This document shows, in pieces, positions 1 to 64,000 of a stretch of DNA of 64,000 nucleotides. Below the pieces are notes generated by a model. The model was given only the letters and a program-made list of their open reading frames with translations. It was not told where the DNA came from and ran no database searches. The stretch comes from Rhodocaloribacter litoris. GTDB lineage: Bacteria > Bacteroidota > Rhodothermia > Rhodothermales > ISCAR-4553. The stretch spans positions 2,215,793 to 2,279,792 of the forward strand of contig NZ_CP076718.1 of assembly GCF_011682235.2 (NCBI RefSeq), written 5' to 3'. A program made the translations under genes and the position numbers. How positions within the stretch are numbered: the stretch's first letter is position 1; each line of letters starts with the position of its first letter.

Positions 1-96
1 GGGCGGGGCCGCCGGCTTGCTCGCGGCCGGGCGCGCCCGCGTAAAGCGGGGCTTGCGCCGCCCGGCTCCGGTCTTCTTGGTTCTGGGAGTCGGCAT
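1..96 (-). CDS. N-terminus of a cell-division gene (FtsL/FtsI position), cut by the window edge
   Basis: A frame opens with ATG at 96 and runs off the left edge after 32 codons. The visible part is strongly basic and Pro/Ala-rich (starts MPTPRTKKTGAGRRKPR), with no membrane segment yet. It lies 15 bp behind the small gene at 112-339 and on the same strand as mraZ and rsmH. In most bacteria the gene after rsmH is ftsL, then ftsI, and a basic cytoplasmic tail would suit either. The assignment rests on position only; no domain is visible. Confidence 0.45.
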   Translation of the reverse strand, partial: MPTPRTKKTGAGRRKPRFTRARPAASKPAAPP

Positions 97-111
97 GTTT
101 CAAACGTCAGG

Positions 112-339
112 TCAGGCGGCCAGGGAGGACCAGACCGGTTCGCCGTGCCGGACGGCCCGGCCGGTCGCGTCGAGCTTCAGCCCTTCGTCCCGGATCAGGG
201 CAGCCAGCACCGGTGGCGGCAGCTCCCACTGCTGCGCTTCCCGCAGGAAGAGGGCTTCCAGGCTCGACCGGGACCGTCCCTCGAGCTCGTAGCCGAGCGA
301 GGCGAGCCAGCGGCAGATGTCCGGGTCGGTGGTGAACAT
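112..339 (-). CDS. small conserved-looking protein of the mraZ-rsmH cluster
   Basis: A 75-aa protein beginning MFTTDPDICRWLASLGYELE. I chose the ATG at 339 because the longer frame (to 420) would run back into the 3' end of rsmH; from 339 the gap to the rsmH stop is 22 bp. The sequence is soluble, partly helical and mildly acidic, with no signal peptide and no membrane helix, so it is not a normal FtsL. I do not recognise the family. Its place between rsmH and the next gene suggests a lineage-specific division-cluster gene, which is an inference from synteny. Confidence 0.55.
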   Translation of the reverse strand: MFTTDPDICRWLASLGYELEGRSRSSLEALFLREAQQWELPPPVLAALIRDEGLKLDATGRAVRHGEPVWSSLAA

Positions 340-361
340 GGCGAAACGGGTTTGGGATGGA

Positions 362-1360
362 TCAGGGGAAACCGGTGGGAGGGGCCTCGGGCCGGCGCTC
401 GGCCAGGCGGAGGCGCGCACTCCGCGCCCGGGGGTTGGCGGCCCGCTCGGCGTCGCCGGGCAGAACCGGGTGACGCGTCAACTCCCGCCAGGGGGAAAGC
501 AGGTTGCCGTAGAGGTCCCGGACCGGGCGCCCCTCCAGGTTGCCGTACCGGAGCATCCGCTTCACCCGCCGGTCTTCGAGCGAGTGGTAGCTGATGACGG
601 CGAGGCGACCGCCGGGACGCAGCACCCGGGCCGCACCGGCCAGCAACCGTTCCAGGGCCTCCAGTTCGCCGTTGACGGCGATGCGGATGGCCTGGAAGAC
701 CCGGGCCAGGGTCTTCACCTCGTCCCGGGCCGGGGTGACGCGCCGCACGACGTCCGCCAGTGCCGTCGTCGTTGCCAGCGGCCGGGCCGCCACGATGGCC
801 CGGGCGATATGCGCCGCCCGGGGCTCCTCGCCGTAGACCCGCAACACCCGGCGCAGCGCCTGCTCTTCCCAGGCGTTGACGACGTCGCTGGCCGTGTAGC
901 CGGTGTGCGGGTTCATCCGCATGTCGAGCGGCCCCTCGGTCCGAAAGCTGAAGCCCCGTTCCGGCGTGTCGAACTGGTGCGAGGACACCCCCAGGTCCGC
1001 CAGCACGCCGTCCACGGGCCCCTGCCCGCCTTCGGCCAGCAGCGCTTCCAGCTCGGCGAAGTTGCCTTCGACGAGGTGCAGGCGCCCCCGCTCGATCTCG
1101 GCCGGCAGGCGCGCCCGGACGGCCGCCAGCGCCGCGGGATCCCGGTCGAGACCGATGACCCGCCCCCCGGGCGCAAGCACGTCGAGCAGGGCCGCCGTGT
1201 GCCCTCCGCCGCCGAGCGTGGCATCCACATACACCCCGTCCGGATCGGTCACGAGGCCCTCTACTACAGCCTTGCAAAGAACGGGCGCATGGTAGCCGGT
1301 GGCGTACCGCATCGGGTCCGCCGGCCCCCGTGCGTCGTCATGGTCTGGTTCAGCATGCAT
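362..1360 (-). CDS. rsmH: 16S rRNA (cytosine(1402)-N4)-methyltransferase RsmH
   Basis: A 332-aa protein that methylates N4 of C1402 in 16S rRNA near the P site, using SAM. The N-terminal GYHAPVL motif is typical of RsmH/MraW. The SAM-binding glycine loop [10 protein letters not shown] follows at about residues 47-56, and the family signatures [12 protein letters not shown] and [12 protein letters not shown] are both present. The ATG begins one base after the mraZ TGA (TGAGATG arrangement), so the two genes are almost certainly co-transcribed and translationally coupled. Length and motifs are complete and I see no damage. Confidence 0.97.
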
Positions 1361-1361
1361 C

Positions 1362-1805
1362 TCATACCCCCATCACCTGCTCGGCCAGCGTCTCATACCG
1401 CTCGGCCTTGCTGTTGATGTAGGCGTCGAACAGCTCCGGATTCCAGATCTCGATATGATCGAGGGCGCCGATGATGAGCGCCTTGTCGGTGATCCGGGCA
1501 TAGTCCATCAGGGTCTCCGGAATCCGGACGCGCCCCTGCCCGTCCAGCGTGACTTCCTCCGCCCACATGAGGATGATCCGCACGAAGTCACGCGACTCCC
1601 GCTGGTACAGGTTCAACTGCTCGAACTCATCCTCGATCGCCTCCCACTTGTCAAGCGGATACAGGAAGATGCACTGCTCGAAGCCACGGGTGATGGTGAA
1701 GGTGTTCTTGGCCTCCGGGTTCATGGCACTGCGCATCTTGGCCGGGATCGCGACGCGACCCTTGCTGTCGACCGAGTACGATGCCTGTCCTTTGAAGCGC
1801 GCCAT
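1362..1805 (-). CDS. mraZ: transcriptional regulator MraZ of the division cluster
   Basis: A 147-aa DNA-binding regulator made of two SpoVT/AbrB-like half-domains: [15 protein letters not shown] near the N-terminus and [15 protein letters not shown] in the middle. In other bacteria MraZ binds repeated TGGG-containing boxes ahead of its own gene and regulates the cluster. I prefer the ATG at 1805 (MARFKGQ), the usual family start, over the in-frame ATG at 1835, which adds a non-conserved MGAGKTGRGI extension. It heads the minus-strand operon with rsmH, and the expected boxes are visible upstream at 1862-1888. Confidence 0.95.
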
Positions 1806-1861
1806 GATCCCGCGGCCGGTCTTCCCTGCACCCACCGGCGTGGTTCAGAGCTGGGATTTTT

Positions 1862-1957
1862 CCCCACAATTCCCCACACCTCCCCCAAGGTACATCATGG
1901 ATCCGAAAAGTCAAGGTTTTCGAGGCGTAAATAAGGATTTTTTCCCACAGAGACCCC
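1862..1957 (-). promoter_or_regulatory. MraZ-box repeats upstream of mraZ
   Basis: Read on the minus strand, 1862-1888 contains three G-rich units in 10-bp register (TTGGGGGAGG, TGTGGGGAAT, TGTGGGGAAA). A further related unit (CTGTGGGAAA) lies at about 1943-1951. Repeats of GTGGG-like boxes with about 5-bp spacers are the known MraZ operator, bound by the doughnut-shaped oligomer. The position 60-150 bp ahead of mraZ fits autoregulation. The sequence pattern is seen directly; binding is inferred. Confidence 0.7.
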
Positions 1958-2014
1958 CCGAACCCCTCCCTGCACACATCCCACACCCGCCCGAACATAT
2001 CCACCAAAACAGAA

Positions 2015-2086
2015 AGGTGATATTATTTACACCTGTTCAAAATATGTCATACACATGTCTGAAATATGAAGTGAAAAAATATTCAC
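2015..2086 (+). promoter_or_regulatory. repeat-rich control region between mraZ and the lexA-like gene
   Basis: This AT-rich stretch carries several small symmetric elements. There is an inverted repeat AGGTG-N10-CACCT (2015-2034). Two 13-bp direct repeats, TGTTCAAAATATG (2034-2046) and TGTCTGAAATATG (2056-2068), start 22 bp apart, about two helical turns. A second inverted repeat GTGAA-N6-TTCAC lies at 2071-2086. The divergent genes mraZ (minus) and lexA-like (plus) share this interval, so these are plausible operators or promoter elements for one or both. No factor can be assigned from sequence. Confidence 0.45.
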
Positions 2087-2140
2087 CCCGCCGTATTTTG
2101 CCCCTGTCCTCCCCGCTGCACATATATCCGTCCTCCCTGT

Positions 2141-2788
2141 ATGAAAGCCCGGCTCACGGAACGCCAGAACGAAACCTTCGAGTTCATCCGTGCCTACATG
2201 CGGCGGCACCGGAAGCCGCCGACCCTCCAGGAAATCGGCACGGCACTGGGCGTTCGCTCGGTCAACGCGGTCTCGAAGCTGGTGCGGGCCCTGGAGCAGA
2301 AAGGGTACCTGGAACGGGAGGCCCACGCCGCCCGGGGGCTCCGCCTGGTCGACATGGACGAGGACCCCTTCCGCCTGGACGACCCCGCGCCCAGCCTGCT
2401 CGTCGTCAGCCGCACCGCCAGCCATGCACCGGAGCGGTTACGCGAACGCCCGAGCGGCTTCCTCACGGTGGATCCCTACTTCCTGCGCGGCGTCCGGGAA
2501 CCCGAGCACTGCCTCATCGCCCGCGCCGGGGACGACGGCATGAACGGCGACGGCATCCACAAGGGCGACTTTCTGATCGTCGAAGAGATGCGCTGGAAAG
2601 ACCTGCGGAACGGCGAGGTGGCGGCCGTCCTCATCGAAGAAGCCCTCCACGCCCGCCGGTTCTTCTTCGCCAACGGACGGCTACACCTCCGCCCGGCCGA
2701 CCGCAACTACACCGAGGAGACGTTTGCGCCGGACGACCCGCGCTGCCACGTCATCGGCCGCGTCATCGGGGTGATGCGGCGCCTCTGA
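2141..2788 (+). CDS. LexA-like repressor without autocleavage residues
   Basis: A 215-aa protein with a LexA N-terminal winged helix (LTERQNETFEFIRAYM ... PPTLQEIGTALGVRS ... GYLEREAHAARGLRL). Its C-terminal half has the peptidase-S24 fold pattern. The active site is gone. The canonical GDSM serine loop reads AGDDGMNGDGI, with no Ser and one extra residue; the catalytic Lys region reads LHARRFF instead of a VKR-type motif; the Ala-Gly scissile bond aligns with SH in SRTASHAPER. It should therefore bind DNA and dimerise but not self-cleave with RecA. A comparable loss is known in Synechocystis LexA, which regulates non-SOS genes. It is divergent from mraZ. Confidence 0.85.
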   Translation: MKARLTERQNETFEFIRAYMRRHRKPPTLQEIGTALGVRSVNAVSKLVRALEQKGYLEREAHAARGLRLVDMDEDPFRLDDPAPSLLVVSRTASHAPERLRERPSGFLTVDPYFLRGVREPEHCLIARAGDDGMNGDGIHKGDFLIVEEMRWKDLRNGEVAAVLIEEALHARRFFFANGRLHLRPADRNYTEETFAPDDPRCHVIGRVIGVMRRL

Positions 2789-2799
2789 ACCCGGGCCCC

Positions 2800-4590
<1,791 letters not shown>

Positions 4591-4689
4591 TCAGAGGTGC
4601 CCGCCTAAAATACGGCATTCCCGGATTGTATGGAAGGAACCGCGTGAAGGTTCACCGGACGGACCGTGAAAGTTTGCCGGAAAGCCCGT

Positions 4690-5520
4690 CTAGGCGGACG
4701 CCGCCGGCTTCCGGGCGAGGACGAGCAGCCCCGTGCCGGCCGCGTGCTCGCCGCGCAGGTCGAGGGCATGCAGGAGCATCCCCAGCGGCAACACGGGCAG
4801 GTAATAGAGGGGCAGCACCAGCGCAAAGAGCCAGCTTTTCCCGAGCAACAGCATCGGGTACTTGATCATCAGGCGCCAGGCCAGCGCCCCGGGCGGGCCG
4901 TACGTGTAGCGGGCGCGCACCGGCTCCAGCCCGGCTTCGCGCAACTTGGCGGCGAGCTCGTCGCGGTTGTAGCCGTCGCGGACGTGCTCCTCGATGAAGC
5001 CTTCTTCGCCGGCCGCGTGGACGTCAGAGCCGCCCAGGTCCGAGGGGGTGTTGATGAGCACGTGCCCGCCCGGCCGGAGTACCCGGGCGAAATGGCGGAA
5101 GACGGCGCGGTCGTCCTCGATGTGCTCCATCACATCCACCGAGAGGATGAGGTCGAAGGGCCCCTCGGCCTTCAGATCGGTGAGGTCCTCGCAGGCCAGC
5201 GTCACCCGGTCGGCACAGGGCGTTCGCGCGAAGAAGCGCCGGGCGTTTTCGAGGTAGTCGTGCTTGACGTCGACGGCCAGGACGCGGGCGTTGGGAAAGG
5301 TGCGGGCGATGAAATAGGCATACTGCCCGAAGCCGGTCCCGGCGTCGAGCACGTCGAGGCGGCGCGACGACGGGTAGGCCCCGAGCAACCGCTTCACCTC
5401 ACGGCGCACGTACCACGACCGCAGGAAGAAGAGGTCGAGGAGACGGTAGAAGAGCTTCTGAAGCAGCGGCCGGCGGCTGAAGAACGCACCGAGCCGGTCC
5501 TTGACGGGATCGTATCGCAT
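4690..5520 (-). CDS. class I SAM-dependent methyltransferase of the polysaccharide cluster
   Basis: A 276-aa methyltransferase. Motif I is LDAGTGFGQY, the acidic second strand is VLAVDVKHDY, and the post-motif SVDVMEHIEDD and VLRPGGHVLINTP are typical of the UbiE/Methyltransf_11 group. The C-terminal third has a hydrophobic stretch (LFALVLPLYYLPVLPLGMLL), suggesting membrane association. I took the ATG at 5520; an ATG at 5547 is also possible. It is the last gene of a minus-strand run with a nucleotidyltransferase-like gene and two glycosyltransferases, so methylation of a sugar or lipid intermediate is a reasonable inference. The substrate is unknown. Confidence 0.75.
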   Translation of the reverse strand: MRYDPVKDRLGAFFSRRPLLQKLFYRLLDLFFLRSWYVRREVKRLLGAYPSSRRLDVLDAGTGFGQYAYFIARTFPNARVLAVDVKHDYLENARRFFARTPCADRVTLACEDLTDLKAEGPFDLILSVDVMEHIEDDRAVFRHFARVLRPGGHVLINTPSDLGGSDVHAAGEEGFIEEHVRDGYNRDELAAKLREAGLEPVRARYTYGPPGALAWRLMIKYPMLLLGKSWLFALVLPLYYLPVLPLGMLLHALDLRGEHAAGTGLLVLARKPAASA

Positions 5521-5559
5521 GGCCGGAAGATACGCCGGAACCGTCAAAACAACACCGGA

Positions 5560-6195
5560 TCAGCGCGGGTAGGTGTCCAGGAGGGCCGCTGCCTGTGCGG
5601 CCTCCTCCGGCCGGTGGAGATCGAAGCAGCGGGCGGCGGGAAAACGACAGCCGTAGAGCCCGCTCCCGACCCGGCGGGACAGCACCCGCTCGACGGAAAC
5701 CGTCTCGCCCGCCGGCAGGGTATCCAGAAAAGACGGCGCACACACGGCCACACCGGCGTACACCCAGGCCGCCTCCGCCGCCGGCGTGGCGTCGCGGAGT
5801 GCCGTCACCACGCCCTTTTCTCCCGTCTCCACGATGAGGAAACGCCCGGGCCGCGACGCCCGGACCAGCGCCAGCGTGACCGGGGCTTTCCGGAGAACAT
5901 GGAACGCGACGAGCCAGTCCGGATCTCCCGTGAAAAACGTATCGCCCCGCCACACGATGAGCGGGGTACGGCGGGCGACCACCCGGACCGCCGCCCCAAG
6001 CGCCGCCGTCCCGTCTTCCGGCACGGCGTGCACCCCGCCGCTGTTCCAGCCGGGATGCCCTTCCGGAACACCGGCCAGCACGATCTCGGCGAACCCCCGT
6101 ACCTGCAGGTAGTGCACGAGAGCGCCCGTCAGGGGCGTCCCTCCTGCGCACAGGACGACGACCGGCAGCTTCTCGCGCGGACGGGTTTCGTTCAT
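5560..6195 (-). CDS. NDP-sugar nucleotidyltransferase-like protein with a shortened nucleotide loop
   Basis: A 211-aa Rossmann-like protein resembling sugar-1-phosphate nucleotidyltransferases of the HddC/RmlA type. It starts with the right strand (PVVVLCAGG) and has the metal-site region WRGDTFFTGDP near residue 85. The glycine-rich GxGTRLxPLT...KP loop that normally follows the first strand is missing: the protein goes from CAGG straight to TPLTGALVHYL. Catalytic activity is therefore doubtful and it may be a regulatory or degenerate paralogue. It sits 93 bp behind the GT4 gene and 39 bp ahead of the methyltransferase. Confidence 0.6.
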   Translation of the reverse strand: MNETRPREKLPVVVLCAGGTPLTGALVHYLQVRGFAEIVLAGVPEGHPGWNSGGVHAVPEDGTAALGAAVRVVARRTPLIVWRGDTFFTGDPDWLVAFHVLRKAPVTLALVRASRPGRFLIVETGEKGVVTALRDATPAAEAAWVYAGVAVCAPSFLDTLPAGETVSVERVLSRRVGSGLYGCRFPAARCFDLHRPEEAAQAAALLDTYPR

Positions 6196-6288
6196 GCCGC
6201 CTCGATGCGGGGACCTATCCCCTGTCGTACCAGCAAACCTTTCTCCCAGGCACTACGCACCCCGCCGGACGTTCCGCCTGATCGCCGT

Positions 6289-7446
6289 TCAACGTCCGGC
6301 GCCCGGCGAAATCAGCGCTTCGAGGGCTTCGAGGAGGGGCGTCCAGCCATATCTCTGCTTCTCGGTTCGGACACCCGCGACCAGCCGTTCGGACAGGTTC
6401 TCCCGGAAGAAGCGCAGGATCGCGCCGGCGAGGGCCCGCGGGTCGCCGGGCGGCACCACCAGGCCGGCCCGCCCGTGCGGCACCACCTCGGCCAGCCCGC
6501 CCACGTCGGTGACCACGACCGGCCGTTCGAAGTGGTAGGCGATCTGCACCACCCCGCTCTGCGTGGCAGAAACGTAGGGCTGCACCACCAGATCGGCCGC
6601 GGAGAAATAGGTCGCCACGGCGTCGTCCGGTATGTATTCGGCGTGCATCACCACACGGGTCTCGAGGCCGTGGGCGGCGATCTGCTCGCGGTACGGCGCC
6701 TCGTCCTCGTAGAACTCGCCGGCCACGACGAGCCGCACGTCGGGCAGCGTGCGGAGGACGTGGGGCAGGGCGTCGAGGAGAACGTGGAGCCCCTTGTACC
6801 GGCGCACGAAGCCGAAGAAGAGCACTACCGGCGCCTCGAGCGGAAGACCCAGCGCGGCCCGCGCCGCCGCCTTCGGCACGGGGGAGCCGAACCGGTCATA
6901 GACGGGGTGCACCACCTGCCGCACCGGCCCGCGCACCCCGAGAACGGCCAGGTCGCGCGTCACGGCATCGGAGAGGGTGACGTACCCGGCACAGGCCCGG
7001 AGGGCATAGCGGCCCAGCACCCGATCCCCCGGCCGTCGCTCGTGCGGCAGGGCGTTGTGCACGACCGCGACCGAAGGGATACCCCGCCGGCGCAGATACC
7101 GGACCACGGTGCCGAAAGCCGGGGCGAAGAACGGCATCCAGTACGCCAGCAGGACGGCGGCGGGACGGCGACGGGCGATGTACCGGGCCGTACGAAGCCA
7201 GCTCACCGGGTTGACGCTGTCCAGCAGCCGCACGGCCGGCACCGGGTCGGCCGGCCGTGCGGCCTCATACTGCGTCTTACCCGGAAAGAGCACCCGGGGA
7301 TACTGGCGGGAGAACGTGACCGCCTCGACCGTGTGCCCGCGCGCCCGCAGCCCCCGGTACATCGCCTCCGTGAAGTGCGCGATGCCCCCCCGGAACGGAT
7401 ACACCGGCCCCAGTAACACGAGTCGTTTCCCGGCGGCCGTCGCCAT
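6289..7446 (-). CDS. glycosyltransferase family 4
   Basis: A 385-aa GT-B fold retaining glycosyltransferase. The N-terminal half contains the acceptor-side GGIAHFTEAMYRGL loop. The C-terminal GT4 (Glycos_transf_1) domain contains VVLFFGFVRRYKGLHVLL, the donor-site region YFSAADLVVQPY, and the ERPVVVTDVGGLAEVV segment. Its ATG overlaps the stop of the upstream GT2 gene (TGATG), so the two are translationally coupled. It probably adds a sugar to a surface polysaccharide or glycolipid; donor and acceptor cannot be read from sequence. Confidence 0.85.
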   Translation of the reverse strand: MATAAGKRLVLLGPVYPFRGGIAHFTEAMYRGLRARGHTVEAVTFSRQYPRVLFPGKTQYEAARPADPVPAVRLLDSVNPVSWLRTARYIARRRPAAVLLAYWMPFFAPAFGTVVRYLRRRGIPSVAVVHNALPHERRPGDRVLGRYALRACAGYVTLSDAVTRDLAVLGVRGPVRQVVHPVYDRFGSPVPKAAARAALGLPLEAPVVLFFGFVRRYKGLHVLLDALPHVLRTLPDVRLVVAGEFYEDEAPYREQIAAHGLETRVVMHAEYIPDDAVATYFSAADLVVQPYVSATQSGVVQIAYHFERPVVVTDVGGLAEVVPHGRAGLVVPPGDPRALAGAILRFFRENLSERLVAGVRTEKQRYGWTPLLEALEALISPGAGR

Positions 7447-8411
7447 CAGACCGCTTCCGCCTGTTCGTCCGGCAACAGGGCTTCCCGAATCTGGTAGGCC
7501 TCGGTGCGCTCCATGCGCGGGCGAACCAGTATTTCACCGATGAGCCCGGTCGTAAACATCTGCACGCCGACGAGGATGAGCAACACCCCGAGCAGCAACA
7601 GCGGCCGGTCGCCGATGTAGTTGCCGAAGATGAGCTTGTCGAGGGTGATCCAGAGGCTGACGAGGAACCCCCCGATGAAGGCCAGCGTGCCGAGCGTGCC
7701 GAAGAAATGCATCGGACGGGCGGCAAAGCGCGTCATGAACAGCACCGTGAGCAGGTCCAGAAAGCCCCGGATGAAGCGCTCGAGACCGAACTTCGTCCGC
7801 CCGTATTGCCGCGGATGATGGGCAACCGGCTTCTCGGTGATACGGTCGAAGCCCTCCCACTTCGCCAGGACCGGGATGTACCGGTGCAGTTCGCCGTAGA
7901 TCCGCACGCTCTTGACCACCTCACGGCGGTAGGCCTTCAGCCCGCAGTTGAAGTCGTGGAGCGGGATGCCGGAGATAATGCGGGTGATGAAGTTGAAGAA
8001 CCGGCTGGGGATGGTCTTGCTGAGCGGATCGCGCCGTTTTTTCTTCCAGCCGCTGACGAGGTCGTGCCCGCTTTCGAGGAGCTCGATCAGGGCCGGGATC
8101 TCCTCGGGATCGTCCTGCAGGTCGGCATCCAGCGTGACGACGTAGCGCCCGCGGGCCCGTTCGAAGCCGACGGCCAGCGCGGCCGACTTGCCGTAATTGC
8201 GCCGGAAGCGCAGCCCCAGGAAGCGGGGGTCGTCCTCATGCAGGCGTTCGATGACCTCCCACGAGCCGTCGGTCGAGCCGTCGTCGACGAGCCACACTTC
8301 GAAACGGTACCCGGCCCGCCCGCACACGTCCCGGAGGCGGCGGGCCAGCTCGGGCAGAGAAGCCGCCTCGTCCAGGACGGGGACGATGATGCTCAGTTCG
8401 GGGTTCTCCAT
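7446..8411 (-). CDS. membrane glycosyltransferase family 2 (DPM1/GtrB-like)
   Basis: A 321-aa GT2 enzyme. The cytosolic catalytic domain begins ELSIIVPVLDEAASL and has the metal-binding DADLQDDPEEIP motif around residue 95. The C-terminal region has two strong membrane helices (FFGTLGTLAFIGGFLVSLWI and LLLLGVLLILVGVQMF). This is the layout of polyprenyl-phosphate glycosyltransferases that load a sugar onto undecaprenyl phosphate at the inner membrane. It overlaps the following GT4 gene by one base, supporting a shared pathway. The transferred sugar is unknown. Confidence 0.88.
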   Translation of the reverse strand: MENPELSIIVPVLDEAASLPELARRLRDVCGRAGYRFEVWLVDDGSTDGSWEVIERLHEDDPRFLGLRFRRNYGKSAALAVGFERARGRYVVTLDADLQDDPEEIPALIELLESGHDLVSGWKKKRRDPLSKTIPSRFFNFITRIISGIPLHDFNCGLKAYRREVVKSVRIYGELHRYIPVLAKWEGFDRITEKPVAHHPRQYGRTKFGLERFIRGFLDLLTVLFMTRFAARPMHFFGTLGTLAFIGGFLVSLWITLDKLIFGNYIGDRPLLLLGVLLILVGVQMFTTGLIGEILVRPRMERTEAYQIREALLPDEQAEAV

Positions 8412-8463
8412 GCGGCGGAAGGGCAGGCGGCGGACGATCCGGCGGGGCGCCCCCGCCTGCGGC

Positions 8464-12264
<3,801 letters not shown>

Positions 12265-12780
12265 TCACCCGCGCTCGGCGAGTTCGGCGCGCAACCGGGC
12301 CGTAAAGCGGAAGGCTTCGGGCAGGAAACCTGCCAGGGTGTCTTCGAACGGCGTGCCCGCCTCGAGCAGGGCCTCCGCCGACCGCTGCAGCACCCGGGCC
12401 CGCTCCACGAGTGTCTCGGACACGGCGGGGTACAGGCTCATCAGGCGCTGGTGCACGAGATGGAGGAGCCGGGCAAGCCGGCGCAGGGCCATCAGGTCCT
12501 CGAAACGGCGCACGAGCCCGGGCAGGCGGGGTTCGTCGGGGGCCGGCAGGCAGGCGAGGCGTCCCTGGAGTTGCAGAAGGATCGCATCCACCCCGCGGGC
12601 GGCATCCCACAGAAAAGGGCGGACGATCCCCGCCGCTTCCTGGGCCGCCGGATCTCGCCCGGCCCGCCGCTCGATCATGTCTTTCCAGACCTCGGCCGCC
12701 GTCGAAAAAGAAGCCAGGAGCACCATCGTTCTCAAGACGGCTGCATCGGCCGGAGACCGGTCTTCGGCGTCCATAGGCAT
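12265..12780 (-). CDS. uncharacterised helical protein upstream of gyrB
   Basis: A 171-aa protein, start chosen at ATG 12780 (MPMDAEDRSP), preceded by GGGAA at good spacing; ATG 12774 is an alternative. It appears almost entirely alpha-helical, rich in Leu, Arg and Ala, with no signal peptide, membrane segment or recognisable catalytic motif. Residues such as LVRRFEDLMALRRLARLLHL suggest amphipathic helices. It lies 64 bp after the CBS gene stop and 144 bp ahead of gyrB on the same strand. I do not recognise the family. Confidence 0.6.
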   Translation of the reverse strand: MPMDAEDRSPADAAVLRTMVLLASFSTAAEVWKDMIERRAGRDPAAQEAAGIVRPFLWDAARGVDAILLQLQGRLACLPAPDEPRLPGLVRRFEDLMALRRLARLLHLVHQRLMSLYPAVSETLVERARVLQRSAEALLEAGTPFEDTLAGFLPEAFRFTARLRAELAERG

Positions 12781-12844
12781 ACGGATCGTTCCCGGGGAAA
12801 GCGGTTGCCCTGCCGGCCGGATACCGCCGCACGGGCCGGCCATG

Positions 12845-13513
12845 TCAGACTTCCAGGTAGCGCATGAACTCCTGGATGCGGTAGAGGAAGTCCTCGTCGT
12901 CCTCGTCTTCGCCGAAGCTGGCCACGACGTGATAGCCCTGGTGCTCGAGCATGTGCCGGACCCGCGCGGCATCGGTGACGTTGAGCTTGACCGTCACCCG
13001 TCGCTTGCCGTCCGGATGGGCATTGGCCGGCTCCGTGGAGATGGACAGCACCCGGACGTCGTTCTGTTCGATCGTGTAGATGAGCTTCGAGAGGGCATAG
13101 TCCCGCGGCTCGATCTCGAGCGAGAGGATGGCCCCGGTCTCGTTGGTGGACAGCATCCGGGCGAACTGTTCGAAGAGGTCATGCCGCTGGACGAGCCCGA
13201 CGTACCGGCCGGTGGCATCGGCCACCGGGAGGGCCGTCATGTCGTGCTCGATCATGAGCTTCGTGGCGTCGAAAATGTGGGTATCCGGGCGGGCCGCGAC
13301 GGGCTCCGGCCCCATCATGGTGCCCAGCCGGACGTCGGGCCCGGCCGTCTCGAGAAGCTGATCTTCCGAAACCACACCAAGCAGCTTCCGCTCGTCATCG
13401 ACCACGGGCAGATGACGTACCCGAAACTCCATCAGCAACCCCAGCGCAAACTCGACCGTGTCGGTCGGTTTCAGCGGCGGCGTCGCCTGGCTTATGAGAT
13501 CAGCAATGTTCAT
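12845..13513 (-). CDS. CBS-pair protein with C-terminal ACT-like domain
   Basis: A 222-aa cytosolic regulatory protein. Two CBS motifs lie in tandem: residues about 10-60 (RVRHLPVVDDERKLLGVVSE) and 75-120 (MTALPVADATGRYVGLVQR). A third domain with an ACT-like strand pattern spans about 135-205 (ALSKLIYTIEQNDVRVLSIS ... RRVTVKLNV). CBS pairs usually bind adenosine nucleotides and report energy status. No effector domain is fused, so it probably acts on a partner protein. It follows hflX on the same strand across a 208-bp gap that could hold a promoter. Confidence 0.8.
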   Translation of the reverse strand: MNIADLISQATPPLKPTDTVEFALGLLMEFRVRHLPVVDDERKLLGVVSEDQLLETAGPDVRLGTMMGPEPVAARPDTHIFDATKLMIEHDMTALPVADATGRYVGLVQRHDLFEQFARMLSTNETGAILSLEIEPRDYALSKLIYTIEQNDVRVLSISTEPANAHPDGKRRVTVKLNVTDAARVRHMLEHQGYHVVASFGEDEDDEDFLYRIQEFMRYLEV

Positions 13514-13721
13514 GTTAGCAAGAGCAGGCAGGCATGTCGGCTCGTCAAAGTGGATGCATTGCTTTGCAGCCTCGGACTACCCTTTGTTTCATCAAGCATC
13601 GTGCCGTTTCTCGGAAGGGCTTCTGGGAGCGCCCGTCCACGGCATGCGCTCACCGGGATTTACAAAATGCATCGGCCAAGCGCAAGCACTTCTAAATGCC
13701 CCTGTCCCGAAAGGGGAAAAT

Positions 13722-15119
13722 TTACAATCGGGAGGCGGCCCGGTGCGTGCCCGCCGGGAGGCCGGCGCCCTGCACGGCCGCTTCGGGCAGCGGGCGCAGG
13801 CCGGCGTAGGCCTCCAGCGCCGGCTTCAGATCGAGAAAAACGCGGGGGCTGGCGCGCAAATGGAGCCGGGCGACGGGCAGCACCTCCCTGCCGTCCTGTG
13901 CATACAGGTAGGCCTCGGACACCACGTCGGCGACCTGCCGGAGGTGGGCCAGCGTACGGGCTTCGGCCACCGGCACGTAGACCACCCGTTCGACGTAGTC
14001 GCGCTCGATCAACGCGAGCAGCTTCTGTTTGAGTTCCCCGAGCCCGATGCCCCGCAGCGCCGACACGAAGGCGCTCTCCGGGTATTCCTCGCGAAGGGCG
14101 CCGAGCAGGCCGTGCTCCCGGAGTGCGTCTATCTTATTGAACACCAGCAGCGCCGGTTTCTCATGCGCCCCCAGCTCCTTCAGGGTTGCCTGGACGACGC
14201 GGATCTGATCCTCGAAGCGCGGGTGGGTGGCATCGACGAGGTGCAACAGCACATCGCTCTCGCGCACTTCGTCGAGTGTGCTCTTGAAGCTTTCGATGAG
14301 CCGGTGGGGGAGTTTGCGGATGAAGCCCACCGTGTCGGAGAGGAGCACCTGTTTGTTCGGCGCCAGGGCCACCAGGCGCGTGGTGGCGTCGAGTGTGGCA
14401 AAGAGACGGTTCTCGGCCAGCACGCCGGCATCGGCCAGGGCATTCATCAGCGTGGACTTACCGGCATTGGTATAGCCCACGAGGGAGACGCGGGTGAAGG
14501 CCTCGCGGCGCTGGCGCTGGGTGGTCCGCTGCCGGTCGATCTCTTCGAGGCGGCGTCGGAGCGTGGCCATGCGATAGCCGATGAGGCGGCGGTCCGTCTC
14601 AATCTGCGTCTCACCCGGCCCCTTCGTGCCGATGCCCCCTTTCTGCCGGGAGAGGTGCGTCCACTGCCGGGTCAGTCGCGTGCGGAGGTAATCGAGCTGG
14701 GCCAGCTCCACCTGCGTCTTGGCCACGGCCGTCTGGGCACGGCTGGCAAAGATGTCGAGGATGAGGGCCGTGCGGTCGACGAGCTTGCACTGGAGGGCCC
14801 GCTCCAGGTTGCGGATCTGCACGGGCGAGAGGTCGTCGTCGAAGATGACCAGGTCGGTGCCCCGCTCGGCGACGAGGCGCCGCAGGACTTCGACCTTGCC
14901 CTTGCCCACATACGTGGCCGCGTTGATGCGGCTGAGCGACTGGGTGACGCGGTCGGTGACGTAGGCCCCGGCCGTATCGGCCAGCAGCTCGAGTTCGTCC
15001 AGCGAGTCCTCGGTCTCCCACCGGCTCTCCCCGGGTTTGATCACCCCCACGAGGATGGCGGACTCGCGCGTACGTTGCTGGGTTGAATACAATACTGCAC
15101 CTGTTTGGTGAAACATCAC
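13722..15119 (-). CDS. hflX: ribosome-associated GTPase HflX
   Basis: A 465-aa HflX GTPase, which rescues or splits stalled 70S ribosomes under stress. The N-terminal HflX domain contains GKGKVEVLRRL and VIFDDDLSPVQIRNLE. A Gly-rich linker KGGIGTKGPGETQIETDRR follows. The G domain has G1 GYTNAGKSTL, G3 DTVGFI and G4 FNKIDAL, all intact. A basic C-terminal tail of about 40 residues varies in the family. Start at MMFHQTGAVLYS gives a normal N-terminus. Confidence 0.95.
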   Translation of the reverse strand: MMFHQTGAVLYSTQQRTRESAILVGVIKPGESRWETEDSLDELELLADTAGAYVTDRVTQSLSRINAATYVGKGKVEVLRRLVAERGTDLVIFDDDLSPVQIRNLERALQCKLVDRTALILDIFASRAQTAVAKTQVELAQLDYLRTRLTRQWTHLSRQKGGIGTKGPGETQIETDRRLIGYRMATLRRRLEEIDRQRTTQRQRREAFTRVSLVGYTNAGKSTLMNALADAGVLAENRLFATLDATTRLVALAPNKQVLLSDTVGFIRKLPHRLIESFKSTLDEVRESDVLLHLVDATHPRFEDQIRVVQATLKELGAHEKPALLVFNKIDALREHGLLGALREEYPESAFVSALRGIGLGELKQKLLALIERDYVERVVYVPVAEARTLAHLRQVADVVSEAYLYAQDGREVLPVARLHLRASPRVFLDLKPALEAYAGLRPLPEAAVQGAGLPAGTHRAASRL

Positions 15120-15145
15120 ACATGGCCCGGCCGCGGCTGCCGGGC

Positions 15146-15706
15146 CTAGCCTTCGAGGGCCTTCTTGCCGTAGGCCTGCTGTACACGGTACTCGATCCGG
15201 GCGTCGATCTTGGCCCGAACGATCCGGCGGAAGGCTTCCTGATGCGCATCCGGCACCGGCACCTCGAGCCGGCCGCGGCGCCCCCGTTCATCCACGTACA
15301 GGAAGACGAAGCAGCGCTTACCCCGGTCCTCCGCCTCGAAATAGTCGGCAATCTGGACCCAGGCGACGGCCCGGCGCGCCCGGCCAACCCCGCCGATCAG
15401 GCCGGCCTCGGTTACGAGAAAAGTCGATGCAAAGAAGACCCCCGTGAACCAGAAGATCCCTCCCACCAGATAGCCCGCAAAGATGCCGGGAGCGATGACG
15501 TGCCCCGTCAGGTCCGTATAGACCATGCTGCCGCCGACGAACGCCATGAAGCCGAGCGGCCACAGCGGCAGGCCCCAAAAACGCCCCGTGCGCCAGGCGA
15601 GCAGAACATGACGCACCCGGAGCCGGCTCATCACGTTGATGAGCATCAGCATCGACGTCACGCCGATGAAGCCGCAGAGAAGCAAGATGTGGAGGGTGGC
15701 AAACAC
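15146..15706 (-). CDS. multi-spanning membrane protein of unknown function
   Basis: A 186-aa integral membrane protein with about four hydrophobic segments: LHILLLCGFIGVTSMLMLI, LPLWPLGFMAFVGGSMVY, APGIFAGYLVGGIFWFTGVF and a weaker one after it. The C-terminal soluble domain of about 70 residues (VAWVQIADYFEAEDRGKRCF) is rich in charged residues and may form a small beta fold. I chose the GTG at 15706 (VFATLHILLL) with GGA upstream, because the longer ATG frame overlaps the preceding gene and adds low-complexity residues. Family not recognised. Confidence 0.6.
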   Translation of the reverse strand: MFATLHILLLCGFIGVTSMLMLINVMSRLRVRHVLLAWRTGRFWGLPLWPLGFMAFVGGSMVYTDLTGHVIAPGIFAGYLVGGIFWFTGVFFASTFLVTEAGLIGGVGRARRAVAWVQIADYFEAEDRGKRCFVFLYVDERGRRGRLEVPVPDAHQEAFRRIVRAKIDARIEYRVQQAYGKKALEG

Positions 15707-15779
15707 GGCAGGGATTCCGCGTTTTGCGAAAGACGAAGACCCCGGAGGGCCGTCGTGGCACGGGAGAGACCCGTTCGGG

Positions 15780-17927
15780 TCAGGCCGGCACGGACTCGGG
15801 CCGCCATTGCCGCGCCACAAACATCTCGGCGACCAAAAATACCAACGCGAGCAGCAGGAAGACGTTCCAGAGTTCGACGCCGGTCCGCCCGGCCACGAGG
15901 GCTTCGGCGACGGCCTCCCGCCCGCCGGGCACGGCCAGTACCTGCACCCGGGTTCCGGTGTGCTCGGACAGCCGGGCGGCGGCCTCGCCGGGCGGCAGCC
16001 GTTGCAGGTCGGACTCCCGCGGGTCCAGGTTGAACGCCACGCGGCGCACCAGGGCCTCGCCGGCCCGGATGTCGTAGATACCCGGCTGGCGCACCGTGGC
16101 GTCGAGTTGCAGCAGGACGGCCCCGAAAAGGTTGCGTTGCTCGGGTGTGAACTCCTGCCCGTCTGGGCCCACGAGCCGCAACGCCACGTCTTCGGGTGCT
16201 CCGGCCAGCCGCAACGTACCCGGCCGGCCGACGGTCAGTTGCCCCGCGCCGGTGGTTTCCCCCGCCGAGAGATAATACATCGAACGGTAGAGCAGGGGAA
16301 TGAACAGGCCACGCACCGGCAGGTCACTCCAGCGCGGATCCGGCGCGACGCCCAGCAGAAACGCCGCGCCCCGGCCGTGCCGCAGCTCCTGGAGAAACGG
16401 TACGCCGCTGGAAAGCCGGATGAGGGTCTGCTCGGTGGCGCTGCCGGGCACATAGTCCATCACGAAGTAAAACTCCGGGCTCTCGACCCGTCGCTCGCGG
16501 CGGAGGGCGGCCGGCTCGAAGACGCCCTCGAAAAGCGGATGCTCGAGGTCCACGCGGTCGAAGGTGGCCACGGGACGTCCGGGGCCGAGCTCGCCGCTGA
16601 AGCCGGTGAACCGGCCGCCGCCGAGACCGGCCAGCAGGGCGTTGTAGTCTTCGGCCCGGGCGCTGGCCCCCGGGAAGATCATCAGCCCGCCGCCGGCCTC
16701 GACGTACCGCACCAGCGCGGCGACCTCACCGCTCGAAAGGGTCCGGGGCCCGACCAGGATGACGGCATCGTAGACCCCGAGGCCGGTGGCGGCCAGAGCG
16801 CTCTCCGGAATGACCTCGGTCTGGAACGCCAGGCGTCCCGGTGCCAGCTCCGGTGAAAGCGCCAGCTCGATGTAGTCGGTCCGTTGCTCTTCGCCGCGTA
16901 CGAGGAGCAGCCGCCGCCGTGCCGGCACGTGCAGCGTGAAGTGGCGGGCGTTGTCGTACTCGAAGGCGTCGTCCTCGATCTGCACGAGCCCGGCCAGCCA
17001 GCCGCGTTGCTGGGGGGTTACGGTGAAGGCGACGTCCGTGGCCGCGCCGGGTTCGAGGTCGACGGCCGCCTGCGCCACCCGCTCGCCTTCGAGGAAAACG
17101 CTGGCCACGTAGTCTTCGAGGCGCGACGTGCCGTAGTTGACCAGCGTGGCTTCGAGACGCACCGGCTGCCCGGCCTCCACGATACGGCTGACGACACGGA
17201 CCTCCGTCACGGCGACGTTGGGATAGGCACGGGTGCCGACCGGCAGCAGGGCCACCCGGATCTCGGCCGGCCGCGTGACGCGGCCATCTGGCACCTCCGT
17301 CCCGGCCGAGTCGCCCAGCGTCGTCCGCTGTAAATCCGACAGAAGGTAGATCTCCCTGTTGAGCTGGGGCGCTCCGGCGAGGAGCCGGGCCGCGCGGTCC
17401 AGGGTGTGTGCCAGCGTGGCCGCGCCCGGATGCACCTCCACGCCGGCCAGTGCATCGAGGGCCGGCCCGGGATGCTGGTAGGCCACCGGGTCGGCCGGCG
17501 ATGACTCCGCCGTCATCAGCAGCGTCACCTCGTCGCCGGGCGCCATTTGCTCGATGATACCGGCCGCCAGCGCCCGGGCCTGATCGAGGTAGCTGCCCTG
17601 CTCATCCCGCAGCGCCATCGAGAGCGAGTTGTCCAGCACGATGACCTGCGCCGTGGCGGCCCGCCCGCCGACCGTCCCCGCCAGGTCGCCCGTCAGCGTG
17701 GGACGGGCAAAGGCCAGCACGAGCGACGCAATGGCCAGCGTCCGCAGGGCCAGCAGCAACCACTGTTTGATCCGCACCCGCTGCATCGTCGTCTGCTGCA
17801 GCTCCTTCAGAAAGGCGAGTGAGCTGAAATCCACCCGCTTCGGACGGCGAAAGTTGAACAGGTGGATGATCAGCGGGATCGCCGCCGCTACCAGGCCGAT
17901 CAAGAGCAGCGGGTTGAGGAACGTCAT
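15780..17927 (-). CDS. BatA-family membrane protein with VWA domain
   Basis: A 715-aa protein beginning with the Bacteroidota-type BatA N-terminal membrane domain (LNPLLLIGLVAAAIPLIIHL, FNFRRPKRVDFSSLAFLKEL). A second helix (WLLLALRTLAIASLVLAFA) and a VWA domain with an intact MIDAS (LDNSLSMALRD, about residue 100) follow. CARDB/glutamine-amidotransferase-like segments fill the middle (VYDAVILVGPRTLSSGEV). A C-terminal helix (LWNVFLLLALVFLVAEMFV) anchors it again. Such proteins usually occur with MoxR ATPases and DUF58 proteins; none is adjacent here. Start MTFLNP at 17927 was preferred over an upstream ATG because it gives the family N-terminus. Confidence 0.85.
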   Translation of the reverse strand: MTFLNPLLLIGLVAAAIPLIIHLFNFRRPKRVDFSSLAFLKELQQTTMQRVRIKQWLLLALRTLAIASLVLAFARPTLTGDLAGTVGGRAATAQVIVLDNSLSMALRDEQGSYLDQARALAAGIIEQMAPGDEVTLLMTAESSPADPVAYQHPGPALDALAGVEVHPGAATLAHTLDRAARLLAGAPQLNREIYLLSDLQRTTLGDSAGTEVPDGRVTRPAEIRVALLPVGTRAYPNVAVTEVRVVSRIVEAGQPVRLEATLVNYGTSRLEDYVASVFLEGERVAQAAVDLEPGAATDVAFTVTPQQRGWLAGLVQIEDDAFEYDNARHFTLHVPARRRLLLVRGEEQRTDYIELALSPELAPGRLAFQTEVIPESALAATGLGVYDAVILVGPRTLSSGEVAALVRYVEAGGGLMIFPGASARAEDYNALLAGLGGGRFTGFSGELGPGRPVATFDRVDLEHPLFEGVFEPAALRRERRVESPEFYFVMDYVPGSATEQTLIRLSSGVPFLQELRHGRGAAFLLGVAPDPRWSDLPVRGLFIPLLYRSMYYLSAGETTGAGQLTVGRPGTLRLAGAPEDVALRLVGPDGQEFTPEQRNLFGAVLLQLDATVRQPGIYDIRAGEALVRRVAFNLDPRESDLQRLPPGEAAARLSEHTGTRVQVLAVPGGREAVAEALVAGRTGVELWNVFLLLALVFLVAEMFVARQWRPESVPA

Positions 17928-18065
17928 GGCACAGCACGAAGAAAAGGGGACGCCCGGAACCGGGCGGGATGCGGCATCTGCACACCGCGACGTGCTACTT
18001 GAGCGGGCCGCCGGCTGTTCCACGACCGTCCCTTGCCCGCATCCGCGTCCGGAACCGGCCCTCCC

Positions 18066-18647
18066 TCAGACGCGGGCCGGGAACGGCATCTTGCGCCCGC
18101 CGGGACGGACGTATCCGCCGATCATGGCGCTGGCATCATCGACACTGATGAAGACCTCCGGGTCGGCCTCCTGCAACCGCTGAATCACGGCGGCCGTCTC
18201 CCGGGCAGGCACCATGACGATGAGAATCTCGACGTTGCTGTCCCGTCCCCGCCCGGTCACCTCGGTGACGGCATACCCTGCGGCGCGCAGCCGTTCGGCG
18301 GCTTCCCGCCAGGCCGGAGGGCGGCCATCGACGCCCGGCCTGTCCCGAAAGATGGCCCGGATCACTTGCTGGCGCGGCACCAGGTGCTCCGCCAGCCAGA
18401 CGCCCACGTAGTTCCCGGCCGCAAACCCGGCCGCATAACCGACCAGGTGGACCCACGAGTCGAGGTGTTCCAGCGCCTGGGCCACGGCCACCACCCAGAC
18501 GAGCACCTCGAAGAACCCGATCAGGGCTGCGAGTCCACGACGCCCCCGTACGGCGACGATCATCCGGAACACCGCCAGGGAAACGTCGATGACCCGGAGG
18601 CAGAAGATCAGCAGGGCTCCTATCGGCGCAGCAAAGAGAGCATCCAT
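18066..18647 (-). CDS. DUF2179/DUF5698 (UPF0316) membrane protein
   Basis: A 193-aa protein with three membrane helices in the N-terminal half (ALFAAPIGALLIFCLRVIDV, LAALIGFFEVLVWVVAVAQA, and a third around GYAAGFAAGNYVGVWLAE). The C-terminal cytoplasmic domain matches DUF2179 (GYAVTEVTGRGRDSNVEILI ... VIQRLQEADPEVFISVDDA). This family is common but without a firmly established role; DUF2179 domains may bind a small ligand. Start at ATG 18647 gives the family start (MDALF); the longer frame overlaps the next gene. Confidence 0.82.
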   Translation of the reverse strand: MDALFAAPIGALLIFCLRVIDVSLAVFRMIVAVRGRRGLAALIGFFEVLVWVVAVAQALEHLDSWVHLVGYAAGFAAGNYVGVWLAEHLVPRQQVIRAIFRDRPGVDGRPPAWREAAERLRAAGYAVTEVTGRGRDSNVEILIVMVPARETAAVIQRLQEADPEVFISVDDASAMIGGYVRPGGRKMPFPARV

Positions 18648-18762
18648 GACGCGTTGACGGGAACTACGAAGCGATGCCGCTTCGACCCTGGCACGGGGCG
18701 CCGGTTCTGGCGACACCGTAGATTTTGCGCGAAGTCGGTCCGGGTCGAAGACGCCGGCGGGG

Positions 18763-20244
18763 CTATCGCACGAGCACCAGGCGCCGCGTCGCCACCGGGG
18801 TTCCGTCCACCACCAGCCGGTAGAGGTAGACGCCGCCGGGCAGCGGGCGTCCCGTCTCGTCGTGCCCGTCCCAGAGCACGGCATGCGGGCCGGGCCCCGG
18901 CCGCGACGAGACCAGCGTGCGCACCACCCGCCCGAGCAGATCGTAGACGGCCAGCTGCACCCGCCCCGGGCGATCCAGCGTGAACGGAATGGTCGTCTCC
19001 CCCCGAAACGGGTTCGGATAGCCGGCGCCCAGGTGCAGGGTTTGGCCGGGCAACGCCTCCCGCGCGGACGACATCACGGGCACGAAACGGTAGATCCGGC
19101 CATCGAAAGCACAGAGGTAGAGTTCTCCCTGCTCGTCCAGGCCGAAGGAGGCAATGCCAAGCGAGGTATCGAGCAGTTGCTCGCTGGTGGCCCGCGTGCC
19201 GTCGTAGGTGAGCGCCCATACCCGCCCGGAGATGAAGTCGGCGTAGACGTACTTGCCGGCGAGTTCCGGCACGGCGGCACCGCGGTAGACGTAGCCCCCG
19301 GTGATCGAAGCCCCGAGGCTGTGATCGTATTCCCAGACGGGCGGGATCAACCCCGTGTCGTCGCATCCGGAGGGGGGATTGAAGCAATGGGTGCCTTCCA
19401 TCACGTTCCACCCGTAGTTGCCGCCTTTCTCCACGAGGTCGACCTCTTCCCAGGCGTTCTGCCCGACGTCGGCCAGCCAGAGCCGCCCGGTCGCCGGGTC
19501 GAAGCTGAAGCGCCAGGGATTGCGGAAGCCGTAGGCATAGAGCTCCTCCCGGAAGCCGGCCTGCCCCACGAAGGGGTTGTCGTCCGGGATGCCGTAGTTG
19601 CGTTCGGGGTCGGGGTGGTCCACATCCAGGCGCAGGAGGGCCCCGAGGAGGGTGGCCGGGTTCTGGCCGTGCCCGAGCGGATCGCCGGCGCTGCCGCCGT
19701 CGCCGAGGCCCACGTAGAGGTAGCCGTCCGGGCCGAAGGCGAGCTGGCCCGCGTTGTGGTTCGAAAAAGGCTGCTCCACCTCCAGGATGACCGTCTCGCT
19801 GGCCGGGTCGGCCCGGTCCGGGTCGTCCGGATCGACCGAGAAGCGGGCGATGACCGTGCGGCGCGGGTTGGTCGCCGTGTAGTTGACGAAGAAGAAGCCG
19901 TTCGTCGCAAAGTCCGGGTGGAAGGCCAGGCCGAGCAACCCTTCCTCGTTGCCGCTGTCGTTGACCCGATCCCGGATGTCGAGAAACGTCGCAGCCGAGG
20001 CCACACCGGTGCGGTTCTCGAAGACGCGGATCACCCCGGCCTGTTCGACGACGAAGAGCCGCCCGGAGCCGTCTCCCGCGTGCTGCAGGTCCACCGGCCG
20101 GGAGAAGGTCAGGTTCGGAAAGGCCACCTCCAGTTCGAGGTCACCGCCCTGCTCGACGGATTCCTCGGGGGGGGCCTGGCCGCACGCGGTGGCCGCCATC
20201 AGACAGCAGACCGGCAGGCTGAAGAGACGGGAGGCGTTTCGCAT
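18763..20244 (-). CDS. exported PQQ-type glucose/sorbosone dehydrogenase-like protein with T9SS tail
   Basis: A 493-aa exported protein. The signal region MRNASRLFSLPVCCLMAATAC may be a lipoprotein signal with the Cys near residue 21. A six-bladed propeller of the soluble PQQ sugar dehydrogenase family follows, with LLGLAFHPDFATNGFFFVNY, FSNHNAGQLAFGPDGYLYVG and LGDGGSAGDP. The last ~90 residues form a type IX secretion sorting/FlgD-like domain (GYPNPFRGETTIPF ... DLLGRVVRTL ... GVYLYRLV). It would oxidise an aldose outside the cytoplasm if PQQ is available. Having both a possible lipobox and a T9SS tail is unusual. Start at ATG 20244. Confidence 0.85.
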   Translation of the reverse strand: MRNASRLFSLPVCCLMAATACGQAPPEESVEQGGDLELEVAFPNLTFSRPVDLQHAGDGSGRLFVVEQAGVIRVFENRTGVASAATFLDIRDRVNDSGNEEGLLGLAFHPDFATNGFFFVNYTATNPRRTVIARFSVDPDDPDRADPASETVILEVEQPFSNHNAGQLAFGPDGYLYVGLGDGGSAGDPLGHGQNPATLLGALLRLDVDHPDPERNYGIPDDNPFVGQAGFREELYAYGFRNPWRFSFDPATGRLWLADVGQNAWEEVDLVEKGGNYGWNVMEGTHCFNPPSGCDDTGLIPPVWEYDHSLGASITGGYVYRGAAVPELAGKYVYADFISGRVWALTYDGTRATSEQLLDTSLGIASFGLDEQGELYLCAFDGRIYRFVPVMSSAREALPGQTLHLGAGYPNPFRGETTIPFTLDRPGRVQLAVYDLLGRVVRTLVSSRPGPGPHAVLWDGHDETGRPLPGGVYLYRLVVDGTPVATRRLVLVR

Positions 20245-20395
20245 GGTCGAGCTCCGGAGCAAAGGATCGTACCGGACCACGTTCGCGGCCGGAAGTAGCC
20301 TTTTCACGGGACGGAGCGGGCTTCGTTCCGATGGGCCGGATACCCGGAAGACGGGCCCTACGACGGGCCGCGCCGAAGCCGGCTTCGGCGCGATG

Positions 20396-22174
20396 CTAGC
20401 CCCGCCTCAGCCCTCCGAGCAGGCCGTCGAGCAGGGTCGGGCGCCGGAACTGGCACCCGATCTGCCCGAAGATCAGCGTCAGGACGGCGATCAGGAAGCC
20501 GACGATCCCCCAGTCGATGACCGTTCCGATCAGGCAGGGCAGGCCGATCTCGAAGATCGACAGGATGCCAAAGATGACGGCGATCACCGTCAGGGCGATC
20601 TCGAGGAGGCTCAGCAGTTCGATGAGTTGCTGGAGCAGGCGGCAGCCGCCGGCAGCCGGGGCACAGCACAGGGCCCACAGGATGAGCAGGGCCGCCCCGG
20701 CCACGGCCAGCCCGATCCCGATGCCGGCCACGACGACGTTCGAGGCGCACGCTCCGCCAAAGACGAGCACCAGGCCGACGATCAGCAGGATCAGGCCGAG
20801 AATACGGATCAGCCCGCACCACGGCGCCGGTTGCGGCGGGGGTGTCTCGATGACTTCGTCTTGCTCGCCGGTGTCCGTCTCGTTCCCGTCGCCGGTGCCC
20901 GTCTCGTTCCCGTCACCGGTGTCCGTATCCGTCTCGTCTTCGTCGTCCTCCGCACAGGCCGCCACCGCGAACCCTTCCGTCGCCAGGTCGGTGCAGCCGT
21001 CGGGCCACGTGACGACGACGGCCACGGACGCCTGGTGGGTCGCAGCGGCATCCATGACGTGCGTCACCTGGTTTGCTTCGGTCGTGTAGGCGGCCTCGTC
21101 GGAGAACTCCCAGGCGAAGGAATCCGGCGCCTCCGGCCCGTCGGTCGTCGCCGTGACGGTCACGGTGCGGCGGCCGTCGACGCAGGGCCCTACCTCCACG
21201 CGCAGGCTCTGCACGCGGTAGGCCTCGCATCCGCCGGCGCACGGCGGGACGGACAGGGGCGGATCGAGCGGTACGGGATCGCAGTCGTCGAACGGCGGCG
21301 AGAAGACGACGCAGGGCGTATGGGCCACCGGCGGCAGTCCCGCCGCGGGCGCCTCGTACGCATGCGTGATCGGATCGTCGAGGTAGTCGTCGGACGCGAC
21401 CGTCTCGCCCGGCCCGGCCATCACGGACGGGCTGTAGGTACCATCGCCGTAGTCGATGTAGGCCGCCGTCGTCTCGCTCCCGCCGGTGACGGTGAAGCGG
21501 AACGTGACCGCCAACCGGCCGTCGACGCATTCGTCGCCCACCTCGACGACCTCGATCGTAGCCGTGGGACACTCGGGAGGGCATGGATCGAACGGCCCCA
21601 CGGTGAGGGGCGTCGCACCGGGGCACCCTTCCGGCAGGATGAACGCGAACGTGGAGGTGTACGGGCCGCCCGGCGGATACGACACGGTGCGCGTCATTTC
21701 GGCCGTGGTGAGCAGCGCCGCCTCGTCCTCGCCATTGCCGAAGTCCCACGAGTAGACCGTGTTCGGCGGCACCCCGCCGGCGGTCGCCTTCAGCGTCACC
21801 TCGATCAGTCCCCCCTTGCATCCCTCCACCGCCACCACCTCCAGCGTCACGGCGGGGCAGGGATCGCTCTCGCCCCGGCAGGGCAGCGGGCCGTTCCACT
21901 CGTCTTTCGGGCAGTCGCCCTCGGTGCACTCGGCGTGCACCTTGACGGCGTCGCCGCACCGGAGGCCGTCCACGGGATACGCCACGCCCTCGTGCAGGAC
22001 GGCCGTCCACGTGCCGTCCGCCTCCACATCAGCCTCCACCGGCCCGAAGCCGTTGACCGTGACGGCCACCTTCGGGCAGTCTTCCGCCGTACCGCTGATC
22101 TCGACGCGCAGGGGATGGCTGGTGTCGCTCTCCCCAAGGATACCGGACACCCCGGTGATGATGATCTGGCACAT
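20396..22174 (-). CDS. Cys-rich PKD-repeat protein with C-terminal membrane cluster
   Basis: A 592-aa protein with no signal peptide; it starts MCQIIITGVSGILGESDTSH. Residues about 1-390 hold four immunoglobulin/PKD-like units, three with WDFGNGE, IDYGDGTYS or WEFSDEA turns and paired cysteines (ECTEGDCPKDEW, PPECPTATIEV). An acidic Asp/Thr/Glu/Gly linker (TDTDTGDGNETGTGDGNE) follows. The C-terminal ~150 residues form at least four hydrophobic segments (LIRILGLILLIVGLVLVFGG, IALTVIAVIFGILSIFEIGL). This is the reverse of a normal surface PKD protein: ectodomain-like repeats without a signal, anchored at the far C-terminus. Family and function not recognised. Confidence 0.65.
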   Translation of the reverse strand: MCQIIITGVSGILGESDTSHPLRVEISGTAEDCPKVAVTVNGFGPVEADVEADGTWTAVLHEGVAYPVDGLRCGDAVKVHAECTEGDCPKDEWNGPLPCRGESDPCPAVTLEVVAVEGCKGGLIEVTLKATAGGVPPNTVYSWDFGNGEDEAALLTTAEMTRTVSYPPGGPYTSTFAFILPEGCPGATPLTVGPFDPCPPECPTATIEVVEVGDECVDGRLAVTFRFTVTGGSETTAAYIDYGDGTYSPSVMAGPGETVASDDYLDDPITHAYEAPAAGLPPVAHTPCVVFSPPFDDCDPVPLDPPLSVPPCAGGCEAYRVQSLRVEVGPCVDGRRTVTVTATTDGPEAPDSFAWEFSDEAAYTTEANQVTHVMDAAATHQASVAVVVTWPDGCTDLATEGFAVAACAEDDEDETDTDTGDGNETGTGDGNETDTGEQDEVIETPPPQPAPWCGLIRILGLILLIVGLVLVFGGACASNVVVAGIGIGLAVAGAALLILWALCCAPAAGGCRLLQQLIELLSLLEIALTVIAVIFGILSIFEIGLPCLIGTVIDWGIVGFLIAVLTLIFGQIGCQFRRPTLLDGLLGGLRRG

Positions 22175-22324
22175 GATCGTACCTCTCGCTGGTTGTGAGT
22201 GAAATCCTCATAGAGGCACGATCTGCCGTCACGGCATCCCCGTAGATGTTTTGTTTGTATTGGATCTGAACAGCCTGCCCGGTGCAGGGTACGCCCCGCC
22301 GGGAGGATCCGGTCCCGGCCGCCT

Positions 22325-22984
22325 TCAACGCAGGCTGCGGGTGATTACGGCAAAATAGTCCTCGGCCAGGGCCGCTTCCTCCACATCCTGTTGCAGGATG
22401 AGCGCCACCACCGCGTCGTGATGGGGAAACGCATACAGTTCGGTGCGAATCTGCTGCCCTCCCAGCCGGAAGGCCAGGACCCGGCCCCGGCGTGTCGTTC
22501 CCCCCACGGTGCGTTCCACGGAACGACCGTTTCCGTTCAAGAACTGCGCCTGGCGTGCCCGGTATTCGTTCTCGAAAGCCTCCAGCAGGTTACCCAGCAC
22601 CTCCTCGGGCGTGTTGGAAGACGGGTAGATCTGTATCAGCACGAAAGGAGAAGCCGTCCCCTCGAGGGTCAGCGTGGTGATGCCGCCCTCGGTCTCGCGG
22701 CCGAGTTGCAGGGCAGCGGGGTAGTCGAAGGCGAGGCCGTCGCCGGCATAGTGGAGTACTTCCTTGCGCCGTAGCACCACCTCGACCTCCTCGCCGCCCG
22801 GGGTGACGACCGTGACCGGTTCGTCCAGCCGGATCTCGTAGACCTGCCCGCCCACGTGCAGTTCGAAGGCCTCGGTGGAGGCGAGCGGGTGCGGAGAGGC
22901 GGCCGGCCTGCCTTTTGCCCGGGCATACGCCCAGCAAACCAGCAACAAAAGGCCAAGCAGGAGCAGAAGCGTTTTCATCTTCAT
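22325..22984 (-). CDS. exported protein of unknown function
   Basis: A 219-aa protein with a clear signal or N-terminal anchor (KTLLLLLGLLLLVCWAYA) and a mixed alpha/beta secreted domain. The domain has a repeated strand-turn pattern (YEIRLDEPVTVVTPGGEEVE) and resembles small periplasmic lipid- or polymer-associated domains only in outline. It lies 35 bp downstream of the exported protein at 23019-24137 on the same strand, so they probably form an operon. I do not recognise the family. Confidence 0.6.
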   Translation of the reverse strand: MKMKTLLLLLGLLLLVCWAYARAKGRPAASPHPLASTEAFELHVGGQVYEIRLDEPVTVVTPGGEEVEVVLRRKEVLHYAGDGLAFDYPAALQLGRETEGGITTLTLEGTASPFVLIQIYPSSNTPEEVLGNLLEAFENEYRARQAQFLNGNGRSVERTVGGTTRRGRVLAFRLGGQQIRTELYAFPHHDAVVALILQQDVEEAALAEDYFAVITRSLR

Positions 22985-23018
22985 CGGGCGTTCGAGTCGG
23001 GTTGAAAACGAACAGGCG

Positions 23019-24137
23019 TCATTGCCGGTACCAGAGCTCCCGGGAACCGTCCGACAGGTAGAGCAGCAGCTTGTTGCCTTCGACGTAATACCGGGCGATG
23101 GAGACCCACTGGCCGATCTGGGGGGCGAAAATCTGGATGATTCGCCCCTGTGTGCGCCACTGGCCCGTCACCGTGTCGCCGGAAGATCCGGAATCGGCCC
23201 CCCAGGAGCCCCAGGGATTGGCCCCGCCGGCCATGACGCGGGCATTGCCTTGAGAGAACGTGCCGTCGGCACGGATCTCCATGAACACCTCGGAAACCAG
23301 GGAGGCATCCCCGCTGACCATGGTTTCGCTCTTGCGCCAGGTGCCGACGAGGGCCGGATCGCGCTCGTGGGGACCGGCCGCGCCCTCCGGCACGGAGGCT
23401 TCCGCTCCGGCCGTGCGGGTTCCTCGCTGAAACGTGAGGGTGCCCTGCTGGCCGGTCGTGGGGTCCAGCAGGCGGAGCGTGAGGACGTCGCCCTGGAGCG
23501 TCGCCTCGAAGTTCACCTGCCCGCCCGTCTGGCTGTCGGTCAGCGTGCCCTGTGCCCGGCTGCCGGCCATCGTTCCGGAGAGGGTATAGCCGTAGCCGCC
23601 GGCGTCCGCCTGCCCGGTGAGGCGGGTGCCTTCCTGCCGGAGCTCCAACCGCGTCGGCGTGCCGTTGACGTTCCCGGAGAACGTGCCGGCGAAACCTTCG
23701 TTCGCGGGCGGCGCATTTCCGCCGGCAGCGAGCGGGCCGCCGGCTCCAGGCAAGGGCCCCCCGCCGGCCTCCTTCTGGTAGACCGTCTCCTGGGCGGCCG
23801 CATAGGCGGGTTGCCCACCGGCGTCCAGCGGGATCAGCGTGACGTAAAGCTGCTGCCCCTCCGCAAAGGCCTCGATCATAGCCCGGCGACTGCCCTGCAT
23901 CAACAGATAGCCGATGAGCTCCCCCTCGTCCACCCGGCCTTCGACCTGAAACGTGATCCCGTCATCTCCAACCAGCGTGCCCGTATACTGCCCGGAAGCA
24001 GCCCGCTGCAACGACAGGGTGATGGCCCCCCGGGAGGTGGGCACCGTGTACCGGCCCGAGAGGTCCTGGGCCCGCGAAGCATCGGCGAAGAACATGATCA
24101 GAAAGAGAAAGATCGTTCGGTGACTCAAGCGATACAT
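23019..24137 (-). CDS. exported beta-rich protein with repeated lipocalin-like domains
   Basis: A 372-aa protein with a signal peptide (TIFLFLIMFFADASRAQ, likely cut before DLSGRY). It contains three related beta units: residues about 25-110 (GRYTVPTSRGAITLSLQRAA), 145-235 (GTFSGNVNGTPTRLELRQEG) and 270-372 (LVGTWRKSETMVSG ... LLLYLSDGSRELWYRQ). A Gly/Pro/Ala linker separates the first two. The GTW...G...L pattern recalls lipocalin-like small-molecule sensors common in Bacteroidota, but identity is low. It is the first gene of a probable two-gene unit with 22325-22984. Confidence 0.6.
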   Translation of the reverse strand: MYRLSHRTIFLFLIMFFADASRAQDLSGRYTVPTSRGAITLSLQRAASGQYTGTLVGDDGITFQVEGRVDEGELIGYLLMQGSRRAMIEAFAEGQQLYVTLIPLDAGGQPAYAAAQETVYQKEAGGGPLPGAGGPLAAGGNAPPANEGFAGTFSGNVNGTPTRLELRQEGTRLTGQADAGGYGYTLSGTMAGSRAQGTLTDSQTGGQVNFEATLQGDVLTLRLLDPTTGQQGTLTFQRGTRTAGAEASVPEGAAGPHERDPALVGTWRKSETMVSGDASLVSEVFMEIRADGTFSQGNARVMAGGANPWGSWGADSGSSGDTVTGQWRTQGRIIQIFAPQIGQWVSIARYYVEGNKLLLYLSDGSRELWYRQ

Positions 24138-24378
24138 GGTCCTGGCAGGTCCTGGGTGAGGGCAGCCCCGTGAAAAAAACGGTGTTTCTCCGTAGCTTTC
24201 GCCTCGATCACCACCGGCTTTAGCAGGTTCGTGAGGCTGCCGATTTCATCCGTCAAGTAAGTATAGTTCAAGAACATCAAAAATGGATCAGGTTATCTTG
24301 TCCTCGACGGATTCCGGGTGCTCCCGGCCGGCGCCGGGTGCGTCTCCTCCATCCATCCCCCGTTTGTCGCACAAGCGT

Positions 24379-24927
24379 ATGGCCGAGTCGGTTACAGCGT
24401 TGTTGCAAGCCGCGCGAGAAGGAGATACGCGGGCCTTCGATGCGCTCTATGAAACGATCTATGAGGAGCTGCGTCGCCTGGCGCACCGGGTCCGCAGCGG
24501 CCGCGGCGACGTGACGCTGAGCACCACCGGGCTCGTGCATGAGGCCTACCTGCACCTGATCCCGTCGAAGGACCTGAACTGGCAGGACCGCACCCACTTC
24601 TTTCGCGTGGCGGCACGGGCCATGCGGCAGGTGCTCGTGCGGGAGGCCCGCCGGCGCAAGGCCCTCAAGCGCGGCGGCGGCGTCCTGACGGTCACCTTCG
24701 ACGACCGGGTGCACGCCGCCGTCGACGAAGACGACCTGCTGATGCTGGACGAGGCGCTCTCCCGGCTCGAAGCGCTGGATACGCGGCAGGCCCGGGTGGT
24801 CGAATGCCGGTTCTTTGGCGGCCTGACCATCGAGGAGACGGCCGAGGCGCTGGGCGTCGGCACGGCGACCGTCAAGCGCGACTGGCGGGTGGCCCGTGCC
24901 TACCTCGTGCGGGCCCTCGCCAGCTGA
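24379..24927 (+). CDS. ECF-type RNA polymerase sigma factor (TIGR02999-like)
   Basis: A 182-aa sigma factor of the group that accompanies Ser/Thr kinases in Planctomycetes, Acidobacteria and Rhodothermota. Region 2 contains LSTTGLVHEAYLHLIPSKD and the following helix FFRVAARAMRQVLVREARRR. Region 4 contains the HTH TIEETAEALGVGTATVKRDW. I selected ATG 24379 (MAESVTALLQ); the frame is open to 24283 but the added residues are not family-like. It stops 17 bp before the kinase gene, and phosphorylation by that kinase is the likely control mechanism. Confidence 0.92.
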   Translation: MAESVTALLQAAREGDTRAFDALYETIYEELRRLAHRVRSGRGDVTLSTTGLVHEAYLHLIPSKDLNWQDRTHFFRVAARAMRQVLVREARRRKALKRGGGVLTVTFDDRVHAAVDEDDLLMLDEALSRLEALDTRQARVVECRFFGGLTIEETAEALGVGTATVKRDWRVARAYLVRALAS

Positions 24928-24944
24928 ACATACCCTCACATCCC

Positions 24945-27782
24945 ATGACCCCGGAACGCTGGAAACAGGCCCAGGCCCTGTTCCTGGAGCTGGCCGACCT
25001 CCCGCCGGAGGAGCGGGCCCGGCGGCTGCACGAGCTGGCCGCGGCGGACCCGGCGCTGCACCGGGAGGTGGAAGCCCTGCTCGACGCGGACCGGCGCACC
25101 CTGCCCTGGCTCGACGCGCCGGCCTTCCCGGCGTGGGAACCGCCGCCCCTGCCCGAGCGCATCGGCCCGTACCGCCTCCTCGACGAGGTCGGCCGCGGCG
25201 GCATGGGGGTGGTCTACCGCGCCGAGCGGGCGGACGGCACCTACACGCAGGTGGTGGCCCTGAAAGTGGCAGCGACCGGCCTCGGCGACGCCGAGCTGGT
25301 CCGGCGCTTCCACCAGGAACGGCAGATCCTGGCCCGGCTCGAGCATCCCGGCATCGCGCGCCTGCTCAATGGCGGCACCCTCCCGGACGGCCGCCCCTAC
25401 CTGGTCATGGAGTACGTCGACGGCGTCCCGCTGGACCGGTACTGCGACGCACGGCGGCTACCCGTGGCGGACCGCCTGCGCCTGTTCGAGCAGGTGCTCC
25501 GGGTCGTGCAGTACGCCCATCGCCACCTGGTCGTCCACCGCGACCTCAAGCCTGCCAACATCCTGGTGACCGAGGCCGGCGGGCAACCGCGGGTCAAGCT
25601 GCTCGACTTCGGGATCGCCCGCCTGCTGGAAGACGAGCCCGGCACGGCCATCACGCGCACCGTGCTCCACCGGATGACGCCGGTCTATGCCTCCCCCGAG
25701 CAGCTACGCGGCGAGCCGGTGACGACAGCCTCGGACCTCTACACGCTCGGCGTGATCCTCTACGAACTCCTCACCGGGCGCCGGCCGTTCGAGGGCCCGC
25801 CCGGGCTGCTCGTCTCCCATGTGCTCACGCAGGATCCCGTCCTGCCCTCGCGCGCCGTCACCCGCCCGGTCGATCCGCCGTCGGATGCGGCATCGGCGAC
25901 CCTGGCAGACCGGTTCGGTGCCACACCGGCGCAGCTGGCCCGCCGCCTCCGGGGCGATCTGGACGCCATCGTCCTCAAGGCCCTGCAGAAAGACCCGGCC
26001 GACCGCTATGCCAGCGCCGACGCCTTCCTGAACGACCTCGAACGGCACCGCGCGCACCTGCCGGTCCTGGCCCGGCGGGCCACCGCCGGCTACCGGCTGC
26101 GCCGCTTCCTGCACCGTCACCGCACCGGCGCGGCCATGACGGCCGCCTTCGTCGCCCTCCTGCTCGTGGCCGCCGGTCTCTTCACGTGGCGGCTCGCGCA
26201 GGAACGCGACCGCGCCCGCCTGGAGGCCCAGAAAGCCCGGGCCGCGCTGGCCTTCGTGGAAGACCTGTTTGACGGCGCCGACCCGGACGCCACCGCCGGC
26301 GACACGCTCAATGCCTTCGACCTGCTGGCGCGCGGCGCCCGCCGGCTCGAACAGCCCGGTGCCCTTCCCCCCGCCGAGGCCGCCCAGACGACCCACACCC
26401 TCGGCGCCCTCTACCTGAAGCTGGGCGACTACGACGCGGCCGAGCGCTGGCTCACGGCGGCCCTCGACCGCTGGCACCGGCTCCCACGGGCCGAGGCCGA
26501 TGCGGAGGCGGCCACGCTCGTGTCGCTCGGCCACCTGGCCACCCACCGCGGCCAGTATGCCCGCGCCGACTCGTTCTTCGCCGCCGCCCTCGCCCTGCCC
26601 GCCGGCACACCCGGCGACCGGGCCGGCCGGCTCGTCGAATACGGCGATGCGCTGGCCGAACGGCAGGACTACCGGCGGGCCGACTCGGTCCTCCACCGGG
26701 CACTCGCCCTCCTGCCCGGCACCGACCCGGCCAGTGAGGAACGTCGCGCCGACGCCTGGTTCGTCCTCGGCACCATCGCCATGAACGAGGCGGACTATGC
26801 CCGCGCCGAGAGCCTGTTCGCCCGCGTGCTGGCCTGGCGCAAGGCCCATCTCGGCCGGATGCACAACCGCACCCTCGACGTGCTCAACAACCTGGGCAAC
26901 CTCTACGCCGACGAGTACCGCTACGAGGAGGCCGACTCGCTGCTCTCCGAGGTGCTGCGCCTGCGCACGGCGCTCCTCGGCCCCGAGCATCCCCTCACGG
27001 GCGAGGCCCTGAACAACCTGGGGCTCGTGGCCTTCGGGCTCGGCGACTACGACCGCGCCGACTCGCTCCTGCGCCGCTCCCTGGCCCTGGCCGAGCGGCA
27101 CGCCGGCCCCATGCACCGGGACGTGGGCATGACGATGAACAACCTGGGCTGGGTGGCCCTGCGCCGCAACCGACCGCAGGAAGCCGAGGCCCTGTTCCGC
27201 CGGGCGCTGGCCATCATGGAAACGGCCTCGGGCCCCGTCAGCGCCGACGCCGCCCTGCTGCTGGGCAACATGGGCTTCGTGCTCCACCAGCAGGGCCGCC
27301 CGGCCGACGCCCTGCCCTTCTTCCGGCGCGCCGTCGACGTGCGGCGGCAGGTCCACGGCGACAGCAGCATGCACGTGGCCTGGCGCCTGTTCGCCCTGGG
27401 CGAGGCCCTGCGCGACCTCGGCCGCCTCGACGAAGCCGAAGCCGTCCACCGCGAGAGCGTCGCCCTGCGGCGGGCCCTCCGCCCCCCCGACCACTTCGAC
27501 CTGGCCCGTGGCCTCGACGGCCTGGCCCGCGTCCTGGCCGACCGGGACCGGCACGACGAGGCGATCGACGCCTTCGAAGAGGCCCTGCCGATCTACCGCA
27601 CCTATTACGAAGGCAACCTCCTGCACCCCACGCTCTGGGCCCTCCTGCGCAACCTGATCGCCAGTCTGAACGCCCGGGGTCAGTACGAACGCGCCGGCCA
27701 GCTCCTGGCCGAGCTGCGGGCGGCCCTCCCCCCCGGCGACCCACGCCACGAGGACCTCGCCCGGCTGCAGGTGGCCCGCTGA
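24945..27782 (+). CDS. transmembrane Ser/Thr protein kinase with TPR sensor region
   Basis: A 945-aa bacterial Hanks-type kinase. A ~65-aa N-terminal segment resembles an anti-sigma-like helical domain. The kinase domain has its glycine loop GRGGMGVVY at about 84, VALK lysine at about 106, HRDLKPANILV at about 198, DFGIA at about 221 and ASPEQLRGEP after it, all intact. One membrane helix (AAFVALLLVAAGLFTW, about 396-416) separates it from about 500 residues of TPR repeats (LNNLGNLYADEYRYEEAD, LNNLGLVAFGLGDYDRAD). The TPR part would lie outside the membrane and sense a protein or peptide signal. It shares an operon with the ECF factor, its probable substrate. Confidence 0.93.
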   Translation: MTPERWKQAQALFLELADLPPEERARRLHELAAADPALHREVEALLDADRRTLPWLDAPAFPAWEPPPLPERIGPYRLLDEVGRGGMGVVYRAERADGTYTQVVALKVAATGLGDAELVRRFHQERQILARLEHPGIARLLNGGTLPDGRPYLVMEYVDGVPLDRYCDARRLPVADRLRLFEQVLRVVQYAHRHLVVHRDLKPANILVTEAGGQPRVKLLDFGIARLLEDEPGTAITRTVLHRMTPVYASPEQLRGEPVTTASDLYTLGVILYELLTGRRPFEGPPGLLVSHVLTQDPVLPSRAVTRPVDPPSDAASATLADRFGATPAQLARRLRGDLDAIVLKALQKDPADRYASADAFLNDLERHRAHLPVLARRATAGYRLRRFLHRHRTGAAMTAAFVALLLVAAGLFTWRLAQERDRARLEAQKARAALAFVEDLFDGADPDATAGDTLNAFDLLARGARRLEQPGALPPAEAAQTTHTLGALYLKLGDYDAAERWLTAALDRWHRLPRAEADAEAATLVSLGHLATHRGQYARADSFFAAALALPAGTPGDRAGRLVEYGDALAERQDYRRADSVLHRALALLPGTDPASEERRADAWFVLGTIAMNEADYARAESLFARVLAWRKAHLGRMHNRTLDVLNNLGNLYADEYRYEEADSLLSEVLRLRTALLGPEHPLTGEALNNLGLVAFGLGDYDRADSLLRRSLALAERHAGPMHRDVGMTMNNLGWVALRRNRPQEAEALFRRALAIMETASGPVSADAALLLGNMGFVLHQQGRPADALPFFRRAVDVRRQVHGDSSMHVAWRLFALGEALRDLGRLDEAEAVHRESVALRRALRPPDHFDLARGLDGLARVLADRDRHDEAIDAFEEALPIYRTYYEGNLLHPTLWALLRNLIASLNARGQYERAGQLLAELRAALPPGDPRHEDLARLQVAR

Positions 27783-27804
27783 GCCACGAGGCCCGGCCCG
27801 CGCC

Positions 27805-30800
27805 TCACCGCAGCAGCGTCACAGCCCGCGTCGCACGGAACCGCTCGCCTTCCACACGAATCAGGTACAACCCGCCGGGCAAGCCTGAACCGTCGAAGCG
27901 GAACGTGTGTGTCTCGCCCCCCGCGAGGGGTCCCGCATGCAACAACGCCACCCGGCGACCGAGCACGTCGTAGACCGCCACCTGCACCCGCTGCGGGCGT
28001 GCCACCGCCAGCCGCAGCGTCGCCGCCTCACGGAACGGGTTCGGATAGGCCGCACTCAACACATAGACCCCCGGCACGCCAACCGTCACCTCAGCCTCGG
28101 TGCTGTAGGTAAACGTGCCGTCGACGTCGACCTGCTTGAGGCGGAAGCGATGCGTTCCGGGATCGAGCCCGGCGATGCGGTACGTGTAGGCGTGCGTCCC
28201 GGCCGTGGTGCCGTGCCCTTCGACGAAAGCAAGCGTCTGCCAGGTGTCGTGGAAGTGCTGAACTTCGAAGCCGGCGTTGTTCGTCTCGGAGGCAGTCGTC
28301 CAGCGGAGAAGGACGTCGGGACCGTCGGCGGTGGCGCTGAGGGCAACGAGTTCGACGGGTAATGCGGTGCCTTCCACCTGCATCCGTACGGGCACCGGCA
28401 GCGACGTCGCATAGTCGCCCTGGGTCAGCTGTACCGAGAGCGTCGTCTCGAAGACGCCTTCGCCCAGGCCCTGCGGGTCGAACGTGAGGGTCACCTCGGC
28501 CGGGACGGTCCCGCTCGCAGCCGAGAGGTGCAACCAGGGCGCCGCTTCCGAGAGCGCGAACTGCCAGCCGTCGGTGCCGGTGTCGGGCAGGCGCAACGTG
28601 CGCACGACCGGATCGCCCTCGAGCGGGACCGGCACGTCGAAGCCCGCGGGCTGGGGGATCGGCAGTGCGGGCACCGCGGCGCTCCCCGCCAGCAGGGCTG
28701 CCGGTGCCACCGTGGCCTCGAACGTCCCGTCGCCGTCGGCGTCGACCTGCCAGGGCTCGCCCTCGCCCGTACCGCCGGCCTGCAGGGTGAACACCAGGCG
28801 ACCGCCCGGGGCCACCGTCTGGTCGGGAAAGAGCCGGTGCGCCACCGCGTCCATCGTCATGGCCTGGCGGTGGAGATAGACCCTGGCCGTAGAATCCGTC
28901 ACCGTGACGGTGATGGTGTAGGCGCTGTCGGCCGGCAGCGTAAAGCCGGCCCCGAACCGGGAGGCGTTGAAGGCCACGCCGGGAATGCCGTATTCGATGG
29001 CGCCGGGCAGGGCCGGATCGCTCACCCCCGTCTTGCGGCCGGCGGCGTCCTCGATGAGCACCTGCACCGGCGCGGTCGCCTGCACATAGAAGGCTTCCCG
29101 GAGTGGTTCGGTGCTCGCCCGGGCGACGCGCTTGCCCGCAGCCGGCGGCTCCGGCACCCGGTAGCCGGACTGCAGGATCTGCACGATCCGGTCGAGCGCC
29201 TCGGGTCCACTACCATTCTCAGGCATACAGCCGGGCTCCACCAGCTTACCATGCGCGCAGGCGTAGTACTCGAACGCCTCGATCCAGCGGCTCTCATCCA
29301 CCCCGGAAAAGTCGGTGTCGCCCACGCGAGGGTCATGGCCCAGCGTGGCACTCACCAGGGGCACGGTGCGGTCACCCAGCCCCCAGACCGGCACCAGCCG
29401 CTCCCGGTAGGCCCGGTGACGGTCCGTGTCGCCCGGCTCGGAGCGCACGGTCGCCCCGGCCGGGATGAACTCTGGCCCCGGCCCCATGAACCAGCCCGTC
29501 TCCGTCTCGCCGATCAGCAGGCCCACCTGTCGGAAAATCTGGGGTGGGCCGTCGTAGGTGCGCCAGTCGTCCACGAGGTCGTGTACAAACTCCTGCTGCT
29601 CATCCCAGAGGGCGGCGTTGCGCGCCAGCCCGAAGGGGATGCCGAGGTCGTCGGTCTTGGCGCGGGTCATGAAGTCGAACGTTGCGTCGTAGCCCCCCAG
29701 CGGCTCATTGTAGAGGTCGACCGTGCTGTAGCCGTGGGCATGGGAGAGCGACGACGGATCGACCGCCTCGTAGTAGGCCCGGCTAGGCAAGAGCCCGTAG
29801 GCCCCCGGGATGTTGCGGACCATCTGCACCATGTCGCCCCAGGCCACCTCCCAGTTCAAGCCAAAGACCAACTCCTCGTCCACCTCGAAGATGTAGCCAC
29901 GGGTGTGGGCAGCCACGGCCTGCGTCGCGCCCAGGTAGGGCGTCCCGCTGGTGATCAGGCGGTGTACCCGGTTGCGGGCATGGCTGCTGTCGCGGCGCAC
30001 ATAGACGGAGGCGATCAGGCCGCCGTTGGAGTGTGCCACCAGGTCCACCTGGCAGGCACGGGCCCGCCCCTGGCCCGGCCCGGAGTCCGTCGTGATCTGG
30101 TCGACGAGCGTCCAGAGATGGTCGGCCAGTTCGTCCACGCTGCGCCGCCAGTCGTTCGGGAAGCGCCACTGGTCCAGCGTGGCCTCGTTCAGGTTCAACG
30201 GATGCCCCGGATAGCCGGCCGCCTCCAGGTGGTCGTGGATGGGCCCGTAAACCTTTCGAGCTGTCAGAACCGATTCGATCACCTCGTTGGCCACGAGGGG
30301 GTTCAGGCTCGTCCTCCCGTCATTCTGCATGGCGAGGGCCCCCATGCGCAGGTTCTTTTCGTCGCTGGTGGCCCACACAGGGGGCAGCCAGTAGTTTTCG
30401 CCATCCATGCGCAGCCAGGTGCCGCCGATGCCGGGTATGAAGATCACCGGCCGCCGCAGCTGGGTGGGCTCCGACGTGTTGCCCTCGGGATCGACCGCCA
30501 CGAGCGAGACCTCCGTGCCGGGCGCCAGATCGACCGCGATGTGGAAGAGCCCCTCGGCGTCGGCCTCGCCGTGTGCCACCGGCGTGAGAACCCGCGGCCA
30601 GTAGCGCGAGAGCCCCGTACCGGTCGAGTCCGCCGTATAGACGATCACCGTGGCGCCCGGGACGGTCATCCCCTCCACCGCACCCTCGGTGAGCGCCAGC
30701 ACCCGCGGCGACGGCATGGCGTCGTTGGGCCGGCCCGGCTCGGGGCCCGCCCAGTCGAAGCACGAAGGGCCGTCGTTGCCCAGGTCGAGCGGCAGGAACA

Positions 30801-32523
30801 GGATCTCGTCGTTCATGAAATCGGGGGGAACGTGCAGCCTGTTGCGCAGCACGCGCACCCGGCGGGTCGTCTCCCCTTCGACGTTCAGCCCGTCGTAGAT
30901 GTGGTTGATGTGCGCCTCCTCCAGGCTCCCGAGGGTCACCTCCTCCGCGCCCCCGGACACGGTGATCCCGCCGAGGCCGTTCGGGCGATACGCCGTGCCG
31001 TCGAAGCCCAGGTAGGTGTTTTCGACCAGGTGCCCCCGGCCGCCCTCGAGGCGGATCCCGACGCCGTCGAAGCCGTAGAGGGCCAGCCCGCGGACGACCA
31101 CGCTGTCGGCCCCGGCGACGACCAGCCCGTCGGCCAGGGTGCCGGCCGTCAGGCCGTCCACGTGCACCCGCCCGTCGCCGGGCTGCGTGGTGCCGTCGAT
31201 GGTGAGGGAGTCGGTGATGGCCGGCAACGGCGCCGTGAGCGGGATGACCGGCGCCTCGCCGGAAGGCAGGTTGAAGTGGATGCACTGCCGCCCGGGCTGC
31301 GTGTTGGCCTCCTCGAGGGCGGCCCGGAGCGTACACTGCAGGCCCTCGGTGGCGAGGTCGGTGTCGCAGAGGCCATCCCCCGGGTCGGCGTCGGGCTCGT
31401 CGGAGGACGCGGTCACGGTGAGGACCGGACAGGCAGCAGGGAGCGGCCACGGCTCCAGCACCAGCCGCCGGGCTTCAGAGTACCCGCCGGTCAGAATGAG
31501 GCGGTTGTCTGTAAGGGTAAAGTCTCTGACCCCGAAGGCAAAGATGGTACTGAGCCAGTCGCTGAAGCCGTAGTGATGAACGATCAGGCTGTCCAGATCG
31601 AGCACGCCGGTCTCGGCGGTCCAGACCAGATTGCGGAAAGCTCCGGATTGGTTCTGTCCCCAGACGATGATGGTGGAGCCGTCCGGTGAGATACCAATAC
31701 TACCAATACTAGAGGAGGAACCCGGCGTATTCAGCTGCACCATGCCAGTGGCCTCCGTCCAGCGAAAAGCCCGGTAGGTGCCGTCGGCAAGCTGAGACAG
31801 GCCGACCACCACGGAACCGTCATCCGACACGTCGGTGGCGACACTCTGATCGCCACCCAGCGTTCCCAGATCCTGCATCCCGGTAGAAGGGGTCCATACG
31901 AAGGCGTGTCTAGAAGAACCCGTGCCGCTAGACCCCACGACAACAGCCCCATCCGCCGAAACGGCGGTTGCTTCAGTCCAATATCTGCCCGGCAGGCTTC
32001 CCAGATCCTGCATGCCGGTAGCGGAAGACCATCGAAAGGCATGAAAATAATCATCATTTACGGAAGAAACCCCAACAACCCAGGAACCATCTGCGGAGAC
32101 ACCATATCCTCTGCTCATATCTCCATCCTGCGGACCACCCAGGGTGCCAAGGAACTGTACGCCTCCAGCAGCCGTCCAGCGAGCCGCTCGCTGCAAAGTC
32201 CATCCATCGATCTCTTCATATCCCCACCCGACGACCACCGACCCATCCGCAGATACACCAAAAACATCTTCGAGCGGATCAAAACCACTTCCTGAACTCA
32301 GGGCCTGCATTCCCGAAGCGACGGTCCAGCGAAAAGGAACGAACACCGTGTTGGAATCCCTGGCCGAACCGACCACCGTGGAGCCGTCGTGGGAGATCGC
32401 CGTCGGCTGGCTCCAGTCTCCACCGGGCAGGAAACCCAACCACTGGAACTCGTACGACTGGGCGCGGGCAGCCCACGGCAGGGCCAGCCCCAGCACCCAG
32501 AGCAGGAGAAGAAGCCGTTTCAT
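27805..32523 (-). CDS. giant secreted lipase-like protein with HAF repeats and T9SS tail
   Basis: A 1572-aa exported protein. A signal peptide (MKRLLLLLWVLGLALPWAARA) is followed by HAF-type repeats to about residue 350 (units such as AVSADGAVVVGSSG). A CSLREA-like segment lies near residue 395 (QCTLRAALEEANTQPGR), followed by a parallel beta-helix-like stretch (VVVRGLALYGFDGVGIRLE). An alpha/beta hydrolase domain begins at about 690 with FIPGIGGTWLRM; its nucleophile elbow is AHSNGG (Ser832), of the LCAT/PGAP1-like type. Beta-sandwich segments and a C-terminal T9SS sorting domain complete it (AYPNPFREAATLRL). The HAF-encoding part is visibly less GC-rich. Substrate unknown; an extracellular ester hydrolase is inferred. 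Confidence 0.82.
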   Translation of the reverse strand: MKRLLLLLWVLGLALPWAARAQSYEFQWLGFLPGGDWSQPTAISHDGSTVVGSARDSNTVFVPFRWTVASGMQALSSGSGFDPLEDVFGVSADGSVVVGWGYEEIDGWTLQRAARWTAAGGVQFLGTLGGPQDGDMSRGYGVSADGSWVVGVSSVNDDYFHAFRWSSATGMQDLGSLPGRYWTEATAVSADGAVVVGSSGTGSSRHAFVWTPSTGMQDLGTLGGDQSVATDVSDDGSVVVGLSQLADGTYRAFRWTEATGMVQLNTPGSSSSIGSIGISPDGSTIIVWGQNQSGAFRNLVWTAETGVLDLDSLIVHHYGFSDWLSTIFAFGVRDFTLTDNRLILTGGYSEARRLVLEPWPLPAACPVLTVTASSDEPDADPGDGLCDTDLATEGLQCTLRAALEEANTQPGRQCIHFNLPSGEAPVIPLTAPLPAITDSLTIDGTTQPGDGRVHVDGLTAGTLADGLVVAGADSVVVRGLALYGFDGVGIRLEGGRGHLVENTYLGFDGTAYRPNGLGGITVSGGAEEVTLGSLEEAHINHIYDGLNVEGETTRRVRVLRNRLHVPPDFMNDEILFLPLDLGNDGPSCFDWAGPEPGRPNDAMPSPRVLALTEGAVEGMTVPGATVIVYTADSTGTGLSRYWPRVLTPVAHGEADAEGLFHIAVDLAPGTEVSLVAVDPEGNTSEPTQLRRPVIFIPGIGGTWLRMDGENYWLPPVWATSDEKNLRMGALAMQNDGRTSLNPLVANEVIESVLTARKVYGPIHDHLEAAGYPGHPLNLNEATLDQWRFPNDWRRSVDELADHLWTLVDQITTDSGPGQGRARACQVDLVAHSNGGLIASVYVRRDSSHARNRVHRLITSGTPYLGATQAVAAHTRGYIFEVDEELVFGLNWEVAWGDMVQMVRNIPGAYGLLPSRAYYEAVDPSSLSHAHGYSTVDLYNEPLGGYDATFDFMTRAKTDDLGIPFGLARNAALWDEQQEFVHDLVDDWRTYDGPPQIFRQVGLLIGETETGWFMGPGPEFIPAGATVRSEPGDTDRHRAYRERLVPVWGLGDRTVPLVSATLGHDPRVGDTDFSGVDESRWIEAFEYYACAHGKLVEPGCMPENGSGPEALDRIVQILQSGYRVPEPPAAGKRVARASTEPLREAFYVQATAPVQVLIEDAAGRKTGVSDPALPGAIEYGIPGVAFNASRFGAGFTLPADSAYTITVTVTDSTARVYLHRQAMTMDAVAHRLFPDQTVAPGGRLVFTLQAGGTGEGEPWQVDADGDGTFEATVAPAALLAGSAAVPALPIPQPAGFDVPVPLEGDPVVRTLRLPDTGTDGWQFALSEAAPWLHLSAASGTVPAEVTLTFDPQGLGEGVFETTLSVQLTQGDYATSLPVPVRMQVEGTALPVELVALSATADGPDVLLRWTTASETNNAGFEVQHFHDTWQTLAFVEGHGTTAGTHAYTYRIAGLDPGTHRFRLKQVDVDGTFTYSTEAEVTVGVPGVYVLSAAYPNPFREAATLRLAVARPQRVQVAVYDVLGRRVALLHAGPLAGGETHTFRFDGSGLPGGLYLIRVEGERFRATRAVTLLR

Positions 32524-32730
32524 GGTTCGCTCTGTCCGTATTGACCGAAGCTTATTGGTACTATAGGTCAAAGCCGGACGGAACGGATCGTCTCAGCGCA
32601 GGCGCACCTGCGTGCGGCTGCGGACGTGGTCGCCGGCGTGCAGGCGCGCCACGAGGCCAGCGGCCACGGCACGCCCCGCCGGACCCTCCCGGCATCCCTC
32701 GCTTTTTCGCAATCGGGGCGGCACATGCCT

Positions 32731-32752
32731 CGCACATGATCGTATACGTGCG
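32731..32752. promoter_or_regulatory. inverted repeat 31 bp upstream of uvrA
   Basis: An inverted repeat with 5-bp perfect arms, CGCAC...GTGCG, lies at 32731-32752. The inner part is also partly symmetric (ATGATCGTATAC), and the gap to the uvrA start codon is 30 bp. uvrA is a classic SOS gene, so this could be an operator or part of the promoter. The same element is not visible ahead of the lexA-like gene, so calling it an SOS box is unsupported. Confidence 0.35.
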
Positions 32753-32782
32753 ACGGACTTTCCACAAACGTACCCGCCCGCG

Positions 32783-35653
32783 ATGCCCGACACGCCCGCC
32801 GTCGAGACGCCCGCCGCCACCAACGGCGCCGACCTCCGCCAGATCGCCCGCCGCCACATCGTCATCCGGGGCGCCCGGCAGCACAACCTGAAGAACATCG
32901 ACCTGGACCTGCCCAAGGGCAAACTGATCGTCTTCACCGGCCCGTCCGGCTCGGGCAAGAGCAGCCTGGCCTTCGACACCATCTACGCCGAGGGGCAGCG
33001 GCGCTACGTGGAGAGCCTTTCGGCCTACGCCCGGCAGTTCCTCGAACGGATGGACAAGCCGGACGCGGACCTCATCACGGGGCTGGCCCCGGCCATCGCC
33101 ATCGAGCAGAAGACCACCTCGAAGAACCCGCGCTCAACGGTGGCGACGCAGACGGAGATCTACGACCACCTGCGCCTGCTCTTTGCCCGCATCGGCACGA
33201 CGTACTCGCCCGTCAGCGGCGAACCCGTCACGAAGGACAGCCCCCGCTCGGTGGCCGAGACGCTCACCGACCGGCTGGACGACCGCACGCGCTTCTACCT
33301 GTGCTTCCCCCTGCCTGCCCACGGCAAAAGCCCGGTCCGGCAGGAGCTGGAGGTGCTGCGGCAGCGCGGCTTCTTCCGCCTGGTGGTGCTGCCCACCGAG
33401 AAGCAGGCCGAGAAGGGGGAGACGGAGTCGGTGCTGGACCTGAACGAGACGCCCCCGGAGAAGGTGCGCGTGGCCCGCGAGCGGCTGCTCGTGCTGGTGG
33501 ACCGCCTGGCCGTCAGAAAGGGCGACGAGGCGACGCGCTCGCGCATCGCCGACTCGGTGGAGCAGGCCTTCCGCGAGGGCGGCGGGCGCTGCGTGGCCCT
33601 CGTGGCCCGCGGCGGCCCCCGCTTCGACTTCAGCACCTTCTTCGAGCGCGACGGGATGCGCTTCGAGGAGCCAACGCCCCACCTCTTCTCCTTCAACAGC
33701 CCCCTCGGCGCCTGCCCCACCTGCCAGGGCTTCGGCCGCGTCCCCGGCCTCGACGAGGACCTCATCATCCCCAACCCGGACCTCTCCATCCGGCAGGGCG
33801 CCATCGCCCCGTTCCGCACCGAGCAGTGGAACGCCTACTTCCGCGACCTCATCCGCATCGCCGCCCGCGAGCGCATCGACATCGACGCCCCCTACCACCG
33901 GCTCTCCGAGCGCGAAAAGGAGATCGTCTGGCATGGCAAGGACGACTATGCGGGCATCCTCGGCTTCTTCCGCTTCCTGGAGAAGCACAGCTACAAGATG
34001 CACTACCGCATCTACCACGCCCGCTTCCGGGGCTACTCGCGGTGCCCGGACTGCGAGGGGTTCCGGCTGCGCAAAGAGGCCCTCTACGTGAAGGTGGGCG
34101 GCCTGCACATCGGTGAGGTGTGCGAGCTGACGACGAAGGACGCGTGGGACTTCTTCGAGCACCTGACGCTGACGCCGCATCAGGAGGCCGTCGCCGGGCG
34201 GGTGCTCGAGGAGATCCGCAAGCGCCTCCGCTACCTGGTCGAGGTCGGGCTGGACTACCTCACGCTCGACCGCCTCTCGCAGACCCTCTCCGGCGGCGAG
34301 AGCCAGCGCATCAACCTGGCCACCTCGCTCGGCTCCTCGCTCGTGGGCTCGCTCTACGTGCTCGACGAGCCGTCGATCGGCCTGCACCCGCGCGACACGG
34401 ACCGCCTCATCCGCATCCTCGAACACCTGCGCGACATCGGCAACACGGTCCTCGTCGTCGAGCACGAGGCAGCCATGATGCGCCGGGCCGACCAGATCGT
34501 GGACCTGGGGCCGGGCGCCGGACGCCTCGGCGGCGAGGTCGTCTTCCAGGGCACGTACGACGAACTCCTCCGCGACGCGCGTTCCCTCACCGGCGCCTAC
34601 CTCTCCGGCCGCAAGTCCATCCCCGTGCCGGAACGACGCCGGCCGGTGGACCCGGACTACGCCCTCGTCCTCGAAGGCGCCCGCCAGCACAACCTGAAGC
34701 GGCTCGACGTGCGCTTCCCGCTGGGCGTGCTCTGCTGCGTCACCGGCGTCAGCGGCTCGGGCAAGTCCACCCTCGTGCACGACACCCTCTACCAGGCCCT
34801 GCGCCGCCTCAAGGGCCAGCACGACGGCCAGTCGAAGGTCGGGGCGCACGACGCCCTGCGCGGGCATCAATACGTCGACCAGGTGGAGATGGTGGACCAG
34901 AGCCCCATCGGGCAGACCCCGCGCTCCAACCCGGTCACCTACATCAAGGCGTTCGACGCCATCCGCAACCTGATGGCGGACACCCACCTGGCCCGCATCC
35001 GCGGCTACAAGCCCGGCTACTTCTCCTTCAACGTGCCCGGCGGCCGGTGCGAGGTGTGCCAGGGCGAGGGCTTCGTCCGCGTCGAGATGCAGTTTCTGGC
35101 CGACCTGTACCTGGAGTGCGAGGCGTGCAAGGGCAAACGCTACAAGCAGGATGTGCTCGAGGTCCGGTACCGGGGCAAGAACATCGACGACATCCTGAAC
35201 ATGACCGTCGATGAGGCCGTGGCGTTCTTCGAGGACGTGGGGCCGGTGGTGAACAAGCTGCAGGTGCTCCAGGACATCGGCCTCGGCTACCTGACGCTCG
35301 GGCAGCCGTCGAACACCCTCTCCGGCGGCGAGGCCCAGCGCATCAAGCTGGCCGCGCACCTGGGCAAGACGGCCAAAGACCGCACCCTGTTTCTCTTCGA
35401 CGAGCCCACCACCGGCCTCCACTTCGACGACATCCGCAAGCTGCTGGCCGTCTTCCACCGCCTCGTCGACGCCGGGCACTCGGTGCTCATCGTGGAGCAC
35501 AACCTGGACGTGATCAAGTGTGCCGACTGGGTGATCGACCTGGGGCCGGAAGGCGGGCGGCGCGGCGGCTTCGTCGTGGCCGAGGGCACCCCCGAGGACC
35601 TGGCCGCCCACCCCGAGAGCCACACCGGCCGCTTCCTCCGCGAGGTGCTGTAG
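32783..35653 (+). CDS. uvrA: excinuclease ABC subunit A
   Basis: A 956-aa UvrA, the damage-recognition ATPase of nucleotide excision repair, which works with UvrB and UvrC. Two ABC modules are complete. Walker [10 protein letters not shown] lies at about 53 and GVSGSGKST at about 655; signatures [12 protein letters not shown] at about 502 and [12 protein letters not shown] at about 845. Both zinc modules are present: CPTC...CPDC in the first half and CEVCQGEGF...CEACKGKRY at about 756. Start at ATG 32783 ([10 protein letters not shown]) excludes a GC-rich upstream extension. Its last ~50 bp are repeated at 36462-36511. Confidence 0.97.
35602..35651 (+). repeat. 50-bp direct repeat, copy 1 (3' end of uvrA)
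   Basis: This is the final coding stretch of uvrA (peptide [16 protein letters not shown]). It matches 36462-36511 with only two mismatches in 50 bp. The match ends at the stop codon and does not extend upstream. It marks one border of the inserted nucleotidyltransferase module. Confidence 0.9.
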
Positions 35654-35682
35654 CCGCACCGGCTGTGACCAGGCGCGGCTAC
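35650..35682 (+). terminator. hairpin directly behind uvrA
   Basis: Perfect 8-bp arms GTAGCCGC (35650-35657) and GCGGCTAC (35675-35682) enclose a 17-nt loop. The left arm overlaps the uvrA stop codon. No T-tract follows, so it is not a standard intrinsic terminator; it may pause transcription or protect the mRNA end. Confidence 0.4.
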
Positions 35683-35686
35683 AGCA

Positions 35687-35728
35687 TCAGGGGGAGGCAA
35701 CGTACCGTCAGGGTGAGGCAACGTAACG
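35687..35728. repeat. two tandem 21-bp direct repeats behind uvrA
   Basis: Two head-to-tail copies of a 21-bp unit, TCAGGGGGAGGCAACGTACC-type, occupy 35687-35707 and 35708-35728 and differ at two positions. They lie between the uvrA hairpin and the nucleotidyltransferase gene, within the interval bounded by the 50-bp uvrA repeats. Function unknown. Confidence 0.75.
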
Positions 35729-35751
35729 GTAGCGATTCTGCCTTCTCGATA

Positions 35752-36201
35752 TCACGGAAGATGCTCCAGATCGTTCAAATCCTTATGCCGGCCGCTGGCC
35801 CGCTTATTCCGCTTCAAACACTCCAGACCGATGATCGAGACGTTAACCTCCCCAAGTTTATCCTCAACACGCTGCGCATAGCACGACCCGAATTCAACAC
35901 CGCTCGCGCTCGTTAAAATCTCTACCCGCAGCGGTGGATGCCCCATACGTATGATCTGATCCTTTCGCTCGAACAGCTCTGGCTGCAACGCCGGCACATC
36001 GAACCCGAATGCTCGTAGTGCCCGGTAGATGCGTTGCGCATTCTCTTCAGAACGCTCGATCCAGATGTCAAGGTCACCTGTGGTTCGAGGGTAGCCGTGA
36101 TAGGCCACCGCATAGCCCCCGACGATGAGATACTTTACCTCATGAGCGCGAAACAACCTCAACAGTTCGCTGAATTCGGTCGGAAGCTGGATCGTAGGCA
36201 T
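35752..36201 (-). CDS. nucleotidyltransferase-fold protein (MNT/AbiEii-like)
   Basis: A 149-aa protein with the minimal nucleotidyltransferase signature: VGGYAVAYHGYPRTTGDLDI gives the GG...DxD pattern near residue 30-47, and a third acidic position occurs in RVEILTS. Proteins of this class occur in MNT-HEPN and AbiEii-type toxin-antitoxin systems, where they AMPylate or nucleotidylate a partner or tRNA. The upstream gene (36140-36346) overlaps its start by 62 bp, so they are co-expressed. Both lie inside the segment bounded by uvrA-end repeats, suggesting joint transfer. Role as toxin or antitoxin is not decided by the sequence. Confidence 0.75.
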   Translation of the reverse strand: MPTIQLPTEFSELLRLFRAHEVKYLIVGGYAVAYHGYPRTTGDLDIWIERSEENAQRIYRALRAFGFDVPALQPELFERKDQIIRMGHPPLRVEILTSASGVEFGSCYAQRVEDKLGEVNVSIIGLECLKRNKRASGRHKDLNDLEHLP

Positions 36202-36346
36202 AGTTGAGCTGGCGCATCTCTTCGAGCGCGGCGAGGCGTTCCCGGGGGGTCAAAGACAACCAGTAGGCACGGTCCTGTTCTTCAGCCTCCGCAAAAGACG
36301 TGACGGAGAAGGCCGATCTATCCAGCCTGGAACGTGCACCTGCCAT
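36140..36346 (-). CDS. small partner protein of the nucleotidyltransferase
   Basis: A 68-aa protein (from ATG 36346) containing SFAEAEEQDRAYWLSLTPRE, a motif common in short proteins encoded just upstream of MNT-type nucleotidyltransferases. It is acidic and helical, with no membrane segment. Its 3' end overlaps the nucleotidyltransferase start by 62 bp in another frame, a strong sign of a two-gene module. By analogy it may be the cognate partner of a toxin-antitoxin-like pair; no activity has been proved for this family as far as I know. Confidence 0.65.
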   Translation of the reverse strand: MAGARSRLDRSAFSVTSFAEAEEQDRAYWLSLTPRERLAALEEMRQLNYAYDPASDRIQRTVEVVSRS

Positions 36347-36461
36347 GGGTCTGAAGGTGTTTGGGATGATTGCACGATGTAACGCCTCACCCACGCTTCC
36401 GCTCCCCGGGCAGGCTAACGAAGAACTCAGTCGCCCGCCGGAATACCAGCAGATCGAGCCG

Positions 36462-36511
36462 GCCGCCCACCCCGAGAGCCACACCGGCCGCTCCCTGCGC
36501 GAGGTGCTGTG
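36462..36511 (+). repeat. 50-bp direct repeat, copy 2 (uvrA 3'-end duplicate)
   Basis: A second copy of the uvrA 3' end (peptide [16 protein letters not shown] then TGA) with no uvrA sequence before it. It lies 860 bp from copy 1, behind the nucleotidyltransferase module and just ahead of the VapB-like gene. Most likely it was brought in or created by an integration event at the end of uvrA. Confidence 0.9.
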
Positions 36512-36580
36512 AGCATCCCACGAACCCGGGAGGAGGCCGGGCGTATTTCCAGATCAGATGCAATCCAGCCTCCCGATTCC

Positions 36581-36796
36581 ATGAAAGTCCGCGTCAACGA
36601 CGACGGCGTCGTGATCCCGCGTCATCTCCTCGGCGACGCGGCCGAAGTCGAGATTCGCAAAGAGAACGGCATCGTGGTGGTGATCCCGCTGCCTGCCGAT
36701 GATCCCATCCTGGGCCTGGGCAGCCGACCCGTCTCCTCCGACCTCCCCGACGCGTCTGCGGCGCACGACCGCTATCTATACGACGATGCCGGATGA
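36581..36796 (+). CDS. VapB/AbrB-like antitoxin
   Basis: A 71-aa protein starting MKVRVNDDGVVIPRHLLGDA, a swapped-hairpin AbrB-type DNA-binding domain (residues about 1-40). The flexible acidic C-terminal tail is of the kind that inhibits PIN toxins (SAAHDRYLYDDAG). I chose ATG 36581 over upstream ATGs because it begins the conserved domain. Its stop overlaps the start of the PIN gene by 4 bp (ATGA), the usual VapBC coupling. The toxin partner is broken, so this antitoxin is now an orphan. Confidence 0.75.
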   Translation: MKVRVNDDGVVIPRHLLGDAAEVEIRKENGIVVVIPLPADDPILGLGSRPVSSDLPDASAAHDRYLYDDAG

Positions 36797-36948
36797 AGCG
36801 ACTGTTTCTGGATACGGGGTATCTTCTCGCGTTGGAACTGTCGGATGACCAGCACCATCACGCGGCACAACGTCACTGGCAAACCCTTCGAGACGATGAC
36901 TTTCACCTCCTCACGACCTCATACGTGTTCGACGAGGTCGTGACCTTC
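36793..36948 (+). pseudogene. VapC-type PIN toxin, truncated by IS3
   Basis: Only the first 52 residues of a PIN-domain ribonuclease remain: MKRLFLDTGYLLALELSDDQ with the first active-site Asp (D7), and TTSYVFDEVVTF with the next conserved acidic residue. At 36949 the frame continues without a stop into an IS3 integrase fragment (RGPDELWVADITYV), so a 192-aa chimeric frame remains to 37371. The remaining PIN acidic residues are lost and the toxin should be inactive. Confidence 0.8.
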
Positions 36949-37178
36949 CGTGGTCCCGATGAGCTCTGGGTGGCCGACATCACCTACGTCCCGACGGCTG
37001 CCGGCTTCCTGTATCTGTCCGTTGTACTCGATGCCTCCAGTCGCCGCATCGTCGGCTGGGCGATGGCCAGTCCCCTCCGGGTGGAGCTGGTACTGGCGGC
37101 CGAGGAGATGGCGCTGACTCAGCGCAAGCCCGAAGGCATCATTTATCCTTCGGGTCAGAGGTGCCAGTACACGTCGAT
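36949..37178 (+). mobile_element. IS3-family transposase (rve core) fragment
   Basis: An internal piece of a DDE/rve integrase in frame with the PIN remnant: PDELWVADITYVPTAAGFLY carries the first catalytic Asp, followed by SRRIVGWAMA. The region of the second Asp has decayed (IIYPSGQRCQYTS in place of an HSDxGxQYTS motif). No terminal repeats belong to this piece; its right side is cut by the left end of a second IS3 element at 37179. Confidence 0.75.
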
Positions 37179-37228
37179 TGAACCGCCCCGGGTTTGCAGG
37201 AGACTCCAGCATTTGAGAACCTGGAGTC

Positions 37229-37558
37229 ATGAACAGAAAAAGTACGCCCCTGAGATCCGCGAGCGGGCCATTATGGCGATCGAAAATCGCCGGTATGGTG
37301 TTCGAGCACGAGCACCCCTCACAATGGGCGGCCATCGAGTCTATTGCCCGGAAGATCGGCTGCACGGCTGAGACGCTGCGCAAGTGGGTACGCCAGAAAG
37401 AGCGGGACGAGGGTCGCAGAGCCGGCATCACCACCGACGAGCGTGCCCGGCTCAAGAAACTCGAACGCGAGAAGCGCGAACTGCGCCGGGCCAACGAGAT
37501 CCTTCGCAAGGCCTCGGCCTGTTTCGCCCAGGCGGAGCTCGACCGCCGACCGAGGTAA
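37229..37558 (+). pseudogene. IS3 orfA (transposase N-terminal HTH), frameshifted
   Basis: The C-terminal two thirds are clear orfA sequence ([34 protein letters not shown], leucine-zipper-like coil [20 protein letters not shown]). The N-terminal family motif [11 protein letters not shown] is present but in another frame, apparently after loss of one A in the run just after the start codon, with a second shift near 37290. OrfA is therefore disrupted. Confidence 0.7.
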
Positions 37559-38028
37559 TGGTGCGTTTCATTAACGAACACCGGGACGAGTACGGAGTCG
37601 AGCCGATCTGCGATGTACGGCCGATCGCTCCGTCGACCTACTACAGTCACAAGGCTCGAGCGGCCGGCCCGTCGCTGCGATCTGCCCGGGCCCAGCGAGA
37701 CGAAGCGCTGCGCGTGGAGAGTCAGCGCGTGTGGGAGACGAACGCCCGCGTCTATGGCGTGCGCGAGCTCTGGCACCAGCTCAAACGAGCGGGCATCACG
37801 GTGGCACGATGTACGGTGGCCCGCCTGATGGACGAGATGGGGCTTCACGGGGTAGTTCGAGGCTGCCGCTTCAAGACGACCGTGTCCGCGGAGGCTACGG
37901 ATCGGCCCCTGGACCTCGTAGAGCGCGACTTCTCAGCAGCGCGTCCCAATGAGCTCTGGGTCTCGGATCTGACCTATGTTGCCACCTGGCGCGGCTTCGT
38001 CTACGTGGCCTTCGTCATCGATGCCTTC
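37558..38028 (+). pseudogene. IS3 orfB (DDE transposase), C-terminally truncated
   Basis: The frame begins at the ATG overlapping the orfA stop (TAATG) and reads VRFINEHRDEYGVEPICDV, APSTYY, VYGVRELWHQLKRAGITVA, then the rve start PNELWVSDLTYVATWRGFVY with the first Asp. After VIDAF homology ends and unrelated sequence continues to a stop at 38205. The second Asp and the Glu are absent. Confidence 0.75.
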
Positions 38029-38078
38029 TACTGTCCACGTAACCGGGGTAAGTCCAGTATTCCTTTGGCGATCTTGCC

Positions 38079-38151
38079 ACCCAACGGCCTGCGCTTCACC
38101 TGCGCCGCGGAGCGCCAGCGCAGCGGCGTCAGATTCAAACGCTGGTTGAAG
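38079..38151 (-). repeat. attC-like integron recombination site
   Basis: A 73-bp imperfect palindrome. On the minus strand it begins CTTCAAC, a near match to the R'' core RYYYAAC, and ends GTTGGGT, a perfect match to the R' core GTTRRRY. Internal arms (TGACGCCGC / GCGGCGCAGG) pair. It starts 14 bp after the stop of the methyltransferase gene at 38165, as attC sites do in gene cassettes. No integron integrase is in the window. Confidence 0.45.
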
Positions 38152-38164
38152 GGCACATTCACTC

Positions 38165-39046
38165 TCATTTCGCAGCCCAAAGATAAGCGACTGCACTGCG
38201 AGTGATCCCTTGTCCTGCTTCAGCCAGTGGACGCAGATAGGTGACAAAAGTCTCCCTTTCACCGGGCAATAATGCTTCTTGTACGGCCTCTTCAAGAGTG
38301 GGAATCTTAGGATTGCCGGCTGTACGTAACATAGTCTCCCAATTCACCTTTTCCTTTGGCTTGATCTCGATCTGCAATTCAAGGTGGACTTCTCGAAAGC
38401 CCACCTGCTCTGCAAAAGCGATCAGGTCTCGGTCATCAAAATCGAGCATAGGATCGCTATCGAGCGGTTGCAATTGCTGATATATGCCCTTCACTTTTTG
38501 GGCAATCTCTGCCACAGGAGTAACATCGTACCCCCAGAAGATGTGCGGTGGTTCAGGGAGACCAAACCGGTTGATAGGCTCAAATATGGACAATCTACCA
38601 CCGGCTTTGAGAACACGGTGAAACTCGCAGAAAGCCTGTTGCTTATCTTTAACGTAGATGAGGACCGAGCGCGTCGTTACAACATCAACTGCCTCTCCCT
38701 GTATAGGGGATAAATCCTCAGCGGGAGCACATACGAATTGGCAACGGTCAAGAACGCCCATTTTTTGAGCAATGCTCTGGGCATGATCAAGTAGGTCTTG
38801 CGAAACATCCGAGAAGATCACGTGTACCGTGCTCGACCTTTTGAGCGCCCCAAAGGCAATCAGCCCGTCGCCACAACCGACATCCAACAGGGTTTCGCCA
38901 TCTCTCAAGTTCGCGTGCTCGAGAACCTTATCACGCACCCGGTTCAGCTCCTCCATTGTGGCCTTCATACGCTCAGCGTCGCCGCCGAAGCGTCGCTGCA
39001 ATAGCCACTCACACCATATGTCGCGCTGATCTTTTGTCATCTCCAT
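38165..39046 (-). CDS. class I SAM-dependent methyltransferase (possible gene cassette)
   Basis: A 293-aa methyltransferase. SAM motif I is LLDVGCGDGLIAFGAL (about 60), then VIFSDVSQDLL, APAEDLSP, VVTTRSVLIYVKDK and VLKAGGRLSIFEP. The C-terminal 100 residues (GFREVHLELQIEIKPKEKVN) form a substrate lid. I chose ATG 39046 (MEMTKDQRD) because GGAGGG lies 6 bp upstream, though an ATG at 39067 is in frame. Its base composition is clearly AT-richer than the flanking core genes. An attC-like site follows 14 bp after its stop, so it may have arrived as a cassette. Substrate unknown. Confidence 0.75.
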   Translation of the reverse strand: MEMTKDQRDIWCEWLLQRRFGGDAERMKATMEELNRVRDKVLEHANLRDGETLLDVGCGDGLIAFGALKRSSTVHVIFSDVSQDLLDHAQSIAQKMGVLDRCQFVCAPAEDLSPIQGEAVDVVTTRSVLIYVKDKQQAFCEFHRVLKAGGRLSIFEPINRFGLPEPPHIFWGYDVTPVAEIAQKVKGIYQQLQPLDSDPMLDFDDRDLIAFAEQVGFREVHLELQIEIKPKEKVNWETMLRTAGNPKIPTLEEAVQEALLPGERETFVTYLRPLAEAGQGITRSAVAYLWAAK

Positions 39047-39206
39047 CACGAACCCTCCGGTATCCATGATTCTGCTACCCAGCTACTGTGCTGTCAATCC
39101 TTCCGCATCCTGCACCACGTTCAGAGGATTGCTGGAAAACGGCTCCTCGCCATACATAAAAGACATCAACCAGGTGAAAACGACGATTCACCGGTCGCCT
39201 CCGTCC

Positions 39207-39713
39207 TCATGTTAAACGCATAGTCCGGTTCGGTTTGGACTCACTGCTCGGCAGTACTGCAAATCGCAGCACCGGCAGCATTCGCCCTTCTGGCCTCGAC
39301 GGCACGCTTCCAACCGGAACGGCTCCCATCCTTCGATAGAATCCTTCGGCATGCGGATCGGCGACGATCTTCAAGGTTGATCCTCCGAGCTGCGCGATTA
39401 TCCCTACCGCATGCTCAAATAGAACTCTCCCGATTCCCATCCCCATCGACTCCGGTTCCACCCAGATGTGATCCAATTCGTACTCTTCACCTTCACCGAT
39501 GAGCGCATAAAAACCCACGACTTCGCCTTTGCTCACAGCGCAGTAGACGGGATGTGTCATGATGAATTCCGGCGTGACGGTCAGCTCATCGGCCCATAAA
39601 CGCATCAACCGTTCATCGTATCCCCACGAGCCTTTGGCCGCAAAGGCAATCTCCGTCAACCGACGGGCTTCGTCCGAACGCGCAGGGCGGATCTCAATTT
39701 CCACCATCTTCAT
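39207..39713 (-). CDS. GNAT-family N-acetyltransferase
   Basis: A 168-aa acetyltransferase. The acetyl-CoA loop MGMGIGRVLFEHA is preceded by the typical strand YELDHIWVEPES, and the C-terminal GFYRRMGAV helix-strand completes the fold. AAGGAGGT lies in the end of the preceding methyltransferase gene, and the two genes overlap by 4 bp (ATGA), so translation is coupled. The acceptor (small molecule or protein) cannot be told from sequence. It is the third gene of the SDR-methyltransferase-GNAT unit. Confidence 0.8.
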   Translation of the reverse strand: MKMVEIEIRPARSDEARRLTEIAFAAKGSWGYDERLMRLWADELTVTPEFIMTHPVYCAVSKGEVVGFYALIGEGEEYELDHIWVEPESMGMGIGRVLFEHAVGIIAQLGGSTLKIVADPHAEGFYRRMGAVPVGSVPSRPEGRMLPVLRFAVLPSSESKPNRTMRLT

Positions 39714-40567
39714 CGTTTATCTACCTCCTTCACGTTATTCGTCAGTTGCTGCCTCTTCTTACCAATAAACAGAAAATGATCGCTCTGACTGATCCCTTCG
39801 ATAGTTCTACCGGTTCGTTCCACCAGATCGAGCCATGCTTCACGCTCATTGTCAGACAGATTGTTCAACTGCGACTGCCATACACTCGTGAACGATTCCA
39901 CCCCGACCAAAGCGAGTTCTTCAAAGTAACCAGCCAGAAGCTCGCGAAATTCACTCACGGTCGTTAAATGTGCATACCCAAGCGGTGGGGCATGCTCCGG
40001 ATCGAGCTTCCCATTCCGCAAATATTCCTCGTGAAATGCCTTGCGCCTGATGCTCTCTTCCGGCTTCTCCCGAAAGAGATCGCGCAAATACGCCAGGCGA
40101 TTGATCCCCGCTGCAAACAGGACGCCTCCCACTTTCAGCACACGATACCCCTCCCTGACTGCTTGCCGCCGTTCGGACAGTTCCCGAAGATGATAGAGCG
40201 GTCCGAGCATCAGAACCGCATCGCAGCTTTCATCGCCAAGACAGCTCAGATCGGTCGCTGATGTCTGAACAACGGTTTTGACCTGATGCCCGAGCCCGGC
40301 CTGCTCCACGCGTTCACGCGCCGCCTCAAGCAACCGCACACTGACATCTATCAGATGAATGGTGCACCCCCTCTTTGCGAGAAAAGACGCATAGTGTCCG
40401 GCGCCGGCTCCAACATCGGCTACCACCGAAGTATTTGGGACATATCGCTCCAGATAGCGACAGGTGATGGCATATTCTACCGGGCAATATTCCTCCAGCC
40501 GTTCAAGCTCAAACTGAAATGCCCATCCATCGTAATGTTTAGCTACATTATGCTCTTCGCCTTTCAT
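39710..40567 (-). CDS. class I SAM-dependent methyltransferase
   Basis: A 285-aa methyltransferase. Motif I is VADVGAGAGHYASFLA, followed by TIHLIDVSVRLLEAA, the post-I LGPLYHLRELSERRQAV and VLKVGGVLFAAG. The GPLYHL motif is typical of a methyltransferase group found near antibiotic or metal-resistance genes. The ATG at 40567 follows the SDR stop by one base (TAATATG); the frame extends to a TTG at 40579, which is less likely. It overlaps the GNAT gene by 4 bp. Substrate unknown. Confidence 0.8.
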   Translation of the reverse strand: MKGEEHNVAKHYDGWAFQFELERLEEYCPVEYAITCRYLERYVPNTSVVADVGAGAGHYASFLAKRGCTIHLIDVSVRLLEAARERVEQAGLGHQVKTVVQTSATDLSCLGDESCDAVLMLGPLYHLRELSERRQAVREGYRVLKVGGVLFAAGINRLAYLRDLFREKPEESIRRKAFHEEYLRNGKLDPEHAPPLGYAHLTTVSEFRELLAGYFEELALVGVESFTSVWQSQLNNLSDNEREAWLDLVERTGRTIEGISQSDHFLFIGKKRQQLTNNVKEVDKR

Positions 40568-40568
40568 A

Positions 40569-41366
40569 TTATCGAGCAAACGCAGTCAGTCCTCCATCTA
40601 CGATGAAAGAGACGCCTGTGATGTAAGAAGCTGCATTGGAACATAGCCAGGTTGCCGCCTCTGCTGCTTCCTCGGGCATTCCCATGCGACCTAACGGGAT
40701 ACGTCCTTGCTCTCCGGCCCGAAGCTGTTCACGCTTTCGAGCATCTCCACCTGCGATACGTTCCAAAATTTGTTGGCGCATCTCCGTATCGAACGCACCG
40801 AGCACCAGCGCATTCACTCGAATGCCGTTCGCAGCATACTCAAGCGCTGCCGACTTCGTAAGCCCAAGGACCCCGGCCTTGGTTGCCGCGTAGAGCGCCG
40901 CACGCGGTATCCCGCCTAATCCATTTACGGAAGATGTGTTTAAAATCACACCTCCCTGTGGGTTCTGGCGCAGCATCTGGATGATTTCAGCTTTCATGCA
41001 TAACCATACACCTTTAAGATTCACCGCCACCGCACGGTCGAACTCGACTTCTGTGTATTCGGCTGTGAGGCGTAACGTCTGGTTGGTTTCAGCGGCATTG
41101 TTAATCGCCACATCCAATCGACCAAACCGCATAACTGTCTCGGCTACAAGACGCTCGACCTCTTCGCCAATCGCGACATCACAAGGCACAAACATTGCCT
41201 TTCCACCCCGGCCTTCAATCTCTCTGACCACTGTTCTTCCCCGTTCCTCTCTGCGAGCAGCAATGGCTACACAGGCACCACGTTGTGCAAAAGCCATTGC
41301 CATTGCACGCCCCAGGCCTGAACTCCCGCCTGTAATCAGAACAACTTTGTTCTCGAACTCCAGCAT
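40569..41366 (-). CDS. short-chain dehydrogenase/reductase
   Basis: A 265-aa classical SDR oxidoreductase. The NAD(P)-binding motif is TGGSSGLGRAMA (TGxxxGxG), with the NNAAE motif, catalytic Ser in LNTSSVNG and the YxxxK pair in ALYAATKAGVLG. The C-terminal GVSFIVDGGLTA is typical. Basic residues after the second strand (IAARREERGR) suggest NADP preference. ATG 41366 (MLEFENKVV) has AAGGA 7 bp upstream. First gene of a tight three-gene run with methyltransferase and GNAT, so the product may be a modified small molecule. Confidence 0.85.
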   Translation of the reverse strand: MLEFENKVVLITGGSSGLGRAMAMAFAQRGACVAIAARREERGRTVVREIEGRGGKAMFVPCDVAIGEEVERLVAETVMRFGRLDVAINNAAETNQTLRLTAEYTEVEFDRAVAVNLKGVWLCMKAEIIQMLRQNPQGGVILNTSSVNGLGGIPRAALYAATKAGVLGLTKSAALEYAANGIRVNALVLGAFDTEMRQQILERIAGGDARKREQLRAGEQGRIPLGRMGMPEEAAEAATWLCSNAASYITGVSFIVDGGLTAFAR

Positions 41367-41459
41367 ACCAATATCCTTACACAAAAGAACAACTTGATAG
41401 CGATAAGTTTGCTGTTCAGCATGTTTTAACTATTTCCTCTTTTTCAGTTGTTCCGAATT

Positions 41460-41588
41460 TTACACGCATGTATTTTTTTCGCACCTTCTTCGCAGGAGAG
41501 CTTCAACCAGATTTGTCCAGTCCTTATTCCAAACATGCTTTATCCTGTCTTCTTGAGGGATAGTCTCTGGCATGCAGGCAAAAGCGGA
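41460..41588 (-). pseudogene. fragment related to the gene at 49973-50317
   Basis: A short open stretch reads SAFACMPETIPQEDRIKH before running into unrelated residues and a stop. It resembles SEFACKWDAIPQEDRSRH of the 114-aa protein at 49973-50317. A 19-bp block (41545-41563) is identical to 50247-50265. No start codon with a ribosome site is seen, and the rest of the partner's sequence is missing, so this is a remnant between the SDR and roadblock-like genes. Confidence 0.55.
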
Positions 41589-41595
41589 TGTACTA

Positions 41596-41961
41596 TCATA
41601 TTTTCCCTTTAATAAAATTAAATATACTGTCACACACTTGTTTCAGCTCGACATTTTGTTCCAGGCAAATTGAAATATGTCCTGCCTCAATCTCACTTAT
41701 CAACTGATAGAAGTGCCCATAAGCCACAATCAAAAATCTGAGTCCGCCACAATCGATATTTCCACGCTGGCGAGCAAGGGTCAATAATGTTGGATTCACC
41801 CATAATTCTTCATACTTGTCGCTTTCTGAAGACGAGGCATTGGGTATGCACTGCCTCTGTCTCATGTGCAGCTCGTTTCCCTTATATATTGCCACATAAC
41901 GAATGTCAGGGAACCGATTGAAAAGCTCATCTATCAGATTATTTGTGGTATTCATGTCCAT
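41596..41961 (-). CDS. small roadblock/longin-like protein
   Basis: A 121-aa soluble protein. The strand pattern YVAIYKGNELHMRQRQ, then GGLRFLIVAYGHFYQLISEI and a C-terminal helix VCDSIFNFIKGKI, resembles the small roadblock/LC7 or longin fold that often serves as a dimerisation or GTPase-partner module. The match is by pattern only. GGAG stands ahead of ATG 41961, and the gap to the upstream methyltransferase-cupin gene is 9 bp, so it belongs to that operon. Function unknown. Confidence 0.6.
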   Translation of the reverse strand: MDMNTTNNLIDELFNRFPDIRYVAIYKGNELHMRQRQCIPNASSSESDKYEELWVNPTLLTLARQRGNIDCGGLRFLIVAYGHFYQLISEIEAGHISICLEQNVELKQVCDSIFNFIKGKI

Positions 41962-41970
41962 GTCGTCTCC

Positions 41971-42993
41971 TTATACATCTACTCCATTGTCATCTCCAGT
42001 CGGGATAATAGTCGATGTTTCGACCATCAGGATAATACAACGTTCCGGAGCCCGGGTTCGGTGCACAACACCTTTGGGTACCACAAACCCCTGCCAAGGT
42101 CGCAATTCAACCGAATGCGTCTCCAGATCTATGATGAAGCGTCCCTCCAGAACGAAGAAAAATTCATCATCGTTGTCATGCTTGTGCCAGTGATACTCCC
42201 CCTGCACGATACCCAGACGCACCACAGAATCGTTCACCTGACACAAAGTCTGGTTATACCATCGGTCTTTGCATGCCTGAATCAGCGCAGGAAGGTCAAT
42301 GACCGTCAGCGATGGATATTTTATATCCAAATAGGTTGCATAGGGATACGGTGTGGCTGCTTTTCTATCACGTTTCGTTCCTGTGGCGACAAAAACACTG
42401 ATCGCTACTTCCTCGTATACACAGGGAGATTTCGTGCAGCAGTTTTCGTCTAAAGAATCTACACGTATATCTTCTAATCCTGCCTCAAAAAACCACCGCC
42501 GTATATCTTCGCGCCGAAAACCCAGCCAGCGATCGTGCTGTTCGGTGCGGAGAAACTCGTGGGAATGCTCATCGAGGTCGGTGATAACTACTTTTCCGCC
42601 AGGCTTCAAGATACGAGACATTTCCAGAATCGCTTTTGCCGGATGGTCCACATGATGCAGATACATGTTGGCAAAGACATAGTCCACGCTGGCGTCTTCA
42701 ATGGGTAACTGTTCGGCATCGCCCAGTCGATAGTCGATCCCCTGCACCCCGGCAAATTTCTTTTGCATCTCGGAGAGCATGGCTTCGGATTGATCTACAG
42801 CTATCACGCGCAAACCATGGTGCACGAGCGCTTCCGTAATGAAACCCGTGCCCGCGCCGAGATCTGCAGCCAATGTGCCTGGCTGCACCTGAGCAATTGC
42901 TATGGCTTTTTCCCGGATCGCCTCCGAGAAGAAGCTTTGCCGTAACTTGTCCCATTCTGGAGCTACGTTGTCGAAATAGTTCTTGCTATTCAT
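41971..42993 (-). CDS. SAM methyltransferase fused to a cupin domain
   Basis: A 340-aa fusion. Residues 1-215 are a methyltransferase (FDNVAPEWDKLRQSFFSE, motif I AADLGAGTGFITEALV, ILKPGGKVVITDLDEH) whose last part carries a cysteine motif, DENCCTKSPC. Residues about 225-340 are a cupin: HWHKHDNDDEFFFVLEGRF gives the metal-binding HxH...E, and VPKGVVHRTRA the second His. Related methyltransferases with such Cys motifs occur in arsenic-type operons, so a metalloid or thiol substrate is possible. It follows the HMA gene by 15 bp. The cupin fusion is unusual in my experience. Confidence 0.8.
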   Translation of the reverse strand: MNSKNYFDNVAPEWDKLRQSFFSEAIREKAIAIAQVQPGTLAADLGAGTGFITEALVHHGLRVIAVDQSEAMLSEMQKKFAGVQGIDYRLGDAEQLPIEDASVDYVFANMYLHHVDHPAKAILEMSRILKPGGKVVITDLDEHSHEFLRTEQHDRWLGFRREDIRRWFFEAGLEDIRVDSLDENCCTKSPCVYEEVAISVFVATGTKRDRKAATPYPYATYLDIKYPSLTVIDLPALIQACKDRWYNQTLCQVNDSVVRLGIVQGEYHWHKHDNDDEFFFVLEGRFIIDLETHSVELRPWQGFVVPKGVVHRTRAPERCIILMVETSTIIPTGDDNGVDV

Positions 42994-43008
42994 TGGTCAA
43001 CTCTCTTG

Positions 43009-43902
43009 TCATTTACATTTCAAGGCATTTATTTCTTCCTGGAAGACCTTTACACCTGTGCTATCCAAGTATCTTCGGCCTAAGCTGATGAGTTCTTTTT
43101 CCGCCTGGCCCATCTCAAGAGATCCTTTCAAACAACGTGTAAAAAGACGGACGACTTCCTTTTTGAAATTCAGAACGTGCTCCTGTGGAAGCACCCGGCG
43201 TTTCACCAACTTATCTACAAAACGGCTTGCCAGCACTTCGCCTTCTTCATCTGTCAGGTGATGTACTTCTGCGGTACCATACCAGTCTGCAGGAGAGAAG
43301 TTTTTCTGCAATTTCTCACTATCTTCCTTATCCAAAGGAATCAGCGAGATGTTCTGCACCTGGGCTATGGCATCTGATCGCTGTTCGGGCGAAGACTGGT
43401 CGCTCCATCTTATTGCCAGGATTGTCCCGGTTCGATTGATCCGAACGTCTGCTACGGCCGGGTGACGAGCAAGTTGCTCAAGGATTGGCTTGGCTCGTGG
43501 ACCACATCCGATTCCTGGCACTGCCGGACACGCCAACGGTACAGAAAAGAAGCCAGTTTGCTCTGCAAAAGCATTTACATTCATTTTCTCAACATAGTTT
43601 TCTACAACACGGTATCCAGCTTTTGCGATCTCATCTTTGATGTTACGTTCGTCAATCAGAGATATATCGTATAAGATCATAACTTTTCTTTCGGCAAAAC
43701 TCGCCTTTACTGCACGGATGCCAGGCACTTTCTGAAGGGTGTGTTCCAGCGATCGGGCACAGGCATCACACGTCATCCCTTCAACGATAAGTTCCATGTT
43801 CTCGCTTTTCTTCGGATTGTCCACTTTCCTCAAAATCCAAATGGTGAATGCAAGCGACATGATAGCAAAACACGATGCGATAATAAGGGCTTTTCTGGGC
43901 AT
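43009..43902 (-). CDS. membrane-anchored protein with HMA (MerP-like) metal-binding domains
   Basis: A 297-aa protein. The N-terminal membrane anchor is KALIIASCFAIMSLAFTIWI. Domain 1 is a heavy-metal-associated fold with MTCDACARSLEHTL (the CxxC pair) around residues 45-110. Domain 2 repeats the fold in modified form (PAVPGIGCGPRAKPILEQLA) with Cys residues before it (PLACPAV). The rest is helical and ends in LKCK. AGGAGG is 6 bp ahead of ATG 43902. It would bind a soft metal ion, for example Hg, Cu or As, outside the cytoplasm and may deliver it to a partner. First gene of the operon with the methyltransferase-cupin fusion. Confidence 0.78.
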   Translation of the reverse strand: MPRKALIIASCFAIMSLAFTIWILRKVDNPKKSENMELIVEGMTCDACARSLEHTLQKVPGIRAVKASFAERKVMILYDISLIDERNIKDEIAKAGYRVVENYVEKMNVNAFAEQTGFFSVPLACPAVPGIGCGPRAKPILEQLARHPAVADVRINRTGTILAIRWSDQSSPEQRSDAIAQVQNISLIPLDKEDSEKLQKNFSPADWYGTAEVHHLTDEEGEVLASRFVDKLVKRRVLPQEHVLNFKKEVVRLFTRCLKGSLEMGQAEKELISLGRRYLDSTGVKVFQEEINALKCK

Positions 43903-43969
43903 AATCATACCTCCTATGTTTTAGCGTTGGGTAATGTCATTGAGGCGCCGATGCCAGGAATAACGTAGT

Positions 43970-43989
43970 TGCACCCTTACATGGGTGCA
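43970..43989. promoter_or_regulatory. perfect inverted repeat upstream of the HMA operon
   Basis: Arms TGCACCC and GGGTGCA (7 bp, perfect) enclose a 6-nt loop, 68 bp ahead of the HMA gene start. The position suits an operator or a leader hairpin. The neighbouring AraC-type regulator is a candidate binder, although AraC proteins usually bind direct repeats. Confidence 0.45.
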
Positions 43990-44170
43990 CTCCGCTACCC
44001 GCCAGTATACCCGGGCTGGAGGAACAAAAAGGCCAGGCCGCGTAACACTATGCAGCCAAACGCATCCTTACCCGCAGCTACACGGACAGGTTACCCTTCT
44101 CATCAGCGAATGCTATACAGCGCAAATATACAAACAGTGCATCCGAACGACTTTCGAAATATTGCTTTTC

Positions 44171-45076
44171 TTAGCTTAATCGAGACAACGCTTCCAGGGT
44201 TTTAGATTTCAGCTTGCGCGCTTGCGATGGAGTCACCCCGAAGCGCTTGCGGAAAGTTGTGATGAAGTGAGACAGGTTGTTGAAGCCCACATGGAAACAA
44301 ATCTGGGTCACGGGATCTTTGGTATGTTGAAGCAACAGCAGAGCATGCTGCAATCGTGTTTCAAGGAGGTACCGATAGGGAGTCCACCCTGTTAGTTTGC
44401 GAAACACTCTTACAAAATGATATTCACTTAAACAAGCAGCTTTGGAAACATCAGTTAGCGAGATATTTTCTCTGAAATGTAAGTGAATATATTGTTTTGC
44501 CCGCTCAATCAATTCCAGAGAATGCACCGCGTCCTTCTGAGAAAGTACGAAGGTATGGCCTGAATTCTCATACAGGTTAGAAAAGAGTAATGATAGTAGC
44601 TGCACAAACAATACTTCGATCTTTAGAAGGCTTTCTCCGTTGGGCACAATCAGTTCATTCAAAAGATACTTTATGGTCTCTATGCGAGGATTCGACCTGC
44701 TTACAGGAATGGGAAAAAACGCGTCTTCGTTGCTCGAATGGTGGTCATTCGGAAAATAATCTTTGCGCCAGTACTCAGATCGGACGGAATCCAGAAGAGT
44801 ACGATTCACATACAACATTAGACCATCATCTTTGCCACAAAAAGGATGGGAAGAGGTATAGATTGTTCCTGCATTGAGATGTAAGATCGACTGACTATAT
44901 ACATCCCAACTTGAATTGCCGAGATGATAGACAAAATGTCCATGGCGTACGAAATGAATTAAATATCCACGAACTACCACGGGAGAGGAATTTGTGCCAG
45001 CCTCTTCCAGACACTTACAATTGAATATCTCGACTAACGATGAAGAGAAAATTTTGTGTGTCACACATTGCTCCAT
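44171..45076 (-). CDS. AraC-family transcriptional regulator
   Basis: A 301-aa regulator. The N-terminal ~170 residues form an effector domain without a clear cupin His set (LIHFVRHGHFVYHLGNSS). The C-terminal AraC domain has two helix-turn-helix units: ISLTDVSKAACLSEYHFVRV with FRKLTGWTPYRYLLETRLQH, and VTQICFHVGFNNLSHFITTF with RKRFGVTPSQARK. ATG 45076 has AGGAAG at good spacing; the frame also opens at 45115. Codon use is AT-rich. It lies upstream of the HMA operon on the same strand with a 268-bp gap and probably controls it. Confidence 0.85.
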   Translation of the reverse strand: MEQCVTHKIFSSSLVEIFNCKCLEEAGTNSSPVVVRGYLIHFVRHGHFVYHLGNSSWDVYSQSILHLNAGTIYTSSHPFCGKDDGLMLYVNRTLLDSVRSEYWRKDYFPNDHHSSNEDAFFPIPVSRSNPRIETIKYLLNELIVPNGESLLKIEVLFVQLLSLLFSNLYENSGHTFVLSQKDAVHSLELIERAKQYIHLHFRENISLTDVSKAACLSEYHFVRVFRKLTGWTPYRYLLETRLQHALLLLQHTKDPVTQICFHVGFNNLSHFITTFRKRFGVTPSQARKLKSKTLEALSRLS

Positions 45077-45129
45077 AACTATCTTCCTATTTCGTGAATC
45101 GTACCTATTTAACATTTAATTCAAGGCAT

Positions 45130-46065
45130 TCATTCATCGAACGTCAGCTCCCAGTACTCGCCCACGAGATCCTGGCCAAAGCTGTGGTGGGGTTCTTCTT
45201 TAAGCAAGCGGTAGCCTTCTCGTTCGTAGATGTGCCGCGCCGCCGTGAGCACGTTGTTGGTCCACAGCACAATCTTGCTGTAGCCGGCCTGTCGTGCGAA
45301 TCGTGTGCATTCCTGTACCAGACGCCTGCCGATGCCCAGCCCGCGCGCTTTGGGCTCCACCAGCAGTAGCCGCAACTGGGCCGTCGTATCGGTCTTTTTC
45401 ACGAGAAAGACCGAGCCTACGTTTTCGCCGTTCATCTCGGCGATCCAGCAGCGTTCGCGCGCCGGATCGAAGTTTTGAACGAATCGGGCGACGATCTCGG
45501 CAACCAGTGCTTCGAATTCTTCATTCCACCCGTATTCTTCGCGATAGAGCACGCCGTGGCGATGGACCACCCAACCCAGATCGCCGGAATAAGGAGGGCG
45601 CAAAATGTAGGACGCCCGATGCTCCGGAGGAGCACCGAGCAGGGTCTCGACGGTCTCCATGGCCTGCACCAGGCGTCGTTGCTCTTCGTCCGACAGCTTG
45701 CTCAACAACCGCTCGATGTCGCTCCGGGAGGCGGCATTCAGCCCGGCGAAGGCCTTTTGCCCTTTCTCGGTCAGGGAAACCAGGTATTGCCGGGCGTCGT
45801 GCTCGGATGGTCGTTTTTCGACGAAGCCCTGTCGCTTCAGCCTGCGCAAGATCCGGCTCATGTAGCCCGGGTCCATGCCCAGTTCCTGGCAAAGATGGCT
45901 CGCTGTCGTCTCCTCATGCTGGGCCAGTTCGTAGACCACGCGAGCTTCAGGCAGAGAAAAAGGACTCTGCAGAAAACTATCCTGTAGCAGTCCGAGCTGT
46001 CGGGTATAGAAACGGTTGAAGCGCCGGACCGTGTTGACACGCGCTGCAAGTGCCTCTGCATTCAT
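45130..46065 (-). CDS. MarR-GNAT fusion regulator/acetyltransferase
   Basis: A 311-aa two-domain protein. Residues 1-145 are a MarR winged helix (ARVVYELAQHEETTASHLCQ, LGMDPGYMSRILRRLKRQGF, with the wing EKRPSEHDARQYLVSLTEKG). Residues 150-311 are a GNAT acetyltransferase with the acetyl-CoA loop EPKARGLGIGRRLVQECTRF and C-terminal HIYEREGYRLL. AAGGAGAG precedes the ATG. Such fusions are a known family that joins sensing and acetylation. It is AT-poorer than the AraC gene beside it, which fits a different origin. Confidence 0.88.
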   Translation of the reverse strand: MNAEALAARVNTVRRFNRFYTRQLGLLQDSFLQSPFSLPEARVVYELAQHEETTASHLCQELGMDPGYMSRILRRLKRQGFVEKRPSEHDARQYLVSLTEKGQKAFAGLNAASRSDIERLLSKLSDEEQRRLVQAMETVETLLGAPPEHRASYILRPPYSGDLGWVVHRHGVLYREEYGWNEEFEALVAEIVARFVQNFDPARERCWIAEMNGENVGSVFLVKKTDTTAQLRLLLVEPKARGLGIGRRLVQECTRFARQAGYSKIVLWTNNVLTAARHIYEREGYRLLKEEPHHSFGQDLVGEYWELTFDE

Positions 46066-46126
46066 GGCGCTCTCCTTGAGTTCGGCGATCTAATTGCTGA
46101 CATTGTAAATAAACTTGTTGACTTTG

Positions 46127-46540
46127 TCAAGGAACATGGCTGTGGCCCCCGTGCGGGATGAGGATTAGTACCCGACCGTCCGCCAGCCGCACCCTGGCCC
46201 GGGCGATGAGCGCCGCTGACAGGCTGCCGGTCCAAGAGAAGGAACCGGTGGCAGGGTCGTAGATCTCCGCGCTCGAGAGAAACGTCCAGTTCGGTCCCTC
46301 GCCCCCGGAGATGAGCACTCGGCCTCCAGGAGGGGAACGGCTATGTGGCTCGCTCGCGCGGCGTTCAGCGGTCCTGTCCGAGCGAACGAGCCCGTCGCCG
46401 GGTCGAAGAGTTCTGTGGTTGCCAGGGTCGTGCCGCCCGCGATGAGCACCCTTCCATTTGGTAGCAGCGTGGCGGTGTGGCTATGGCGCCTGGTAACCAT
46501 CGGCGGAAGCGGCCCGGCGCCTAAAGCAGGTACTCGCCGG
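46127..46540 (-). pseudogene. kelch-repeat protein remnant, frameshifted
   Basis: Two kelch-like repeats are readable but in different frames. The first is HSHTATLLPNGRVLIAGGTT followed by ELFDPATGSFARTGPLNAAR; the second is GRVLISGGEGPNWTFLSSAE, then IYDPATGSFSWTGSL. The shift falls near 46330, where a run of G/C lies. No signal peptide or start codon belongs to it, and its 5' side is replaced by the PhzF gene end. A secreted kelch protein fragment is the likely source. Confidence 0.7.
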
Positions 46541-47363
46541 CAAAGCACGTGGTCGTCTTGCCGCCGACCCAGACGGTGCCATCGCGATCTTGGTCGATGT
46601 AGACGCGACCGGCACGGCCGAGACGCGTGCCCTGGGAGGCGACGTATGGCGCCCTGGCGCGGCCGGAGGCGAGGAGCCACTGCGCGGCCGACGCGTTGAG
46701 GCTGCCCGTGACCGGATCCTCCACGATACCGCCCTTGTGGTCGCTGAAAAACGCGCGCAGCTCGAAGGCGACCGGGCTACCCGGCGGGTAGGGGCCGACC
46801 ACGCCGATATCGACGCGGGTCGGGAACTGCCTGAGGGGCTCGAGTGCCAGCACCGCTTCCGCCGACTCGAGGAGGACGGCGACCCAACCAGGTCCGTTGT
46901 CGGCCCACTGGGCATCGACGAAACGTGACCGGTCGAGCTGGAGAACCGTCTCGATCGTTCGAAGCGTGGGCTCATCGACCGGCCCGCTGCGAACGAGCGG
47001 CGGCGCGGCGAACGCCAGGAGTCCCTCACGGCGGCGGACACGCACGAGCCCCGATCCGCACTCCTGGACGATCTCGTCGGCACTACGCGGCGTGCCGCCG
47101 GCTGCGAGCCAGGCGTGGCAGCTCCCCAGCGTCGGATGGCCGGCGAACGGCAGCTCTCGCTCCAACGTGAAGATGCGGACGCGGTAGTCCGCATCCCTGG
47201 TCGTCGGCTGCAAGAGGAAGGCTGTCTCCGAGAGGTTCAGCCAGCGGGCGATCCGCTGCATCTCCTGGGTAGTGAACCCCTCGGCATCGAGAATCACGAC
47301 GAGCGGGTTACCGGACAATGGCCCATCATGGAAGACATCGATGAGTTGGAAAGGTCGACCCAT
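46521..47363 (-). CDS. PhzF-family isomerase-like protein
   Basis: A 280-aa protein of the PhzF/diaminopimelate-epimerase-fold family. It starts FQLIDVFHDGPLSGNPLVVI and carries the catalytic Glu in LSETAFL and the GHPTLGS loop. The second-half loop DPVTGSLNASAAQWL replaces the usual GSAHC/GSGHC-like residues. Members isomerise small hydroxy or amino acids, but most have no known substrate. The gene is GC-rich, unlike the AT-rich genes on either side of this patch. Length is normal and the frame intact; it overlaps the kelch remnant by 20 bp. Confidence 0.85.
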   Translation of the reverse strand: MGRPFQLIDVFHDGPLSGNPLVVILDAEGFTTQEMQRIARWLNLSETAFLLQPTTRDADYRVRIFTLERELPFAGHPTLGSCHAWLAAGGTPRSADEIVQECGSGLVRVRRREGLLAFAAPPLVRSGPVDEPTLRTIETVLQLDRSRFVDAQWADNGPGWVAVLLESAEAVLALEPLRQFPTRVDIGVVGPYPPGSPVAFELRAFFSDHKGGIVEDPVTGSLNASAAQWLLASGRARAPYVASQGTRLGRAGRVYIDQDRDGTVWVGGKTTTCFAGEYLL

Positions 47364-47445
47364 TGTTCACCTCTTCAGTTCCAAGGATTCCTTGAGTCTC
47401 TGGGGCACGTGACGCTCCACGACACAGCACAAGCGAGAACCACAG

Positions 47446-47898
47446 CTACCCGCGGCGGCGAGCCCGCATCTCCTGCACCAGCTCCCAGCTCACCCCGCCG
47501 TCCTTCGACACCTCTCCCAGCCGGAGGAAGGAGTCCGGCGCGATCTCGGTGAACCGCCAGCGCTCGCAGTGGCCGTCGGCTGCAGGGAAGAGAACCTCCT
47601 GCACGATGTCGTCGCCGATCGGCCGGCCTGGATCGACGAACTCGCCGCTCGCCGGCTACATCCAGGCGATGTGCCGGGTATCGTCCTCCGGGTCGAAGCA
47701 GCGCAGCGTCGTGCCAGGTCGCCTCCACGTCCCAGGGGCCCACGAACTGGGGCCGTAGAGCATGGCTCTCTCGGCATAGCCGGAGAACGGGCCAGGAGCC
47801 GCCAGCAGGTCGAGGACCTCGCGAGACCTCATCCAGGAATTGCTTCCTTTACTGCTGATCCTCGTGTCCTGTTGGGGCGTATCCATTTCGATAGTCAT
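47446..47898 (-). pseudogene. small enzyme-like gene broken by frameshift and in-frame stop
   Basis: A readable protein is split over two frames. SREVLDLLAAPGPFSGYAER starts from ATG 47898; the segment GPWDVEATWHDAAL lies in another frame; then CFDPEDDTRHIAWM runs into a TAG, after which the same frame continues GEFVDPGRPIGDDIVQEVLF, ERWRFTEIAPDSFLRLGEVS and WELVQEMRARRRG to a stop. The reconstructed protein would be about 150 aa, of the small beta-barrel type seen as hypothetical proteins. The breaks are unambiguous, the function unknown. Confidence 0.75.
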
Positions 47899-48830
47899 TA
47901 GTCTTGAGTTTGCACGTCCATCACCGCCTTTCCCCGAATTTGCCGTGCCCGAAGTGCGGCGGTGGCCTCGTGGATCTGATCCCAGCGCCCCCGCCAGCCG
48001 ATCGGAACCGGCAGGCTCCCTTCCGCCACGAACGCCACAAGGGTTGCCAGATCGGTCGCGACCGGCCCCTCGATGAGGAGCGATACGATCCGCTTGCCCG
48101 GTGCGACCGTGGCGTAAGGTTGGAACGTTGCCGGTTGACCCGAAGCCCAGCCGATGCTGACCAGGGTTCCGCCTGGCGCGAGAATATCCCAGGCCCGCAC
48201 CATCTGAGGCCCACCGACGTTGTCGAGCACGATATCAACGGGCCCTGCCATGTCGCTAAGATCCACCACGATCTCAGAGGCGCCAAGGCTCCGGAGGCCT
48301 TCGCCGTGCTCGTCCGATCCGACCGCGGCAACGACCCTCGCGCCCGCTCGGGCGGCGAGAGCGACGGCGAACCTGCCGACACCGCCAGAGGCGCCGGTCA
48401 CAAGCACCCGCCGCCCAAGGACCGACCCGGCAACCCTGAGCGCTCGCAGCGCAGCGATACCGGCCACGGGCAGAGCCGCCACCGAGGCAAGATCAACTGT
48501 GGGTGGCACTTCCGCAATGGCATCAACATCGACAGCCACGAATTCGGCGAAGGCGCCTGCGGCAAGGCCCACGACACGGGCCCGCACCGCAGGTCCCCTG
48601 CCATCGGGTGCCGGAGTGACGACGACGCCTGCCAGGTCCGAGCCGAGCACAGCCCCTGGGGCGATGCGTCCCGAGCGTGCATCGTTCAGGTCCCCTCGGT
48701 TCAGCGAGACGTGATGCACCTGCACAATGACCCGTCCCGGACTGGCCTCGGGCGCAGGGACCTCGGCGAAGGCAAAGCCATCCTCCGCCCCTGGGTCGAC
48801 GATAATCGCCCGCATCGTATTCTTTTTCAT
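47898..48830 (-). CDS. medium-chain dehydrogenase/reductase, quinone-oxidoreductase type
   Basis: A 310-aa MDR-family oxidoreductase. The N-terminal GroES-like domain (VHHVSLNRGDLNDA, GSDLAGVV) lacks the structural zinc cysteines, as in quinone oxidoreductases. The Rossmann domain has VLVTGASGGVGRFAVALA. NADPH-dependent reduction of enones or quinones is the expected class. It overlaps the start of the broken gene at 47898 (TAATG), so they once formed an operon. High GC. Confidence 0.82.
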   Translation of the reverse strand: MKKNTMRAIIVDPGAEDGFAFAEVPAPEASPGRVIVQVHHVSLNRGDLNDARSGRIAPGAVLGSDLAGVVVTPAPDGRGPAVRARVVGLAAGAFAEFVAVDVDAIAEVPPTVDLASVAALPVAGIAALRALRVAGSVLGRRVLVTGASGGVGRFAVALAARAGARVVAAVGSDEHGEGLRSLGASEIVVDLSDMAGPVDIVLDNVGGPQMVRAWDILAPGGTLVSIGWASGQPATFQPYATVAPGKRIVSLLIEGPVATDLATLVAFVAEGSLPVPIGWRGRWDQIHEATAALRARQIRGKAVMDVQTQD

Positions 48831-48927
48831 TCCAGGTTCTCCATTGACATTTTATCCTGTTGAGTTGTATTCATTTCGAATTTCTTTTTACCTTGGTGAT
48901 TAGTCTTCAAATAAATAGTTCTCATTT

Positions 48928-49338
48928 TTATATTAGCTTCAGATCTTTCATCCCCTCTTGCTCATCCTGATGGGTGATGAAAAGAATGATCTTTGGGTCA
49001 GTATCTGTTCTCTGGACAATGTAGGAAACATCGAATTGCACATACTTTTCCTCTTGTCTCCGAAAGACTGCTTCCCAGCGGACATCAACCAGAGAAAAGG
49101 CAACCGTAATGGGCTTTTCCTCCATGGAGACAATTCTCGCTCCGCTGAAGCCAACGCCTTTGTAAAAGGTTGCCATCTGCTCAGCCATCTGCGTGAATTG
49201 TGCCTTGCTGCCCGCAATTACTCCACGCGGTCCGGCAGACAGAAAACTATCAGCAAAGAGATCCGCCTGCCGGGCAACATCCAGCGCGGAGAACGCATGC
49301 TCATAGGTGATAAAAAGCTGTTGAATATCGCTGTTCAT
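48928..49338 (-). CDS. SnoaL/DUF4440-like protein
   Basis: A 136-aa protein with the NTF2-like cone fold pattern: N-terminal helix QQLFITYEHAFSALDVARQA, the strand-turn DLFADSFLSAGPRGVIAGSK and a beta sheet ending YIVQRTDTDPKIILFITHQD. Such proteins bind small hydrophobic ligands or act as isomerases. The start overlaps the GNAT stop by 4 bp (ATGA). AT-rich. No catalytic residue can be assigned. Confidence 0.7.
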   Translation of the reverse strand: MNSDIQQLFITYEHAFSALDVARQADLFADSFLSAGPRGVIAGSKAQFTQMAEQMATFYKGVGFSGARIVSMEEKPITVAFSLVDVRWEAVFRRQEEKYVQFDVSYIVQRTDTDPKIILFITHQDEQEGMKDLKLI

Positions 49339-49934
49339 GTTTCATCTCCGTTCTTCTTTTCGGGCAAAGATACATAATTTGATGTTTCCAGAAACCACCG
49401 ATTCCCTGTTTGTCGAAAACCTGCCTCTCTGAAAAGAGAAGAATGCCCGCGATGGGTGGAAGAGTTCCCTGCCGTGTCGAACGGATAGGCCTCGATGACC
49501 TGGGCTCCTTGTGCACGTGCGTACGCGATCGCCCCTTCCAGGAGCCGCTTCGCTACCCCTTTGCTCCGGTAGGTACGCAGAACGAAAAAGCAAAGAATCG
49601 TCCAGGTGGGCAGGTCTTGTGGCGTTACACGAGGCATGGTGCGCGAGCGATCCAGCCGTTTGTAGGTTTCGCGCGGGGCTACCGAACACCAGCCGATGGG
49701 TCTTTCACCATCGTAAGCAAGAACGCCAACCGGGATACCTTCGTGCACCAGGTTACACATGACTTCTTTCTTCTCAGCATTTGAAAGATGCTTTTGAGCT
49801 GACATGCGATAGAGGGTGCACCAGCAAAAGTGCGGTGCTCCGCGTGATTCAAACAGGGCGACAAAATCGCCCAGGTTCTCCGTAGTAACCGGCCGAACTG
49901 CAAATTCAGTTGTGCTATGTTGTTGCGTCATCAT
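49335..49934 (-). CDS. GNAT-family N-acetyltransferase
   Basis: A 199-aa acetyltransferase, start at the ATG near 49934 (MTQQHSTTEFAVRPVTTEN). The region HFCWCTLYRMSAQKHL is cysteine- and aromatic-rich. The core has IGWCSVAPRETYKRLDRS, then the strand ILCFFVLRTYRSKGVAKRLL with the acetyl-CoA loop and ARAQGAQVIEAYPFD. GFRQTGNRWFLE ends the fold. It is coupled to the SnoaL-like gene by a 4-bp overlap. Acceptor unknown. Confidence 0.8.
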   Translation of the reverse strand: MMTQQHSTTEFAVRPVTTENLGDFVALFESRGAPHFCWCTLYRMSAQKHLSNAEKKEVMCNLVHEGIPVGVLAYDGERPIGWCSVAPRETYKRLDRSRTMPRVTPQDLPTWTILCFFVLRTYRSKGVAKRLLEGAIAYARAQGAQVIEAYPFDTAGNSSTHRGHSSLFREAGFRQTGNRWFLETSNYVSLPEKKNGDET

Positions 49935-49972
49935 ACGAATGCTTTTCCTCGACCGAAGATAAAACACCAATC

Positions 49973-50317
49973 TCATGTGTCACAAACAAACTGGCGAAGC
50001 TCCGCATGGATGAAATGTTTCACTCCTTCTTTGCCTGTTAGCTTCAACCACACTCTCCCACTTTCTGGTTCTACTTCCAGCACCAACCTGAAAAATGGAC
50101 AACAGAGCATTTCCCGCGAGATGAACTCCGCTGCTTGCCGGAGTGTCAAAGCATTACTTGGCAACTCAAAGGCAAATCCATCGCTGAGCTCTTTCACTTG
50201 CTTAACCGAGTGAAACAATTGCTCTGTCACTGCTGAATGCCTGGATCTGTCTTCTTGAGGGATAGCATCCCACTTACAAGCAAACTCTGATGAATAATTG
50301 TTAGTTTGATCGTTCAT
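49973..50317 (-). CDS. small protein with CCPFF motif, family unknown
   Basis: A 114-aa cytosolic protein with an ideal ribosome site (AAAGGAGT, 7 bp before ATG 50317). The centre contains SREMLCCPFFRLVLEVEPES and the C-terminus VWLKLTGKEGVKHFI. I know proteins with a CCPFF-type motif as short hypothetical genes near metal or efflux genes, but no function is established. It begins 38 bp after the ABC permease stop, so it may be the last gene of that operon. A remnant of a relative lies at 41460-41588. Confidence 0.65.
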   Translation of the reverse strand: MNDQTNNYSSEFACKWDAIPQEDRSRHSAVTEQLFHSVKQVKELSDGFAFELPSNALTLRQAAEFISREMLCCPFFRLVLEVEPESGRVWLKLTGKEGVKHFIHAELRQFVCDT

Positions 50318-50355
50318 AGTTTGACTCCTTTGTATTATTTCTTGATTCACATCCA

Positions 50356-51168
50356 TCAAAATGATTGATCCGCCCATTCCCACCATAGGAATGTGCCAAT
50401 CAAACCCATGCTGCTCACGGCCACCACGATTGCATAACTCACCAACCCAAGATTCGTATAGTCTGGCCCGGCAAGTCCTGCATACAATGCCGGCACGGAC
50501 CAGGGGAAATAGGCCCCCCATCCCGCTGCGGCCACAAGTTGCGCTATCACGACAGCCAGTATCGTCGCGCCGAGCGGTGGCAAATAACCACGTCCCACAC
50601 TGGCAACGAACGCAATCGGGGTAACAAGCGCGGTCGTTAACCCGGTAGTGTTGGCCAGGGTAAGTGTACCTTGCCCCAGTACCTCCACCGACCATGCCTC
50701 AAGGTCAATTGCAATGCCCACAACAAGCCCGATGAGATAAATGAAAGCTGTCAGGACAACGCACCACAGGACTACCACAATGAACTTAGCCAGCACGATT
50801 ACAGAACGCGATGTGGGCAGTGCCAGCAGGTCTTTGACCGTCCTATCTGCATATTCTCTACCAAACACCCAGGCCCCTATGAACCCAAACACGATAATAC
50901 CCCCGACCGCTACCGCCTGGGACAGGAAACCCAAATAAGTCGGCCAATCAGCAGCACCTGCCACGATCTGCGCTTTGGCGCTGATCAGCCCAAGGCGGCG
51001 CGCCAGATCGGGATCTTTCATTACCATCATGAAGAAGCCACCCGCAAAAGGGGCCAGGGCAAACCCCAAAGCGGTCAGCAACGGCACTTTCGAGCGACGG
51101 GTCTTGAGGAATTCGACCCAGAGAGCTTGAGACACATTTTGCATGATATGGTTTCCTGACCGATTCAT
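50356..51168 (-). CDS. ABC-2 type transporter permease
   Basis: A 270-aa integral membrane protein with six hydrophobic segments, for example [60 protein letters not shown] and [20 protein letters not shown]. The motif [19 protein letters not shown] between helices 2 and 3 is typical of BcrB-like ABC-2 permeases. AGGAGA precedes the ATG. Its start overlaps the decarboxylase stop by 4 bp. It should pair with the ATPase at 53676-54590 as an exporter. Confidence 0.87.
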
Positions 51169-51937
51169 ATTGTCTCCTGGGCAAACCTATCTACAAGTTC
51201 AAACAATTGGTCAATAATTTCCTCCTCGAGGTATGGATTTAACAACACGGCACGCAACCAGTAATGCCCGCGATAGGTTGGCAAGGATAAAAACACATTG
51301 CCTTCGCGCAGTAAATATTCCTGTAAGTCGGTGTTCCATTGATCCCATCTAGCCTCGGGAATCCACGGAGGAACACCTCGGAAACATACGATATTCATTT
51401 CAGGACTGCTTGCCAGCTCTAAAAAGGGTCGTTTCCTGACCAGGCGGGTAAAGTACTCCGTTAATCGGTAACTCTCTTCGATGAGTTGCGCATACCCGCT
51501 CTTCCCGATATGGTACAGCGACAGCCACAATTTCAGGACATCAGCATGTCGTGTGCCCTGTACAGATATTTCTCCCAAATTAATGAAGCCTTCAGTATCA
51601 CGCATATAAGGCGCCGACACACGGAAAGCGTTGGTGAGTGCTGACATATCCCGAAACAATACCATAGCGCATGTCTTAGCCACATAAAGCCATTTTTGCG
51701 GATTAAAGGTAATGGAGTCGGCATGTTCGATTCCTGCCAATCGAGAGCGCTGAGCCTCTGAAAAAATCAGCGCCCCACCATAAGCCGCGTCTACATGAAA
51801 CCATAGGTCGTATTCGCGAGCGATAGCGTTAATGTCCTGTAGTGGGTCTATATTTCCCGTGGTGGTTGTTCCCGCAGTGGCAACCACACAAAAAGGCAAT
51901 TTTCCTTGTTGTTGCGCATTTTCAATAGCGCGCTTTA

Positions 51938-52986
51938 TAGCGCTACGCAGTAACATGGTCCGCAACAATTGTGGTTGCTTCAAGTTATTAGTAGCTCGTC
52001 TCCGCTCCGCTTGCTCCAGTGCTCATGAAAGCCCTCTCCCCTGATCTCAGAGAACGTATCGTGAAGGCCTACCTCAACGGGGAAGGCTCACAAAAACACA
52101 TCGCCCAGCGCTTTTCCGTCTCTCAACGCACCGTCAGACGTCTGGTCAAACTCTACCGAAGCACCGGTTCGCTCTTACCCCGTACGCGCTTCAATGGCCG
52201 TAGCCCCATCCTCGGCCCACAAGACCGACAATGGCTGCTGCAACTGTTCAAGGAAAACCCGGATCTGACGCAGGAGCAACTGGCCCATCGCCTCACCGAA
52301 GCCGGACGTCCGGTCAGCCAACAGACCGTCAGCCGGGCCCTTAAGCGCCTGGGGATCACACGAAAAAAAAGACCTTGAGACCTTCCCAACAAGATCGTCC
52401 AGCGGTTCAAGCCGAGCGCATGGCTTTCAGGCAGCGTCTGTCCGAGATCGCCCCTGAGCGGATCAAGGTGGTCGATGAGAGCCGGGTGGAGGTGGGCATG
52501 CGGCTCCCCTACGGCTACAGTGTTCGCGGTGCGCGCTGCCATGAGCGCGCGCCGCTGCGCAGTCCGATTCGGCGTAGCTTGATCGGCTGGATGGGATTCG
52601 ATGGGTCGGGGGTCGTGGCCACGCACGCAGGCACGGTGCGTGGGTGGACCTTTCGCGGGTTTGTGCGCCGGCACCTGGTCCCGTATCTGAGGCAGGGAGA
52701 CGTCGTCATCTGGGACAATGCCACGATTCATGGTGTCGAGGGGATCAAGGACCTGATCGAGGCGGCCGGGGCGGAGGTATTGCCGCTGCCGCGTTATAGT
52801 CCGGATCTGAGCCCGATCGAGTTGGCCTGGAACAAAATCAAGCATGTGGTCAAACGCGCGCGTGCAGAGACGGCGCAGGCGTTGGAGGCGTCCGTGGAGC
52901 AGGGGGTGGCCGCGGTTAGGCCCTCCGATGCCGTGGGGTGGTTCAAACACTGTGGTTATTTGGGTCAAAGTCCCTGAGTAGCGCTA
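51938..52986 (+). mobile_element. IS630-family insertion sequence
   Basis: A 1049-bp element with terminal inverted repeats starting TAGCGCTAC at each end and less conserved further in. A TA dinucleotide is duplicated on both sides (51936-51937 and 52987-52988), the IS630/Tc1-mariner signature. It carries a two-frame transposase with an intact DDE triad and lies antisense to the decarboxylase it interrupts. Confidence 0.9.
52025..52977 (+). CDS. IS630 transposase made by -1 frameshifting
   Basis: ORF1 (52025-52378, ATG start) encodes the helix-turn-helix half: ERIVKAYLNGEGSQKHIAQR, SVSQRTVRRLVKLYRSTGS, LTQEQLAHRLTEAGRPVSQQ. At 52363-52370 a run of eight A residues followed by G allows a -1 shift. 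ORF2 then supplies the catalytic half: VVDESRVEVG (Asp 1), VVIWDNATIHG (Asp 2) and YSPDLSPIELAWNKIK (Glu). Reading through would make one protein of about 318 aa. Slippery A runs are a known control of IS630 transposition, so the split is probably programmed, not damage. Confidence 0.85.
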
Positions 52987-53675
52987 TAACTCGCCTATCT
53001 CCATCTGGGAGTTGATGTTGGTCCTGATCGGAATGACAGCAGAAGTGCCCAGCCCGAGAAGCATGGCGGCTTTCTGAATAGATGTATGGGCTACATCCGA
53101 AGTAAACAGTATTGGAACAGATTGTAGCCCGGCCACTCCCTGTTTCAGCGCATTTAACTTCACATTACGGGCGACGGCGAGAGCTTGTAAATTGGCCAGC
53201 GTTCCTCCGCTAAGTATTACGCCGCCTGATTGCGAACCCAAACCGAATAAAGCCGCCAATTCTTTGGTGAGATAAGACTCTAAGAGCGACAATGATGGTG
53301 ACATCTCAAAGCTTAACATGTTGTTATTGATCGCCACGGATATCATCTCGCCAAGGAAAGACATAGTGGTGGGCATGGAGTCCATATGTCCGATGAAGGC
53401 AGGATGCGCCGGGTTCATAGAGTAAGCCAAGATAGACTCAAGTTGAGCCAATAACATGTCCTCTGATATGGGCGATTCAGGAATACCCAGCAATTGAGGA
53501 AGCTGGGCCCCTTCAGGGAGTGGAGCACGATCACGCGCGTGTTGAAGGTGACACAAGATAAGGTTCAATACGCGTTGAGCTAATTCCTCAACGATCGTGC
53601 TGTTAATGCCGCTGGGATCGACAAAAGCTGATGAAGGGAGTTTTGATAGATTCATATCTTCTTCCAATACTTACT

Positions 53676-54590
53676 CTAATTTGAGACATCTTGACGAATA
53701 AGTCGCAGAAAATATTGCTCCAGATCTTCATCTTCGACCTTCAGCATCATCGGTGGATGCTGTGCCCGGACCAGGAGCGTGGCGATGTCGTCCGGCCGAT
53801 CGATCGCGGATTGGTCGCAAACCGCAATGGTCTGATGGTCTAGCCGTTCTATAGAGAACCCGGCTGCACCCAGTACGGTCTGCGCTGCGAGTCCGTCGCG
53901 GGTTTGAACCAGCAGGCGACGTTTTCGCCGGCGCTCCAGCTCGGCAATATCCAATTCCTGGAGCAGGCGACCCTGGTGAATGATGCCAATGCGATCTGCC
54001 AGTCGCGAAACTTCGCCCAAGATGTGGCTCGACATAAACACTGTGACTCCTTGATTGCGGACCAGCTCGCGCAACAATTCCCGTATTTCGACAATCCCTG
54101 CCGGATCTAACCCATTGAACGGTTCATCCAGGATAAGTACTTCTGGTTGATGGATAAGCGCCTTGGCAAGTCCCACCCGCTGCAAATTCCCCAGCGATAG
54201 TGTACCCGCTCGCCTATCGGCGTAGGCGCTCAAACCCAGCTGCTCTATGATGCGATCAACTGCCTGCGGCTCAGTCCCAGGACGAAGGCGCTGCACGACC
54301 TCAAGATTTTCGCGTACGGTAAGCTCTGGATATGCCGTCGCTGTTTCCACCAGGTATCCAACCGACGCCCATGGTTTGGGGCCACCAATGCGAACTCTTG
54401 TGCCCAAAACCCTCACTTCGCCCGAAGTCGGCTTGACCATACCCAACAACATGCGAATGGTCGTAGTTTTGCCTGCTCCGTTGAGACCCAGAAATGCATA
54501 GATTTCCCCTTGCGACACGCGCAACGATACGCCATCAACCGCTGTCACCTTACCGTATCGTTTCACCAGATTCTGTGTTTCGATGACCAT
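53676..54590 (-). CDS. ABC transporter ATP-binding protein (BcrA-like)
   Basis: A 304-aa ATPase. Walker A is GLNGAGKTTTIRMLLG, the Q-loop region VGYLVETATAYPELTV, Walker B VLILDEPFNGLDP and the H-loop MSSHILGE. The ABC signature is LSLGNLQRVGLA in place of LSGGQ, a variant found in BcrA-type drug exporters. The C-terminal ~80 residues are the BcrA extension. It starts the operon with the decarboxylase 8 bp downstream and the permease after that. Exporter direction is inferred from the family. Confidence 0.9.
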   Translation of the reverse strand: MVIETQNLVKRYGKVTAVDGVSLRVSQGEIYAFLGLNGAGKTTTIRMLLGMVKPTSGEVRVLGTRVRIGGPKPWASVGYLVETATAYPELTVRENLEVVQRLRPGTEPQAVDRIIEQLGLSAYADRRAGTLSLGNLQRVGLAKALIHQPEVLILDEPFNGLDPAGIVEIRELLRELVRNQGVTVFMSSHILGEVSRLADRIGIIHQGRLLQELDIAELERRRKRRLLVQTRDGLAAQTVLGAAGFSIERLDHQTIAVCDQSAIDRPDDIATLLVRAQHPPMMLKVEDEDLEQYFLRLIRQDVSN

Positions 54591-54776
54591 ATTCTCCGCT
54601 TCTTTAGCAAATTCTTTTGCAAATATATCTATTAATTTGTAATACAGTGTTTGGCGCGCTTACGCTCGGGTTCGGCCGCTGAGCGTAGTGACGTCGTCTC
54701 CACCGTCGATTTAGCCGGCGGTCTATAGGCCGCTGGGCAGCGCCGGTTTGCTCAGAAGGTGGAGGCTCAGAGAAGT

Positions 54777-55349
54777 TCATCGTCGTGGCCAGGGCTTCCA
54801 TTGGTAATCGTTGCGAGAGTTGGCAAGCATCTCGCGTGCCCGCTTCCGAGGGATTCTCACCCGGGCACTCTCTCGCCTTCCCACCTCCGACGCCCCCATT
54901 TCGGTCGTCTTCCAAGCGTCACCGCGGAGCAGCGGCACAGATAGCACCTCACGGAAGTGACCACGCGTGACATTCTCAACCAGCCACGAGAGTCGTTCTA
55001 TCGCGGACTCAGCCGACTCGTCACACGCATCACAGCCGCAGCTGGGGATCGGTTCGGAATACCATTGCCCGGCTCGGACGACGAGTCCTGGGAACGTCGT
55101 GAAAGACACCAGGAGCCGAGCTCCATCAGCTGCACGAGGAGTCAGCTCAATGGAAGGCCGAGCCAATTCATGCGCCTTCAGCTCAGGATCGAGCTCGAAG
55201 CCTTCCCGGCGGTCTACGTCGAACATCGACTCCAATCGGTCGAGAAGCCTTTCCGCGAACTCGTGGAGTGGTGCGAAACGGCCCGGATTGGTCACTCGGG
55301 AATATGCCTCTGTCGGCGGACCCTCGGGACCCCATCGATTTTGGCTCAT
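54777..55349 (-). CDS. DUF6226-like protein
   Basis: A 190-aa soluble protein. Residues PPTEAYSRVTNPGRFAPLHE and IPSCGCDACDESAESAIERL are the family hallmarks; the Cys cluster CGCDACDE may bind metal. Related proteins are mostly from Actinomycetota, so transfer is likely. The gene is GC-richer than the ABC operon beside it. The gap to the upstream attC-like site is 18 bp, which fits an integron cassette whose own attC is lost or degraded. Function unknown. Confidence 0.7.
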   Translation of the reverse strand: MSQNRWGPEGPPTEAYSRVTNPGRFAPLHEFAERLLDRLESMFDVDRREGFELDPELKAHELARPSIELTPRAADGARLLVSFTTFPGLVVRAGQWYSEPIPSCGCDACDESAESAIERLSWLVENVTRGHFREVLSVPLLRGDAWKTTEMGASEVGRRESARVRIPRKRAREMLANSRNDYQWKPWPRR

Positions 55350-55367
55350 TGTTCCCCCCTGCTAACT

Positions 55368-55431
55368 GCTCAACGTTCCGGTTCAGCGGCGCGAAGCAAG
55401 CGAAGTCGTCCGCTGGATGCCAGGGTTGGGC
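55368..55431 (-). repeat. attC-like integron recombination site
   Basis: A 64-bp imperfect palindrome bounded by GCTCAAC and GTTGGGC on the plus strand; both cores match the attC consensus RYYYAAC / GTTRRRY on either strand. Inner arms TTCAGCGG and CCGCTGGA pair with one mismatch. It lies 12 bp behind the stop of the gene at 55444 and 18 bp ahead of the DUF6226 gene start, the spacing of cassette arrays. Confidence 0.6.
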
Positions 55432-55443
55432 GGCCTTGCGAAT

Positions 55444-55890
55444 TCAGTAACGCTTGACTTCACGCCCATCCCATAACTTCGGTTTCACGACCATTAGGAA
55501 GACAATGAGTATCACCAGAACGGCCAGGACTACCCCAAGCATTGTCCCGCGACGTGCCAGAGCTTGATAGTTAGGCGAGTGGAACCCTTCGCTGTCCAGA
55601 AGCTGGATTTGACGTCGCAGCGTAGGGGTGTATCCCAACAAGCCGACCAACACGACGAGCACGTACAAGACCATGGCCGTAAGTAGCCAGGGTGTGGTCA
55701 GTGGCAACCGAACGACGAACACCATCAGGAGCCCAGTGACGAGCGGCAACCCATACGCCGGATTGGCAATGCGATCATCGAGCAGCTTGCCCCGCAGCGT
55801 GAAGGTTGCAGCGCACCTATCCAACACGACCCAAGGTAGACGGGGGCGATGCGAGCGGTGTCGAGATCCCCCCGCCGCCGGCGACCGCAT
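55444..55890 (-). pseudogene. DUF2269-like membrane protein, N-terminally truncated
   Basis: The readable part from about 55810 down to 55444 is a membrane protein with three helices: GLPLVTGLLMVFVVRLPLTT, WLLTAMVLYVLVVLVGLLGY and LGVVLAVLVILIVFLMVV, with the DUF2269-like middle TPTLRRQIQLLDSEGFHSPN. The first membrane helix and family start are missing. Upstream the frame runs into low-complexity Arg/His/Ser residues and a Uma2 fragment, so the 5' end was lost at a junction. An attC-like site follows its stop. Confidence 0.6.
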
Positions 55891-55969
55891 AGTGCGGTCG
55901 CTTCACGCGGCGGTCAAAGTCCAAGCTCGCATCGGCCACCTCGACGAGCAGCACGTCCTCCGGCCGGGG
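55878..55969 (-). pseudogene. Uma2-family endonuclease fragment
   Basis: About 30 codons read RPEDVLLVEVADASLDFDRR and then VKRPHYAVAG, the central active-site strand (EVADAS...D...VK) of Uma2/DUF820 nuclease-like proteins. The frame begins just after a TGA and homology is lost before 55878. The fragment marks the right junction between accessory and core DNA. Confidence 0.6.
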
Positions 55970-56313
55970 TCATGGCGATGATCCTTCCGTTCCATGGTGT
56001 GCTCACGGTGCTGGTCGGACGAACGGGCGGGAGGCCCCTCCGGCTGTTTCACGCGGCAGGCCCCGGCCGCCTCGCCCCGATGAAGCCACAGCCGGCAGCG
56101 GGAACGGGGTTGTTACTTCTCCGCGCTGACCTGCGGCTATGTCAACCTCGACGGGTCTCATTTCCGTACGAACGGATCGGGCGCCCGGTGAATTCCTGCT
56201 GAAACCACCATCCGGCAGGGGGTTGCCCGGACCCACCGGGTAAACCTTCGCCGTGCCCTCCCGTTCAGGGGACGTTGCCAAGCAGGCCCGCAGCCATCAT
56301 CCCCGATGCCACC
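55970..56313. other. gene-free interval at the right border of the accessory island
   Basis: GC-rich DNA in which I see no credible gene. Open frames here are short, Arg/Pro-rich and without ribosome sites. It should contain the promoter of the glycosyltransferase pair at 56314-58767. No direct repeat matching the uvrA end and no attachment site was found. Confidence 0.5.
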
Positions 56314-57543
56314 ATGGCCGTGACACCGGAACGTGCTCGCGCCGAAACGCCGCGACGCATCGCCCTCTTCACGGGTGCCTACAACCACATCGCGGACGGC
56401 GTCTCGCTGACGCTGAACCGGCTGGTCGCCTATCTCGAAGACCGGGATGTCGAAGTCGAGGTCTTCGCCCCGACGGTGGACCACCCGCCCATCCGGCACA
56501 ACGGGACGCTCATCCCCGTGCCGTCGTTTGCCCTGCCCGGCCGGAGCGAGTATCGCGTCTCGCTGGGCCTCTCACGGACGGCCCGCCGGGCGTTGCGGCT
56601 CTTCAAACCCACCCTCTTCCACGTGGCCACCCCCGACTTTCTGGGCCTGCACGCCATGCGCATGGCGATGCTGTGGAAGACCCCCATCGTTTCGTCCTAC
56701 CACACCCACTTCAGCTCCTACCTCTCGTATTACAACATCGAGTGGCTCGACCGGCCGATCTGGCTGTGGCTGCGGTGGTACTACGCACGGTGCGCACACC
56801 TCTACGTGCCCACCCCCACGATGATCGACGTGCTGAAGGCGCACGGCGTCCGGGCCAACTTCCGGCTCTGGCCGCGCGGCGTCGACACGGGCCGCTTCAA
56901 CCCGCAACGCCGGGATCCGGGGTGGCGACGCACCCTCGGCATCGAGGACGACGAGGTGGTGGTGGCCTTCGTCGGCCGGCTCGTCCGCGAGAAGGGCACC
57001 GACATTTTTGCCGGGGTGATCAAGGGCTTGCGCCGGCGCGGCATCCCGCACCGGACCTTGATCGTGGGCGACGGCCCGGCCCGGCCCGAGCTGGCGGCCC
57101 GCCTGCCCGAGGCCGTCTTCACCGGCTTCCTGGCCGGCGAGGAGCTGGCCCGGGCCTATGCCTCCGCCGACGTGTTCGTCTTCCCCAGCGCCACCGAGAC
57201 CTTCGGCAACGTGACGCTGGAGGCGATGGCCTCCGGCCTGCCGGCCGTCTGTGCCGACGCGCCCGGTTCGAACAGCCTCGTCGTCCACGGGGAGACCGGC
57301 TACCTGGCCCCCCCGGGTCGCACCGACGTCTTTCTGGAGTACGTGGTGAACCTGGTCGAGGACGCCGCCCTCCGCCGGCAGATGAGCCGGGCGGCGCTGC
57401 AGCGGGCCCGCACCTACGACTGGGACGCCGTCATGGCCCGGATGCTCACCTACTACGACGAGATCCTGAACCCGCCCGAGCCCGCCGATCGCTCCCCCCG
57501 GGCCGTCCGGCGACGCCTCCAAACGACGCATGGCAGCTTCTGA
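56314..57543 (+). CDS. glycosyltransferase family 4 (SqdX/MgtA-like)
   Basis: A 409-aa GT-B enzyme. The N-terminal domain starts RRIALFTGAYNHIADGVSLT and contains the acceptor loop VSSYHTHFSSYL. The C-terminal GT4 domain has VVVAFVGRLVREKGTDIFAG and the retaining-enzyme motif FPSATETFGNVTLEAMASGL with the EX7E pair. Similar enzymes transfer sugars to diacylglycerol or phosphatidylinositol (sulfoquinovosyl or mannosyl transferases). I chose ATG 56314 (MAVTPERAR); an in-frame ATG at 56275 exists. It ends 25 bp before the second GT4 gene. Confidence 0.88.
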   Translation: MAVTPERARAETPRRIALFTGAYNHIADGVSLTLNRLVAYLEDRDVEVEVFAPTVDHPPIRHNGTLIPVPSFALPGRSEYRVSLGLSRTARRALRLFKPTLFHVATPDFLGLHAMRMAMLWKTPIVSSYHTHFSSYLSYYNIEWLDRPIWLWLRWYYARCAHLYVPTPTMIDVLKAHGVRANFRLWPRGVDTGRFNPQRRDPGWRRTLGIEDDEVVVAFVGRLVREKGTDIFAGVIKGLRRRGIPHRTLIVGDGPARPELAARLPEAVFTGFLAGEELARAYASADVFVFPSATETFGNVTLEAMASGLPAVCADAPGSNSLVVHGETGYLAPPGRTDVFLEYVVNLVEDAALRRQMSRAALQRARTYDWDAVMARMLTYYDEILNPPEPADRSPRAVRRRLQTTHGSF

Positions 57544-57567
57544 GCCGTGCCCGATCTCCGAACCAGC

Positions 57568-58767
57568 ATGCCACAGAACACCCTGCGCCTGCTTTACGTC
57601 TCCCATTCGTTCCCGCCCGCCGGGCGACCGCTGGCCAACCTCGGCGGCATGCAACGCGTGGCCACGGAGCTCTTCGAAGCACTGCGCCGGCGCCCGGACC
57701 TGAAACTCTCGGCCCACCTGCTCCAGAGCTCCTGGACGATGCACTGGCTCCGGGGCCCCGCCTACATGATCCGCGGACACCGGCACATCCGCCGGCTCAT
57801 CCAGCAACGCGCCATCGACGCCATCCTCTTTTCCTCGATCGTCACGCCGGCGCTCATGTGGCTGCCGAAGAAGCTGTTACGGGAAAGCGGGATCATCACC
57901 GCCGCCATCGTGCACGGGCGGGACGTGACGACGCCCATCGCCCCGTACCAGCATGCCGTCCGCCGGGCTTTTGACGTGCTCGACGCCGTGCTGCCGGTCA
58001 GCCGGGCCAGCGCCGGGGTCTGCCGCGAACGCGGCGTGCCGGACGAGAAGCTCCACGTCATCCCCAACGGCATCAACCTGAAGCGCTTCCGCCCGCTGGC
58101 CGACCGGGAAACGATGCGCCGCGAACTCGTCCGCACCTTCGGCCCGCTGCACGTGCCGCCGGATGACGGCCTGCTGCTCTGCAGCGTCGGCCGTCAGGTG
58201 CCGCGCAAGGGCTTCGCCTGGTTCGTCGAACACGTGATGCCGCTCCTGCCCGAAGACGTGCATTACTGGCTCGCCGGCGACGGCCCCGAGGCGGACAACA
58301 TCCGGGCCGCCGTGGCCCGGCGCGGCCTCGAACACCGCGTGCGCCTGCTCGGGCGGGTCTCGGAAAAAGAGCTGGAGACGCTCTACCGCGGCGCCGACCT
58401 GTTCATCATGCCGAACGTCCCCATGCCGAACGACCTCGAAGGCTTCGGGGTGGTGATGCTCGAAGCCGCGCTCGGCGGCGGCCTCCCCACCATCGCCGCC
58501 CGGCTCGAAGGCATCCGGGACGTGATCAGCGAAGGGGTCAACGGGCACCTGATCGAAAGCGGGGACGCCTGGGGCTTCTCCGAAGCCGTCATGGCCTACT
58601 ATCACAACCGCCCGGCCCTCGAAGCCGCCTCGCACCGGGCCGCTGCCTTCACCGCGGAGAACTTCTGCTGGTCCGCCATCGCCGAGCGCCACGTGACCAC
58701 GCTGCGCACGCTGGTCACCGGCGTGCCGGCTCCCGCGCCGCTCGAAGCAACGGCCGCCCTCCTCTGA
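57568..58767 (+). CDS. glycosyltransferase family 4
   Basis: A 399-aa GT4 enzyme. The N-terminus LRLLYVSHSFPPAGRPLANL includes the GGMQRVATELFEAL acceptor loop. The C-terminal domain has LCSVGRQVPRKGFAWFVEHV, the donor pocket GRVSEKELETLYRGADLFIM and EGFGVVMLEAALGGGLPTI with the EX7E motif. ATG 57568 was preferred to a GTG at 57547 just behind the previous stop. It probably adds the second sugar in the same glycolipid pathway. It converges on the MMPL exporter gene with no gap. Confidence 0.88.
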   Translation: MPQNTLRLLYVSHSFPPAGRPLANLGGMQRVATELFEALRRRPDLKLSAHLLQSSWTMHWLRGPAYMIRGHRHIRRLIQQRAIDAILFSSIVTPALMWLPKKLLRESGIITAAIVHGRDVTTPIAPYQHAVRRAFDVLDAVLPVSRASAGVCRERGVPDEKLHVIPNGINLKRFRPLADRETMRRELVRTFGPLHVPPDDGLLLCSVGRQVPRKGFAWFVEHVMPLLPEDVHYWLAGDGPEADNIRAAVARRGLEHRVRLLGRVSEKELETLYRGADLFIMPNVPMPNDLEGFGVVMLEAALGGGLPTIAARLEGIRDVISEGVNGHLIESGDAWGFSEAVMAYYHNRPALEAASHRAAAFTAENFCWSAIAERHVTTLRTLVTGVPAPAPLEATAALL

Positions 58768-61290
58768 TCAGCGCCCCACCCGGGCCCCGGTGGCCGGCTC
58801 CTCCGCCCGGTCTTCGAGCCACTGCAGCAGCGCCGGCAGAAACAGCAGTGCCGCCGCCAGGGTGGCTCCGATGCCGAGGACGGCCAGCTCGCCGATCGAG
58901 CGCAGCCCCGGGTGGAAGCTCAGCAGCGGCCCGGCAAAGCCCATCATCGTCGTGATGGACGCCATGGCCACGTGCTCCCCGCTCGAACGCAAAACCCGCC
59001 AGATCGAGCCGGGCCCCTCCTCCCGATACCGGTGGACGAGATGCACGCCCGCGTCATTGCCGATGCCGAGAATGGCCGGAAGCACTATGATATTGTAAAA
59101 ATTCAACTTAAACCCAAAAATCTCCACCAGGAGGAGCATCCAGAGTACCCCTACGATCAGCGGCAGGAGGGCCAGGGCGGCCCAGCGGAGGGTGCCGAAG
59201 TTGAGCCACATCAGCAGCGCCACGATGACGAACGTAGCCGCCACCATGTAGGGGGCCTCGGCCTGCATGAGCCGGAGCATATCCGCCGCCACGAGCGAGG
59301 TGGAACCGGCATGATAGACCCGGCCGTCCTCGGTCCGCACGGTGCCTACATCGTCCGAGAAGGCGATGGAATTGCGCCCGTCGGCCAGGCCCACGGAGGG
59401 GTAGATGATGACGAAGTTGCCGATTTCGCCCGTCTTGGAACTGAAGCGTCTTTTGAGAAAGTCGGGTACCTGATCGAGCCCGATGGGGGTGCGGGTCTGG
59501 GCCGCACGGCGCAGGCGGGCCAGGTCGGGGTCGTCTTCTGCCTGCAGGAAGGGATCCTCCAGCAGGGCCCGGATCTCGGCGATGCGGTCCAGCCGGGCCT
59601 GCTGGGCCGCGGGCGTCATGGGGAAGCGGTCCTGCAGGCTCTCGACGCGTCCGATGGTGGGTGAGAGCGTATCCTGCGCCATCTTCTCCCGCAGGGCCGC
59701 TACCACCGCGGGGACCTCCTCCGGTGCGTCGGCGACGATATAGGCGGGGTTTCGATAGGGACTCGGCTCGTAGACCCGGCGGACGACGTCGCGGCGGGCG
59801 TTGTACTCGGTGTATTCGGGCTCCAGCTTGCCGAAGTCGTACTCGAAGCCCACGCGGGGCAGGAAGACGAGGGCCGCCACGACGGCGGCCAGGCTGGCCA
59901 GGACGATCCCCCGCGCCGCCGGGAAGCGCCGGGTTCCTCCTGCCGGGGCGCCGGCTCCATCCACGGTCGTTTCCAGGTTCAGCAGCCGCCGGCGCTCGAA
60001 GACGGCGATCAGCGCCGGCATCACCACGAGCATGGCCACGAGCGCCAGCACGATGCCCGTTCCGGAGATGAATCCGAACTCGCTGAACCCTTTGAAGTCG
60101 GCGACGACGAGCACATAGAGGCCCAGCGCCGTCGTCAGCGCACCGACGGTGATGGCCTGCCCGGTGCTGGTGAAGGTGATCTCGGCGGCCTCGCTCACGC
60201 CGTGGCCGTGGGCCCGTTCCTCCGTGTAGCGCGCGTAGAAGTGGATGCCGAAGTCGATGCCGAGGCCGAAGAGCACCAGCCCGAGCGTGGAGGTCATCAG
60301 GTTGAGCTTACCGAAGGCCAGGTACGCCACGCCGAACGTCCACGAGAGGCTCATCAGCAGCGGCACCCCGATGACGAGCGCCATCACCGGGGTACGGGCC
60401 AGCTCGGCTAGGAGGATACGCCCGGAGAACGTCTTGCCCGCCCGCGCCCGGTAACCTTTGTAGAAGAAATACAGCACCACGAGCAACAGCACCGCCGACA
60501 CGCCAGCCCCGAACGATCGCGTCACGTCGCGCTCCAGGGTACGCACCTCGGTCAACTGCCGGTAGAGCCGTCCGGCCAGCGTCACCTTCATCTCGGGGTG
60601 GTAGGACGCCGGGTCCATCTCCCGGACGAGGCGTTCGAGATCCCGGTACATGTCTTCCAGGAACCCGATGTCCGTCTGGGCTCCGGTGGGGTAAAAGCGC
60701 AGCACCATCGTGGTGCTGTCGTCCGAGATCGGATACTCCTTCGCCACGATCTCGTTGTAGACGGCCCTGAGCTCGGCGGCCACGGTGTCCGGCTCCGCCT
60801 CGTCCTCTTCTTCGAGGTCGAAATAGAAGGGGTTGGCCTCCAGCTTCGCCTCCTCGACCTTTTCCCGGAGGTAGGTTTCGAGCCGGTCGAGTTCTTCCGG
60901 GGTGGCGAAGTAGAGGGCGTTGTTTTCGAGGAATGTGACGTCGTTCCGGTAATCGACGCGGCTGAAGTAGGGTTCGGGATAAGCTTCCCCTTTCAGGGCA
61001 AGGGCACGGGGAATGAAGGCTTCGGCGAAGGCCCGGTTGGCCTCGAAAGAGGGGCTTTCGATCGCGACCGCCGCCTCGCTCTCCGCCCCGACGGTTTCCT
61101 TCAGCCGTTCGAGCGCCTGCACGCTCGGGTAGTCCTCCGGCACCAGGTTGGCCAGGTCGGTGTCGATGCTGAGGTTGCGGGCGAAGAAGAGGCCGAGCGC
61201 CGACAAGCCCACGGCGAGGGCCAGGACGAAGCCGGCCCGCCGCACCACGATCCGAATGAAAGGTCGAAGCCGTTGAAAAAAGCGGTTCAT
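58768..61290 (-). CDS. MMPL/RND-family lipid exporter (HpnN-like)
   Basis: An 840-aa RND-type transporter with about 12 membrane helices in two repeats. Helix 1 is VLALAVGLSALGLFFARNLS, followed by a large periplasmic loop. The conserved TM4 motifs FGLGIDFGIHFYARYTEERA and GIGNDAGVHLVHRY carry the proton-relay Asp residues of MMPL proteins. The family moves lipids such as hopanoids or mycolate glycolipids across the envelope by proton motive force. With the convergent GT4 pair, glycolipid export is a reasonable inference. The DUF3047 gene is 45 bp upstream on the same strand. Confidence 0.9.
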   Translation of the reverse strand: MNRFFQRLRPFIRIVVRRAGFVLALAVGLSALGLFFARNLSIDTDLANLVPEDYPSVQALERLKETVGAESEAAVAIESPSFEANRAFAEAFIPRALALKGEAYPEPYFSRVDYRNDVTFLENNALYFATPEELDRLETYLREKVEEAKLEANPFYFDLEEEDEAEPDTVAAELRAVYNEIVAKEYPISDDSTTMVLRFYPTGAQTDIGFLEDMYRDLERLVREMDPASYHPEMKVTLAGRLYRQLTEVRTLERDVTRSFGAGVSAVLLLVVLYFFYKGYRARAGKTFSGRILLAELARTPVMALVIGVPLLMSLSWTFGVAYLAFGKLNLMTSTLGLVLFGLGIDFGIHFYARYTEERAHGHGVSEAAEITFTSTGQAITVGALTTALGLYVLVVADFKGFSEFGFISGTGIVLALVAMLVVMPALIAVFERRRLLNLETTVDGAGAPAGGTRRFPAARGIVLASLAAVVAALVFLPRVGFEYDFGKLEPEYTEYNARRDVVRRVYEPSPYRNPAYIVADAPEEVPAVVAALREKMAQDTLSPTIGRVESLQDRFPMTPAAQQARLDRIAEIRALLEDPFLQAEDDPDLARLRRAAQTRTPIGLDQVPDFLKRRFSSKTGEIGNFVIIYPSVGLADGRNSIAFSDDVGTVRTEDGRVYHAGSTSLVAADMLRLMQAEAPYMVAATFVIVALLMWLNFGTLRWAALALLPLIVGVLWMLLLVEIFGFKLNFYNIIVLPAILGIGNDAGVHLVHRYREEGPGSIWRVLRSSGEHVAMASITTMMGFAGPLLSFHPGLRSIGELAVLGIGATLAAALLFLPALLQWLEDRAEEPATGARVGR

Positions 61291-61335
61291 CTTTCCTGCT
61301 TTTTAGCCGGATGCGCCCCGGCTCCTGCCCGGGAT

Positions 61336-62073
61336 CTACCTGGCCGGCAGGAGCACGATGTCGTCAAAGTCCGCCTCGCCGACCGTGCCGGTGTTGTCCG
61401 AATCGCTCCAGAGCCGGATGGAGAGGGGGCGATCCGGGGGGTCCGTCCCGAAGAGGCGCCGGTAGTCGGCCACCACATCGCGCTCGATGGTGTGCCACGC
61501 TCCGATACCGTCGGCCCCGCTGGAGACGACGAGCACCTTGAGCTTGCCGTAGTCGACGACGGTGCCGACGGGGAGGGTGCTGCTGTAGGTGTACTTGATG
61601 CCTTCGGGCCGCCGGAGGAAAGCGACCCCGGTGATGCGAAAGTAGACGTAGAGGGCCACCCCGGTATCGTTGAACCGTTCGTCATCCTCGTGGGCGCCTT
61701 CGGGCAGGCGCAGGGCCCGCCAGCGCCAGCGCAGGCGGGGATGGGTGCGCAGGTCCCAGTCGAACCCCTCGGGCTCGTTCGCCATCGTCAGGTGAACCGC
61801 CTCGCCCTCGGTGTAGACCCGCAGCACCTTGTTCTGCCCCTCGTCGACGACGTAGAACCGCTCTTTGGGGCGCATGAAACGGGGCTCCAGCGGCATCAGC
61901 TTCCGGTCGTGCAGGTATTTCCACCGCACGGGCAGGGCCCCGTCCGCATAGCTCTCGAAATCGTCCAGCACGATCACATGGTCCATGCGCAGCGAGACAC
62001 CGGCCTGGGCTTCGGCCGGCCGGGGCGGGAGCACGAACCCGAGGAGCAAAAGCAACGACAGAAAAAAGCGCAT
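61336..62073 (-). CDS. exported DUF3047 protein
   Basis: A 245-aa protein with a signal peptide (FLSLLLLLGFVLPPRPAEA) and a jelly-roll-like DUF3047 domain (VLDDFESYADGALPVRWKYL, WRWRALRLPEGAHEDDERFN, NDTGVALYVYF, TVGEADFDDIVLLPAR). The domain is common in outer-membrane or periplasmic proteins of proteobacteria and has no known catalytic activity; sugar binding is plausible from the fold. It sits just ahead of the MMPL exporter and 111 bp behind the membrane protein at 62185-63228, consistent with a shared envelope role. Confidence 0.8.
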   Translation of the reverse strand: MRFFLSLLLLLGFVLPPRPAEAQAGVSLRMDHVIVLDDFESYADGALPVRWKYLHDRKLMPLEPRFMRPKERFYVVDEGQNKVLRVYTEGEAVHLTMANEPEGFDWDLRTHPRLRWRWRALRLPEGAHEDDERFNDTGVALYVYFRITGVAFLRRPEGIKYTYSSTLPVGTVVDYGKLKVLVVSSGADGIGAWHTIERDVVADYRRLFGTDPPDRPLSIRLWSDSDNTGTVGEADFDDIVLLPAR

Positions 62074-62184
62074 GGCGTATGAACAGGGTGCGTGACGACG
62101 GACGAGCCAGCCGGACCGGGCCCCGGCGACAGAAAGATCGGGTACAGCAAAACGAATACCAAAGGTCCACCGGTACGGGATCGT

Positions 62185-63228
62185 TCAGGCCGGCATGCGC
62201 CGTTCCGGCGCCCGGTCCTCCGGTGTGGCCGCCGGTCGCTTTCCCGACGGATCCCGCCGCGTCATCACCCGCACCACCCACTCGCCCACGGAGGCCCGGT
62301 CCACCTCCGGCGCCGCCTCCTCCTTCTTCAGCGAGAACAGCACGAACAGCCCGAAGCTGAGCAGCTTGTCGAGCGCGGTGATCACGCCCAGCATACTGAA
62401 CATCGCCGCTTCGGGAACGCCCAGGCTGGTGGACAACTCGACGCCGACGCCCATGAAAACCAGGTTCTGGTTGGGCAGGAACGGGATCCGCGTCAGGATG
62501 ATGGAGATGGCGGCGAAGGTGAACCAGGTCCCGAGCGGAACCGACGGCATGACGACGGCCCACTGCCCGATCTGGAGCACCTGACCGAGCACGAGCCGGC
62601 CACACTGCAGGGCGAAGATCACCAGGGCCGTCTTCGCCGCCATTGAGAAAAGGTACTTGCGAAAACGCAGCCCCACCGGCACCAGGAGCGCCATCAGGAT
62701 GCCGGCCCCCATCCAGTAGCCCACGTCCTCATTCCGGAGCACATCGGTGAGGCGCAGGTGGCCGAGATACAGAAAAACCCCCAGCAGGCCCAGCGCAACG
62801 AGCGTCGAGGCGGCCGACGAGAGGATGTTGTTGTCCCGGATCGTCTTGGCCAGTTCCGCTTCGGGGAGGGCGACGTGCCGCCGGGCCCATGTGAAGAAGT
62901 ACACCTCGCCCGCGTACCCCATCACTTCCTTGTTGTAGATCCGCTTCTTGACGAAGGCGGGAATGCTGCGCCAGCCCGCAAACGGCCAGGTGACCTTGTA
63001 CATGACCACCTCGGCGAGCGGCAGCAGAAAGTAGAGCGCCAGGAAAAGCAGGTAGAAGAGCGGTTGCCGCGGGAGCGACGCCCAGATCGCCGCCCACCCG
63101 ATATGAACCAGCTTGTACCCCAGGTAGCCCAGCATCCCGAGCCAGAACAGCCCTCGCAACGCCCGGAGCACCATCCGCCCCCGATCCGACGCCGCGAAAC
63201 GATGCCAGTGTGTCACGATCGCCAGCAT
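62185..63228 (-). CDS. multi-spanning membrane protein, flippase-like (LPG synthase TM type)
   Basis: A 347-aa protein with about eight membrane helices, including GLFWLGMLGYLGYKLVHIGW, LFYLLFLALYFLLPLAEVVM, ASTLVALGLLGVFLYLGHL and FTFAAISIILTRIPFLPNQN. The order of helices and the LTRIPFLPNQNLVFMG segment resemble the lysylphosphatidylglycerol synthase transmembrane (UPF0104) family, whose members can flip lipids. The aminoacyl-transferase domain is absent. The cytoplasmic tail is basic and Pro/Arg-rich. First gene of the minus-strand run that includes DUF3047 and the MMPL exporter. Confidence 0.65.
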   Translation of the reverse strand: MLAIVTHWHRFAASDRGRMVLRALRGLFWLGMLGYLGYKLVHIGWAAIWASLPRQPLFYLLFLALYFLLPLAEVVMYKVTWPFAGWRSIPAFVKKRIYNKEVMGYAGEVYFFTWARRHVALPEAELAKTIRDNNILSSAASTLVALGLLGVFLYLGHLRLTDVLRNEDVGYWMGAGILMALLVPVGLRFRKYLFSMAAKTALVIFALQCGRLVLGQVLQIGQWAVVMPSVPLGTWFTFAAISIILTRIPFLPNQNLVFMGVGVELSTSLGVPEAAMFSMLGVITALDKLLSFGLFVLFSLKKEEAAPEVDRASVGEWVVRVMTRRDPSGKRPAATPEDRAPERRMPA

Positions 63229-63464
63229 GCAGGCGTGTGGTTGTCGTCAAAAAAGATTGCGTCGCGCAACATACCGTCCGGCCCGGCGCGTACACCGTTT
63301 CGGTTGGCTTCCTACCGGGATCGTTCCCCGAAGATTCTCCCCGGCCATGAATCTTCGGAAGATAAGGACATACCGGCGACCCGGAGAAACCTTCCGGCCT
63401 GAAAACATCTTGTAACACCAGCCCCTTCTATTTCGACTTTACTGACGAGAAACGGCTATTACCC

Positions 63465-63989
63465 ATGGAACACCCAACTGCCCAAGGAACGCGTAGGAGG
63501 CCCGCCTATCGCAGGGCCCTGCGTGCCTCGGCCGGCACCTTGCTGGTGTATGCCCTCCTGACCGCCACCCACCTGGGCGAGTTCTGGCCTTTCAGCATCT
63601 ATCCGATGTTCTCCCGGGGCGGCCACCCGTGGGTGCGGGCCGTCGTGCGCGAGGTGCCCGCCGGCGGCGAGGGAATCTCCTGGCAGACGGTGCACACCCC
63701 CGAGGCCCTCCCGGGCCATCCTTTCCCGCTCGGCGAGACGGGTATCAACCAGAACGACATCGCCAATTTCGTCTCGAAGTCGGCCGTATGGGACGCACAG
63801 CGCATCCGCGGTATGCGCAAGCTGTTCCGGAGCACCCTGGACGAGGTTGGCCTGCTCATCTACCGCGTCGAGGGCCGGCTGCACGAACCGGACTCCGTGG
63901 CCGTCACCTATACGCCCTTCATCCTCCTGACGCCGGACTCGACCTACTTCAACCCTGGTCTGTCCCTTCCCACCTCCGACGCCCGATGA
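63465..63989 (+). CDS. membrane-anchored protein of unknown function
   Basis: A 174-aa protein with a basic N-terminus and one membrane helix (SAGTLLVYALLTATHLGEFW). The motif PFSIYPMFSRGGHPWVRAVV follows it. The rest is a soluble domain, probably extracytoplasmic (GINQNDIANFVSKSAVWDAQ, LLIYRVEGRLHEPDSVAVTY). Its TGA overlaps the ATG of the next gene (ATGA), so the pair is coupled. The YPMF motif occurs in small proteins beside HTTM/gamma-carboxylase-like membrane genes, a possible identity for the cut-off neighbour, but I cannot confirm it here. Confidence 0.6.
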   Translation: MEHPTAQGTRRRPAYRRALRASAGTLLVYALLTATHLGEFWPFSIYPMFSRGGHPWVRAVVREVPAGGEGISWQTVHTPEALPGHPFPLGETGINQNDIANFVSKSAVWDAQRIRGMRKLFRSTLDEVGLLIYRVEGRLHEPDSVAVTYTPFILLTPDSTYFNPGLSLPTSDAR

Positions 63990-64000
63990 CCATGAACCGG
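63986..64000 (+). CDS. start of the next gene, cut by the window edge
   Basis: ATG at 63986 overlaps the previous stop codon (ATGA), and a second in-frame ATG follows at 63992. Only five codons (MTMNR) are visible, so no function can be assigned. The overlap suggests co-translation with the membrane-anchored protein upstream. Confidence 0.4.

Follow-up and report, generated by a model that had tools for sequence, protein, structure and literature searches.

The window, i.e. the whole stretch of 64,000 nucleotides analysed here from the Rhodocaloribacter litoris genome, contains on its forward strand an open reading frame of 215 amino acids, with its ATG at 2141 and its stop codon ending at 2788. 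The frame is intact and divergent from mraZ, as the initial annotation had described. Its product is called pseudo-LexA below. The host genome is a single contig of 4.5 Mb, and the nearest named relatives found were a Rhodothermales metagenome-assembled genome and Roseithermus sacchariphilus. The features of the locus are as follows.

362–1360, reverse strand: rsmH (mraW), second dcw gene, above the TIGR00006 cut-off
1362–1805, reverse strand: mraZ, first dcw gene, MraZ equivalog TIGR00242 (128.9 bits, cut-off 98.35)
1862–1888, reverse strand: TGGGG repeats resembling MraZ boxes, period 10 bp, on the downstream side of the mraZ −10 (from the sequence)
1887–1892, reverse strand: predicted mraZ −10, TACCTT, with a 16-bp spacer to the −35 (consensus and conservation)
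1909–1914, reverse strand: predicted mraZ −35, TTGACT (consensus and conservation)
2016–2033, no strand assigned: candidate operator 1 (mraZ side), GGTGATATTATTTACACC, matching the family consensus GGTGAAAATATTTTCACC
2070–2087, no strand assigned: candidate operator 2, on the pseudo-lexA side, AGTGAAAAAATATTCACC; distance to operator 1 54 bp, equal to five helical turns
2094–2099, forward strand: candidate pseudo-lexA −10, TATTTT, 6 bp past operator 2
2141–2788, forward strand: pseudo-lexA, LexA-like regulator predicted from its sequence to be non-cleavable (Ser94-His95, Gly133, Arg172)

Beyond mraZ and rsmH the genome continues with genes for an FtsI-type PBP, murE, mraY, murD, ftsW, murC and ftsZ, making up a full dcw cluster.

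Domains and lost cleavage residues of pseudo-LexA

Both halves of a LexA protein were recognised in the reading frame. The winged helix LexA_DNA_bind (PF01726) scored 65.9 bits against a cut-off of 23.7, in agreement with the normal LexA DNA-binding half noted in the initial annotation, and Ser39 and Asn41 of the recognition helix are retained. The C-terminal Peptidase_S24 domain (PF00717) scored 49.4 bits against a cut-off of 23.3. Residues were mapped by alignment to E. coli LexA (1jhf) and with MAFFT. Ser94-His95 was found at the scissile Ala84-Gly85, Gly133, within GDDGM, at the catalytic Ser119 and Arg172, which belongs to A170-R-R, at the catalytic Lys156; the cleavage bond, the Ser and the Lys are thus all missing. 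The same three losses had been claimed at the outset and are verified by this alignment, in which Gly and Arg take the places of the catalytic Ser and Lys. With neither the Ser-Lys dyad nor the Ala-Gly bond left, pseudo-LexA cannot be inactivated through RecA-stimulated cleavage, and any inducer must therefore be something else, such as a ligand, a partner, the protein level or proteolysis. We infer that the protein does not cleave itself.

Scored against the NCBIfam LexA equivalog (TIGR00498), pseudo-LexA reached 98.4 bits, below the cut-off of 110.95. Its best structural and sequence matches are canonical LexA proteins (E. coli 1jhf and T. maritima 3k2z), and Foldseek matched the overall fold of an AlphaFold2 model to LexA chains. 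The model, made from eight sequences, has a pLDDT of 61.5, too low for the former active site (residues 130–138 fall below 50), and was used for the overall fold only.

One other LexA is encoded in the same genome, at G000:C1:615461-616057. It keeps Ala-Gly, Ser and Lys and scored 120.3 bits, above the equivalog cut-off of 110.95. The second, canonical lexA which the initial annotation had proposed looking for is therefore present. The proposal that pseudo-LexA is not SOS-inducible by the known mechanism, and is perhaps constitutive or otherwise controlled, gains support both from the three losses and from this separate gene.

Conservation across the order and the phylum

Fifty close homologues of pseudo-LexA were found among 114 genomes of the order, with scores clearly apart from those of the canonical copies. 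Of the 50, 48 have Gly in place of the Ser and 49 have Arg in place of the Lys, the remaining row being a truncated reading. These substitutions, and the context with them, are shared by about 50 genomes of the order, which goes far beyond chance. Across the phylum, Arg at K156 together with Asp at E. coli Gly117 was present in 74/74 pseudo-LexAs compared with 0/29 canonical LexAs, all 29 of which retain Ala, Gly, Gly117, Ser and Lys. Nearly all of the 74 have lost the Ala-Gly bond, and GDDGM and the Arg are near-invariant. Three pseudo-LexAs (L141, L170, L171) keep Ser119 but have Lys replaced by Arg, and are possible evolutionary intermediates.

The dN/dS ratio is low in both domains of pseudo-LexA and is about 0.05–0.09 in the C-terminal domain for most pairs of close relatives with informative dS, so purifying selection acts on the dead peptidase domain. 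In a maximum-likelihood tree, a single branch divides 50 pseudo-LexAs from 30 canonical LexAs with an SH-aLRT of 98 by a quick method, in line with a single origin of the pseudo-LexAs.

The gene is divergent from mraZ-rsmH in 47/50 members of the order, and the same arrangement occurs in other classes of the phylum. In many relatives pyrG lies downstream of pseudo-lexA in convergent orientation. Further members adjoining mraZ were found in families f34, f36, f40 and f54; those of f31, f52 and f57 are not adjacent to mraZ. Judged by sequence and gene order, the mraZ-linked pseudo-LexA is a conserved, phylum-wide subfamily. Searches of a library of open-access papers turned up neither a LexA-like protein tied to mraZ nor a Rhodothermus/Salinibacter or Rhodothermaeota LexA of such kind.

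Candidate operators and promoters between pseudo-lexA and mraZ

Two copies of the 18-bp palindrome GGTGAAAATATTTTCACC are common to the upstream regions of these genes. There are 91 sites in 50 regions and about 2 after shuffling, a contrast which is partly circular because the motif was built from the same upstream regions. As an independent test, a scan of the 4.5-Mb host genome allowing up to two mismatches found only the sites at 2016–2033 and 2070–2087 plus one weak AT-rich match. The interval 2015–2086 had earlier been guessed as the operator region and closely spans these two palindromes. By pattern search, on which all the operator counts are based, 38 of 42 matches lie in the pseudo-lexA/mraZ intergenic region, in 24 genomes. 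The 24 are those in which the pattern matched one or more times at the locus (for G051 and G053, at mraZ); gene-bearing genomes lacking a match there, such as G014 and G017, are excluded. Matches in G003, G014, G017, G074 and G096 are elsewhere than mraZ. The arrangement used to define the subfamily, a divergent mraZ with paired palindromes in between, is found at the pseudo-lexA locus. In family f40, related paired palindromes, ACTGAACA-N2/3-TGTTCAGT, were read by eye upstream of the gene. A global regulator or an SOS regulon was rejected on the genome-wide operator scans.

Two genomes separate the operators from the gene. In G051, a draft genome which is 87% complete, an intact pseudo-lexA is on another contig with no operators upstream of it, and both operators stay at mraZ, 116 bp from the −35, with a convergent hydrolase gene beyond them. 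In G053 an in-frame TGA interrupts pseudo-lexA, which is some 500 bp distant, and both operators are still 108 bp from the mraZ −35. The operators therefore follow mraZ and not the regulator gene.

The mraZ promoter, TTGAC[AT]-N16-TACCTT or near variants, was recognisable in 34/50 loci and is followed by TGGGG repeats resembling MraZ boxes in 45/50. On the other side, only 26/46 loci have a recognisable TANNNT hexamer, resembling a −10, at 0–7 bp past the proximal operator. With the candidate −10 of the host locus only 6 bp after operator 2, this operator would cover the pseudo-lexA promoter.

Spacings between the two operators are 22, 31–33, 41–43 and 54 bp, corresponding to between two and five turns of the helix. 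The nearer operator lies 85–86, 96–99, 104–109, 117 or 129 bp from the mraZ −35, the operators of the host locus being about 107 bp upstream, and the five length classes keep the same phase. The best period is 10.65 bp, with p about 1e-4 against a uniform null or 0.001 for distinct values, both weakened because shared ancestry makes the values non-independent and phylogeny is not considered in the uniform null. Between operator and pseudo-lexA ATG no period was seen (p 0.5).

Several other elements were seen in these and related promoters. In many relatives (L037, L043, L047, L051, L053, L110, L068) a second conserved element, approximately TGTCCA-N4-ATGTGCACAT, is placed between operators and mraZ promoter; it somewhat resembles sequences found upstream of recA of the Salinibacter type. 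The canonical lexA promoters of the order (L083-L092, L197-L216) have TGTGTGGNNCATGTG in common just past the −10; it is a candidate SOS operator and is quite unlike the pseudo-LexA palindrome. The EM motif obtained for the canonical lexA promoters was tATacTGTGTggaacATgTG mixed with a −10; it had scattered, mostly weak matches in mraZ intergenic regions and no consistent matches at recA. Many recA promoters outside the Salinibacter-like group (L178-L189, L194) have TGACAC-N5-TGACAC or TGACA-N6-TGTCAC, not the lexA-type motif. Family f14 has two adjacent canonical lexA genes (L092, L216; genomes G105-G107), and G062 has two recA genes (L195 and C6:104627-105580), both above the family cut-off.

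Interpretation and known systems

Of the defining features of LexA that were tested, the two domains are present and five others were not found: Ala-Gly, Ser119, Lys156, a score above the equivalog cut-off and operators at several SOS genes. Pseudo-LexA is thus not LexA in the SOS sense. The reading we favour, with a probability of roughly three in four, is that it acts as a RecA-independent regulator of a single locus, controlling mraZ and the dcw cluster and also repressing itself. Its S24 domain would be frozen as a non-proteolytic module for dimerisation or sensing. A pseudo-LexA dimer would bind the two palindromic operators between its own gene and mraZ, and by covering its own promoter would give autorepression. 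Bound cooperatively and in helical phase some 107 bp ahead of the mraZ −35, pseudo-LexA could then modulate mraZ and the dcw cluster directly. Because the operators lie at least 85 bp upstream of the −35 and not on it, such control needs looping or activation, and it may involve joint action or looping with MraZ at the boxes just downstream of the mraZ −10.

The operators could instead serve pseudo-lexA alone with mraZ a passive neighbour, given that the operator nearer to pseudo-lexA lies right against the probable promoter of that gene and that both operators are over 85 bp away from the mraZ −35. However, the operators are in constant helical phase to the mraZ promoter and not to the pseudo-lexA start codon, they remained with mraZ where the gene moved or broke (G051, G053), and a pure self-regulator would hardly be conserved beside the dcw cluster across classes. 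Autoregulation alone is accordingly improbable. It is far harder to regard the protein as an unusual SOS repressor which is still self-cleaving, or inducible by DNA damage, through other residues. LexA descent, the Ser kept in three relatives and the sequences resembling lexA promoters, of uncertain meaning, in some mraZ intergenic regions would fit such a repressor, but the general-base Lys is Arg in 74/74, hardly any keep Ala-Gly, no other gene of the host genome has the operator bar the one weak match and the genome also encodes a canonical LexA. That the gene is a functionless lexA duplicate in decay is barely credible. Decay would account for the disappearance of all catalytic determinants and for the in-frame stop in one relative, G053, but not for low dN/dS in both domains, near-invariant GDDGM and Arg, or conserved synteny and operators. 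A decaying pseudogene was rejected on dN/dS and conservation, since selection on the coding sequence was found.

The single-locus regulator reading can be refined by supposing that the former active site (Asp131, Asp132, Gly133, Arg172) has become a ligand pocket controlling DNA binding. All 74 sequences have Asp at G117 and Arg at K156 despite lost catalysis, which suggests a new role for this site. On the other hand, the confidence of the model is low exactly there (residues 130–138, pLDDT <50), no ligand is known, and the Asp and Arg residues could be purely structural; the refinement is less likely than not. In a fuller version, pseudo-LexA would be a RecA-independent sensor that recognises a cellular signal through its remodelled active site (Asp131/Asp132/Arg172) and, together with MraZ, loops the DNA in phase across the mraZ promoter to set dcw expression; this is speculative and rather unlikely. 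If true, an old DNA-damage switch would have become a dedicated governor of the division operon in several classes of one phylum.

LexA couples DNA damage to division, usually indirectly via a division inhibitor, and to our knowledge little is known of mraZ control other than by MraZ itself. Here a LexA copy apparently freed from RecA heads the division and cell-wall cluster in the whole order and in several other classes. It is a second, testable candidate regulator of mraZ with exact candidate operators. Automatic annotation may label many pseudo-LexAs as 'LexA', so that the SOS status of their genomes is misread.

Pseudo-LexA shares its two-domain architecture and fold with canonical LexA and probably works like it as a dimeric, palindrome-binding regulator. 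Canonical LexA has Ala-Gly, Ser, Lys and an SOS regulon, whereas pseudo-LexA is without all three residue features and has its operators at one locus. MraZ, which acts at the mraZ promoter via repeated boxes upstream of the dcw cluster (PMC8475190), is an unrelated protein whose own TGGGG boxes, downstream of the −10, are apart from the palindromes. The non-canonical Bacteroidetes LexA keeps Ala-Gly and Ser-Lys, has a phage-type helix-turn-helix and serves the SOS response (PMC8565304). The likeness is that both are S24-family regulators with atypical features from related bacteria; that paper has no mention of Rhodothermus, Salinibacter or mraZ. IrvR of Streptococcus mutans is a LexA-like regulator free of RecA control which undergoes RecA-independent autocleavage (PMC7101444). 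It resembles pseudo-LexA in its independence of RecA and differs in having retained autocleavage and in its targets. The nearest functional precedent is LexA of Synechocystis sp. PCC 6803, which lacks Ala-Gly and the catalytic Ser, as pseudo-LexA does, and has a non-SOS role; it is described as a general repressor acting on many genes, and phosphorylation has been suggested to control it (PMC3091678, PMC7567884). The cyanobacterial precedent offered in the initial annotation thus holds for the missing residues but not for the regulatory range, as the Synechocystis protein regulates many genes. In pseudo-LexA the Lys of the dyad is also replaced and the protein coexists with a canonical LexA, whereas Synechocystis LexA is not reported as tied to mraZ and is not a paralogue devoted to one operon.
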